Source: Saprospiraceae bacterium (GTDB lineage Bacteria > Bacteroidota > Bacteroidia > Chitinophagales > Saprospiraceae). From it: a stretch of 42,185 bases of DNA. Below the pieces are notes generated by a model, which searched no databases, was not told where the DNA came from, and saw only the letters and a list, made by a program, of their open reading frames with translations. This document shows, one piece after another, positions 1-42,185 of this stretch; position 1 is the stretch's first letter, and each line of letters starts with the position of its first letter. The DNA lies in NCBI GenBank assembly GCA_027488855.1, contig JAIYAV010000173.1:1-42185 (forward strand), in the 5' to 3' direction. The translations under genes and the position numbers were made by a program.

Positions 1-1143
1 ACGCTTAGTTTTATAAGGCTATTGGCACAGGAGAAAACCCAAATTGAAATCAACGGAACAGCCGATTTGGAATACCTGCAAGGGGGTAAAAGTTCTCACT
101 ATTACCTCAATGGAATACACAAAGACCTCAAAAGTGGAGCGGTACGTCCTTTGGAATTGAACCTCCTGTCCAAAATCCGTTTTAACCCACAATGGAGTGC
201 CAATTTTCGCCTGCAAATGGAACGCGACGAAGGGCTCAAATTCAATCAAGTCCGCCTGGCACAGGCCAATGTACAGTGGGCACCTAAAGAAAGCCCTTGG
301 TTGTTTACGGTGGGTCGTTTTGTTTCTCCCTTTGGTTTGTTTGCCAATCAACAACTTTCTACAGCCCGTACTTTCGTGGATGTTCCTTTGGCCTACGGAT
401 ATTTCATCAACATCTCCGAACAACTCGGGCAAGTGAATCGCTTGGGCAACGGCACCCAGATTCCCATCAATGGCCGCAATGAATGGGGTATTCCACTCCA
501 ATATTACAATGGCTACTCCAACGGCCTTAAAGCTCGGTGGAACATCAAACCCGGGAAAAGCTCCCTAGAGTTCGCCTTGACTACCGCATCGCCCAACCTG
601 CCCCGGAATTTCAATTTTGATCCCCTCAATTACGGCGTGATGGCCCGCCTTAAGTTGCAACCAACCTATTTTTGGAAACAAGGTTTTTCGGGCAGTTTCG
701 GTAAATTTTTACAAAATCACCCTTTGAATGAGCAACTAAGCGATCGAAGTGGGTATCGGCAAGCACTGGTGGGCACCGATTTTGTGCTCGGAACCGGGCA
801 TTTTGAATGGTCGGGAGAATTGACCGCTGGTTTTTACCGGGTACCCCAATACAGCCCATTGAGCAAACGATATACCCAAAATCAAAATTTTAACGCTTTT
901 TCGGCTTGGGTAGACACCAAATATGAATTTCCTTTTTTGGTGGGAGCCTATGCTGCCTGGCGGATCGAAACCCTGCAATTTTCCGATGATTGGGATCAGG
1001 CCGTGCTGCGGAATTCGTTGGTATTGGGAGCAAAAATCAAAGATTTTATTCTCCTGCGTAGTGCTTATTGCTTTCAATCCGTTCAAAATAGCAATCAAAC
1101 TGGCTATAATGCCTGGCGGACTACCTTAACCTTGTATTTTTGA
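1..1143 (+). CDS. Outer-membrane beta-barrel (porin-like) protein, 5' partial
   Basis: The reading frame is open to the left edge, so the start codon lies outside the window. The visible 380 residues begin just before a signal-peptide-like end (FIRLLAQEKTQ). The body is a chain of alternating amphipathic strands rich in aromatic residues (for example FTVGRFVSPFGLF near residue 100), and the protein ends TLTLYF. A terminal aromatic residue is typical of barrels inserted by BamA. I infer an outer-membrane porin-like or uncharacterised barrel; the substrate cannot be told. The stop is only 5 bases before the ATG of the following sensor kinase, so the two are probably cotranscribed. A TTG in frame at position 22 could be called as a start, but this would remove the signal peptide and is unlikely. 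Confidence 0.65.
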   Translation, partial: TLSFIRLLAQEKTQIEINGTADLEYLQGGKSSHYYLNGIHKDLKSGAVRPLELNLLSKIRFNPQWSANFRLQMERDEGLKFNQVRLAQANVQWAPKESPWLFTVGRFVSPFGLFANQQLSTARTFVDVPLAYGYFINISEQLGQVNRLGNGTQIPINGRNEWGIPLQYYNGYSNGLKARWNIKPGKSSLEFALTTASPNLPRNFNFDPLNYGVMARLKLQPTYFWKQGFSGSFGKFLQNHPLNEQLSDRSGYRQALVGTDFVLGTGHFEWSGELTAGFYRVPQYSPLSKRYTQNQNFNAFSAWVDTKYEFPFLVGAYAAWRIETLQFSDDWDQAVLRNSLVLGAKIKDFILLRSAYCFQSVQNSNQTGYNAWRTTLTLYF

Positions 1144-1148
1144 TCAAG

Positions 1149-3431
1149 ATGCGACCAGAAGCCCGGAGAAATATGCTGCTTTTTACACTGCTTCTGGCGG
1201 TTTTGCCTAACCTATGTCCTGCTCAGGCCCTGTCTACTCCTGAACTCATCAAAAAAGCTCAAACTTATCTGGATCAGGTCCATCTCGATTCTGCACAATG
1301 GTCTTTCACCCGTGCCCTAGAGCAAGCCCAACAAAAAAAACAGCATCAATTGAAACTTACGGCCGGAATGGGATTGATCACCACTTACTTTTATCAGGAT
1401 GATTATGATCGGTGCCGGGACCAATTGGAAACCTGTGCCAATTGGGCTGAGCAGCAATCCGATCTACCCCGTTTGTTAGACATTTGGCTGGCACAAGGCC
1501 ATCTGAATTTTATGGAAGGCAATTGGCCGGAGGCTAAGGCTAAATTGCTCAAATTGGAAAAAAAAGCAGACCCAAACCGGCACCAGGCCGTTTTGGCCAC
1601 TGCGTACGACTATCTGGCCAAACTACACAGTTACCAAAATCAACTGGATAAGGCCAATCTTTACTTGAAAAAAGGAAAGGCCATTGCCCAACAATTGGCC
1701 GATAAAACACTCGAAATTAATTTCCTCACTCAATTGGCTACCAATTACAAGAACCAGGATGGGGCACTCGTTCAAGCCCAAGCTTACCTGGAAGAACTCA
1801 TTCAATTGCGTAAGAAGACCCAGGATAAACACAATTTGATTGCCGATTATCAGGAGTTGGCCGAATTGCTGCAACAAAAGGGCGAACATCCCGAAGCGCA
1901 GGAACAAAGACTAAAAGCTTTAAAACTAGCCAGTTCAATTCGGGATTCCCTACAACAAATGGAACTCTTGTACAGCCTTGGCCTGGCCTACCGCCAGCAG
2001 AACCAGCTCCAAAGTTCCAACGCCTACCTCAACCGAGGTTTGAAGCTGGCCTTGATGAAAAACAACACCTTCAAAGCAGCGGAAATTCAACGCTGTTTGG
2101 GCGAAAATGAAGCCCAAACTGGCAAGCGAGCAGAGGCACAGCAATGGTATCAAAAAGCGCGGCAAGGCTTCTCCAGCATCGGCAACGACCTCGAAGTTGG
2201 CCGCACCCTGGTTTTGTTTCAACAAGTGGACTCCTCCCGCAAAGCACTAACCTATTTTGGCAAAGCCTTGCAATCCCAAATCAACAACGGGGAAATCCTG
2301 AGCGAAGTGGACACCCGTTTGGACATGGCCAGGATTCAAATTGAACTAAAGGATGCCTCCGGAGCATTGCGCAGTTTACAACCTTGTATAGAACTGGCCC
2401 AAACCGCGGGAAGCCGCGAACAATTATTGGCCATTTGGAACAATCTGGCCCGTGCCCATGCCCTACAAGGCAATTTCAGCGCTGCTTATACTTTTTCCAA
2501 ACGCCATCAACAATTGAAAGATTCCATTTTCAACCTGGAACAAACCCGCATCATCGGCGAAATGAATGCTCGTTTTGACAATGTCGCACTACGGGACAGT
2601 TTACAACAGACCGAAATAGCGCGCAATCGGGCGGAATTGCGTCAGAAAAACCTGCTCAATTATTTGTTGGGTGGGGCGCTGTTGGCAGGTGTGTTGATTG
2701 CTTTTTTGTTGTTTAGAAACTACCGATCAGGAGTGGAACAACGGGTGCAAGCGGAACGTATGGCAGCTCTGGAGAAACAAAGAGAAGCGGAGCAATTGCG
2801 CTCCATGATCAATGGGGAGGAGCAGGAACGCAAAAGGATTGCCCAGGAGTTGCACGATGGATTGGGGACTTTATTGGCTACTGTAAAGCTACAATTCAAT
2901 GCGGTGCAAAATGAACGGCCAGATATTGATGCAGTTAAGGCCTACCAAAAAGCAGACAGCCTGTTGGATGAGGCTTGCACGGAGGTGCGCAAAATTTCGT
3001 ACAACTTGATGCCTGCCATTTTACAGCAATACGGGCTGGAGTATGCTTTACAAGATTTATGCGAAGGCATAAATCGCTCGGGTAGATTGGAAGTCAGCTT
3101 TATTCCTTTCGGACTGGAGTATGCCTTTGATGACCAAACGGCGGTATCGGTTTACCGGATCGTGCAGGAGTTGGTTAAAAATACATTGAGACATGCCGAG
3201 GCTAGTGAATTGATTGTACAGCTCAGCGTTGAAGATGATGCCTTAAATATTGTAGTTGAAGACGATGGTCAAGGTTTTGATCCTGCTGAAAAATTACAGA
3301 ATCCGGGGATTGGTTTACAAAGTATCCAGTCCCGTTTGGCTTTATTGGGCGGCAAAATGGAGGTGGAATCTTCCCCGCAGGCTGGTGCAACTTTTACGAT
3401 AGACATCCCATTAACACCCAAGAACGATTAG
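1149..3431 (+). CDS. TPR-containing sensor histidine kinase (HisKA_3 type)
   Basis: This 760-residue kinase starts at the ATG at 1149, which gives a clean signal peptide (NMLLFTLLLAVLPNLCPAQA). Residues 25-480 form a series of TPR-like helical repeats, expected in the periplasm. A short helical stretch leads to one membrane helix (about 501-525, NLLNYLLGGALLAGVLIAF). A coiled coil follows, then the dimerisation/phosphoacceptor motif IAQELHDGLGTLLA with His569, typical of HisKA_3 (NarX/DesK-like) kinases. The ATPase domain shows an N box (ELVKNTLRHAEA), a G1 box (VEDDGQGFDP) and a G2-like GIGLQSIQSR. The kinase should autophosphorylate and pass phosphate to the NarL-type regulator that begins 1 base after its stop. 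The signal sensed is unknown; linkage to the upstream barrel suggests an envelope cue. Confidence 0.9.
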   Translation: MRPEARRNMLLFTLLLAVLPNLCPAQALSTPELIKKAQTYLDQVHLDSAQWSFTRALEQAQQKKQHQLKLTAGMGLITTYFYQDDYDRCRDQLETCANWAEQQSDLPRLLDIWLAQGHLNFMEGNWPEAKAKLLKLEKKADPNRHQAVLATAYDYLAKLHSYQNQLDKANLYLKKGKAIAQQLADKTLEINFLTQLATNYKNQDGALVQAQAYLEELIQLRKKTQDKHNLIADYQELAELLQQKGEHPEAQEQRLKALKLASSIRDSLQQMELLYSLGLAYRQQNQLQSSNAYLNRGLKLALMKNNTFKAAEIQRCLGENEAQTGKRAEAQQWYQKARQGFSSIGNDLEVGRTLVLFQQVDSSRKALTYFGKALQSQINNGEILSEVDTRLDMARIQIELKDASGALRSLQPCIELAQTAGSREQLLAIWNNLARAHALQGNFSAAYTFSKRHQQLKDSIFNLEQTRIIGEMNARFDNVALRDSLQQTEIARNRAELRQKNLLNYLLGGALLAGVLIAFLLFRNYRSGVEQRVQAERMAALEKQREAEQLRSMINGEEQERKRIAQELHDGLGTLLATVKLQFNAVQNERPDIDAVKAYQKADSLLDEACTEVRKISYNLMPAILQQYGLEYALQDLCEGINRSGRLEVSFIPFGLEYAFDDQTAVSVYRIVQELVKNTLRHAEASELIVQLSVEDDALNIVVEDDGQGFDPAEKLQNPGIGLQSIQSRLALLGGKMEVESSPQAGATFTIDIPLTPKND

Positions 3432-3432
3432 T

Positions 3433-4098
3433 ATGGAAAATCCAAACACCATTAAACTCCTTGTAGTAGACGATCACCAGGTGCTGATTGATGGCATCAT
3501 GGCGCTGCTGGAGAAGGCCGAGGGCATCAGTATCGTCCACCAAGCGCTAAATGGCAAAGGTGCCCTGGAGGCGCTGGAAAAGCACCACCAGGAGATCGAT
3601 CTCATCTTGCTGGACATCAATATGCCCGATATGAATGGCTTTGAAGTGTGCCAGGAAATCAAAAAACGTTTCCCGGATAAAAAAGTACTCAGCCTGACCA
3701 TGCACAGCGAATCGGGCTTCATCACCAAGATGGTCAAAGCGGGTGCCGATGGCTATGTGCTGAAAAATGCAGGTAAGGACGAGCTCGTCACCGCCATCCA
3801 AAGCATTCAACAAGGGGAAAAATACTTCAGCAAAGCCGTCACCAATAGCCTACTCGAAGGCATGCAATCCAAAAAACCTTCCCGCTCGCAGTACATCCCC
3901 AAAATTACCCGCCGCGAAAAGGAGATCCTGCGCCTGATCATCGACGAGTGCAACACGGAGGAAATAGCCGCCAAATTGTTCATCAGCGACACCACGGTGA
4001 TTTCACATCGCAAGAGTTTGTTGAGGAAATTGAATGTGAAGAATACGGCGGGGCTGGTGAGGGTGACGTATGAGTTTAATTTGTTGGCGGAGGAGTGA
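3433..4098 (+). CDS. Response regulator, NarL/FixJ family
   Basis: This 221-residue protein has a receiver domain (about 7-125) with the acidic pair Asp13-Asp14 (LLVVDDHQ), the phosphoacceptor Asp61 (LILLDINMPDMNGFE), a Thr/Ser switch in LSLTMHSE and a conserved Lys in VLKNAGKDEL. A LuxR/GerE DNA-binding domain follows (about 155-215, ITRREKEILRLI then EEIAAKLFISDTTVISHRK, the recognition helix). Its length is normal for the family. The gene begins 1 base after the TPR histidine kinase and is almost certainly its cognate partner. Target genes are not evident; the barrel gene at the start of the operon is one candidate. Confidence 0.93.
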   Translation: MENPNTIKLLVVDDHQVLIDGIMALLEKAEGISIVHQALNGKGALEALEKHHQEIDLILLDINMPDMNGFEVCQEIKKRFPDKKVLSLTMHSESGFITKMVKAGADGYVLKNAGKDELVTAIQSIQQGEKYFSKAVTNSLLEGMQSKKPSRSQYIPKITRREKEILRLIIDECNTEEIAAKLFISDTTVISHRKSLLRKLNVKNTAGLVRVTYEFNLLAEE

Positions 4099-4117
4099 GT
4101 GCTGCCCCGAGAGATTG

Positions 4118-4444
4118 TTATTCCTCAGCCCACGTCTCACTTGTGTCATTTCCAGGAGGGACATGGCCATGTAGGGCTTCATAAGCATCAATAAATTCTT
4201 GTTCAATCCTTTTAGCCTCGGCCTTTCCAGAAATGCCGGTCAATACAACTCGACACAGAAAACGTGGCCAGCGCACTGCTCTATTCAGTTCACGCGCTTG
4301 CAAAATACCGCGTGGAGAGTTACCATCTTTAGTCAGAGGTTTCCCTGATTCACCATATTTATAGACATCCTTGAATTCGCGATCGTAGATTTCGTAAATA
4401 TGGTGCTCCTTACTGTTATCGTTGCTGTTTCCGTGACTGGACAT
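4118..4444 (-). CDS. Small GIY-YIG/URI-fold nuclease-like protein (possible toxin domain)
   Basis: This 108-residue protein consists almost wholly of one domain. After a polar N terminus (NSNDNSKEHH) it shows IYEIYDREFKDVYKYGES, matching the paired tyrosine strands of the GIY-YIG/URI fold. An arginine follows (ILQARELNRAVRW), then a helix with glutamate (GKAEAKRIEQEFIDAYEAL) and a terminal Asn in HVPPGN. The order Tyr, Tyr, Arg, Glu, Asn fits the catalytic set of this fold. Similar domains occur as C-terminal tips of polymorphic (Rhs-type) toxins, so this may be a free-standing toxin module. There is no signal peptide or delivery domain. It lies 3 bases downstream of a DUF4240 gene. The fold assignment is from pattern only; no search was run. 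Confidence 0.5.
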   Translation of the reverse strand: MSSHGNSNDNSKEHHIYEIYDREFKDVYKYGESGKPLTKDGNSPRGILQARELNRAVRWPRFLCRVVLTGISGKAEAKRIEQEFIDAYEALHGHVPPGNDTSETWAEE

Positions 4445-4447
4445 CTC

Positions 4448-5086
4448 CTAACGCTTATTCAAACGATCTTGTAGGGGGCGCATGCCTGGCCATCCTTCCA
4501 AATTGCTGAAAGTTTCGTAAGATGTTTCTGGAAAATAATCGTAATCAACGTTCGAATGTTTTACTTCCCACGCTTTTTCAGGCATATAAAGCAAGGATTC
4601 AAAGGTGAATTCTTTAGGAATCAAAGATGGCATTGCCAATACCTCTTCAAAAAATTGACGCCCATTGGCGATAACCCCACAGCGGCTGTATAAAAAATCA
4701 TCGACTGAAAAAAAATTACCTTCGGCGGGCGCAAAACGATTGCTCCCCAAGTGCTCCGCATACTTACGAGCATCTAATGCAAATAATTTCTGGTTGAGCA
4801 ATTCGTGAAAACCAAATATGGACTCATCCGACAATTGGCTTAAAGCATGAATAGCTGGCTCCAAAATGTCATCTTCCTGGTCCTTATTCCAATCTAGCAA
4901 TGCGATGATTGACCAAAATTGATCTTCATCCATAGGGGTAGCCGTGGATGGAAAATCGGATTCTACCCTGAAAATGGCGTTAGGATACTCATCTTTTAGC
5001 GCTTGAACTGCGGCCCAATCCAATTGTTTAAGCGGGAGCTCGAGAATTTTGGTCATGCGTAGTGATTGATTAGGTAAAAATAGCAT
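4448..5086 (-). CDS. DUF4240 domain protein (possible immunity protein)
   Basis: The product is about 212 residues. From about residue 52 it matches the DUF4240 pattern: MDEDQFWSIIALLDW, an acidic helical stretch, FHELLNQKLFALDARKYAEH, and FSVDDFLYSRCGVIANGRQF followed by a helix ending in MPSLIPKEF. In the family as I recall it, FWELI-type and DDAFDYFRCWLIGQGRE-type motifs are characteristic. No enzymatic role is known. It is a cytoplasmic, acidic protein, which fits an immunity-type protein. The gene starts 15 bases after the AraC regulator stop and ends 3 bases before the nuclease-like gene, so the three are likely one transcript. An alternative ATG at 5056 (MTKILELP) would shorten it by ten residues. 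Confidence 0.6.
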   Translation of the reverse strand: MLFLPNQSLRMTKILELPLKQLDWAAVQALKDEYPNAIFRVESDFPSTATPMDEDQFWSIIALLDWNKDQEDDILEPAIHALSQLSDESIFGFHELLNQKLFALDARKYAEHLGSNRFAPAEGNFFSVDDFLYSRCGVIANGRQFFEEVLAMPSLIPKEFTFESLLYMPEKAWEVKHSNVDYDYFPETSYETFSNLEGWPGMRPLQDRLNKR

Positions 5087-5101
5087 TAAAATCCCATTAT
5101 T

Positions 5102-6199
5102 TCAAGTGCAGCGACTCTGTCCAAATTTGATCTGCCCCATCCTCCTAAACTCCGAAGGCGTACACCCCACCACCTTCTTAAACGCTCCATTAAACACCGA
5201 CAAGGTATTGAACCCACTTTCATACGCCAATGCAGCGATTTTTAGCTGAGCATATTGGGGATCGAGCAATAGCTGACAAGCATACTCCACCCGAAAACGA
5301 TTGAGCCAGTCGGGGAAGTTGCAGCCTTCATAGGTATTGATGTAGTGCGAAAGGGCGTGCGTGCTACTACCTATTTGTTGGGCCAGTTTATCCAGACTAA
5401 GTTCCGGGTCGCGAAAACCCTGCTCCTCCCCCATCAATCGTTGCAATCGCGCTTTGAGTTGAGGGATTTGTTCGGTTTTAATGGCGGAGGGTTTGCCTTT
5501 CTCCCAGGCCTGAGTTTTTTGGAGCAAAGTATAATTTTTGATAAAATAAGCCAAAATCAAGTAAACAATGATGGTGTAAAACAAGGGGCAAAAAATCACA
5601 CAAAGCACCCTGGCGTTGTTGAAACTATAGCCCAAAATCAAAATGCTCATGAACAACAACAAACCCCACAACCACTCCTGTATTTTTTGCACACTCCATC
5701 CTTGTGCCTTTTTTTCGACCAACCTTAGCTTCGACCAACGGTAGGCATACACCAGATACAAAATCCAGTGCAACAAGGTCAGCTGATTGACCATAAACCA
5801 GCCATTTTTAAAAGGCTCAAAAAAGGCACCTACCGAGAGGACTGTTCGGGCCAACAAAGCCAGTACTCCTAAGCCAATTGCAGGAGACAGCTGTTTCCCC
5901 CAAAAGAATGCGGGAAGTGGAGCACTAAAAAGCGAAAAAACATAAGCGAGGAAACAAGGTCCCAGCGCCAAATTGAGCACCAAACCCACATCGACCACAT
6001 ACCACTCTGGACTGCGGTAAAAATAGGATACCGTTGTAATCGCAAAGCGCAAACTCAACAAAAGCATGAAGTAACCAAGGTACTGGTTTGTGGTTTGAGC
6101 TTCCCCTTGCCCCTTACGCAAGAGATACAAGCCAAACAAAATCCCATTGGCAATTCCCAAACCGCTCAATGCCGCAAATAAGCTATCGAATTGATACAT
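5102..6199 (-). CDS. Membrane-bound AraC-family transcriptional regulator
   Basis: This 365-residue protein has an N-terminal half of about seven hydrophobic helices (for example LSGLGIANGILFGLYLL near the start and WLWGLLLFMSILILGYSF near the middle). A cytoplasmic AraC/XylS DNA-binding domain occupies the last 100 residues, with LSLDKLAQQIGSSTHALSHY as the first helix-turn-helix and IAALAYESGFNTLSVFNGAF as the second, closing with GCTPSEFRRM. This architecture is common in Bacteroidota, where the membrane part is thought to sense an envelope or small-molecule signal. It is divergent from the PD40 gene at 6279, with 79 bases between start codons, and is followed by the DUF4240/nuclease pair. 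Its targets are unknown. Confidence 0.88.
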   Translation of the reverse strand: MYQFDSLFAALSGLGIANGILFGLYLLRKGQGEAQTTNQYLGYFMLLLSLRFAITTVSYFYRSPEWYVVDVGLVLNLALGPCFLAYVFSLFSAPLPAFFWGKQLSPAIGLGVLALLARTVLSVGAFFEPFKNGWFMVNQLTLLHWILYLVYAYRWSKLRLVEKKAQGWSVQKIQEWLWGLLLFMSILILGYSFNNARVLCVIFCPLFYTIIVYLILAYFIKNYTLLQKTQAWEKGKPSAIKTEQIPQLKARLQRLMGEEQGFRDPELSLDKLAQQIGSSTHALSHYINTYEGCNFPDWLNRFRVEYACQLLLDPQYAQLKIAALAYESGFNTLSVFNGAFKKVVGCTPSEFRRMGQIKFGQSRCT

Positions 6200-6230
6200 G
6201 TTGTACTGATGGATTTATAAATCAGGTAGA

Positions 6231-6257
6231 TTGGGCCAAAAACGCGCTGCATTTTTG
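6231..6257 (+). promoter_or_regulatory. Weak Bacteroidota-type promoter for the PD40 gene
   Basis: TTG at 6231-6233 and CATTTTTG at 6250-6257 (one mismatch to TAnnTTTG) are separated by 16 bases, slightly short for the consensus. The ATG is 21 bases downstream at 6279. The site lies in the 79-base divergent gap with the AraC-type regulator. Confidence 0.25.
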
Positions 6258-6278
6258 CACCCAAAACGATCAATCACC

Positions 6279-7196
6279 ATGCAAAAGTACACGCTTTTTA
6301 CCACACGCTTTTTGGCTGTCTGTATCCTCTTTTTGATTTTTCAGCTACATTCGGTTGCCCAAACAGCTACAATTTTTGCCCCAGGCATCCTCTCTGATGG
6401 ACAAGTTTTTGGTTTGGCCCTTTCCCCCGACGGGCAAACTGCCGTTTTTGTAAAAGCTTACGGTGGCCGGGACAGTTTGCATCTTTTTACTTCCTCTCTG
6501 GTGAATGGAACCTGGAGCAAACCCGTAGTTGCGCCCTTTTCTACCCGTGGCATCCGCTGGAAAGACATCGATCCGGCCTTTTCACCGGATGGAAAACTCT
6601 TGCTTTTTAACTCGACCCGTCCCCTAAGTGCGGGTCCTGCCAAGGAAGATTTTGACATTTGGGGCGTAAAACGCGATGGCAATAGCTGGGGCGAACCCTT
6701 CCACCTCGGGGCCGCCATCAACACCGACAGCTCCGATATTTATGCGACCATTGCCAAATCCGGGAACATTTATTTTTCCTCCAATCGGGCAGGCGGTCAA
6801 GGTAAACTCGACCTATATGTGAGTGAATACCACAATGGTGTTTATCAAAGCCCAAAAAACCTGGGCCCTTTGCTCAATACCGAAAACCACGACAGCAACC
6901 CCTTCATTTCGCCCAAAGAGGATTACATCATTTTTTGGCGACGAGAGCCCGGCGGGTATGGCGATTCAGATTTGTACATCAGTTTTAAACAAAAAGGCAG
7001 TTGGTCAAAACCCCTCAATCTTGGCCCCAACATCAATTCTAAACAAGGCGATTTTTGCCCTTTTATGCAGCCCAAGGGCAAAAAACTGTATTTCAGTCGA
7101 ACGGAAGTGCGGGATGGCAAAAGGATTGAAGACTTGTATTTCATTGATTTTTCGCCAAAAGAATGGAAAAACAAACTGGCCAAAAATTCAAATTGA
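6279..7196 (+). CDS. Secreted PD40/TolB-like beta-propeller protein
   Basis: I chose the ATG at 6279 because it starts directly with a signal peptide (TRFLAVCILFLIFQLHSVAQ). The TTG at 6231 would bury it. The mature part of the 305-residue protein is a six-bladed-type propeller made of PD40 repeats: LALSPDGQTAVFV, DPAFSPDGKLLLFNSTRP, then YFSSNRAGGQGKLDLYVSE, FISPKEDYIIFWRR and FMQPKGKKLYFSR. Such proteins in Bacteroidota sit in the periplasm or on the surface and often serve as binding scaffolds; no catalytic motif is visible. It is a single gene between a divergent AraC-type regulator and a convergent MobA gene. A hairpin at 7229-7262 probably ends its transcript. Confidence 0.8.
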   Translation: MQKYTLFTTRFLAVCILFLIFQLHSVAQTATIFAPGILSDGQVFGLALSPDGQTAVFVKAYGGRDSLHLFTSSLVNGTWSKPVVAPFSTRGIRWKDIDPAFSPDGKLLLFNSTRPLSAGPAKEDFDIWGVKRDGNSWGEPFHLGAAINTDSSDIYATIAKSGNIYFSSNRAGGQGKLDLYVSEYHNGVYQSPKNLGPLLNTENHDSNPFISPKEDYIIFWRREPGGYGDSDLYISFKQKGSWSKPLNLGPNINSKQGDFCPFMQPKGKKLYFSRTEVRDGKRIEDLYFIDFSPKEWKNKLAKNSN

Positions 7197-7228
7197 TCTT
7201 AGAACGGAATCTTACTGCAAAAGAGCAA

Positions 7229-7262
7229 GCTAGTGCCTTAACTTATGCGTTAATGCACTAGC
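7229..7262. terminator. Hairpin between convergent genes
   Basis: GCTAGTGC at 7229-7236 pairs with GCACTAGC at 7255-7262, and an inner TTAA/TTAA pair follows one mismatch. It lies between the stops of the PD40 gene (+) and the MobA gene (-), directly next to the latter. There is no U-tract on either side, so a bidirectional terminator is likely but not certain. Confidence 0.55.
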
Positions 7263-7263
7263 C

Positions 7264-8424
7264 TCAACCTTTGAGTTTCCCCAAGGCCTTCTCCAACTCC
7301 TCCGGTTTATTCACATTCTCCAAGGCCTCTTCTTTTTCTGCCACCAGCAACTCAATCGGTGCATTGAGCAGCACCTTACGTGGGCAAGTATAGCCCTGTG
7401 CCATAAACTGCAACAATACTGGATAACTCCGCGGCTCCCAAATGGTCACCAGCGGCTCTGGAAACTGATCAATAGGGCTTCGGAAAGTAGTCGCTACTTT
7501 GGAAGGATTCCGTTGCGCTACCAATTGCTCCAGGGTATGTTCATCCAAATGGGGCAAATCACAGGCCACCACCAACCACGCTGCATCCGGATGCTCCCGA
7601 AAAGCCGATAAGATTGCGCCATAAGGCCCCAGTCCCAAAAAAGTATCCGGTATCGGCGAATAAGCTCCACCAATTTCTTCGACCTGATCTCCGCGACAAG
7701 AAATAAAGGTGCGGCTGCACCACTGCCCCAACAAATCGGCCATGTATTCGCGCTGCGCTTTGCCGTGGTAGTTGATCAAACTTTTATCTTGCCCCATGCG
7801 GGTGCTGCGCCCGCCTGCCAGTACAAGTCCGTAAAGGGGAGCTTGTTTTTTTTGCAGGTCTTCCAGTAAAAAATCTGCAATTCCCGCTTCGTCTTCCAGC
7901 TTGAATATTGGCGGCAGAACTCCACCCAAATGCTCCAGTAAGAAAGGATAAACGTCCGTTGTCTCATCCGTCAGCACAATACAAGCGACATCCTTGAGCC
8001 GATCCAGCTTTTTTTGCAGCGAAGCTTCCTTGCGGGAATCTATCAGTACAATCTGCTTTTTGGCTTCAAAATGATTGCCATTGATCAATACCGCATCCTG
8101 TGCATTGAAATGCTGGCGGAAGAAGAAGGGATTGAGCGCCCCCACCTGGTCAAAGCGGTGGAAGCTGATCTTGTCGGTGTATTCTTGCTGCGCACCATGC
8201 GACATGGCGCTTTGGGCATCGCGCCCAGTTTCCGTTTCAGCATCGGCCCCCGCATGGTCGGCATCCACGTAACCTAGCTGGTAATCAGTTTTCAGGCGAT
8301 CAATCAGGGCAAAAGCCAGTTTTTTGATCACCCCACAAGGCGCGCCGATGAAAGCCCATTCCTGACGGGCAAAGTGACCGTAGGTAGGGCGGGTGATGTC
8401 GGCGTGTTTTTGATGCTTTTCCAT
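7264..8424 (-). CDS. mobA: MobA-type molybdenum cofactor guanylyltransferase with N-terminal MobB-like domain
   Basis: The C-terminal half (about 197-386) of this 386-residue protein is a MobA nucleotidyltransferase. It has the nucleotide loop GLVLAGGRSTRMGQDKS (199-215), where the lysine contacts phosphate, and the metal-binding motif VACDLPHLD (about 286-294). This family joins GMP to molybdopterin in the cytoplasm. Residues 20-190 form an additional alpha/beta domain beginning WAFIGAPCGVIKKLAFALID. This resembles the P-loop region of MobB, but the loop lacks the GKT triad, so GTP binding there is doubtful. The start is 3 bases after the aminotransferase stop, indicating one operon. No other Mo-cofactor gene is in the window. 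The transferase assignment is firm; the natural substrate is inferred. Confidence 0.8.
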   Translation of the reverse strand: MEKHQKHADITRPTYGHFARQEWAFIGAPCGVIKKLAFALIDRLKTDYQLGYVDADHAGADAETETGRDAQSAMSHGAQQEYTDKISFHRFDQVGALNPFFFRQHFNAQDAVLINGNHFEAKKQIVLIDSRKEASLQKKLDRLKDVACIVLTDETTDVYPFLLEHLGGVLPPIFKLEDEAGIADFLLEDLQKKQAPLYGLVLAGGRSTRMGQDKSLINYHGKAQREYMADLLGQWCSRTFISCRGDQVEEIGGAYSPIPDTFLGLGPYGAILSAFREHPDAAWLVVACDLPHLDEHTLEQLVAQRNPSKVATTFRSPIDQFPEPLVTIWEPRSYPVLLQFMAQGYTCPRKVLLNAPIELLVAEKEEALENVNKPEELEKALGKLKG

Positions 8425-8427
8425 GGT

Positions 8428-9741
8428 TTAAATCTTGACTTTCGCAAAGGCCCGATCCAAAATATCCAGCGCTTCCGCAATATCCTCTTCCTGAGCCGTC
8501 AGCGGTGGAGCAATGCGGATGACGTTGCCGTACAAGCCCCCCTTGCCAATCAGCAAGCCCAATTCCTTTGTAGCTTCAAACAACTGACGGGTCGCCTCGG
8601 TTGAAGGTTCTTTGCTCTGGCGGTCTTTCACCAGCTCCAAACCTTGCATCAAACCCATCCCACGTACATCGCCGATGACAGGGTATTTCTCCTGCAAACG
8701 CTCCAGGCCTTCGCGCAACAATCTACCTACTCGGCCAACGTGCTGTGGGTCGGCATGGTTTTCCAATACTTCCATGGTGGCGAGGGACGCTGCACAAGCT
8801 ACGGGATTGCCGCCAAAAGTACTCAGGCTGAGCCCCGCTTCCACGGTGCTTTGGGCAATTTCCATCGTGGTGATCGTATTGCCCAGCGGGAAACCATTGG
8901 CAATGCCTTTGGCCATGGTGATTACATCAGGCTCAATGTCCCAGTGTTCGATGCCAAACCACTTGTCTCCCGTCCGGCCAAAGGCAGTTTGCACCTCATC
9001 AATGATCATCAAACCACCGTATTGTTTGACAATCTCCTGGGCAATTTTGAAGTATTCCTTCGGTGCGGTAATGAATCCACCCACCCCCTGAATCGGTTCG
9101 GCAATGAAAGCCGCAATTTTCCCACTCGTGGTGGTTCTGATCACGTCCTCAATATCCTGTGCGCAGGCCACCCCACAGGAAGGGTAAGTCATTTTGTAAG
9201 GGCAGCGGTAGCAATAAGGGTTCACCGCGTGGGTGATGCCGGGTACTTGTGCGCCCGTCAAACGCCAGGAGCTGTGCCCGGTAAGCGTCATACCGATGGC
9301 CGAACGCCCACTGTAGCCGTGCCGCAGCGCCACTATTTCTTGTCGACCGGTGTAAATTTTGGCCAAAAAAACCGCCGTTTCATCTGCATCCGTACCTGAG
9401 GGGGTGAAAAAAGAAACCTGCAATTTGCCAGGCGTGATTTGCGCCATTTTTTCCGCCAAATTGACATGGGCTTCATTGGGGTAAAGGGTAGAAGAATGGA
9501 TCATCTTCTCCGTTTGATTCTTTACGGCTTCCACAATTTCTGGCCGGTTATGCCCTACACTGGTGGTGAGGATGCCGCCAAAAAAATCGAGGTATTCCTT
9601 GCCTTCTACATCCCAAACGCGCAGACCTTCGCCACGCTCGAGTGGGAGGGGCTCGGTGTAATAGAGGAGGTGATTGGGCCAGAGGTATTGTTTTTGCTTG
9701 GCTAATAATTCTTGTTTGGTGGAGGTATGGGTGGTCTGCAT
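8428..9741 (-). CDS. Class III PLP-dependent aminotransferase (AGXT2/omega-transaminase type)
   Basis: This 437-residue protein shows the class III fold. It has an N-terminal substrate region (LRVWDVEGKEYLDFFGG), a cofactor-phosphate loop (FFTPSGTDADETAV), the aspartate motif MIIDEVQTAFGRTG, and the Schiff-base lysine Lys278 in ITMAKGIANGFPLG. These enzymes move an amino group from a non-alpha amine or amino acid to pyruvate or glyoxylate. The exact substrate cannot be told; alanine-glyoxylate, beta-alanine and related activities are possible. An unusual cysteine cluster (Cys177, 180, 189 and 193, in CYRCPYKMTYPSCGVAC) sits before the active-site region and could bind metal. It is the first gene of a two-gene unit with mobA. 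Confidence 0.85.
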   Translation of the reverse strand: MQTTHTSTKQELLAKQKQYLWPNHLLYYTEPLPLERGEGLRVWDVEGKEYLDFFGGILTTSVGHNRPEIVEAVKNQTEKMIHSSTLYPNEAHVNLAEKMAQITPGKLQVSFFTPSGTDADETAVFLAKIYTGRQEIVALRHGYSGRSAIGMTLTGHSSWRLTGAQVPGITHAVNPYCYRCPYKMTYPSCGVACAQDIEDVIRTTTSGKIAAFIAEPIQGVGGFITAPKEYFKIAQEIVKQYGGLMIIDEVQTAFGRTGDKWFGIEHWDIEPDVITMAKGIANGFPLGNTITTMEIAQSTVEAGLSLSTFGGNPVACAASLATMEVLENHADPQHVGRVGRLLREGLERLQEKYPVIGDVRGMGLMQGLELVKDRQSKEPSTEATRQLFEATKELGLLIGKGGLYGNVIRIAPPLTAQEEDIAEALDILDRAFAKVKI

Positions 9742-9848
9742 GGTTTTGCGGTATTGAATGAGGAGCTAAGCTAGGGATTTTTTGGGGAAAATGTAGGAAT
9801 TTGGATTAAACTGTCCCTAACTTTAATCACCACTTATCTGAGCGAATA

Positions 9849-9879
9849 TTGATAATCCACTAAAATTCCATTAGTTTTG
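9849..9879 (+). promoter_or_regulatory. Bacteroidota-type promoter for the DUF433 gene
   Basis: TTG at 9849-9851, 20 bases, then TAGTTTTG at 9872-9879 is a full match to the TTG/TAnnTTTG consensus. Transcription would start near 9886, about 14 bases before the ATG at 9900, giving a very short leader. Confidence 0.55.
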
Positions 9880-9899
9880 TCGAGGCTAAATGTTGAAAT

Positions 9900-10097
9900 A
9901 TGGAATACCTGACAGAGAGAATTACCATTGATGAAAACCTTTGTAATGGAAAACCGACGATTCGTGGGAAACGCATCACGGTACAAACCATACTGGAGTT
10001 TTTAAGTGTGGGGGAAAGTGAAGAGGAGATTTTGCGGCAGTATCCTTCGTTGGAGGTTGAGGATATTAAAGCGTGTTTGGAGTTTGAAAAGTTTTAA
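9900..10097 (+). CDS. DUF433 antitoxin-like protein, unpaired
   Basis: This 65-residue protein carries the whole DUF433 signature: ITIDENLCNGKPTIRGKRI, then TVQTILEFLSVGESEEEI, and LRQYPSLEVEDIKACLEF. The family has a winged or homeodomain-like helix-turn-helix fold and is normally the antitoxin partner of a downstream PIN-like (DUF5615) toxin. Here the next gene is on the opposite strand and its stop is 1 base away, so no toxin partner follows. The upstream neighbour is divergent. It may be an orphan antitoxin left after loss of the toxin, or a stand-alone regulator. It has a good promoter of its own (9849-9879). Confidence 0.85.
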   Translation: MEYLTERITIDENLCNGKPTIRGKRITVQTILEFLSVGESEEEILRQYPSLEVEDIKACLEFEKF

Positions 10098-10098
10098 T

Positions 10099-11691
10099 TC
10101 AGTTAGCAGCATTACTAGAGTATTTTTTGATTAAATCCGCCACCTCTTCTACATCTGAATATCCTGCCTGTAAGCCTATATGATAGGCATTTTGTAAAAT
10201 GGGGAGGCCTCGTTCGATTGCATTATGTTCACACAAGACATAGCCAAAATACGAACCTACCTTATAAATGGCATTCACATCTCCAATTTCCTTTGCAGTG
10301 TTATATGCCAATTCTTCTAATTCCAAGAATTTTTGATAGTCATTTTTCCGATTCAAATAGAGGGCGGCCATATTGTGTAAAGTGGCACACATGCCGGAAC
10401 GGTCGCCGATTTTCTGCTGGATGGCCAAACTTTGCTCCAAATAACGCAGGGCCGTGTTGTGGTCGCCCTTGGCAACATAGATTTGGCTGATGTTATTCAA
10501 AGTTGTACCCTCCCCAGAACGGTCTCCGATTTGCTGTTGAATATCCACGCTTTGACCTAAATAGCGCAAGGCCGTGTCGTAGTCTCCCTTAGCAGAGTAA
10601 AGTTGACTCAAGTTATTCAATGCAACAGCTTTACCATAACTGTCGCCGATTTGTTGACTTATGGCTAAACTTTGATTTAAACAATACAAAGCCTTGTCAT
10701 AGTTGCCTATGTAGACATAGATTTGACTAATATTATTCCAAATAGAACCTTCACCAGAACGATCACCGATTTGCTTCCATATGTTCAGACTTTGCTCTAA
10801 ATAGTGTAAGGCTGTGTCATAGTCGCCTTTGGCCTTATAGATTTGGCTGATGTTATTCATTGTAGAGATCTCACCGGAACGGTCGCTAATTCGTCGCTGT
10901 ATAGCAAGATTTTTTTCAAAATAATATAGCGCTTCGACATAGTTAGCTTTAGTCAACTCTATTACACCTAAGATATTGTTCGATTGGCTCTGTCCTTCTC
11001 GATCCTCTATACGCTCAAAAGTCAATAAGGCAGTCTTAGTCTCAGCAATAGCTTCTTCGTACATACCAATAGTATAATACAATTCGCCCAAGTGTTGATG
11101 CATTTGGGCAACTAGTCCTTCAGCATTTGTATCTTCACTGATCGAAGCGATTCGTTTTTGTAAGGCTTTGATTTCCTCTTCTTTCTCATGCAAGGTATAA
11201 TTACGGTAAGGTTCGCGTTTAAAATCATTAATAATGAACATCCAATCCTTTCCTGTACCATACCCCCTCAATTCCGCCAACAAACTCCTCACCGACCAAA
11301 TATCTGGTATCTTCCGTGGGCACTCCTGCAAAAGTTTTCGATCCAATGGTACAAAACACACCAGCGCTATCGCCAACTTCGTAATCAAATCCCTTTTCTG
11401 ATTAAACCCCAAAGCCAACGCCTCATTTTTAAGCAACAACTCAAAATCATCAATAAAAACCAATCCGGCGGGTGTGTCAAGAATATTTTGGATAAAATCT
11501 GTATTAGGTTCTGCACCTACTTTTAAGATAGTCATCCTCCGCTCTGGATATTTTTCTATCAATGCCGCTTTGACTCTGTCAATCAAGCTCAAATGATCAT
11601 AGGCCACCACAATAAAATGAAACCGCTCGCCCCGTGCAGCCTTTACAATCAAATCAATCTCTTCCTGAACAGTCGCGTTAATTTCCGACAT
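10099..11691 (-). CDS. TPR protein with a degenerate ATPase-like N-terminal domain
   Basis: This is a 530-residue cytoplasmic protein. Residues 1-145 form an alpha/beta domain with FHFIVVAYDH where a P-loop would be expected, but no GKT. A Walker-B-like strand follows (LVFIDDFELLL, about 77-87), then a helical region. I infer a degenerate NTPase or a protein-interaction module. From about 165 a short coiled stretch leads into tetratricopeptide repeats of exactly 40 residues (about 195-480), for example NNISQIYKAKGDYDTALHYL. The repeats are nearly identical in places. The gene overlaps the preceding AAA ATPase by 14 bases, so translation is probably coupled. No nuclease, protease or membrane effector is visible. 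The family was not recognised by name. Confidence 0.7.
   Translation of the reverse strand: MSEINATVQEEIDLIVKAARGERFHFIVVAYDHLSLIDRVKAALIEKYPERRMTILKVGAEPNTDFIQNILDTPAGLVFIDDFELLLKNEALALGFNQKRDLITKLAIALVCFVPLDRKLLQECPRKIPDIWSVRSLLAELRGYGTGKDWMFIINDFKREPYRNYTLHEKEEEIKALQKRIASISEDTNAEGLVAQMHQHLGELYYTIGMYEEAIAETKTALLTFERIEDREGQSQSNNILGVIELTKANYVEALYYFEKNLAIQRRISDRSGEISTMNNISQIYKAKGDYDTALHYLEQSLNIWKQIGDRSGEGSIWNNISQIYVYIGNYDKALYCLNQSLAISQQIGDSYGKAVALNNLSQLYSAKGDYDTALRYLGQSVDIQQQIGDRSGEGTTLNNISQIYVAKGDHNTALRYLEQSLAIQQKIGDRSGMCATLHNMAALYLNRKNDYQKFLELEELAYNTAKEIGDVNAIYKVGSYFGYVLCEHNAIERGLPILQNAYHIGLQAGYSDVEEVADLIKKYSSNAAN
10370..10980 (-). repeat. 120-bp tandem repeats inside the TPR gene
   Basis: Words such as GAACGGTCGCCGAT recur at exact 120-base steps (near 10397, 10517, 10637, 10757 and 10877), matching the 40-residue TPR unit. 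The high identity at DNA level suggests recent duplication or gene conversion and makes copy-number change likely. Confidence 0.8.
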
Positions 11692-13030
11692 ACTGGCGAT
11701 ATAAGTTAGACAATTCGACCACCGGGTTTACCCTTTTGTATGAACCATCATTGTATTCCATCACAATAATGTCTTCCAACATTTCCTGAATGATGTCGTC
11801 AAAAGGGGTGTCGCGGTTGTTTTTGTTGTTTTCGCTGATTTCCTTCAGTTTGCTCAGCTTATCATCGGTCAAGTATTGTGCTGCCTGATTGCCCAGCCTG
11901 GTTAGTGCTTTATCCAAGGCAGGCATGTCAATTTTTGCTTTGGATTCATCGGCTTGAAAGGATGCATTTTCCAGAATGCGCAACAATTCACGTGGAGAAC
12001 CGCCGCCGTGTAATATGGCTTTTTCTACCACAGCTTCACTTTCAAACAAAGCTGCATCTATCCGTTTATCAACAAACTCTCTGAAACGTTCAATAGCGGC
12101 AGGAATGGGGGTGCCATCACGTTGCAACAACTTGACAAAAGGAAAAGCTTCAATGGTGCTGAATTGCGCAATTTTTTGTCTTTCCCGCATCAATTCAATG
12201 GGCAGTGTAAAGATGGTATAAGCCTTAATCTGGCGCAGGCGATTGGATTCTTCAATGACAATTTTGCGCCGCGTTTCGACACTCATCGTTTTTTCCAAAC
12301 CGTCTACCACAAAAAGCAGTTCTTGCCCAGCCTTGTTTTGGCGCAAAGCTAAATTGACCTCTTCGACAAATTGATTGAATAGATTGGCAAACTCAGGAAA
12401 GCGGTTTTTTAAAGTAGTACGGATGACAGTAGCCCGCTCTTTACTTCCGGTGATGCCTAGTTTGAGTTTCCCAGTGATGCCCAAAATGGCTTTGAGTAAG
12501 CTTGGCCCGGTAGCATCCAATCCAAATTCTGCACCAGCTTCGCCTTTTAAGGATTTTTTAATCTCAGTTTCCCGTGTCTGGAACCATTTTTCAAAACGCT
12601 CGAGAATTCCATCATCCACCTTTATCCTTCGCTCATCCAGGAGCGCGGTCAGCTTTTCCAGTTGAAAAACCAGAATGTCCATATACTCCACATCGTTCAT
12701 ATCCAATTCTTCGTCGACATTACAGGTCACACAGAAGAAACATTCGGGACGATGTAAATTTTTGACATATTTTGCCAGCTCAGAGGTTTTTCCAGTGCCA
12801 CGCATGCCGCCTAAAAAGAAAAGCGTCTTGTTGCGGCTGTTGCGAATATCGAAGCTGAAATTTCCACTTTTGCGCGATACATTGAGGATTTTGTACACTC
12901 GATTTTCTTCAAAATCGCCGCGAACAGTGCTGAAATCGGTATAAAAGGGGTGATCTGGCCCAACGGGTTCGTTAAATACAACCGCTTGGTCAATCTCTTC
13001 TAGTGCAGTTGCTTTTTTTGGATCGGACAT
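11678..13030 (-). CDS. AAA/STAND-like P-loop ATPase, first gene of AAA-TPR cassette
   Basis: This 450-residue protein starts at the ATG at 13030; an upstream TTG at 13066 is less likely. It has Walker A GGMRGTGKT (74-82), Walker B ELLFVVDGLEK (237-247, Asp243), and an arginine in GGGSPRELLRIL (342-353) that fits a sensor-2 position. A C-terminal winged-helix-like part (VMEYNDGSYKRVNPVVEL) follows. Between the Walker motifs lies a glycine-rich hydrophobic insert (about 160-195, with LLKAILGITGKLKLGITG) that could touch a membrane or a partner. The pattern is like ORC/AAA_16 or STAND-type switch ATPases. It is preceded by a clear promoter and overlaps the TPR gene. A switch role in a signalling or defence pair is inferred. 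Confidence 0.75.
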   Translation of the reverse strand: MSDPKKATALEEIDQAVVFNEPVGPDHPFYTDFSTVRGDFEENRVYKILNVSRKSGNFSFDIRNSRNKTLFFLGGMRGTGKTSELAKYVKNLHRPECFFCVTCNVDEELDMNDVEYMDILVFQLEKLTALLDERRIKVDDGILERFEKWFQTRETEIKKSLKGEAGAEFGLDATGPSLLKAILGITGKLKLGITGSKERATVIRTTLKNRFPEFANLFNQFVEEVNLALRQNKAGQELLFVVDGLEKTMSVETRRKIVIEESNRLRQIKAYTIFTLPIELMRERQKIAQFSTIEAFPFVKLLQRDGTPIPAAIERFREFVDKRIDAALFESEAVVEKAILHGGGSPRELLRILENASFQADESKAKIDMPALDKALTRLGNQAAQYLTDDKLSKLKEISENNKNNRDTPFDDIIQEMLEDIIVMEYNDGSYKRVNPVVELSNLYRQYVGN

Positions 13031-13077
13031 CTGAAGTACTATTTGTTCGTGCCTACTTGTAACCAATGGAAAACCAC

Positions 13078-13110
13078 CAAATATACATAAAAGGTTTAGA
13101 TCAAGCCAAA
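13078..13110 (-). promoter_or_regulatory. Bacteroidota-type promoter of the AAA-TPR cassette
   Basis: On the minus strand TTTG (13107-13110), 21 bases, then TATATTTG (13078-13085) is a full consensus match. The leader to the ATG at 13030 would be about 40 bases. It lies in the divergent gap with clpB. Confidence 0.55.
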
Positions 13111-13254
13111 TTTACGCCTTTTAATGTCAAAAGGGCAGGATGAAGCAAATTCTCCTGCCAAATTTTCCTAAAATCACCTTGGCAAATCTTTTGCTATATC
13201 CCCTAATACTGACAAAAACATCAGATATTAGCCAAATAAAAAGCACAAAACGAA

Positions 13255-15951
13255 ATGACCTACGAAAATTTCACCATAAAAGCGCAGGAATCCATCCTGA
13301 AAGCCCAGCAAATCGCAGCAGGATTGGACCAGCAGCAGGTGGATACGGTGCACCTCCTCAAGGGTATCCTTGAAACTGACGAAAGTGTAGCCGGTTTTTT
13401 ACTCGGTAAAGCCGACGTAAACCTCGACATGCTGCGCCGCAAGTTGGACGAGGCGGTGCTCAAGTATCCCAAGGTAGAAGGTTCGGACAAACAGTTTTTG
13501 ACCAACGACGCCAACAAATCCCTCAGCCGAGCCAAAGCCCTGCTCAAAGAGTTCGGGGATCAATACATTTCTGTAGAACTGGTGCTGATGGGCATCTTGC
13601 AAGGAGAGGACTCCGGTGCCAAATTGCTCAAAGAACTCGGTGCCAACGAACAACTCATGCGTGGGGCCATCACCGAACTCCGCAAAGGCCGCAAAGTGAC
13701 CGACCAAAGTTCGGATGACAGCTACAACGCCCTCGCCAAATACGCAGTCAACCTCAACGAACGCGCCGAAACTGGCAAACTCGACCCCATCGTGGGTCGC
13801 GACGACGAAATCCGCCGGGTGTTGCAAATTCTCTCCCGCCGTAAAAAGAACAACCCGATTCTCATCGGCGAAGCTGGAGTAGGCAAAACTGCCATTGTGG
13901 AAGGCTTGGCCTGGCGCATTGTCAAAGGAGATGTCCCTGAAAACCTACTGAGCAAAAAAATCTTTGTATTAGACATCGCTGCTTTGATTGCGGGTGCCAA
14001 GTATAAAGGGGAGTTTGAAGAACGCCTCAAAGGAGTGATCCAGGAAGTGGCTGATTCAGGCGATACCATCATCCTTTTTGTAGACGAAATCCACACCCTC
14101 ATTGGGGCGGGTGGAGGCAGTGGTGCCATGGACGCCGCGAACATCCTCAAACCTGCCCTGGCACGCGGAGAACTGCGCACCATTGGGGCCACTACTCTCG
14201 ACGAGTACCAGAAGTATTTCGAAAAAGACAAGGCTCTGGTGCGCCGCTTCCAAGAGGTACTCGTTGATGAGCCCAGTGTAGAAGATACCATCTCCATCCT
14301 GCGCGGTTTGCAGGAGCGCTACGAGGTGTACCACAAGATTGAGATCATGGACGAGGCGTTGGTTGCTGCTGCCGAGTTGAGCCACCGTTACATTCCCGAC
14401 CGCCAGTTGCCCGATAAGGCCATCGATCTCATCGACGAGGCAGCTGCGCGCCTGCGGTTGGAATTGGATTCCTTGCCTGAGGAAATCGACGAGTGGGACC
14501 GCAAGGTGCGCCAACTCGAAATCGAACGCGAGGCCATCAAAAGGGAAAAGAACAAAAAACAACAGGAGGCCATTGAAGAAAACATCGCCAATGCCAAGCA
14601 GAAGCGCGATTCCTTGATGGCTAATTGGAAAAATGAGAAAGAGATCGTTGATACCATTCAGGCCATCAAAAAAAAGATGGAAGAATTGGAAACCCAGGCC
14701 GAACGCGCCGAACGTGCCAGCGACTACGAAAAAGTAGCCAAAATCCGCTACGGGGAGCTGGAAGACCAGAAGCAAATGCTCAAGGTAGCCGAGGAAAAAC
14801 TGGCCGCCTTGCCCGAAGATGATCGGTTTACCAACGACAAGGTAACTGCAAGTGATATAGCCTACACGGTCAGTCGTTGGACGGGTATCCCAGTAGATAA
14901 AATGACCCAGAGCGAGAAAGACAAACTGCTCAAAATGGAACAAGAGATAGGCCGACGCCTCATTGGCCAGGACGAAGCGGTGAAGGCTGTATCCGACGCC
15001 ATTCGCCGCAGCCGGGCAGGTTTGCAAGACGCCGATCGCCCCATTGGTTCTTTCATCTTCCTGGGCCCAACCGGGGTGGGCAAAACGGAATTGGCGAAAA
15101 CCATTGCTGAAGTGCTCTTTGATGATGAGAAGGCTATGACCCGCATCGATATGAGTGAGTATCAAGAAAAAGGAACCGTGTTGCGCTTAATTGGGGCACC
15201 TCCAGGATATATTGGCCACGAGGAAGGAGGCCAATTGACGGATGCTGTGCGTCGCAGGCCATATAGTATCATCTTGTTAGACGAAATAGAAAAAGCACAC
15301 GCAGATACTTTCAACATTCTGCTACAAGTATTGGATGAAGGCCGATTAACAGACAACAAAGGCCGAATGGCCAACTTCAAAAATACCATCATTATCATGA
15401 CCTCGAATATGGGCGCTGAGCTAATTATGGAAAATTTTGAGGACCTAACCGAAATGGGAGAAAAACACCGTACTGAAATAATTGCCACGACTAAGGAAGA
15501 AGTGTTCAACTTGCTAAAGACAAAACTGCGCCCGGAATTCCTGAACCGCATCGACGAACAAATCCTCTTCCTGCCGCTGAACAAGGATGAGATCAAGCAG
15601 ATTTTGGAACTCTTGTTGAAAAAGACCCAAAAAATGCTGGCCCAACAGGGCATCATCCTCAAAGTGAGCGAGGAGGCGAAAACCTTACTGGCGGATATGG
15701 GTTACGACCCACAGTTTGGTGCCCGCCCGCTGAAGCGGGTGCTGCAAAAGGACGTGATCAACGAATTGTCGAAGCTGGTACTGAGTGGTGAGGCGAGTCT
15801 TGGGGATACCATCTACGTGCATACAGATAAGAAGGGGCTGACCTTTGGCAAAACGCCTTATGATGGGGCGATTAGTTTGCCGCCGGAGCCGGTGGATGAG
15901 GATGGGGATGATGAAAAAGAGGAAGAAAAGCCGGTGGAAGAGAAGGCGTAA
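13255..15951 (+). CDS. clpB: ATP-dependent disaggregase ClpB (Hsp104 family)
   Basis: The 898-residue protein has the complete ClpB layout. It has a double Clp_N repeat (1-145), nucleotide-binding domain 1 with Walker A GEAGVGKT (205-212) and ILFVDEIHTL, and the coiled-coil middle domain (about 400-530). Domain 2 has Walker A GPTGVGKT (604-611), and LNRIDEQILF lies near the C-terminal small domain. ClpB acts with DnaK to pull proteins out of aggregates in the cytoplasm. The protein is slightly longer than usual because of an acidic tail (DEDGDDEKEEEKPVEE). A strong hairpin terminator follows at 15969. The gene is monocistronic and divergent from the AAA-TPR cassette. The start at 13255 agrees with family N termini (MTYENFTIKAQE). 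Confidence 0.98.
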   Translation: MTYENFTIKAQESILKAQQIAAGLDQQQVDTVHLLKGILETDESVAGFLLGKADVNLDMLRRKLDEAVLKYPKVEGSDKQFLTNDANKSLSRAKALLKEFGDQYISVELVLMGILQGEDSGAKLLKELGANEQLMRGAITELRKGRKVTDQSSDDSYNALAKYAVNLNERAETGKLDPIVGRDDEIRRVLQILSRRKKNNPILIGEAGVGKTAIVEGLAWRIVKGDVPENLLSKKIFVLDIAALIAGAKYKGEFEERLKGVIQEVADSGDTIILFVDEIHTLIGAGGGSGAMDAANILKPALARGELRTIGATTLDEYQKYFEKDKALVRRFQEVLVDEPSVEDTISILRGLQERYEVYHKIEIMDEALVAAAELSHRYIPDRQLPDKAIDLIDEAAARLRLELDSLPEEIDEWDRKVRQLEIEREAIKREKNKKQQEAIEENIANAKQKRDSLMANWKNEKEIVDTIQAIKKKMEELETQAERAERASDYEKVAKIRYGELEDQKQMLKVAEEKLAALPEDDRFTNDKVTASDIAYTVSRWTGIPVDKMTQSEKDKLLKMEQEIGRRLIGQDEAVKAVSDAIRRSRAGLQDADRPIGSFIFLGPTGVGKTELAKTIAEVLFDDEKAMTRIDMSEYQEKGTVLRLIGAPPGYIGHEEGGQLTDAVRRRPYSIILLDEIEKAHADTFNILLQVLDEGRLTDNKGRMANFKNTIIIMTSNMGAELIMENFEDLTEMGEKHRTEIIATTKEEVFNLLKTKLRPEFLNRIDEQILFLPLNKDEIKQILELLLKKTQKMLAQQGIILKVSEEAKTLLADMGYDPQFGARPLKRVLQKDVINELSKLVLSGEASLGDTIYVHTDKKGLTFGKTPYDGAISLPPEPVDEDGDDEKEEEKPVEEKA

Positions 15952-15968
15952 TTGGTATAAAATAAAGG

Positions 15969-16011
15969 AAAGTGGCTGCTCGGCGTGGAGGTTGGGTGGC
16001 CACTTTTTTTT
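15969..16011 (+). terminator. Rho-independent terminator after clpB
   Basis: AAAGTGGC (15969-15976) pairs with GCCACTTT (15999-16006), and a run of eight T covers 16004-16011. It sits about 18 bases after the clpB stop. This is the best intrinsic terminator in the window. Confidence 0.8.
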
Positions 16012-16266
16012 ATTGCGATCAGAGAAAAAGCTGCTGATTTTAGACAAAAAAGGGATAGAAATTCTACCCCGGGGGACTCCTACTTCCTTCGCCGTTAGGC
16101 ATAACCGTCCACGTGGGAGTTTCAGAATCCGGTACAAAATTGAGGTGTTTTTACTCGATTGTCAAGCATTTCAAAAAATCGAACCCATCTTTTCCCACTT
16201 TTCAACTCCTTCGACTATCTTGAAGACACTATTTTAAAGTACCTTTTTCAACTCAAAATCCATTTC
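16012..16266. other. Gene-free stretch before the ADP-ribosylglycohydrolase gene
   Basis: Together with the clpB terminator this forms the longest gap in the window (15952-16266). Apart from the weak promoter at 16220-16247 I see no gene, RNA or clear repeat in it. The short open frames that cross it lack family features. Confidence 0.5.
16220..16247 (+). promoter_or_regulatory. Probable promoter of the ADP-ribosylglycohydrolase gene
   Basis: TTG at 16220-16222, 17 bases, then TACCTTTT at 16240-16247 gives one mismatch to TAnnTTTG. The ATG follows 19 bases later at 16267. Confidence 0.35.
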
Positions 16267-17634
16267 ATGAAAAGCGTCTATTCTTTTAGCTTTTGCTTTC
16301 TGATTATACTTTGTAGCAATGGCCTAAATGCCCAAAAAGCCAAAACAGACGAGCCCCACCGTGACCCCCAACTCACCTACCAAACCTATCGCCCCAAACC
16401 CACCGATCGCATCCTCTCCCGCGCCACCTACCACCAAAAACTCTACGGTTTCTGGCTCGGCCAATGCATCGCCAACTGGACGGGCTTGGTCACCGAAATG
16501 GACAAAATTGGCAACATCGGAGAAATCAAAACCGGGCCTTTTTACACCCGCGCCGATTGGGGCAAAGCCGATCAACCCAACATTTGGGACAAAACCACCG
16601 TCAGCAAGTGGTCACCGACCCTGGATTTTGTGTTGGAAAAAGAAGGCGGCCTTTGGGGTGCCGACGATGATACCGACATCGAATACATCTACCAGGCACT
16701 ACTTTACGGCAACAAAACCTCCGTATTGAGCGGCCCCCAAATCCGTGAAGGTTGGCTCAAACACATCAAGGCTGAAGAAGAAAACTTCCTCTGGGTTTCC
16801 AATCAAAAAGCCTTTGACCTGATGAGAACTGGCCTGGTACCGCCCGCTACCAGCGACCCCGCCAACAACCCCGAGTACGACATGATCGACGCCCAACTCA
16901 CCACTGAAATCTTCGGCTTTTTCACCCCCACTCGCCCGGATGTTGCACTCAAAATGGCCCAACTGCCCATTCAAACCACCGCCCGCGAAAACGCCCAATG
17001 GATTTCCGAGTTTTACGTGATCATGTACTCCTTGGCTTCCGCCGCCGACCCCAAAAAATCCAGCAAAGAAAACCTGCAATGGATGGCCGACGAGGCGCGC
17101 AAACACCTGCCGCAAGATTCCTACTCCGCCAAAATGTACGACTTTGTCAAAAGCCGCTATAAGGCTGGCATCCCCTGGGAACAAACCCGCGACGAGGTCT
17201 ATCAACGCTATCAGGTTGAACAAGCCGATGGCTACACCATGACATCCCAAAACCGCTACTGCAACGCCTGTTTTGCCGCGGGCATCAATTTTGCCTCCAG
17301 CATCATCAGCTTGTTGTACGGCGAAGGGGACCTGAAAGAAACCATCAAAATTGGTGCGCTAGCGGGTTGGGATTCGGACAATCCCACTGCTACCTGGGGT
17401 GGCTTATTGGGCTTTATGTTGGGCAAAGAAGGGGTGGAAAAAGCTTTTGGCCGTAAGTTCGCCAATCAGTTCAACATCCATCGCACCCGGATCGGGTTCC
17501 CGAACAATGGGATTGATACTTTTGAAAACATGGCCAAAATTGGGGTTTATATTGTGGATCGGGCCGTGCAAGAAGAAATGGGTGGGGGAGTGGATTTGAA
17601 AAAGAATCGCTGGTATATTCCAATGAAAAATTAA
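16267..17634 (+). CDS. Exported ADP-ribosylglycohydrolase family protein
   Basis: The ATG at 16267 opens directly into a signal peptide (SFCFLIILCSNGLNAQ); the earlier TTG frame would hide it. The 455-residue protein has both metal-binding signatures of the ARH fold: Asp133-Asp134-Asp135-Thr136-Asp137 (GADDDTDIEYIYQALL) and GWDSDNPTATWGGLLGFMLG with Asp369 and Asp371. Family members remove ADP-ribose from proteins or act on related N-glycosidic bonds using two Mg ions. Export is notable because intracellular ADP-ribosyl proteins would then not be the substrate; an extracellular N-glycoside or a nucleoside-like compound is possible. The gene stands alone behind the clpB terminator. Confidence 0.85.
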   Translation: MKSVYSFSFCFLIILCSNGLNAQKAKTDEPHRDPQLTYQTYRPKPTDRILSRATYHQKLYGFWLGQCIANWTGLVTEMDKIGNIGEIKTGPFYTRADWGKADQPNIWDKTTVSKWSPTLDFVLEKEGGLWGADDDTDIEYIYQALLYGNKTSVLSGPQIREGWLKHIKAEEENFLWVSNQKAFDLMRTGLVPPATSDPANNPEYDMIDAQLTTEIFGFFTPTRPDVALKMAQLPIQTTARENAQWISEFYVIMYSLASAADPKKSSKENLQWMADEARKHLPQDSYSAKMYDFVKSRYKAGIPWEQTRDEVYQRYQVEQADGYTMTSQNRYCNACFAAGINFASSIISLLYGEGDLKETIKIGALAGWDSDNPTATWGGLLGFMLGKEGVEKAFGRKFANQFNIHRTRIGFPNNGIDTFENMAKIGVYIVDRAVQEEMGGGVDLKKNRWYIPMKN

Positions 17635-17704
17635 ATGCCATGGAGCTGACATTTTTAATTTAAAACAGCCACAAGCGCGACATTATTTTCACAAAGAAAA
17701 AATG

Positions 17705-17849
17705 AGCACAAAGAACCCAAAGGCAGCACAAAGGACACAAAGACGCGATTTTGACAAAGCAATATGCCTGGATTTTTCTAATTTTGGATGTAAAGCCTTG
17801 TCAACGTCTAACTTTGTGTCCTTTGTGCTGCCTTTGGGTTCTTTGTGCT
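17705..17849. repeat. Perfect 38-bp inverted repeat built from a short repeated word
   Basis: The arms at 17705-17742 and 17812-17849 are exact reverse complements, with a 69-base spacer. Each arm is made of variants of the word CACAAAGRACMC. An 8-base word AAAAAATG lies at 17697-17704, directly against the left arm, and again at 17852-17859, 2 bases beyond the right arm. The repeat lies between convergent genes. It may end both transcripts or may be a small mobile element; no transposase is present. Confidence 0.9.
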
Positions 17850-17899
17850 AAAAAAAATGTTGCTTTGGTTTGATGGCCAGTGGTAATGATTGTTCAATG

Positions 17900-18586
17900 T
17901 CAATCACATCCATCCACATCACAAGCCTCGCCACTCTCCGCCACGGCTACCTGCGTTTTTTCCCAAACCGCCTCCAGCGTCTGCACAAAAGCCTCCACTG
18001 GCTGCGCACCCCGCAAGGCATATTTTTGATCAAACACAAAGAATGGTACACCCTGTACACCAATTTCGTAAGCGAACTCCTCATCTGCCCGCACCGCTTC
18101 GGTAAAAGCACTGGAGTTGAGCGTTTCAGTTACAACTTGAGCATCCAAACCCAGTTGAGTGCCAATTTGAACCAAAATTGCCAAATCTGATAAATCCTTT
18201 CCTTCCGTAAAATACGCCTTGAGCAAGGCTTCCTTGGCCTGATCCTGCAGTCCATGCTCAGCGGCCAGGTGAATCAAACGGTGCGCATTCAGGGTGTTGA
18301 CGGGCACTGCCTGCGCAAAATCAAAGTTGATGCCCACTCCACGGCCCATGTTTTCTACCCCACGGGTCATTTCCTGGGCCTGTTGACGTGGCATGCCGTA
18401 TTTGCGAGAGAGTACATCGAAGAGGTCGCCCGGCGATTTTGCCGGAGCTTGAGGATCGAGTTCAAAACTGCGCCAGTTGAGCTCCACTTCTTCCATGTGG
18501 GGGAAACGAGCCAGGGCAGCTTCCAGGTGGCGTTTGCCAATATAGCAGTACGGACAAGCAACGTCCGACCAGATGTCAATGGTCAT
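17900..18586 (-). CDS. frnE: FrnE-type DsbA-family disulfide oxidoreductase
   Basis: The ATG at 18586 gives a 228-residue protein starting MTIDIWSDVACPYCYIGK, as in FrnE homologues; longer frames overlap the upstream gene. The thioredoxin-fold active site is Cys11-Pro-Tyr-Cys14. A helical insertion (about 60-150) follows, then the cis-proline strand VQGVPFFVFDQKYALRGAQ. The C terminus carries a second pair in CX4C form, Cys222 and Cys227 (ACDVDGC). A CX4C motif has been described in Deinococcus FrnE as a redox partner of CXXC. There is no signal peptide, so it acts in the cytoplasm, probably in thiol redox homeostasis. It follows the IMPase-family gene by 49 bases and is likely cotranscribed. 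Confidence 0.88.
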   Translation of the reverse strand: MTIDIWSDVACPYCYIGKRHLEAALARFPHMEEVELNWRSFELDPQAPAKSPGDLFDVLSRKYGMPRQQAQEMTRGVENMGRGVGINFDFAQAVPVNTLNAHRLIHLAAEHGLQDQAKEALLKAYFTEGKDLSDLAILVQIGTQLGLDAQVVTETLNSSAFTEAVRADEEFAYEIGVQGVPFFVFDQKYALRGAQPVEAFVQTLEAVWEKTQVAVAESGEACDVDGCD

Positions 18587-18635
18587 TTGCAGGTTATTTT
18601 GGTAGATGGTAATACAATTGGGGCATGCATTTGGT

Positions 18636-19430
18636 TTACCCGAAACATTCCTCAAACACCCCTTTGATCTCCGCCATCACCTGCGGCGCCCCCGCCAACA
18701 TCTCTTCCCCCGTCCAACATTTTTCTTTCCCACCCTGAAAATCACTGACCTGACCACCTGCTTCCAAAATCAACAATCCACCCGCCGCAACATCCCAGGG
18801 CTGGAGGTGGTATTCAAAAAACAGGTCGTACCGGCCACAAGCCACGTAGGCCAAATCCACCGCGGCGGCGCCCCAGCGCCGAATCCCCCGGGTATTGCGC
18901 ATGAGGTATTCGCTGACCTTTTGATACGCCTCAATCCGGCTAAAATCGTGGTAGGGAAATCCCGTAGAAATCAAGGCCTCCTTCAATCCATTCCGTTGGC
19001 TCACCTGGATGCGTTTGCCGTTGAGGTAAGCACCCCCATTTTTCCAGCCATAAAAAGATTCGCTGCGGCTGATCTCATGCACTACGCCTAGCACCATTTC
19101 GCCATGGTGTTCTAAACCAACACTGATGGCGAAACAAGGCAATTGGTGCAAAAAATTGGTGGTGCCATCCAGGGGATCGATGATCCAACGCCATTCTCCT
19201 TGAGCTTGTTCAGTGGTTTGTTCTTCGGCCAAAAAGACCGAGCCGGGCAAAATTTCGCTCAAACCAGCGATCAGTTTTTGCTCAGAAGTTTTATCCACGT
19301 AGCTGACCAGGTTGTTGAACTGCTCGGCTTTGACTTCGATTGTTTCTACTTTGCCCAGTTCGTTGGAAATGAATACGGCTACTTCTTGCACGAGGGCAAG
19401 GGTTTGGGTACAGAGGTTGGATAAGTCCAT
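18636..19430 (-). CDS. suhB: Inositol-monophosphatase family phosphatase (SuhB-like)
   Basis: The 264-residue protein has the metal-site motifs of the family: Glu69-Glu70 (FLAEEQ), Asp85, Asp88 and Thr90 in WIIDPLDGTTNF, and Asp213 in PWDVAAGGLLILEAGG. This lithium-sensitive phosphatase fold removes phosphate from inositol-1-phosphate or related sugars such as NADP, fructose bisphosphate or PAP. The exact substrate cannot be settled from motifs alone. Its length is normal. The gene is the first of a pair with frnE and has a full-consensus promoter upstream (19477-19507). Confidence 0.88.
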   Translation of the reverse strand: MDLSNLCTQTLALVQEVAVFISNELGKVETIEVKAEQFNNLVSYVDKTSEQKLIAGLSEILPGSVFLAEEQTTEQAQGEWRWIIDPLDGTTNFLHQLPCFAISVGLEHHGEMVLGVVHEISRSESFYGWKNGGAYLNGKRIQVSQRNGLKEALISTGFPYHDFSRIEAYQKVSEYLMRNTRGIRRWGAAAVDLAYVACGRYDLFFEYHLQPWDVAAGGLLILEAGGQVSDFQGGKEKCWTGEEMLAGAPQVMAEIKGVFEECFG

Positions 19431-19476
19431 GTGATGATGGTGTGTTGATGTACAATTTGAGCATTTAAACGAATTG

Positions 19477-19507
19477 CAAAGGTAAGCGGAGACTCCTATT
19501 TGTCAAA
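19477..19507 (-). promoter_or_regulatory. Bacteroidota-type promoter for suhB-frnE
   Basis: On the minus strand TTTG (19504-19507), 19 bases, then TACCTTTG (19477-19484) is a perfect match to the consensus. The leader to the ATG at 19430 would be about 40 bases. Confidence 0.6.
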
Positions 19508-19621
19508 TCTATACCCTCTTCCGTATTTTCATCAGTTGTAGTCTAATAAAATGGCACATAAACCCTAACTTCGCTCTCACCAGCACCAAAATAATTCGCT
19601 AACCTCCTCATTCAAACACCC

Positions 19622-22285
19622 ATGTCCGAACTCGCCCTGGCCCTCATTCGCGAAGCAAAAGAAAACCAAAGTACCTTTTTGGATTTAGGCAACTGCGGCC
19701 TAACTGAACTACCTGCTGAACTTTTTGAGCTTGTGCACCTGGAGGTTTTATACCTTTGTATGAAAGGGGGGTATTATGATGAAAATCAAAAATTGGTTCG
19801 CTTTGAGTCGAAAAATGAAGGTGCACCCAATGATATTCAGTATTTTTCCACTAAAATGCGCCAATTGGCAAAGCTTAGAGTGCTGCTGGCAAATGAGTGC
19901 CAGTTGGGTGATTTAAGTCCATTGCAAGATTTAGTTAATTTGCAAATACTTACAATTTCTGCGACTCAAGTGAGCGATTTAAGTCCCCTGCGAGATTTAG
20001 TTAATTTGCAAACGCTTTCCGCTGCTGGAACCCCAGTGAGCGATTTAAGCCCCTTGCAAGATTTGAGTAATTTGCAAACGCTTTACTTTCCCCAGACCCA
20101 GGTGAGTGATTTAAGTCCAGTGCAAGATTTAGATAATTTGAAAATACTTGATGTTTCCTATACCCCAGTGAGCGATTTAAGCCCCTTACGAGATTTAGTT
20201 AATTTGCAAATACTTGACGTTTCCTCTACCCAAGTGAGCGATTTAAGTCCATTGCAAGGTTCGAGTAATTTGCAAGAGCTTTACTTTACCCAAACCCAAG
20301 TGAGTGATTTAAGCCCCTTGAAGGATTTATACAAGCTGCAATCGCTTTCCGCTTTTGTGACTCAAGTGAGGGATTTAAGTCCATTACAAGATTTGGTTAA
20401 TTTGCAAAGACTTGATATTTCCTGGACCCAAGTGAGCGATTTAAGTCCCTTAAAAACAATCCTAGAAAGAGGAATACTGTTTAATTCGGGCTATGAGGTT
20501 TCAGAAATTGCGATTCATGTCGACAACTGCCCTCTCATCAACCCACCTATGTCAATAGCCAAACAAGGCAATAAGGCCATTCTCCGCTACTGGAAAGAAC
20601 AAGAAAGGAGTGGTACCCGCAAGGTGAATGAAGCCCGCCTGCTGGTAGTGGGCCAAGGCGGAGCGGGAAAAACAACCCTAAAAGATAAACTCATAGATGC
20701 CCAGGCTCCCATGCCCGAACCCGATGCCACCACCCGGGGCATCAACATTGAGCCAATCCAATGCAAAAACCGGGAAGGGGATGAGTTTACCGTCAACATC
20801 TGGGATTTTGGCGGGCAAAACATCCAACACTATGCGCATCAGTTTTTTATGTCCGATTCGGTGGTGTATGCCGTTTTATCAAATACCCGCGAGCAAAATG
20901 CGAATTTTCAATATTGGTTGAACATCATCGAATTATTGGGCAAAAACAGCCCCTTTTTTATTGTGCAAAATGAAAAAGACGGGCATACCGAGGGTTTAAA
21001 AGAGATCGTCAAAATCCAGGAACGTTTTCCCGAAACCTTCCAATCGGTGGAGCAAGTGAATTTAAAAAATGCCGCGAGTGACCGCCGTTTTGTGGCCTTG
21101 AAAGAAAAACTGTTCCACAGCGCTACGCAATTGCCGCATACCCAAAAGGAGGTCATCAACTCATTTTTCAATGTCCGCGAAAAATTGGCTACCCTATCCG
21201 CAACTGAACCGACCATCCCTTTCGCCACATTTCGCCAATATTGCCGCGACGAGGGTATCGAAGACAAAAACTTGATGAACGACTATGCTTTAATGATGAC
21301 CGAACTGGGCATTGCCTTGTATTATCCTGATGATCTGCATTTGAAAAACACCGTTTTTCTCAGCCCCAAATGGTTGATTGATGCCTTGTTTAAATTGCTC
21401 TACCACCCCTCCGTAGAACAGCAAAACGGCCAATTTACCAGTGCCGCAGCCGATGCGATTTGGTCAGAACCTGAATACGAGGACAAACATGGTCTTTTGA
21501 TCCAGGTGATGGAAAAATTCCGCTTGTGCTTCAAAACCCGTGGGGATACCTATATCGTGCCGCAACGCCTGCCGCTGCGCCAGGAAGCCTTTGTGCCCCC
21601 AGCCGATGCCACCCATCTGATTTACCAATACAAATTCCTGCCCAGTGGCTTTTTGACCCAATTAACCTGCGAATTGCATGATAAAATTGAGGCAGAAAAA
21701 GTTTGGTCCGACGCCGTGCAATTCGTCAGCAAAGACGGACAAGGCCGGGTTTTTGCCCGGGAGAACAACCAGGATCATAAAATAGAATTGTTCGGTTTTG
21801 GTGCGTCAAAAGCCGATTTGCTCAATCGCGCCGTTGAAGTGATCGATGATATTCACGCCAACACAAAATTTAAAAACTTGGTGGTGGATAAATTGGTGCC
21901 TTGCCCCTGTGCCGCGTGTAAAAAAGACGATGCACCTCATTTTTTCAAGTACGAAGTCCTCAAAAGGCGTTTGCAAAATGGCAAAACCAAAACCGAATGT
22001 GAAAAATCAGATGAGGAATTGTACATCGCTATGGTTTTGAAAAACGCCAATATTCAAGCCGTGAACATAGCGGAAATACGTGGTTTAATTGCCCAATATA
22101 AACCCCAGGAGGCAGTGAACTTGCTGAAGGGTTTATACCCCAATGAATGGGCACAAATGTCGGGTCGTTTATCGCAGTTATCACAGTCCGATAGATCGGG
22201 TATCATAGCTCATGGGGAGAAAAGCCTGGAATACAACAAATGGGCGCAAGATTTTTTAGCGATAGCGGCGGATTTATTGCGTTGA
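19622..22285 (+). CDS. Roco protein: LRR-Roc-COR with effector-associated-type C terminus
   Basis: This 887-residue protein starts MSELALALIREAKENQ. Residues 15-290 are leucine-rich repeats of 22-23 residues with the phrase VSDLSPLQDLVNLQ. The Roc GTPase has P-loop GQGGAGKTT (344-352), the G3 motif WDFGGQNIQHY and a G4-like NEKD. A COR domain follows (LSPKWLIDALFKLLYH). A cysteine-bearing segment (PCPCAACKKDD) leads to a C-terminal helical module (about 814-887: IRGLIAQYKPQEAVNLL, then LSQLSQSDRSGII). That module fits the effector-associated domain class 11 pattern of Bacteroidota conflict proteins. Roco proteins are GTP-controlled dimeric switches. No kinase is fused here, so output probably goes through a partner bearing a matching module. 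Confidence 0.85.
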   Translation: MSELALALIREAKENQSTFLDLGNCGLTELPAELFELVHLEVLYLCMKGGYYDENQKLVRFESKNEGAPNDIQYFSTKMRQLAKLRVLLANECQLGDLSPLQDLVNLQILTISATQVSDLSPLRDLVNLQTLSAAGTPVSDLSPLQDLSNLQTLYFPQTQVSDLSPVQDLDNLKILDVSYTPVSDLSPLRDLVNLQILDVSSTQVSDLSPLQGSSNLQELYFTQTQVSDLSPLKDLYKLQSLSAFVTQVRDLSPLQDLVNLQRLDISWTQVSDLSPLKTILERGILFNSGYEVSEIAIHVDNCPLINPPMSIAKQGNKAILRYWKEQERSGTRKVNEARLLVVGQGGAGKTTLKDKLIDAQAPMPEPDATTRGINIEPIQCKNREGDEFTVNIWDFGGQNIQHYAHQFFMSDSVVYAVLSNTREQNANFQYWLNIIELLGKNSPFFIVQNEKDGHTEGLKEIVKIQERFPETFQSVEQVNLKNAASDRRFVALKEKLFHSATQLPHTQKEVINSFFNVREKLATLSATEPTIPFATFRQYCRDEGIEDKNLMNDYALMMTELGIALYYPDDLHLKNTVFLSPKWLIDALFKLLYHPSVEQQNGQFTSAAADAIWSEPEYEDKHGLLIQVMEKFRLCFKTRGDTYIVPQRLPLRQEAFVPPADATHLIYQYKFLPSGFLTQLTCELHDKIEAEKVWSDAVQFVSKDGQGRVFARENNQDHKIELFGFGASKADLLNRAVEVIDDIHANTKFKNLVVDKLVPCPCAACKKDDAPHFFKYEVLKRRLQNGKTKTECEKSDEELYIAMVLKNANIQAVNIAEIRGLIAQYKPQEAVNLLKGLYPNEWAQMSGRLSQLSQSDRSGIIAHGEKSLEYNKWAQDFLAIAADLLR
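19905..20455 (+). repeat. LRR-encoding tandem DNA repeats of about 66 bp
   Basis: GTGAGCGATTTAAGTCC-type words return every 63-69 bases for about nine copies inside the Roco gene. Repeat number could change by recombination and so alter the ligand surface. Confidence 0.8.
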
Positions 22286-22324
22286 AAACTTTTCCCTATC
22301 TTCCCCATTCAAATCACCTAACCA

Positions 22325-25300
22325 ATGAAATACCACATCCATTACCTTCTACTTTGCATGTGCCTGGCACAGACTGTCACTACTTTCTCCCAAGGCACCC
22401 GCCTGCTCCGTCAGCCCAGCGTCAGCAACAAACACATCGTTTTTGTCCATGCCGACGACCTTTGGCTGGTCGACCGCGAGGGAGGTGAAGCCCAGCGCCT
22501 CACTACCCACGAAGGCACCGAAAGTTTTCCCCATTTTTCACCCGATGGCAAAATGATTGCCTTCACCGGGCAGTACGATGGCAACACCGATGTATTCGTA
22601 ATGCCGACCGAGGGCGGCGCACCCCGGCGTTTGACCTGGCACCCTGGCGATGACGTCGTACAAGGCTGGATGCCCGATGGCAAAGCGGTACTCTTTCGCT
22701 CTGGCCGCGCTGGGGTTCCTACCCGCATCAACCAGTTTTACAGCGTTCCCGTTGAAGGTGGGGTAGAAAAAATGCTGCCCATCCCGCAAGCATCTTTTGG
22801 CGAAGTATCCGAAAATGGCCAGTTCGTCGCCTACCAACCCATCACTTTTTGGGATCCCGAATGGCGCAATTACCGGGGCGGGCAAGCCCAGCCGATTTGG
22901 ATTCTCAATCTAAAGGACAATTCCCTCCAACAAACACCCCAAACTGACCGTGAACGCCACACCGATCCGGTCTGGTACAAAGGTCAGGTCTATTTCCTCT
23001 CCGAACGCGACTACGCCAACAACGTTTGGCGATTCGACCCCCGCAGCAAGGAGTTGAAGCAAATTTCCTTCCACAAAGACTTTGATGTAAAAAGCATCGA
23101 TGCCTGCGACGACCGCCTGGTCTACGAACAAGGGGGCTACCTCCATTTGCTCGATCCACAATCCGGCAAAGCCAAACAACTGAACATCCAGGTCAATGCC
23201 GACCTCAATTACGCTCGGCCACGCTGGGAAGATGCACCTGCGGGTGGCTTGCTCAACGCATCCTTGTCGCCCACTGGGCAACGCGCCTTATTTGAACACC
23301 GGGGCGAAATTTTCACCGTCCCCAAAGAAAATGGTGATTGGCGCAACATTACGCAGTCTAGCGGCGCAGCCGATCGCTACCCAGCCTGGTCGCCCGACGG
23401 GCAAAAAATTGCCTGGTTTTCTGACGCCAGTGGGGAGTATCAACTGATGATTGGGGATCAGGCGGGTTTGGAAAAACCACGGGCGATTGCCATCGAAAAA
23501 CCGACTTTCTTTTTCCGTCCCGCCTGGTCGCCGGATGGCAAATACATTGCTTATACCGATACCCACTTGCGGCTGTGGTACATTGAGGTAGCAACGGGGA
23601 AAAGCAAAAAGGTGGACACCGAGCCTTACGCCCACGTCGTGCGCACGATGAACCCCGTTTGGTCACCCGATAGCAAATGGATCGCTTATTCGCGCTTGTT
23701 GAACAACTTGTACAAGGCCATTTTTTTGTACAATGTGGAAACGGGTCAAAGCCAGCAAATCACCGACGGGCTGGCCGATGCCATCACCCCGGTTTGGGAT
23801 GCGGGCGGCAAATACCTCTATTTCCTTGCGAGTACCGATTACGGCCTGACCAGTTCCTGGCTCGACATGAGCGCTTACAGCAACCAAGTCAATCGGGGCT
23901 TATACGTGGTGGTTTTGTCCAAAAAAGACGCCTCGCCATTTTTGCCCAAAAGTGATGAAGAGGAAGCCAAAGCTGAAAGCAAGTCAGAAGCTCCTGCGAA
24001 CAAGGATGCAGGGGTAGCAGTAACAGTCGACTTGGATGGCATCCAACAACGCATCCTACCCGTCAACGTTCCGCTGCGCAACTACACCAGTCTGGTTGCA
24101 GGCCCGAAGGATTATGTTTTTTACCTGGAAGCATTACAAAATCAACCGGGACAAACACTGCACCGCTACAATTTTAAAGACCGCAAAACCGAGGTTTACC
24201 TAAGTGGGGTCAATTCTGCGGTCACTTCGGCTGATCGCAAACAACTGTTGTACAATGGCGCAGGTGCCTGGGGCATTGTCAAAACCGATGCCCTGCCCAA
24301 ACCCGGCGACGGCAAATTGAACCTGAACCTGCAATTCAAAGTAGACCCAACCCAGGAATGGGCGCAGATCTTCCGCGAGGGCTGGCGTTTTCAGCGCGAC
24401 TTTTTGTACGTGGACAATACCCACGGTGCGCCCTGGGATGAGGTATACAAATGGTACCGCCCCTGGGTGGATCACGTCAAACACCGCACCGACTTGAACT
24501 ATGTGGTAGATATTCTGGGTGGTGAGATTGCCGTAGGGCACTCCTACACCAGCGGAGGCGATTTTCCGGACATCAAGAGTGTTCCGGTGGGCTTGCTGGG
24601 CGCAGATATCGAGGAAGTCAATGGTTTTTACCGGATCAAAAAAATCTACACCGGGGAAAGTTGGAACCCCGATTTGCGGGCACCACTGGCTACTCCGGGC
24701 ATCGACGCCAAAGTGGGCGACTATATCCTGGAGGTGAACGGCAAAACCATCAAAGCATCGCAAAATTTCTACAGCTTTTTTGAAGGCAGCGCCGACAAAC
24801 AGGTTAAATTGCGGCTCAACCAAAATCCGAACCTGGAAGGCAGCCGTTTGGTAACCGTGGTGCCGCTGGCCAACGAAGGCCCACTGCGCTCCCGCGATTG
24901 GGTGGAAGGCAACCGCCGCAAGGTCGATTCTTTGTCTAAAGGCCAACTGGCTTATGTGTACGTGCCAAATACGGGTAACCCCGGCTTTACCTACTTCAAC
25001 CGCTATTATTTTGCCCAGCAAGACAAAAAAGGCGCGGTTATCGATGAGCGCAACAACGGCGGCGGCTCAGCCGCGGATTATATGGTCGACATCATGGCTC
25101 GGCAATTGCACGGGTATTTTAACAGCCGGGTGGATGGCAATCGCCCCTTTACCCAGCCACAAACTGGGATTTGGGGCCCAAAGGTGATGATCATCAATGA
25201 ACGGGCGGGCTCCGGTGGTGACTTGCTGCCGTACTTGTTCAAACGGATGAACATTGGGCCACTAGTGGGAACGCGTACCTGGGGTGGTTTGGTACACACG

Positions 25301-25564
25301 GCGGATACGCCTGGATTCATCGATGGTGGCCGGATGGTGGCACCACGCGGTGGATTTTATGACGTGGATGGCAAATGGGCCATTGAGGGCGAAGGTATTG
25401 CGCCCGATATTGAGGTGGAGCAAATCCCTTCCGCTGTGCTCAAAGGAAGTGATCCTCAACTGGAACGCGCCGTGCAGGAGGCCATGAACTTGATGAAAAC
25501 GAAGGGGGTGGTATTGAAGCCGGAGCCGGCTGCGCCGATTAGGTACAAGCGGCCCAAGCCTTGA
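22325..25564 (+). CDS. Exported Tricorn-like protease (propeller, PDZ, S41 domain)
   Basis: The 1079-residue protein has a signal peptide (HYLLLCMCLAQTVTTFSQ). A long N-terminal part is made of PD40 blades (FPHFSPDGKMIAFTGQYDG, AWSPDGQKIAWFSDASG, AWSPDGKYIAYTD) forming one or two propellers. A Tricorn C1-type helical region, a PDZ domain (about 790-850, VGDYILEVNGKTI) and a C-terminal S41-type catalytic domain follow. The nucleophile is Ser963 in ERAGSGGD, close to the position in archaeal Tricorn. VIDERNNGGGS and GTRTWGG are also conserved. It should cut peptides delivered through the propeller, but in the periplasm or outside rather than in the cytoplasm. It starts 39 bases after the Roco stop, and the two may share a transcript. 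Confidence 0.9.
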   Translation: MKYHIHYLLLCMCLAQTVTTFSQGTRLLRQPSVSNKHIVFVHADDLWLVDREGGEAQRLTTHEGTESFPHFSPDGKMIAFTGQYDGNTDVFVMPTEGGAPRRLTWHPGDDVVQGWMPDGKAVLFRSGRAGVPTRINQFYSVPVEGGVEKMLPIPQASFGEVSENGQFVAYQPITFWDPEWRNYRGGQAQPIWILNLKDNSLQQTPQTDRERHTDPVWYKGQVYFLSERDYANNVWRFDPRSKELKQISFHKDFDVKSIDACDDRLVYEQGGYLHLLDPQSGKAKQLNIQVNADLNYARPRWEDAPAGGLLNASLSPTGQRALFEHRGEIFTVPKENGDWRNITQSSGAADRYPAWSPDGQKIAWFSDASGEYQLMIGDQAGLEKPRAIAIEKPTFFFRPAWSPDGKYIAYTDTHLRLWYIEVATGKSKKVDTEPYAHVVRTMNPVWSPDSKWIAYSRLLNNLYKAIFLYNVETGQSQQITDGLADAITPVWDAGGKYLYFLASTDYGLTSSWLDMSAYSNQVNRGLYVVVLSKKDASPFLPKSDEEEAKAESKSEAPANKDAGVAVTVDLDGIQQRILPVNVPLRNYTSLVAGPKDYVFYLEALQNQPGQTLHRYNFKDRKTEVYLSGVNSAVTSADRKQLLYNGAGAWGIVKTDALPKPGDGKLNLNLQFKVDPTQEWAQIFREGWRFQRDFLYVDNTHGAPWDEVYKWYRPWVDHVKHRTDLNYVVDILGGEIAVGHSYTSGGDFPDIKSVPVGLLGADIEEVNGFYRIKKIYTGESWNPDLRAPLATPGIDAKVGDYILEVNGKTIKASQNFYSFFEGSADKQVKLRLNQNPNLEGSRLVTVVPLANEGPLRSRDWVEGNRRKVDSLSKGQLAYVYVPNTGNPGFTYFNRYYFAQQDKKGAVIDERNNGGGSAADYMVDIMARQLHGYFNSRVDGNRPFTQPQTGIWGPKVMIINERAGSGGDLLPYLFKRMNIGPLVGTRTWGGLVHTADTPGFIDGGRMVAPRGGFYDVDGKWAIEGEGIAPDIEVEQIPSAVLKGSDPQLERAVQEAMNLMKTKGVVLKPEPAAPIRYKRPKP

Positions 25565-25608
25565 TGGAATACACTTTGCTTGTTTTTAAACACAAAACCG
25601 AGACTCTT

Positions 25609-25621
25609 ACGCCTTCGGCGT
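25609..25621. repeat. 13-bp palindromic word, also present at 41111
   Basis: ACGCCTTCGGCGT forms a 5-bp stem with a TTC loop. The exact reverse complement occurs at 41111-41123 in another intergenic region. It looks like a genome-wide intergenic word. Confidence 0.5.
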
Positions 25622-25624
25622 GGA

Positions 25625-25752
25625 GCGACAATAATTAGGAGAACGGATGACACGGATAAAAGCGGATTAAAACGGATAAATTTGTGGTTACCTATCATTT
25701 ATCCGTTTTTATCCGTTTTTATCCGTGTCATCCGTTCTCCCATTGTTGTCGC
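25625..25752. repeat. Long imperfect inverted repeat made of ATCCGT-type words
   Basis: The inner arms at 25638-25681 and 25697-25740 pair at 42 of 44 positions around a 15-base loop. Outer segments 25625-25635 and 25742-25752 pair at 10 of 11. Each arm is a row of the word CGGATAAAA with small changes. It lies between the Tricorn-like gene and the MoxR gene, both on the plus strand. The RNA would fold into a very stable rod, perhaps ending or processing the transcript. Confidence 0.9.
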
Positions 25753-25780
25753 TTTTAGCTTTTTAAATTGTAACCAAAAC

Positions 25781-26854
25781 ATGGACATTCTTTGCCCACA
25801 CGCCGAAAACATCTACGCCGCCGAACTAACTGCCCTGGCCGCAGCCGACCAGCACACCCGCCCCCGCAACTGGAAACTATCCCCCTGGGCCGTAGTGACC
25901 TACCTGATGGGGGGCAAACTGGACAGCGGGGAAGAAATTACGCCCAAGTACTTCGGCCAGCGCCGCCTCATTGAAGTTGCTGTAGCCACCCTCGCCACCG
26001 ACCGCGCACTCCTGCTCATGGGTGTACCCGGCACCGCCAAAACCTGGGTATCTGAGCACCTGGCTGCGGCCATCAGCGGGGACTCTACCCTATTAGTACA
26101 AGGCACTGCGGGCATGAGTGAAGACGCCTTGCGCTACGGCTGGAACTACGCCCGCTTGCTCGCCGAAGGCCCTTCTGAAAAAGCCATAGTCCCCAGCCCG
26201 GTGATGCACGGTATGCAACACGGAGCCATTGTGCGCATCGAAGAGTTGACCCGGGTGCCTTCGGATGTGCAGGATGCGCTGATCACGATCTTATCCGAAA
26301 AAACCTTACCGATCCCCGAGCTGAATACCGAGGTGCAGGCCATGCGGGGCTTCAATATCATCGCCACCGCCAATGATCGGGATAGGGGCGTGAATGAGTT
26401 ATCTAGCGCCTTGCAGCGTCGTTTCAATACGGTGGTCTTGCCTTTGCCCAGCAGCATGGAAGAGGAAGTGGAAATTGTGCAAACCCGGGTGAGCCAATTG
26501 GGTAAAGCCCTGGATTTGGCGGAGGCTAAGGTGCCCAGTGAGGAAATCCGCCGCTTGGTGACCATTTTCCGGGAATTGCGCTCAGGGCGTACCGAAGACG
26601 GCAAATTAAAACTCAAATCACCTACCGCCACGCTTAGCACCGCCGAGGTGATTTCGGTGGTCAATAGTGGGCAAGCGTTATGCCTGCATTTTGGTGACGG
26701 GCAATTGCGGGCGCGGGATCTGGCTTCCAGTTTGACCGGTGCCATCGTCAAGGATACTGCTCTGGATACGGAGGTATGGCAGGAGTATTTGGAGACGGTG
26801 GTGAAGGGTAGAGAGGGCTGGCAGGATTTGTATCGGGCTTGTCAGGAGGGGTAG
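25781..26854 (+). CDS. MoxR/YehL-type AAA+ ATPase
   Basis: The ATG at 25781 gives 357 residues starting MDILCPHAENIYAAELTALA; longer frames run through the inverted repeat. The AAA+ core has Walker A LLLMGVPGTAKTWVSEHLA, a Walker-B-like AIVRIEELTRVPSDVQDALI in which the usual Asp-Glu is Glu-Glu, a sensor strand FNIIATANDRDRGVNELSSA and the arginine-bearing ALQRRFNTVVLPLP. This matches MoxR-family ATPases of the YehL type, which normally lie in an operon with vWA and SWIM-domain partners and act as metal-insertion or protein-remodelling chaperones. No such partner follows here: the next gene is on the other strand, with its stop 1 base away. Confidence 0.8.
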   Translation: MDILCPHAENIYAAELTALAAADQHTRPRNWKLSPWAVVTYLMGGKLDSGEEITPKYFGQRRLIEVAVATLATDRALLLMGVPGTAKTWVSEHLAAAISGDSTLLVQGTAGMSEDALRYGWNYARLLAEGPSEKAIVPSPVMHGMQHGAIVRIEELTRVPSDVQDALITILSEKTLPIPELNTEVQAMRGFNIIATANDRDRGVNELSSALQRRFNTVVLPLPSSMEEEVEIVQTRVSQLGKALDLAEAKVPSEEIRRLVTIFRELRSGRTEDGKLKLKSPTATLSTAEVISVVNSGQALCLHFGDGQLRARDLASSLTGAIVKDTALDTEVWQEYLETVVKGREGWQDLYRACQEG

Positions 26855-26855
26855 G

Positions 26856-27524
26856 TTATTGGCAGGCTACGATTAGTTTTTCAACCCAGGCTCGGAAGCG
26901 TGGGCATTTTTCGAGGATGGTGTGGATGCCGATTTCTTCAGCGATTAGATTGCCTTCAACTACTTTGTCATACTTTTCTTCGTAATCACTGAGGATTTTT
27001 TGAATTCTTTTCGAAGGAGCCGTATCGGGGTGATTGTTGATATCTTCTGGATCAGGATATTGATCTATTATGGATTGGGTAGCTTGAGCAACACCAGAAT
27101 CAATATCATTATACATGGCGGAGAAACCTTGGTTGTTGGAAAATAATAAGGCTTCAAATTCAAACTTCTGAATGTAAGGGAGAAATCGAGGATGATCGAT
27201 GTCGCTAGCCATGCCTTTTTCCAAAATGTCTATCTTTGTATTGGGATCAACTGCTCTCAACATTTTAGCGTAGTCAGGAACAGAAGTCGGGATACGGAAA
27301 AAATCAATAAAAGTGGACACCACAACGTCGGGTTCTCTCAATCTTTTGAGTATGTCATTTTTCAAGTGCTGATAATTGACAAAACCACCTTTGTGTCCAT
27401 GACTTGTTTGGATCAATATGCCTGTAAGATTGAATATTTCGTGTGTGAACAAGTATTGGCGCAATATCCCATTGACGAAGGTTTCTTCCGTTTTACCCTC
27501 AACGATAACAAATATTCTTTTCAT
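26856..27524 (-). CDS. DUF4276 (TOPRIM-like) protein, partner of AAA ATPase
   Basis: This 222-residue protein begins MKRIFVIVEGKTEETFVN, where Glu9 in the VEGKTE motif corresponds to the acidic residue of TOPRIM-like folds. An acidic strand-end in STFIDFFRIP, the phrase IQKFEFEALLFSN and PSKRIQKIL further along are typical of DUF4276. The family is found next to ABC-type ATPases in two-gene cassettes that look like those of anti-phage systems (compare OLD/TOPRIM, PARIS and AbiL). Its start overlaps the stop of the ATPase gene by 4 bases (ATGA), so translation is coupled. The base composition is visibly more AT-rich than the neighbouring genes, a sign of transfer. A nuclease role is inferred. 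Confidence 0.75.
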   Translation of the reverse strand: MKRIFVIVEGKTEETFVNGILRQYLFTHEIFNLTGILIQTSHGHKGGFVNYQHLKNDILKRLREPDVVVSTFIDFFRIPTSVPDYAKMLRAVDPNTKIDILEKGMASDIDHPRFLPYIQKFEFEALLFSNNQGFSAMYNDIDSGVAQATQSIIDQYPDPEDINNHPDTAPSKRIQKILSDYEEKYDKVVEGNLIAEEIGIHTILEKCPRFRAWVEKLIVACQ

Positions 27525-28615
27525 GGCTTCCCACCAATTATGCCCTTGTACCAGATTTCGCCTAGTCCATATTCTTCAAGCCAGATTTGCAGTTTATCTG
27601 AATCTAAACGCTTGAACTCCGATTGTTCATTTTTACGATCAACTACAATAATATCCTCGGGTTCAAATTCATTAACCAATTGAATAGACTGAGTAGACAA
27701 AATGACTTGACTTTTTGGAGTCACTTTCCGAATCAACCCTGCTAACATCGTAATGGCACTAGGATGAAGTCCCAACTCAGGCTCATCGATAATGATGACT
27801 TTGGGTGGGTTTGGTTGTAGCATCAATGTAGTTAGTGCTATAAATCGGAGTGTTCCATCTGAAAGGTTCTGTACATTTTGATAACGGTCATAGCCAATTT
27901 CTTTCCATTCTAGTTGAATATACTCCTCATTTAGTCGGTCGGGATGTAAGTTGAATTGACCAAAAAAAGGAGCAATTGACCGAATAACCTTTTCAATAAG
28001 ATTAAGTCTTTGGGGATGTTTTTCTTGCAAGTAGTATAGAAAAGCAGCAAGGTTGCTACCATCTTCACGTAGAAAAAGATTGTCGTGTACTCTAGCTGTT
28101 TTTTTCAAGGGCGAGTCAGCCGAAGTATCGTGAAAATGGTAAACATATAATGTGTCGAAATAATCAGTGGTTAATTTATACACAGCTTGATCTTCTCTCA
28201 CCAAATGAATACTCTGATCAGTCTGATTATAATTGGTGTAGCCTTGTCCTAACGTTTGATCGTCCCCAGTCCATTGAGTGCTTGATTCGTGATCAATGAT
28301 AGCCAAATTTTTATTATCTGGTTTCAACGAGAAATCATAGGTATGAATCAAGGCTTCATTATCTTTTGAAAAAGAAAGCTCGCCCCAAATAGGTATTCCT
28401 GCACCAAGGCCATAATTGACTAGATTGTCCATATACCCTTGTTCTGCAACATATTTGTTGAGTGTATTATTTTTTAAGCTTCTCAACATTTTAAAAAATG
28501 AAATAAAATTGCTTTTTCCAACGCCATTTGCACCAATTAAGATGTTGGTCCTACTAAGAGTTAGTTCCAACGCTCGGATAGACTTGAAATTTGCAATGGC
28601 GATTTTTTTTATCAT
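27521..28615 (-). CDS. ABC-type AAA ATPase (AAA_21, OLD/RecF-like)
   Basis: The 364-residue protein starts MIKKIAIANFKSIRALELT, the usual opening of OLD/RecF-like ATPases. It has Walker A LIGANGVGKSNFI (28-35 core), a signature motif NLSDGTLRFIALTTLML, Walker B KVIIIDEPELGLHPSAI and a switch region SQVILSTQSIQLVNEF. The ATPase head should dimerise and control its partner, the DUF4276 protein encoded directly downstream with a 4-base overlap. There is no fused nuclease domain, so the DUF4276 partner probably carries the effector. The gene is AT-rich and sits between unrelated housekeeping units, which supports horizontal gain. It is a defence-type cassette by analogy, unproven. Confidence 0.82.
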   Translation of the reverse strand: MIKKIAIANFKSIRALELTLSRTNILIGANGVGKSNFISFFKMLRSLKNNTLNKYVAEQGYMDNLVNYGLGAGIPIWGELSFSKDNEALIHTYDFSLKPDNKNLAIIDHESSTQWTGDDQTLGQGYTNYNQTDQSIHLVREDQAVYKLTTDYFDTLYVYHFHDTSADSPLKKTARVHDNLFLREDGSNLAAFLYYLQEKHPQRLNLIEKVIRSIAPFFGQFNLHPDRLNEEYIQLEWKEIGYDRYQNVQNLSDGTLRFIALTTLMLQPNPPKVIIIDEPELGLHPSAITMLAGLIRKVTPKSQVILSTQSIQLVNEFEPEDIIVVDRKNEQSEFKRLDSDKLQIWLEEYGLGEIWYKGIIGGKP

Positions 28616-28650
28616 TGAAGCTTTGTTTGTAACTACTTAGATATTCCAAA

Positions 28651-28677
28651 CAAATATCCACATTTTTTCCCAATCAA
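28651..28677 (-). promoter_or_regulatory. Weak promoter candidate for the AAA/DUF4276 pair
   Basis: On the minus strand TTG (28675-28677), 16 bases, then GATATTTG (28651-28658) has one mismatch to the consensus and a short spacer. The ATG at 28615 is 35 bases downstream. Confidence 0.25.
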
Positions 28678-28692
28678 GCAATCCCAACTCCC

Positions 28693-29814
28693 TCACGCCG
28701 TCTTCCGATAATTCCAAACCGCCCAGCTATTAAAAAACAGCGCAAATCCCGTCATCACCAGAAAATGGTACTTGATGTCGTTGAACCCACTGCCCTTCAA
28801 CACCACCATGCGCACTACCTCGATGAAGTGGGTTACCGGATTCAGTCTAGCGATCACGATTGCCCAATTGGGCATGCTGTCGACGGGGGTAAACAAGCCG
28901 CTCATCAGCATGAAGATCATCATGAAGAAAAAGGCGATGGACATGGCCTGTTGCTGGGTTTCGGAATAGGTGGAGATCAGCAGTCCGATGCCGAGTACGG
29001 CGATCAGAAAAAGGAACAAAAAGGAATAGAGCAACGGGATACTGCCAGCAGGTCTAATCCCATACACCAGACCCGCGATGACGAACAAACCCACCGAAAA
29101 AAGGAACACCCCAATGACCCAAAAGGGGATCAGCTTGCCCAGGATGAAGTGGATTTTTTTGATGGGTGTCACATTGATTTGCTCAATGGTGCCGACCTCT
29201 TTTTCCTTCACAATGTTCAATGCGCACATGTACACACCGATCATGGTTACGAGGGTACACAAAATGCCGGGCACCATGAAGAACGGATAATTCAGGTAGG
29301 GATTGAAGCGATTGATGGAAGGCACTTCGATGTTTGGGAAGGGATTCATGCGCGGGTTAGCCGTCATTTCCAGTCGAATGTCGGCATTGAAACTCGCAAT
29401 GATTCTGTTGAGGTACGAACTGCCCACCATGGCCTTGGTGCCGTTGATGGCATTTACGGCGATGAAGAGTTTTTGTTCGTTTTCTTTGACCAGATTGCGC
29501 TCAAAGCCGAGTGGAATTTCCAGAATCAAGTCGGACTTGTCTTTTTCAAATTGCTGAAAAGCAGCATTGAATGAGGTGCCGTAATCGCTGATCACAAAGT
29601 AGCCCGAAGAGCTGATTTTGGACACCAATTGCCGGGAATACGCCGAGTGATCGTGGTCTACGATGGATATATTGATGTTTTTGATCTCGTAATCGGCGGC
29701 CAGGGGCATGATCAGCAACTGGATCATCGGCGCGATGAAGATCACTGGCAGCAGTGCCCGGTTTCTGAAGATTTGCCGGAACTCTTTTTGCAACAAAAAT
29801 CTTAAAGTTCTCAT
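28693..29814 (-). CDS. ABC-2 type transporter permease (YbhR/YbhS-like)
   Basis: The 373-residue membrane protein follows the ABC-2 plan. It has one N-terminal helix (ALLPVIFIAPMIQLLIMPLA), a large periplasmic domain (about 45-170), then five C-terminal helices including MVPGILCTLVTMIGVYMC and FLFLFLIAVLGIGLLISTY. The cytoplasmic loop INIVKEKEVGTIEQINVTP-like segment contacts the ATPases. It is the last gene of the efflux operon and overlaps the preceding permease by 4 bases. The two permeases probably form a heterodimer that exports drugs, lipids or other hydrophobic compounds. The substrate is not evident from the sequence. Confidence 0.88.
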   Translation of the reverse strand: MRTLRFLLQKEFRQIFRNRALLPVIFIAPMIQLLIMPLAADYEIKNINISIVDHDHSAYSRQLVSKISSSGYFVISDYGTSFNAAFQQFEKDKSDLILEIPLGFERNLVKENEQKLFIAVNAINGTKAMVGSSYLNRIIASFNADIRLEMTANPRMNPFPNIEVPSINRFNPYLNYPFFMVPGILCTLVTMIGVYMCALNIVKEKEVGTIEQINVTPIKKIHFILGKLIPFWVIGVFLFSVGLFVIAGLVYGIRPAGSIPLLYSFLFLFLIAVLGIGLLISTYSETQQQAMSIAFFFMMIFMLMSGLFTPVDSMPNWAIVIARLNPVTHFIEVVRMVVLKGSGFNDIKYHFLVMTGFALFFNSWAVWNYRKTA

Positions 29815-30917
29815 CCGAGGCGAATTTTGAATTTATTGATGCTCACGCTGAGCAAAAACACGGTCATGCCCAGCAAAATCAGGGTCTCTTTCCAAATTGC
29901 AGTAAGGCCCAAACCTTTGATCATGATCGATTTTACGATGATGTAATACCACTTTGAGGGCACTACGTTGGCGATGATTTGCAGCGGAAGGGGCATATTC
30001 TCCAGCGGAAACATAAACCCGGTAAACAACAGCACTGGAATCAACATACCCATCAAGGAAATGAGCATGGCCTGTTGCTGTGATTGCGCACCATTGGAAA
30101 TGAGCAAGCCCAGGGAAAGCGCAGTGAGAATGAGCAGTGAGCTTTCAAAAAACAGCAAGCCGACGCTGCCATTGATGGGCATTTTTAGCAAAAAAACACT
30201 CAGCAGCAAAATCACTGAAAGGTTGACGATTGACAAAAACAGGTAAGGCACTGCCTTGGAAATGACCACCATCAGTGGGTGCATCGGCGAAACTAGCAGC
30301 ACCTCCATCGTCCCCTTTTCCTTTTCTTTCACAATCGAAACCGAGGTCATCAGCACACAAACCAGGAGCAAAACCAGTGCCATTACCCCCGGTACAAAAT
30401 TGGTCGTGCCTTTGAGTTCTGGGTTGTAAATCATCCTGATTTCGGTAGTGATCTTCTGCGGCAAATCATTAAAGGGCGTGATTTCCTGCTGGTAATCCAT
30501 CACGATATTGGTGACATAATTCGTCAGGGTATTGGCGGTATTGGGGTCGGAAGCATCGGCGATGACTTGAATTTGCGCCTTGTGGAGGTGCAGCAAGTCG
30601 TCGTTGAAGTGGTTGGGAATCACGACCACCAGTTTGACGTTGCCCTCCTTGAAGGCTTGCTCAATTTGGCGGGGATCGTACAGGAATTTTTTGATTTCAA
30701 AATTCTTGCTGGCTTCAATCTTGTCGATGATGCGCTGGGATGCTGGGTCCTGGGCAAAATCACAAATGACAATTTTTGAGTTTTTGATCTCATTGCTCAA
30801 CGCAAAACCAAAGAGCAAAATCAGCATGATGGGCATCCCAAACAGCATCAGCATGGACTTTGGGTCGCGGAAAACGTGGTAGAATTCCTTGATAACGAAA
30901 GCGAAGAATTGTCTCAT
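29811..30917 (-). CDS. ABC-2 type transporter permease (YbhS/YbhR-like)
   Basis: This 368-residue paralogue of the following permease has the same plan: a first helix (SMLMLFGMPIMLILLFGFAL), a periplasmic domain, and a helical bundle including FVPGVMALVLLLVCVLM and LSIVNLSVILLLSVFLL. The coupling loop reads SIVKEKEKGTMEVLLVSP. It starts 2 bases after the second ATPase gene and ends with a 4-base overlap into the next permease. Paired half-size permeases with two ATPases, an HlyD adaptor and a TolC channel match the E. coli YbhGFSR type of tripartite exporter. Confidence 0.88.
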   Translation of the reverse strand: MRQFFAFVIKEFYHVFRDPKSMLMLFGMPIMLILLFGFALSNEIKNSKIVICDFAQDPASQRIIDKIEASKNFEIKKFLYDPRQIEQAFKEGNVKLVVVIPNHFNDDLLHLHKAQIQVIADASDPNTANTLTNYVTNIVMDYQQEITPFNDLPQKITTEIRMIYNPELKGTTNFVPGVMALVLLLVCVLMTSVSIVKEKEKGTMEVLLVSPMHPLMVVISKAVPYLFLSIVNLSVILLLSVFLLKMPINGSVGLLFFESSLLILTALSLGLLISNGAQSQQQAMLISLMGMLIPVLLFTGFMFPLENMPLPLQIIANVVPSKWYYIIVKSIMIKGLGLTAIWKETLILLGMTVFLLSVSINKFKIRLG

Positions 30918-30919
30918 GG

Positions 30920-31666
30920 TTAATCTGCTTTTCTTTTTGCACCCCGTGCCAATTCAAAAAATACGGCATCCATTGTTTCGGCAGAAAATTGTTGTTTGAG
31001 CTTCGTCGGAGTATCCAGTGCTTTGATGTAGCCGTCTACCATCATCGAGACGCGGTTGCAATATTCGGCTTCGTCCATGTAGTGGGTGGTGACAAAAATG
31101 GTGATGCCTCGGTCGGATGCATCGTAAATGAGGTCCCAAAACTGCCGCCGCGTGACGGGGTCAACGCCGCCAGTGGGTTCATCCAGAAACACGATCTTGG
31201 GCTCGTGAAAAATGGCCACCGAAAACGCCAGTTTTTGCTTCCAGCCCAGCGGCAGCGAGCCGACCAGTTTTCCCCGCTCTTTTTCCAGCCCCAACTGCTG
31301 GATCAATTCATCACTTTTGGACTTGATTTTTTTTTTTTTTTTTCCATAAATGCCGCCAAAAAAGCGGATGTTTTCCTGCACCGTCAAGTCCTCGTAAAGG
31401 GAGAATTTTTGACTCATGTAGCCAATGTTGGCTTTGATCTTTTCGGTTTCTTTGTACACATCAAAGCCGGCGATGGTCGCTTTTCCAGATGAGGGGGTAG
31501 ACAAACCGCAGAGCATCCGCATGGCGGTCGTTTTGCCCGCTCCATTGGCACCCAGGAACCCAAAAATCTCACCTTCGTACACATCAAAGGTGATTTCATT
31601 GGTAGCCACAAAATCGCCAAAACGTTTGGTGAGTTTATCGGTAGAAATGACGATGTTCCTATTCAT
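30920..31666 (-). CDS. ABC transporter ATPase, second ATPase of efflux operon
   Basis: The 248-residue ATPase has Walker A GANGAGKTT (39-47), the Q-loop GYMSQKFSLYEDLTV, Walker B IVFLDEPTGGVDP and the His switch VTTHYMDEAEYC. The signature motif is degenerate: LVGSLPLGWKQKL instead of LSGGxKQ. This suggests one weakened ATP site in a heterodimer with the following ATPase. Residues 109-113 are five lysines encoded by a run of 17 A (31327-31343), a strong slippage site. A one-base change in either direction reaches a stop within about ten codons. In E. coli YbhF both ATPase domains are fused in one protein; here they are two genes. It overlaps the first ATPase gene by 8 bases. Confidence 0.9.
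   Translation of the reverse strand: MNRNIVISTDKLTKRFGDFVATNEITFDVYEGEIFGFLGANGAGKTTAMRMLCGLSTPSSGKATIAGFDVYKETEKIKANIGYMSQKFSLYEDLTVQENIRFFGGIYGKKKKKIKSKSDELIQQLGLEKERGKLVGSLPLGWKQKLAFSVAIFHEPKIVFLDEPTGGVDPVTRRQFWDLIYDASDRGITIFVTTHYMDEAEYCNRVSMMVDGYIKALDTPTKLKQQFSAETMDAVFFELARGAKRKAD
31327..31343 (-). repeat. Run of 17 A in the coding strand of the second ATPase gene
   Basis: Seventeen T on the plus strand encode Lys109-Lys113. In the present length the frame is intact. Insertion or loss of one A gives early stops (TGA in both shifted frames), so the run could switch the gene or yield mixed products by polymerase slippage. Confidence 0.9.
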
Positions 31667-32585
31667 GCTGATCGAGTAATTTGATGAAACAATCTTCGAT
31701 GGTCGCAGGCGTTGCCTTGAATTCGATGTACTCGTGGTTTTTGCTGTTCAGATCGGCGATCAGTTTTTTCTGTATCTCGTAATCGTCTTCGTCCCGAAAA
31801 GTGATGTGGTGGTATTCGCCAAAGGAGTTGCAACTGTCGATGTAGTCCAGGTGCCGGATGTCGCGTAGCAACTGGCTCATGCGCTCAGATTTGATGGCGT
31901 AGAGGTTTTTGGGGAATTGCTTCACGACCTGAGCGGGGGTATCGATCGACAAAATTTTGCCATCCTGAATCAGCGCGATGCGTTCGCACAAAGTAGCTTC
32001 GTCCATGTAGGGCGTAGAGACCAAAATGGTGATGCCTTGTTCTTTGAGGCGCTTGAGCATTTCCCAAAATTCCTTGCGAGAAACGGTATCTACCCCCGTG
32101 GTGGGTTCATCCAAAAAAAGCACCTTTGGGCGGTGAATCAGGGCACAACACAAGGCCAGTTTCTGCTTCATCCCCCCCGAAAGCTTGCCCGCTCTCCTAT
32201 CTTTGAAAGGCTCGATTTGCACATAAATGTCCTTGATCAGGTCGTAATTTTCGGCAACGCTGGTGTTGAAAACCGTGGCAAAAAAATTGAGGTTTTCTTC
32301 CACCGTCAAGTCCTGGTACAAGGAAAACTTGCCCGGCATGTACCCTACCCGCTTGCGGATGGCCTTCCAATCTTTGACCACATCCAGCCCATTGACCGAT
32401 GCCGAACCTGCATCGGGCAACAACAGCGTGGTGAGTACACGAAAGATGCTGGTTTTGCCCGCGCCATCGGGGCCAATCAGGCCAAAAAGCTCCCCTTTTT
32501 CAACCTCAAACGACACATCCGTTACCGCTTTGACCTCGCCTTTGTTGTAGGTTTTGCTGATGTGGTTCAATACGACGTCGGCCAT
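31659..32585 (-). CDS. ABC transporter ATPase, first ATPase of efflux operon
   Basis: The 308-residue ATPase has Walker A GPDGAGKTS, the Q-loop GYMPGKFSLYQDLTV, an intact signature KLSGGMKQKLAL, Walker B VLFLDEPTTGVD and the switch VSTPYMDEATLC, where the usual His is Pro. A C-terminal extension of about 80 residues is typical of drug-export ATPases. With the second ATPase it should form an asymmetric heterodimer at the membrane: this subunit contributes a good signature, the other a degenerate one. It starts 2 bases after the HlyD gene and overlaps the next gene by 8 bases. Confidence 0.92.
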   Translation of the reverse strand: MADVVLNHISKTYNKGEVKAVTDVSFEVEKGELFGLIGPDGAGKTSIFRVLTTLLLPDAGSASVNGLDVVKDWKAIRKRVGYMPGKFSLYQDLTVEENLNFFATVFNTSVAENYDLIKDIYVQIEPFKDRRAGKLSGGMKQKLALCCALIHRPKVLFLDEPTTGVDTVSRKEFWEMLKRLKEQGITILVSTPYMDEATLCERIALIQDGKILSIDTPAQVVKQFPKNLYAIKSERMSQLLRDIRHLDYIDSCNSFGEYHHITFRDEDDYEIQKKLIADLNSKNHEYIEFKATPATIEDCFIKLLDQHE

Positions 32586-32587
32586 GG

Positions 32588-33574
32588 CTATTGAAATTTG
32601 ATTTCGCCATACATTCCGATTTTATAGGTGCCGTCGTTTTTCACTTTCACTTTGATGGCGTACACCATATTGGCGCGTTCATCTTTGGTCTGGATCGTTT
32701 TGGGGGTGAACTCCGCTTTGTCGTTGATCCAGGTGATTTGGCCAGTGGTTTCTGTGAAGCCACCTTTGCCATCGTCGGTGAGGACTTTCACTTGTTGGTT
32801 CAACTTGATCAAGGGCAGCTGATTGCCAGTGATGTAAGCACGGAGAGTGAGCACGGAGAGGTCGGCGATTTTGTACAAAGCCTTGCCCATGCTGGCAAAT
32901 TCGCCGGCGGAGGCGTACTTGGTGAGCACCGTGCCCGCTACGATGTTTTTGATTTGCCCGCGACCAATTTGCTCGTCCAGGATGCTGATCCGCTTTTGCA
33001 TCGGCGTCACTTCGCTGAGCACGCCCCGGTTTTGGATGCTGACGTTTTCCTTGGCGGCGGCGATTTGCTCATTGAGCACACCAACTTGGTCCTGCGCAGC
33101 AGCGATTTGTTTTTCCAGAATCGATTTTTGTCCCATCAGGTCATCCAGTTGTTTGGGAGTGGCGGCATCGGCTTTGACGAGGTTTTGGGTTCTGGCCACT
33201 TCCTTGTTCAGCACTTCCAACTGCTGATTCAGCACCTGGATTTGGGCTTTTTGGGTTTTGATCTGGCTTTGCAGGATATTGACCTGGGGCGTGGAATTGT
33301 TTACTTTTTGGCCGATGGCATTAACCGAGGCCTGGGTTTGTTCTTTTTGTACGTTGAGCGCGGCTACGTCGATTTGCCCGACGACCACATTGCTTTCCAA
33401 CTGTTGGCCTTCTTCGATATTCAGGCTCAAAATTTTTCCGGTTTGCTCCGCAGATACAATCACCTCTTCGGCTTCAAAAGCACCGGATGCGTCAAAGGTG
33501 TTTTGGTCTTTGTTGCAGGCGAAGAAGGAAATGAGTAGGCATCCAAGTATGCCGATTTTTGATAAATTATTCAT
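32588..33574 (-). CDS. HlyD/YbhG-type membrane fusion lipoprotein
   Basis: The 328-residue periplasmic adaptor begins with a lipoprotein signal (ILGCLLISFFACNKD), in which the Cys of FFAC is the likely lipidation site. After the biotinyl-lipoyl-like half-motif (ILSLNIEEGQQLESNVVVGQI) comes a long alpha-helical hairpin (about 75-205) of heptad repeats rich in Gln. The second lipoyl half (IKNIVAGTVLTKYASAGEF) and beta-barrel segments follow. It bridges the inner-membrane ABC exporter and the TolC-type channel encoded just upstream. The gap to tolC is 25 bases and to the ATPase gene 2 bases. Confidence 0.9.
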   Translation of the reverse strand: MNNLSKIGILGCLLISFFACNKDQNTFDASGAFEAEEVIVSAEQTGKILSLNIEEGQQLESNVVVGQIDVAALNVQKEQTQASVNAIGQKVNNSTPQVNILQSQIKTQKAQIQVLNQQLEVLNKEVARTQNLVKADAATPKQLDDLMGQKSILEKQIAAAQDQVGVLNEQIAAAKENVSIQNRGVLSEVTPMQKRISILDEQIGRGQIKNIVAGTVLTKYASAGEFASMGKALYKIADLSVLTLRAYITGNQLPLIKLNQQVKVLTDDGKGGFTETTGQITWINDKAEFTPKTIQTKDERANMVYAIKVKVKNDGTYKIGMYGEIKFQ

Positions 33575-33599
33575 TGTCTTTTGGTTAAAAGTTAAGGTA

Positions 33600-34859
33600 T
33601 TAGTTGCCAGAGGTGGTTTGGTAGTTGTACTGAGCCATCAACAACTGGATTTGATGCAGCAGCAAACCCTGTTTGGCCTGGTCTTCGGCATTCAAATACG
33701 TGATGTAATCGTTGCTGGTCACGGTACCGAAATCCAGTTGGTTTTTGGCGGTATTTTTGATGCTTTCGCGGAGTTGGATGATCTCGCTGTCGAAAGCAAT
33801 CAGCTCTTGCAATTTGCTCAACTCCGCATTTTGTTGTTTGAGGTTGAGGTTGATGTTGAACAGGAAGGTTTCCTGTTGCAGCCCGATGATGTCTTGATTG
33901 ATCGACAGGATTTTCCGTTCATTTTTGGCGGTGTAATAGCCCGAAAGATTCCAATTCAGACGTAGTCCTCCGATGTAATACAGATCGAAAGCGCTGTTGA
34001 GCACATTCAGCGCAGGTTTGCCGTAGCCCCCTTGCAGAAACAAACTGGCGCGAGGCAGATTTCTGGCCGTGATGAGCTTGTTCTGTACCTCAAAAGTGCG
34101 TTGTTGCGCACTGAATAGTTTCAACTCTGGTCGATTGATGCTGGAAGAAACCGTCAGTACCGCTGGTTTTTCAAGCACCACATTGTCGTCCAGTTGCTGA
34201 TGGATGAACAAGGAAAGCATGTCCAGGTAACCTTTGCGGGCAGCTTTGAATTCAATGATGCGCTGATTGGCCTTGAGCAGTTCGGCTTTTAGGGCATTGG
34301 CGCTGCTTTTGAGCGCGGTACCGTTGGTGATGGCGGCATTGGTTTTGTCGATCCCCAGCTGGATGTCTTTTTTGAGGAGCTCGGTTTGCTGGATTTGCGC
34401 ATCGACCAGTATGATGCCAAAAAAAAGCTGATTGATCCTTTCCTTGATCTTGAACAGCTCCACCTCAATTTTCTGGCCTTCCACCTCGGCATTCGATTTG
34501 ATCAGCTCTTTTTGGTACTTGACCGTAAAGAGGTCGGTGATGGGCTGCGCCACTTCGGCGTACAATTTGTACTGGTCTTTGCTCAAGGTCGGAATCTCCA
34601 GATTGGGCAAAGAGATCGGAATCCTGGTCACTTCCGACTGGTAGGTGCCTTGTCCGGCCAGATTGAGCTGTGGCAGGGTCCCTTTGGCGGCATTTTCGAG
34701 CGAGTACTCCCTCGATTTTTCGATCAGGGCGTATTGCTTCAGCAGCGGGTAGTTCCGCTTGGCCATGGCGTAACAACTGTCCACGGATAATTTACCTGTT
34801 TGGGTAAATGCAGGGCAAAAAATAAGGGCACTCAAGCCCATTAAAAGTATCCTGTACAT
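33600..34859 (-). CDS. TolC-family outer-membrane efflux protein
   Basis: The 419-residue protein has a signal peptide (LLMGLSALIFCPAFTQ) and the internally repeated TolC pattern. Two long coiled helical hairpins (for example around INQLFFGIILVDAQIQQTEL and ELSKLQELIAFDSEIIQL) alternate with short barrel strands. It forms the exit duct of the efflux system. The first codons contain the palindrome TTTACC-N6-GGTAAA (34791-34808), which also occurs at the tetR promoter. It is the first structural gene after tetR, separated by a 117-base gap that holds an inverted repeat. Confidence 0.9.
   Translation of the reverse strand: MYRILLMGLSALIFCPAFTQTGKLSVDSCYAMAKRNYPLLKQYALIEKSREYSLENAAKGTLPQLNLAGQGTYQSEVTRIPISLPNLEIPTLSKDQYKLYAEVAQPITDLFTVKYQKELIKSNAEVEGQKIEVELFKIKERINQLFFGIILVDAQIQQTELLKKDIQLGIDKTNAAITNGTALKSSANALKAELLKANQRIIEFKAARKGYLDMLSLFIHQQLDDNVVLEKPAVLTVSSSINRPELKLFSAQQRTFEVQNKLITARNLPRASLFLQGGYGKPALNVLNSAFDLYYIGGLRLNWNLSGYYTAKNERKILSINQDIIGLQQETFLFNINLNLKQQNAELSKLQELIAFDSEIIQLRESIKNTAKNQLDFGTVTSNDYITYLNAEDQAKQGLLLHQIQLLMAQYNYQTTSGN
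34791..34808. promoter_or_regulatory. Second putative TetR operator, inside the start of tolC
   Basis: TTTACC (34791-34796), 6 bases, GGTAAA (34803-34808) has the same half-sites and spacing as the site at the tetR promoter. It lies 51-68 bases inside the tolC reading frame, where it encodes part of the signal-peptide end (FTQTGK). Confidence 0.5.
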
Positions 34860-34889
34860 AGTTCAGGGTTTTTCGAATGACGATTTTTT

Positions 34890-34975
34890 TGAATGACGAA
34901 TATCCCGAATGACGAGTGACGAATAGGGGGCTGCCTCTAAATTCGTCACTCGTCATTCGAAAAATTCGTCATTCA
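34890..34975. repeat. Nested inverted repeat of GAATGACGA words between tetR and tolC
   Basis: The inner arms 34906-34924 and 34941-34959 are perfect 19-bp complements around a 16-base loop. The outer arms 34890-34901 and 34964-34975 are perfect 12-bp complements, separated from the inner arms by 4 bases on each side. The structure starts 1 base after the tetR stop and may limit read-through into the efflux genes. Confidence 0.9.
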
Positions 34976-34976
34976 T

Positions 34977-35588
34977 TCAAGGTTTTATAGCGTGTTTCAC
35001 AAAATCCAAAATTTCAGCTTTCCGCTGGCGCATCATGTCCATGAAGGTTTCATCGTTGACATTGACCATGCGTTGGAACAAAGGCCGGGCAATGAAAGGA
35101 AAAACCGTCATCGACAACACATTCAATACCAAGTGTACCGGATTGATTGGCCGGATTTTACCCTGGGCCACTTCTTCCATGATCTGCATGATCAAAGGAA
35201 GTGGGTTGGGCCGGTTGGGTTTCTGCATGATTTCCTCCACAAAGGCATGGGTATTGGTGTGTAACTCATTGACGATGAAACCGGGTAAATTTGGATTCTC
35301 CAGCAATAAGTCGAAATAGGCATCCAACACCAATTCAATTTTGTGTTCAAAACTATCTTCACTTTCGAAGATGTAATTGATCCGGGCCATTATTTTCAAA
35401 TAACTTTCTTCAAAAATGGCTTTGAAGAGTTTTTCCTTGCTGTTGCCCTTGAAGTAGTACTGCAAAAGCCCCTTGTTGACGCCCGCCCGATCGGCAATTT
35501 CCTGGGTGCGGGCGGCAGCGTAGCCTTTTTGAGTGAATACTTCTTTGGCGGCTTGGATGATCTTTTCCTCGGTACTCAGTTCTTTCAT
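34977..35588 (-). CDS. TetR-family repressor of the efflux operon
   Basis: The 203-residue protein has a TetR helix-turn-helix at residues 6-52 (EEKIIQAAKEVFTQKGYAAA, then TQEIADRAGVNKGLLQYYF). A variable helical ligand domain follows, ending FVKHAIKP. It is the first gene of the seven-gene efflux unit and has a full-consensus promoter (35621-35651). A palindrome covers its transcription start. This layout fits autorepression relieved by an effluxed ligand. The ligand is unknown. Confidence 0.9.
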   Translation of the reverse strand: MKELSTEEKIIQAAKEVFTQKGYAAARTQEIADRAGVNKGLLQYYFKGNSKEKLFKAIFEESYLKIMARINYIFESEDSFEHKIELVLDAYFDLLLENPNLPGFIVNELHTNTHAFVEEIMQKPNRPNPLPLIMQIMEEVAQGKIRPINPVHLVLNVLSMTVFPFIARPLFQRMVNVNDETFMDMMRQRKAEILDFVKHAIKP

Positions 35589-35596
35589 GGATTGAA

Positions 35597-35614
35597 TTTA
35601 CCCAACCGGGTAAT
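35597..35614. promoter_or_regulatory. Putative TetR operator at the tetR promoter
   Basis: TTTACC (35597-35602), 6 bases, GGTAAT (35609-35614), with the inner 16 bases (TTACCCAACCGGGTAA) a perfect dyad outside its 4-base centre. It lies 6 bases downstream of the -7 element, over the expected start of transcription, and 8 bases before the tetR ATG. Confidence 0.65.
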
Positions 35615-35620
35615 TTTATG

Positions 35621-35651
35621 CAAAAGTAAAGGCGCTTGATGTAAAAGTCAA
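35621..35651 (-). promoter_or_regulatory. Bacteroidota-type promoter of tetR and the efflux operon
   Basis: On the minus strand TTG (35649-35651), 20 bases, then TACTTTTG (35621-35628) matches the consensus fully. The spacing equals that of the DUF433 promoter. Confidence 0.65.
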
Positions 35652-35809
35652 GGGCTAGTGCAAAGTTTTTTTTGTAAAAATGATTTTTAGGTCACGTGGA
35701 CCAATAGTTGGATTTTCGGATATTTGCAAATATTCAGCTATTCTGAACTCGGGTAGACTATAATTTTACACAAAATTACCATTGATTTACTGCAATAAAA
35801 CAAGCCATT

Positions 35810-38620
35810 ATGAAACTTCAACTCCTATGCCTACTACCACTTTTATGGACTGTACCTTTTTTCGCCCAAAAAGCAATTATTGAGTATAACCGTGAAGTTA
35901 CAGCGTTAACTTTTTCTCCAGACAGCAAGTACATTGCAACAGCAACTTCCGATGGCATTCGTGTTAACACAACGAACGGAACTAATCTTTATCAATTGAA
36001 TACCTGGAACTCCGTTTATTGTTTGGATTACTCTTCAGATGGAAGCTTAATTGCTGCAGGCCTGCATGGTGGTTACATCGAAATATGGAATAATCAAGGT
36101 AAAAGAATCAAGCGGTTCAATTCCCAAGATCATGTTTACAAGGTCACGGCTATCGCTTTTTCATTTGATGGCAAACAAATTGTAGCTGGATACGAGAACA
36201 GTGAAGTTCTTATTTGGAGTTTAGATGGTGAGATCATTCAACAACTAAGCTCAAAATCAGTAGTGCAAAGCAAGCCAAATGTGATCCAACCTTCTGACGA
36301 TGTTCTGATGGAATTGGGGAGCGAAGAAGAACGAAAAGACTGGATGAAAAAAGAATTTGAAGCGTATCATAAATCTTGGAAAGCATATCCCGTAAGCGTT
36401 ACCGAACTCACCTTTTCTCCTAAGAATCAATGGATCATAGCCGGAAGTATGGATAGCACAGTCCGAATTTGGGATGCAAAAGGAGAATTGATAAGTTCTT
36501 TTAAATCTAAATTTGGTCAGGTAAACAGCATCTCTATTTCTTTAAGTGAAGAACAATTGCTTACCACGCATGAAGGAATGTCGATGGCCATATTGTGGGA
36601 TACGCAGGGAAAAATCATTCGGCGCATTCGGGGGCACCTCGCTCCGATAGTCATGGCAAAATTCGTGGCAGGGGACCAAATTGCTACAATAAGTGATGAC
36701 GGTATGATACGCATACAGGGGGTGCCGAATCCAATTATTTCAACAATTTCTGAGGCTTCTTGGTATCGGGAGTACCTAAAAAAGGCAATAGTCTCACCGG
36801 ATGGAAAATGGGTGGCTACGCTGGATAACCAGAACAAAGTAAAGGTTTGGGATTGGTCAATGCCAAGCCAGCAAGAGCGGATTTTTCAATTTGAACGCGA
36901 TCCTATTACAGCCTTGGCATTTTCGCCCGCAGGGAATATGTTCGTATCAGGAGGTAAGGAGAGTAGTTACATTAAACTTTGGGATTCAACAGGTCTTTTG
37001 CTACAAAGTTTTACAGCAAAAGATCTTTGGGAGGTACATAGTTTGGCTTTTGCACCCGATGGTCTGTCTTTTTTAGCTGCCTGTGACAAAGGGCGGCTTA
37101 TCCAATGGCATATCGATGGCACACCTATCCAGTTATTATCGGGAGGTCCTAAAAAATGCATTGAACTTGCTTTTTTTGCAAATGGCCACCAAGCCATTGC
37201 AATCGGTACAGACTCTATGATCATGGTCTGGGATTTAAAACAAGGAACCTTAATTCGTAAATTTTCTACTCGAAGCTCCATTGTTACAGCTGTAGTTTCA
37301 TCAAACGGGAAAAATATTTTGATTGGAGATAAAATGGGGGATGTCACCTTATGGGAGCCATCAGGAAAGTTTGTTTCCAAAATAATTTCCAGTCAGAAGG
37401 GACTTAAGAGCATCGCTACTTCGAAGGATAAAAAAATAATGCTTGGATTTGAAGACAATAGCATCTCGCTATGGAGTTTTAAAGGTGAAATGCTGAAAAA
37501 CATTAGGCCACCTTCCTCTTTACCACCTGAAGTCAAATTTTCGCCACTGGTTAAGTTCTCCTCAGATGGTAAACAATTATTTTTAAGCGATATATGGAAT
37601 GGCGTAATTACCGATTTAGAAGGGCAAGGCGAACAAAAAATTGGAACAGCACCGAGTGCTGCAGCCTTTAACCCTCGGAGCAAGCAATTGATAGTTGGAT
37701 ATGGAAATGATGGCATCAAATCATGGGATACGCAAGGGAAATTGTTACATACCATTAGCGGATCACCTTCTAATTTTAAAGGATTGGCATTTCATCCTAC
37801 CGAAAAGCTTTTCTATACGCTAAGTACAGATGGAGAGGCAATTGCCTGGGATTATTCGTTAAAAGCATCTCACCGACTTGTTGAATTTTCTTCCGTTATC
37901 GCTTTCCAAACTGGCGCTAAAAAAAAGTACATGCTGAGTGGGGGGGTGGATGGTTTTATTAAACTATTGGATGAGCAAAAGCAAGTTTTGTGGTCTAAAA
38001 AGGTTGCAGAACCTTATGATATTAGTTGTGTAGCCTTCTCTCCAAATGGCGAAACCATTTTTGTTGGCCGAGAAAATACAGGATATGCCCAGCTTTGGAA
38101 TATGCAGGGTAAATTAATAGGTGGCTTTTTTGGGCACAACTCGGATATTACTTCAGTGGCATTTGCTCCGGACGGTCTAAGTTTTGTTACAGGTAGTCTG
38201 GACTCTACAGCAGTACTTTGGGACTTGGAAGGCAATAAGTTGCAAACTTTTAAAGGACATTATGGTAAGGTTACTTCGGTCGCTTTCTCGCCGGATGGCA
38301 AGTCAATTCTTACAGGTGGAGGTGATGCCTATGTAAAGATTTGGAATTTAAATGGACAAGTGTTGCAAAGTTTTCATAATAAATCTTTCGGCGTTAACAG
38401 TGTTGCTTTTTCACCCGATGGCCAATACATTCTTACAGGCAATAAATACACGGGTACCCCAGCCACACTCTGGGATTTAAAAGGGAACAGTTTACGAGAA
38501 TATCACAAGGGTAACAGTATAAAAGATGCTTTTGATGCCCGGTTTTCTCCTGATGGAAAGTACATCGTTTTATTGTTGAGAGATACCATTGTTCTGGTGG
38601 AACCGTGGCGGCCTGAATAA
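35810..38620 (+). CDS. Exported giant WD40-repeat protein
   Basis: This 936-residue protein starts with a signal peptide (LLCLLPLLWTVPFFAQ). The rest is a chain of about 14-16 WD40 blades, enough for two propellers. Typical blades read VTALTFSPDSKYIATATSDG and VTSVAFSPDGKSILTGGGDA followed by VKIWNLNGQ. A charged helical insert (about 165-200, EEERKDWMKKEFEAYHKSW) interrupts the first propeller. No catalytic domain is visible, so a scaffold or binding role outside the cytoplasm is likely. The composition is more AT-rich than the flanking genes and the four C-terminal blades are the most regular. It is not in an operon. No good promoter was found in the 221-base upstream gap. Confidence 0.85.
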   Translation: MKLQLLCLLPLLWTVPFFAQKAIIEYNREVTALTFSPDSKYIATATSDGIRVNTTNGTNLYQLNTWNSVYCLDYSSDGSLIAAGLHGGYIEIWNNQGKRIKRFNSQDHVYKVTAIAFSFDGKQIVAGYENSEVLIWSLDGEIIQQLSSKSVVQSKPNVIQPSDDVLMELGSEEERKDWMKKEFEAYHKSWKAYPVSVTELTFSPKNQWIIAGSMDSTVRIWDAKGELISSFKSKFGQVNSISISLSEEQLLTTHEGMSMAILWDTQGKIIRRIRGHLAPIVMAKFVAGDQIATISDDGMIRIQGVPNPIISTISEASWYREYLKKAIVSPDGKWVATLDNQNKVKVWDWSMPSQQERIFQFERDPITALAFSPAGNMFVSGGKESSYIKLWDSTGLLLQSFTAKDLWEVHSLAFAPDGLSFLAACDKGRLIQWHIDGTPIQLLSGGPKKCIELAFFANGHQAIAIGTDSMIMVWDLKQGTLIRKFSTRSSIVTAVVSSNGKNILIGDKMGDVTLWEPSGKFVSKIISSQKGLKSIATSKDKKIMLGFEDNSISLWSFKGEMLKNIRPPSSLPPEVKFSPLVKFSSDGKQLFLSDIWNGVITDLEGQGEQKIGTAPSAAAFNPRSKQLIVGYGNDGIKSWDTQGKLLHTISGSPSNFKGLAFHPTEKLFYTLSTDGEAIAWDYSLKASHRLVEFSSVIAFQTGAKKKYMLSGGVDGFIKLLDEQKQVLWSKKVAEPYDISCVAFSPNGETIFVGRENTGYAQLWNMQGKLIGGFFGHNSDITSVAFAPDGLSFVTGSLDSTAVLWDLEGNKLQTFKGHYGKVTSVAFSPDGKSILTGGGDAYVKIWNLNGQVLQSFHNKSFGVNSVAFSPDGQYILTGNKYTGTPATLWDLKGNSLREYHKGNSIKDAFDARFSPDGKYIVLLLRDTIVLVEPWRPE

Positions 38621-38644
38621 TTAGATTTTCATTTGAACAAAAAA

Positions 38645-38667
38645 TGGAAAGGGCCTTGACCCTTCCA
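38645..38667 (+). terminator. Hairpin after the WD40 gene
   Basis: TGGAAAGGG pairs with CCCTTCCA around a short loop, with one bulged A, 24 bases after the stop. No T-run follows. Confidence 0.4.
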
Positions 38668-38673
38668 TATGCA

Positions 38674-38752
38674 GTTCAAAAGTTCAAAAGTTCCAGGGTT
38701 CACGAAGTGCTAAAACTTACCCACAAACCCTGGAACTCCCGAACTTTGGAAC
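38674..38752. repeat. Inverted repeat of GTTC words between convergent genes
   Basis: The arms 38674-38700 and 38726-38752 pair at 23 of 27 positions around a 25-base loop. The left arm repeats the word GTTCAAAA and ends in GTTCCAGGGTT. It lies between the WD40 gene and the GH92 gene, so it may act as a bidirectional terminator. Confidence 0.85.
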
Positions 38753-38762
38753 CCAGGAACCC

Positions 38763-41024
38763 TTAAAAGTCACTCATCGAATAAGGCACATCCCCTTTCC
38801 CCACGCCCCTTAGCGTATTCGGCTTCGCCCCCATCATCAACTGCAAAGTCCCGCCCTGCATAATTTGTTGATGGGTCAAAAAGTTTTTCGTCCAGGGCAC
38901 TTGGTTCAACTTCGCACTTTGGATGTAAACGTTTTGCTCCGAATTCCCTGTGGCGTCGATGCTGAAGGTTTTTCCATTTTCCAACTTCAAGGTGATTTTT
39001 TGGAAAAGTGGGCTCCCCATGGCGTATTCCCCCGCAGCGGGACACACCGGATAAAAACCCAGCGCAGAAAACACGTACCAGGCCGAAGTTTGGCCATTGT
39101 CTTCATCGCCGCACAAGCCATCCGGGGTGGGTTGGTACATCTTTTTCATGATGTCGCGGGCCCGCATTTGCGCTTTCCAGGGCTGGCCTACCCAATCGTA
39201 GAGGTAAACTGCGTGCTGGATCGGTTGGTTGCCATGCGCGTATTGCCCCATGCCCATGATCAACATTTCGGTGATCTCGTGGATGGGGAAGCCGTAGTAA
39301 GAGTAGTCAAAAGTAGGCGCAGAACTAAAAATAGAGTCCAATTTGGCCGCCATCTGAGCCTTGCCGCCCATGGCTCCAGCCAAGCCGGAAGGGTCATGAA
39401 AAACCGACCAGGTGTAGTGCCAGGAAGAACCTTCGGTGAAAGCATCCCCCCATTTGTCGGGGCGGAAGGGCGTTTGCCAGGAACCATCCTCGTTGCGGCC
39501 CCGCATAAAGTTGCTGGACTTGTCAAAAACATTGCGCCAGTTTTGGGCTCGTTTGGCAAAGGTCGCCGCTTCGGGTTTGCCCAGTTTTTGCCCCAATTGC
39601 CAAATGCAATAATCGGCGTAGGCGTATTCCAGGGTGCGGGCCGCATTTTCATTGATGCCCACATTGTAAGGTACGTAACCCAGACGATTGTAGTACTCGG
39701 CACCCATTCGCCCCACGGAAGAATAGGGTCCCACGCCCTGGCTGTTTTTGACCATGGCCTCGTACAAGAGATTGATGTCGTAGCCACGAATGCCTTTGAG
39801 CCAGGCTTCGGTGATCAGGGAGGCGGAATTGGAACCAATCATACAATCGCGGTGCCCGGGGCTGGCCCATTCCGGCAACCAGCCACTTTCTTTGTAGGTA
39901 TTGACCAAACCCTCCATGATCTGGCGATCCAGCTCGGGGAAAAGCACCGAAAACAGTGGGAAAACCGCCCGGAAGGTATCCCAAAAACCATTGTCGGTAA
40001 ACATGTACCCTGGCAGAACCTGTCCATTGTAGGGGCTGTAATGTACCATTTGCCCCTTGGCATCGTATTCAAAAAACTTGCGGGGAAACAGCATGACCCG
40101 GTACAGGGCGGTGTAAAAATTCATTTTATCCGTTTCCAAGCCACCTTGTACCTGGATCCGGGCGAAGATTCTTTCCCAGCTTTGCCGGGCTTTTTCGCGG
40201 GTAGCATCAAAGGCGTCACTGCCGATTTCGCGCTGAAGGTTCAATTCGGCTTGTTCGTGGCTGATGAACGAAGAGGCCAGTTTAACGCCAACCTGACGAA
40301 CGCCGGGTTTGAAGTGCACCACTGCCCCGACGTGTTTGCCTTCCACACTGGCATCTTTCAGCACGATGGTATCGCTGAAGGTGCTAAAGCCTTCAAAATC
40401 CTGGTCAAAAACCGCCACGAAATAATTGCGGAAGTTATCTGGCACTTTGCCGTGATGGTTTTGGGCATACCCGATGATTTTGCGCTCCGCTGGGATGATT
40501 TTCACCATACTGCCTTGGTCAAAAGCGTCGAGCAACACAGATTTAGGGCCATCCTGTCCCCAACGGAAACGCATTTGGGCGGCCCGTTCGGTGGGCGTAA
40601 TTTCGGCCCAGCAGTCGTAATCCGCCAGATAGACCTGGTAATAGTGGGCCATAGCGGTTTCAGTTTTGTGGGAGAACCAGGAGCCGCGCTTTTTATCGCG
40701 GAATTCTGGAGTCTTACCGGTCATAGGCAACAGTGAAAATGCGCCGTAATCGTTGATCCAGGGCGAGGGCTGGTGGGTTTGTTTGAAGCCCCTGATTTTA
40801 TTGGCGTCGTAGGCGTATTGCCAGCCATCGCCGTTGGGAGCAGTTTGGGGTGTCCAGAAGTTCATGCCCCAGGGCAGTGCAATCGCGGGGTAGGTGTTGC
40901 CTGTGGATAAACTAAAGTCGGAGTCAGTCCCTACGAGTGGATTGACATAGCGCAACAAGTTCTGAGCATCGATATTTTGCCCAAAAAACAAGACAGCAGT
41001 CAGCAGGAAAAGGATTTTTTTCAT
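38763..41024 (-). CDS. GH92 family alpha-mannosidase, exported
   Basis: The ATG at 41024 starts a 753-residue protein with a signal peptide (KKILFLLTAVLFFGQNIDAQ); upstream frames are unlikely. The mature protein begins YVNPLVGTDSDFSLSTGNTY, the classic GH92 opening. The (alpha/alpha)6 catalytic part has WDTFRAVFPLFSVL and HRDCMIGSNSASLITEAW. Near the end are LCGDEDNGQTSAWYVFSALG, corresponding to the conserved Gly-Asn-Glu-Asp-type acidic motif, and YPVCPAAGEYAMGSPLF. GH92 enzymes are calcium-dependent exo-acting mannosidases that trim N-glycan or yeast mannan. No SusC/SusD pair is in the window, so it is not in a typical polysaccharide utilisation locus. Confidence 0.93.
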   Translation of the reverse strand: MKKILFLLTAVLFFGQNIDAQNLLRYVNPLVGTDSDFSLSTGNTYPAIALPWGMNFWTPQTAPNGDGWQYAYDANKIRGFKQTHQPSPWINDYGAFSLLPMTGKTPEFRDKKRGSWFSHKTETAMAHYYQVYLADYDCWAEITPTERAAQMRFRWGQDGPKSVLLDAFDQGSMVKIIPAERKIIGYAQNHHGKVPDNFRNYFVAVFDQDFEGFSTFSDTIVLKDASVEGKHVGAVVHFKPGVRQVGVKLASSFISHEQAELNLQREIGSDAFDATREKARQSWERIFARIQVQGGLETDKMNFYTALYRVMLFPRKFFEYDAKGQMVHYSPYNGQVLPGYMFTDNGFWDTFRAVFPLFSVLFPELDRQIMEGLVNTYKESGWLPEWASPGHRDCMIGSNSASLITEAWLKGIRGYDINLLYEAMVKNSQGVGPYSSVGRMGAEYYNRLGYVPYNVGINENAARTLEYAYADYCIWQLGQKLGKPEAATFAKRAQNWRNVFDKSSNFMRGRNEDGSWQTPFRPDKWGDAFTEGSSWHYTWSVFHDPSGLAGAMGGKAQMAAKLDSIFSSAPTFDYSYYGFPIHEITEMLIMGMGQYAHGNQPIQHAVYLYDWVGQPWKAQMRARDIMKKMYQPTPDGLCGDEDNGQTSAWYVFSALGFYPVCPAAGEYAMGSPLFQKITLKLENGKTFSIDATGNSEQNVYIQSAKLNQVPWTKNFLTHQQIMQGGTLQLMMGAKPNTLRGVGKGDVPYSMSDF

Positions 41025-41110
41025 GTATGTAGATTGGTAGGTTGAAGAAATGTAAATGTCTATTATTTTCACCACCACGACGCTTTGAGGCTTCGCTTCA
41101 ATTTTGCTCT

Positions 41111-41138
41111 ACGCCGAAGGCGTTAAAGCGCGAAGCGC
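41111..41138. repeat. Two small GC-rich hairpins upstream of the GH92 gene
   Basis: ACGCCGAAGGCGT (41111-41123) is the exact reverse complement of 25609-25621. GCGC-GAA-GCGC (41128-41138) follows. Together they fill the gap between the oxidase and the GH92 gene along with further GCTTCGC-like words. No clear long dyad is formed here. Confidence 0.5.
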
Positions 41139-41162
41139 AACAAAATCTCACGCCGTAAGGAA

Positions 41163-42185
41163 CTAAGAAAATCTGCTAGCATTTAAAAAATCAATCGGCA
41201 ACGCAGTTGCTCCATTACTGGACAAATCCGCCAGGATTTCACCCACTACAGAAGCAAACTTAAATCCGTGCCCACTAAATCCCGCCGCAATGACCACATC
41301 CTGATCGAAACCCGGCAAAAAGTCGATCACAAAATTTTCATCCGGCGTATAAGTGTACAAGCAGGTTTTGAGCACATGGGTTGAGTGATAAGCTTCGGGG
41401 AAAAAGCGCTGCAATGCATCGATGATTAGCTGCTCTTCTGCCTTGCTTACTGTGCGTTCGACCTGATCGGGATCAGTCACTTGACCTGGAACATGGTAAC
41501 CCGCCTTGAACCCAATCGGCCCATTGAATTGCCCAACTGGCATGATGGGGAACCCATATAAAATACCTGGATTGACTTCATCTATGATCATCCAGCAAGG
41601 CAATTGGCCCAGTTCAAATGGCCGTGGATTTTCAGGAATCACCCAAGCCAATACTTGGCGGGTGACTTGCAACTTAGGTTGGAGTTGAGGGATAAAATGG
41701 CCAGCCCAGGGCCCAGCGGTAATGACCAATTTGGCCGCGTGATAGGTTCCTTTGTCGCTGATCACGGTGACTCCGCCCCCAGGATTTTTTTTCCAGCTCA
41801 AGACCTTTTCCTGGGTTTTGATCGCTGCTCCGTGTTTGATGGCCTGATCGGTGTGCAACAAGATGGATCGTTCGGGCGGGAGGAAGCCTGCACCGGGTTC
41901 TAGCAGGCCTTCGTAATGCTCGGGCACCGTTATTTGAGGAAATCTATTTTGATTATGGTCTTGACTCAGCACCTCAAGGGGCACATCGTAAGTTTTGGCC
42001 GATGATTTCACCCCTTGCATCATGTCGTCTTCGGGAGGGCCATAATACAGCAGCCCCGTTTCGTGGTAAAGCGGGGTATTGGTCAAGCTTTCCAAGTCCT
42101 GCCAATTTTGATAGGCGCGTTCCAAAAGGGGCACATAATCAGGGTGCTCAAAATAGGCTTTGCGGATGATCCGGCTTTGCCCAGC
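41163..42185 (-). CDS. MSOX-family FAD-dependent oxidase (sarcosine/N-methyltryptophan type), 5' partial
   Basis: The frame runs off the right edge. The residues at the edge read GQSRIIRKAYFEHPDY, a conserved segment just after the N-terminal FAD-binding part, so about 40-50 residues and the dinucleotide motif are missing. The visible 340 residues include LVITAGPWAGHF and KTCLYTYTPDENFVIDFLPG, in which the Cys aligns with the covalent flavin attachment site of monomeric sarcosine oxidase. The C-terminal FAD motif GFSGHGFKFASVVGEILADL is also present. The enzyme oxidises a secondary amino acid, releasing hydrogen peroxide; sarcosine, N-methyltryptophan or pipecolate are possible. A GTG at 42134 is internal and not the true start. 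Confidence 0.9.
   Translation of the reverse strand, partial: AGQSRIIRKAYFEHPDYVPLLERAYQNWQDLESLTNTPLYHETGLLYYGPPEDDMMQGVKSSAKTYDVPLEVLSQDHNQNRFPQITVPEHYEGLLEPGAGFLPPERSILLHTDQAIKHGAAIKTQEKVLSWKKNPGGGVTVISDKGTYHAAKLVITAGPWAGHFIPQLQPKLQVTRQVLAWVIPENPRPFELGQLPCWMIIDEVNPGILYGFPIMPVGQFNGPIGFKAGYHVPGQVTDPDQVERTVSKAEEQLIIDALQRFFPEAYHSTHVLKTCLYTYTPDENFVIDFLPGFDQDVVIAAGFSGHGFKFASVVGEILADLSSNGATALPIDFLNASRFS

Follow-up and report, generated by a model that had tools for sequence, protein, structure and literature searches.

A two-gene pair of an apparently live STAND-type ATPase and a P-loop-less TPR partner, probably an unnamed immune switch

The window analysed here, a 42,185-nucleotide stretch of DNA from a Saprospiraceae bacterium, contains two overlapping genes, one for an apparently live ATPase and one for a protein in which TPRs follow a degenerate NTPase-fold domain. 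The ATPase and its dead-domain partner are one heritable unit. From this near-constant pairing, and from the integration of the pair into immune-type proteins in other bacteria, we regard it as a probable, as yet unnamed immune switch, and we infer that a role in defence or conflict is likely. The features discussed below are as follows.

11678..13030, minus strand: ATPase gene, 450 aa, Orc/STAND/KAP-like P-loop ATPase with a putative C-terminal winged helix
12785..12808, minus strand: Walker A motif GMRGTGKT, ATPase residues 75–82
10099..11691, minus strand: partner gene, 530 aa, N-domain plus C-terminal TPRs (Pfam TPR_12)
11152..11691, minus strand: degenerate NTPase-fold N-domain of the partner, approximately residues 1–140 (region to 180), lacking a P-loop
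13078..13110, minus strand: Bacteroidota-type promoter, TTTG-N21-TATATTTG, perfect match, 47 nt 5' of the ATPase ATG
9900..10097, plus strand: DUF433 gene, convergent with the TPR gene; part of the accessory segment, not of the conserved pair
9785..13151, strand not applicable: accessory segment of ~3.37 kb (DUF433 gene, pair and promoter); three congeners lack it at this site

Results

Gene organization and distribution

Both reading frames are open, and their coordinates confirm the 14-nt overlap described in an initial annotation of this DNA. The ATPase starts at an ATG; an alternative TTG at 13066 would add 12 residues but lies only ~12 nt from the -7 element. The promoter that had been placed ahead of the pair is an exact match to the pattern. 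The whole window contains two promoter-like patterns with spacers of 19–21 nt where 0.83 would be expected, and 20 of 100 shuffles have two or more; this one is credible because of its position, not its rarity. The other immediate neighbours of the pair, an aminotransferase gene (recognized by eye) and clpB, look like housekeeping genes.

The accessory segment has a GC content of 41.5% versus 48%, and the ATPase is present in one copy in this genome. Across genomes the distribution is patchy, with ATPase relatives at E <1e-20 in 14 of 396 genomes of the order and 25 of 395 of the phylum, its own genome counted. Phage records and viral contigs yielded no relative, and we rejected the idea of a phage- or viral-contig-borne gene. 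On plasmids, profiles detected the N-domain where plain tblastn with the window N-domain had returned nothing. Frames broken or shortened for reasons other than contig ends occur in at least 9 of 50 loci (L003, L049, the first copy of L050, L054, L061, L094, L098, L099 and L102).

The ATPase

The ATPase carries Walker A, an acidic Walker B residue (D243, in FVVDG) and a sensor-2-like arginine (R347, in GGSPR), as originally annotated, and these motifs are conserved: among 15 aligned homologues, G75, G78, G80, K81, R37 and R323 are invariant, position 243 is always acidic and R347 is kept in 14. Both Walker motifs expected of a STAND/Orc-Cdc6-type AAA+ NTPase are thus present throughout the alignment, whose C-terminal pattern suggests a winged helix. 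The window ATPase falls under the cut-off of curated family models (AAA_16, 22.9 bits versus 32.6), and a Pfam scan of the 15 members at E 0.001, with cut-offs shown for the first member only, gave AAA_16 in seven, KAP in six and nSTAND_NTPase5 in three. A PDB search with the single sequence had no match; with the profile, it gave marginal matches to SRP receptor, TnsC and FtsA. An AlphaFold model built from three sequences (pLDDT 50.7) was too poor for a fold search.

The P-loop-less partner

The window TPR protein shows no P-loop pattern, and neither do 39 partners within their first 170 residues; the N-domain is present in 37 of these. The window protein does retain a FIDDF strand at residues 79–83, and the earlier description of a degenerate NTPase domain is borne out by the missing P-loop and an ORC-like fold model. 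All 37 N-domains have R100 and D130, and 29 have R135, which immediately precedes the final strand. The model has strands at 24–31, 52–57, 76–81, 108–115 and 136–139 with helices between them, and in Foldseek it is closest to human ORC chains (E 6.0e-5; chain D is presumably ORC4), followed by Hda and RFC, with Avs4 at rank 27. At pLDDT 66.5, with a best match of TM 0.44 and rmsd 5.5 (TM 0.41–0.47 for the best six), the predicted domain moderately resembles ORC/Hda AAA+ folds, and at this moderate model confidence it fits an inactive STAND/Orc fold, that is, an NTPase-like fold without Walker A. At the sequence level, one of three cross-lineage N-domain alignments was weak (E 0.0076, probability 5%), and a PDB search gave the N-domain matches at only E 0.04 and 0.16. 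The TPRs have a 120-bp period with 70–71% DNA identity and are not the near-identical 40-residue repeats that had been reported.

Linkage of the two genes

Of the 51 informative ATPase loci, 46 have the N-domain following the ATPase (22 of 27 among loci that were not used to build the profiles), and in the other five it is not detectable. Searched against 395 genomes of the phylum, the N-domain gave eight matches, seven directly behind the ATPase and one a 49-column fragment. The start codons that our script chose give overlapping genes in 33 of the first 47 pairs and a distance of at most 5 nt in another nine. Because many loci are close kin, the 51 are not 51 independent events; L162–L165 are closely related to the two proteins from which the cyanobacterial profile was made.

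Excluded from the count were loci whose ATPase match did not reach 1e-15 (L105, L106), genomes in which it did not reach 1e-20 (12 of 26 in the order, 4 of 29 in the phylum), the fragments at G023:C699 and G340:C3, the second sites on two Nostoc plasmids, duplicates (L002, L011, L042, L101, L150) and contig-edge loci (L059, L093, L097). Scored as present despite damage or weakness were L094 (a 91-aa piece), L099 and L102 (split ATPase) and L161 (E 0.004).

The initial annotation would have given up its reading had ATPase homologues mostly occurred without the TPR gene. In the close family they do not; two more distant ATPases, L105 and L106, lack such a partner. The NF053860 model matched 17 of 296 genomes, none above its cut-off, and three of these loci were compared with the ATPase profile (L105, 1.5e-4; L106, 3.1e-9; L104, none at 1e-3). 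No N-domain follows in any of the three.

Variable C-termini

Partner C-termini differ by lineage, consisting of TPRs only, of TPR–phosphoesterase–NACHT–FGE or of nSTAND1–WD40. A Pfam scan of 39 partners found TPR_12 in 34, Metallophos, NACHT and FGE in eight each and nSTAND1 in three; it left out cut, split or broken partners (L009, the first copy of L050, L053, L054, L094, L098, L154, L159) and L162–L165, which were added later. In Calothrix, a TIR/SEFIR-like domain is fused to a second ATPase copy. The window's minimal pair has no recognizable effector.

The TPR part is the quickest-diverging part in several relatives. ATPase, N-domain and remaining partner are 96, 92 and 56% identical between L055 and L096, and 80, 76 and 44% between L043 and L151. 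For L051 and L056, the N-domains are 94% and the rest of the partner 45% identical, but the ATPases only 63%, which suggests mosaics. There are counterexamples: L057 and L058 are 96, 95 and 91% alike, and in L045 and L046 the N-domain (63%) is nearly as divergent as the rest (54%), with ATPases at 91%.

Discussion

We lean towards reading the pair as an accessory, split Orc/STAND-type counter-invader module whose dead subunit holds the sensor. The 450-residue protein would be the live switch, of the Orc/STAND/KAP kind, and the 530-residue protein a dead Orc-like subunit that binds it, possibly supplying its conserved basic residues (R100, R135) to the neighbouring ATPase. An obligate complex of the two proteins is likely; assembly into a mixed live/dead AAA+ oligomer is somewhat less so, and the fast-changing TPR array is a reasonable candidate for the sensor. 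A trigger bound by the TPRs could induce nucleotide exchange on the ATPase, formation of the mixed complex and then an output. In other lineages, this output might be the phosphoesterase–NACHT–FGE or nSTAND1–WD40 modules on the dead subunit, or the TIR-like domain on the second ATPase copy; for the window pair, it could come from the complex itself or from a partner acting in trans. Of the split switch and sensor originally proposed, the two-protein unit and the dead second NTPase have held up, and relatives with fused STAND, phosphoesterase and TIR-like modules add to the case; the membrane element and the near-identical repeats have not.

The overall plan resembles ones already published. 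nSTAND2, a family close to CR-ATPase/Dap3/RNA12, is described as a mobile two-gene operon with a live and an eroded STAND module, a conserved arginine and a variable module on the eroded subunit, most often but not always GT4 or HEPN (Kaur et al. 2021, PMC8195603). Likened by this described plan, our pair is the same: two adjacent genes, a live and an inactive STAND-type module, a variable module on the dead one, and mobility. The pair could thus belong to nSTAND2 itself, with TPRs replacing the GT4/HEPN effectors, and the identity of plan speaks for this. We nonetheless consider membership unlikely, as the dead subunit bears TPRs here and phosphoesterase–NACHT–FGE or nSTAND1–WD40 elsewhere, and neither GT4 nor HEPN appears in the window protein or among the 25 most frequent of 109 Pfam families in the 39 partners. 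No Pfam model named nSTAND2 is among the matches listed.

A dead STAND/Orc-fold subunit beside an active AAA+ ATPase is also a feature of iSTAND in MoxR–vWA ternary systems (PMC7159879) and BrxB in BREX (PMC12839542), where the inactive subunit is described as a proposed sensor. Unlike iSTAND systems, the pair has no adjoining MoxR or vWA gene, and its dead subunit is fused to TPRs; we rejected a MoxR–vWA ternary system, the neighbours being the aminotransferase, DUF433 and ClpB, with no vWA in 10 further window ORFs. Avs and other single-chain STAND/NLR proteins likewise join an ATPase switch to a repeat sensor, but here these are divided between two chains, and the one with the sensor carries a dead NTPase fold as well.

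Matches to models of defence systems are remote, and none attained its curated cut-off where one is given. DS-41 and DS-8 are antiphage systems (DefensePredictor, PMC13092281). The DS41_1 model is remotely related to the ATPase, matching 6 of 15 members (best 6.7e-8), all far under its cut-off of 370 bits; the window ATPase scores 22.4 bits, and 0 of 296 genomes exceed the cut-off. The DS-8 model matches the phosphoesterase part of one fused partner (L057) at 2.1e-33, again under its cut-off, and 19 partner N-domains had no match to DS models. In PADLOC, the window ATPase had no match, and 15 homologues gave weak ones only (VakA in six, PDC-S20 in three, mad8 in three; best 1.5e-6).

A non-immune signalling or stress switch, comparable to MalT- or AfsR-like STAND regulators, with the TPR protein sensing cell state and the ATPase controlling a target in the cell, is about as unlikely as membership in nSTAND2. 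It would suit the minimal form, which has no recognized effector or DNA-binding output, the MalT-like and AfsR models among the TPR matches and the single copy in this genome, but it sits poorly with the patchy spread and absence from congeners, the divergence of the TPRs and the phosphoesterase, NACHT, FGE and TIR-like domains fused onto relatives. Still less probable is a decaying selfish or addiction-type cassette that occurs together with the DUF433 gene and has no cellular function: the broken frames and the presence of DUF433 in the same segment speak for it, but catalytic residues are intact in the 15 aligned ATPases, the window copy is unbroken and the pair includes no toxin-like gene.

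KAP NTPases have a transmembrane insert within the P-loop domain. That the ATPase is such a membrane-linked enzyme, with the glycine-rich insert at residues 155–200 acting on membranes as first suggested, is the least probable reading and was rejected: KAP_NTPase matches six of 15 ATPases weakly (best 2.1e-6) and plasmid annotations name a KAP family NTPase (H4) and a P-loop NTPase fold protein (H7), but no stretch of the window ATPase is transmembrane-like (highest 19-residue Kyte–Doolittle mean, 0.99) and the insert appears charged in the alignment.

If the split immune module is correct, the switch and sensor of NLR/STAND immunity would be separated onto two small proteins, and dead NTPase subunits, for which roles are proposed in several immune systems, could be approached in a simple two-gene system. 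More broadly and more tentatively, a live Orc/KAP-type ATPase and its P-loop-less twin might form a cross-phylum split-STAND platform, a shared hetero-oligomeric activation core for interchangeable receptors and effectors (TPR, phosphoesterase–NACHT–lectin, nSTAND1–WD40, TIR), with the window's TPR pair as its smallest form. The N-domain motif LN..RE...DL.S.R, in which R100 and D130 are kept throughout, provides a marker for finding further members. Eight hand-picked proteins were also scanned, six of them neighbours of relatives, and two of these six had matches: a piece of a type I restriction system (L058) and a TIR protein (L056).

A two-gene unit of an ATPase and an N-domain protein

The two genes stand in the window as first described, overlapping by 14 nt:

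13030-11678, minus strand, ATPase gene (450 aa)
11691-10099, minus strand, partner gene (530 aa)

The ATPase has the Walker A motif GMRGTGKT (residues 75-82), D243 and GGSPR347, and the partner, which lacks any P-loop pattern, keeps an FIDDF strand in its N-terminal domain (N-domain). The partner's TPRs lie far over the Pfam cut-off; the initial annotation called them near-identical, but their 120-bp period has 70-71% DNA identity and they are therefore similar, not near-identical. A perfect TTTG-N21-TATATTTG, 47 nt 5' of the ATPase ATG, fits the dedicated promoter proposed for the pair; a similar pattern occurs twice in the window versus 0.83 times expected. The pair is present in one copy in the window's genome.

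Relatives of the ATPase are patchily distributed. Counting the window's own genome, they occur in 5 of 60 relatives' genomes, in 29 of 395 genomes across the phylum (25 at E < 1e-20) and in 26 of 396 across the order (14 at E < 1e-20), as well as at four loci in genome_contigs and on seven plasmid records, every one cyanobacterial. We fetched the surroundings of strong relatives, giving 50 distinct loci, 47 of them informative and three stopping at a contig edge, and scored as partner the following gene on the same strand, or in Calothrix the one after it, if it had an N-domain at E < 0.01. Such a gene lies behind the ATPase at 42 of 47 loci and at all four further plasmid loci, bearing out the two-gene unit at 46/51 loci in total or, more fairly, at 22/27, because 24 of the loci had been used to build the profiles. 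Among 47 pairs, with starts chosen by script, 33 overlap and 9 more are at most 5 nt apart. Among the misses, L049 and the first L050 copy have a phosphoesterase protein without the N-domain, L061 has lost most of the N-domain by deletion, and L098 is broken; in the fifth, L160, the partner can still be aligned with R100 and D130. The ATPase-like proteins L105 and L106 are more distant, have no N-domain partner and were kept out of the count. A reverse search with the A3 profile, which was built from window-like partners and finds mostly that type, gave eight N-domain matches in 7/395 genomes; seven lie directly behind the ATPase and the eighth is a 49-column fragment. At one locus (L011, 3537-4658), a third gene of 373 aa immediately follows the pair, without a match in NCBIfam or PADLOC at E 0.001.

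A degenerate partner with changing C-termini

Pairwise comparison of three N-domain types (window, f37-family and cyanobacterial) gave alignments at E 0.0076 (probability only 5%), 4.6e-5 (69%) and 1.4e-6 over 60 columns (90%), and two intermediates (L101, L158) are matched by all three profiles. R100 and D130 are present in 37/37 partners with an N-domain and R135 in 29/37. An AlphaFold N-domain model from five sequences (mean pLDDT 66.5; block means 72-88 for residues 11-120) has strands at 24-31, 52-57, 76-81, 108-115 and 136-139 with helices between; the ATPase model was too poor for use. Foldseek ranks human ORC chains best (E 6.0e-5, TM 0.44, rmsd 5.5), followed by Hda and RFC, with six matches at E <= 0.001 and Avs4 at rank 27 (E 3.4e-3). 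R135 sits immediately ahead of the last strand. AAA+ arginine fingers lie just before the last strand, and we infer that R135 may be one.

Beyond the N-domain, the partners vary. Among 39 partners at E 1e-5, TPR_12 occurs in 34, Metallophos, NACHT and FGE-sulfatase in eight each, and nSTAND1 in three. The phosphoesterase-NACHT-FGE partners are carried by family f37; for example, those of L057 and L060 run from the N-domain through TPR, Metallophos and NACHT to FGE, and the L057 phosphoesterase part matches the antiphage model DS8 (2.1e-33, under the cut-off) as well as PADLOC PDC-S60 and effector models. On Nostoc and Acaryochloris plasmids, the N-domain protein combines an nSTAND1-like P-loop with a TPR-like stretch, and several records annotate WD40 repeats. 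The ATPase and N-domain genes of Calothrix are separated by a second ATPase copy, which is joined to a TIR/SEFIR-like domain:

L062 7291-9384, Calothrix plasmid, ATPase-family and TIR/SEFIR-like fusion

By eye, the C-terminal stretch of this fusion resembles an effector-associated domain, and two partner proteins (L157 6800-8536, L158 6871-8358) end in a SEC-C-like cysteine motif.

The TPR part is often the most divergent among relatives. Identities of ATPase, N-domain and remainder are 96, 92 and 56% for L055/L096 and 80, 76 and 44% for L043/L151. L051 and L056 have 94% identity in the N-domain and matching tails, with the remainder at 45% and the ATPase at only 63%, which looks like mosaicism. 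There are counter-examples: L057/L058 are similar throughout (96, 95, 91%), and in L045/L046 the N-domain falls to 63% with ATPases at 91%.

Presence and absence at one site

In the window, clpB (assigned by Pfam) lies 3513 bp from an aminotransferase gene recognised by eye; the distance is 359, 255 and 200 bp in the congeneric genomes G001, G002 and G004, whose aminotransferases are 99, 93 and 100% identical to the window copy. By blastn, bases ~9785 to 13151 are absent from these three genomes and ~55-115 unrelated bases replace them; in a fourth congener (G003), the two genes sit on separate contigs. The segment has 41.5% GC versus 48% on either flank, and visual inspection showed no target-site duplication. 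The difference may reflect gain in the window's genome or loss elsewhere. The segment also holds a DUF433 gene (9900-10097, plus strand), with no toxin gene noticed beside it. In G001 (L116), ~150 extra bases just upstream of clpB have an inverted-repeat look by eye and are perhaps a MITE. Right behind clpB in the window lies an ADP-ribosylglycohydrolase-type protein (16159-17634, plus strand).

A possible role in defence

No housekeeping family was found for the ATPase in Pfam, NCBIfam or PADLOC; its Pfam matches are all sub-threshold, with AAA_16 on top, and the partner exceeds cut-offs in these three collections for TPR-type models only. We read the pair as a candidate defence system from the modules found with it (STAND, phosphoesterase, the lectin-like FGE and TIR-like), which published conflict systems also use (PMC7159879, PMC8195603, PMC12839542, PMC10907252). 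This reading rests as well on the divergence of the TPRs, the patchy distribution and the presence or absence of the pair at one site. Remote similarity to the antiphage model DS41_1 (6/15 ATPases, best 6.7e-8, never reaching the 370-bit cut-off) and weak PADLOC matches of ATPase homologues agree with it but prove little; the main text of the DefensePredictor paper (PMC13092281) mentions DS-41 once. The main weakness is that the window form of the pair has no visible effector. The nearest parallel by published description is nSTAND2, which Kaur et al. 2021 (PMC8195603) present as a mobile operon of two STAND genes, one live and one inactive, that carries GT4 or HEPN effectors. Among the papers listed for nSTAND2, two-gene or inactive STAND, KAP NTPase and NACHT/metallophosphoesterase anti-phage systems, none describes the pair in its title or abstract opening.

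Other genes in the window include:

19622-22285, plus strand, LRR-Roc-COR protein of the AP-GTPase type, a type listed among conflict-system components in PMC8195603
27521-28615, minus strand, AAA_21/AAA_15 (AbiEii-like) ATPase
26856-27524, minus strand, 222-aa gene after the AbiEii-like ATPase gene and overlapping it

The last two are possibly another defence pair.
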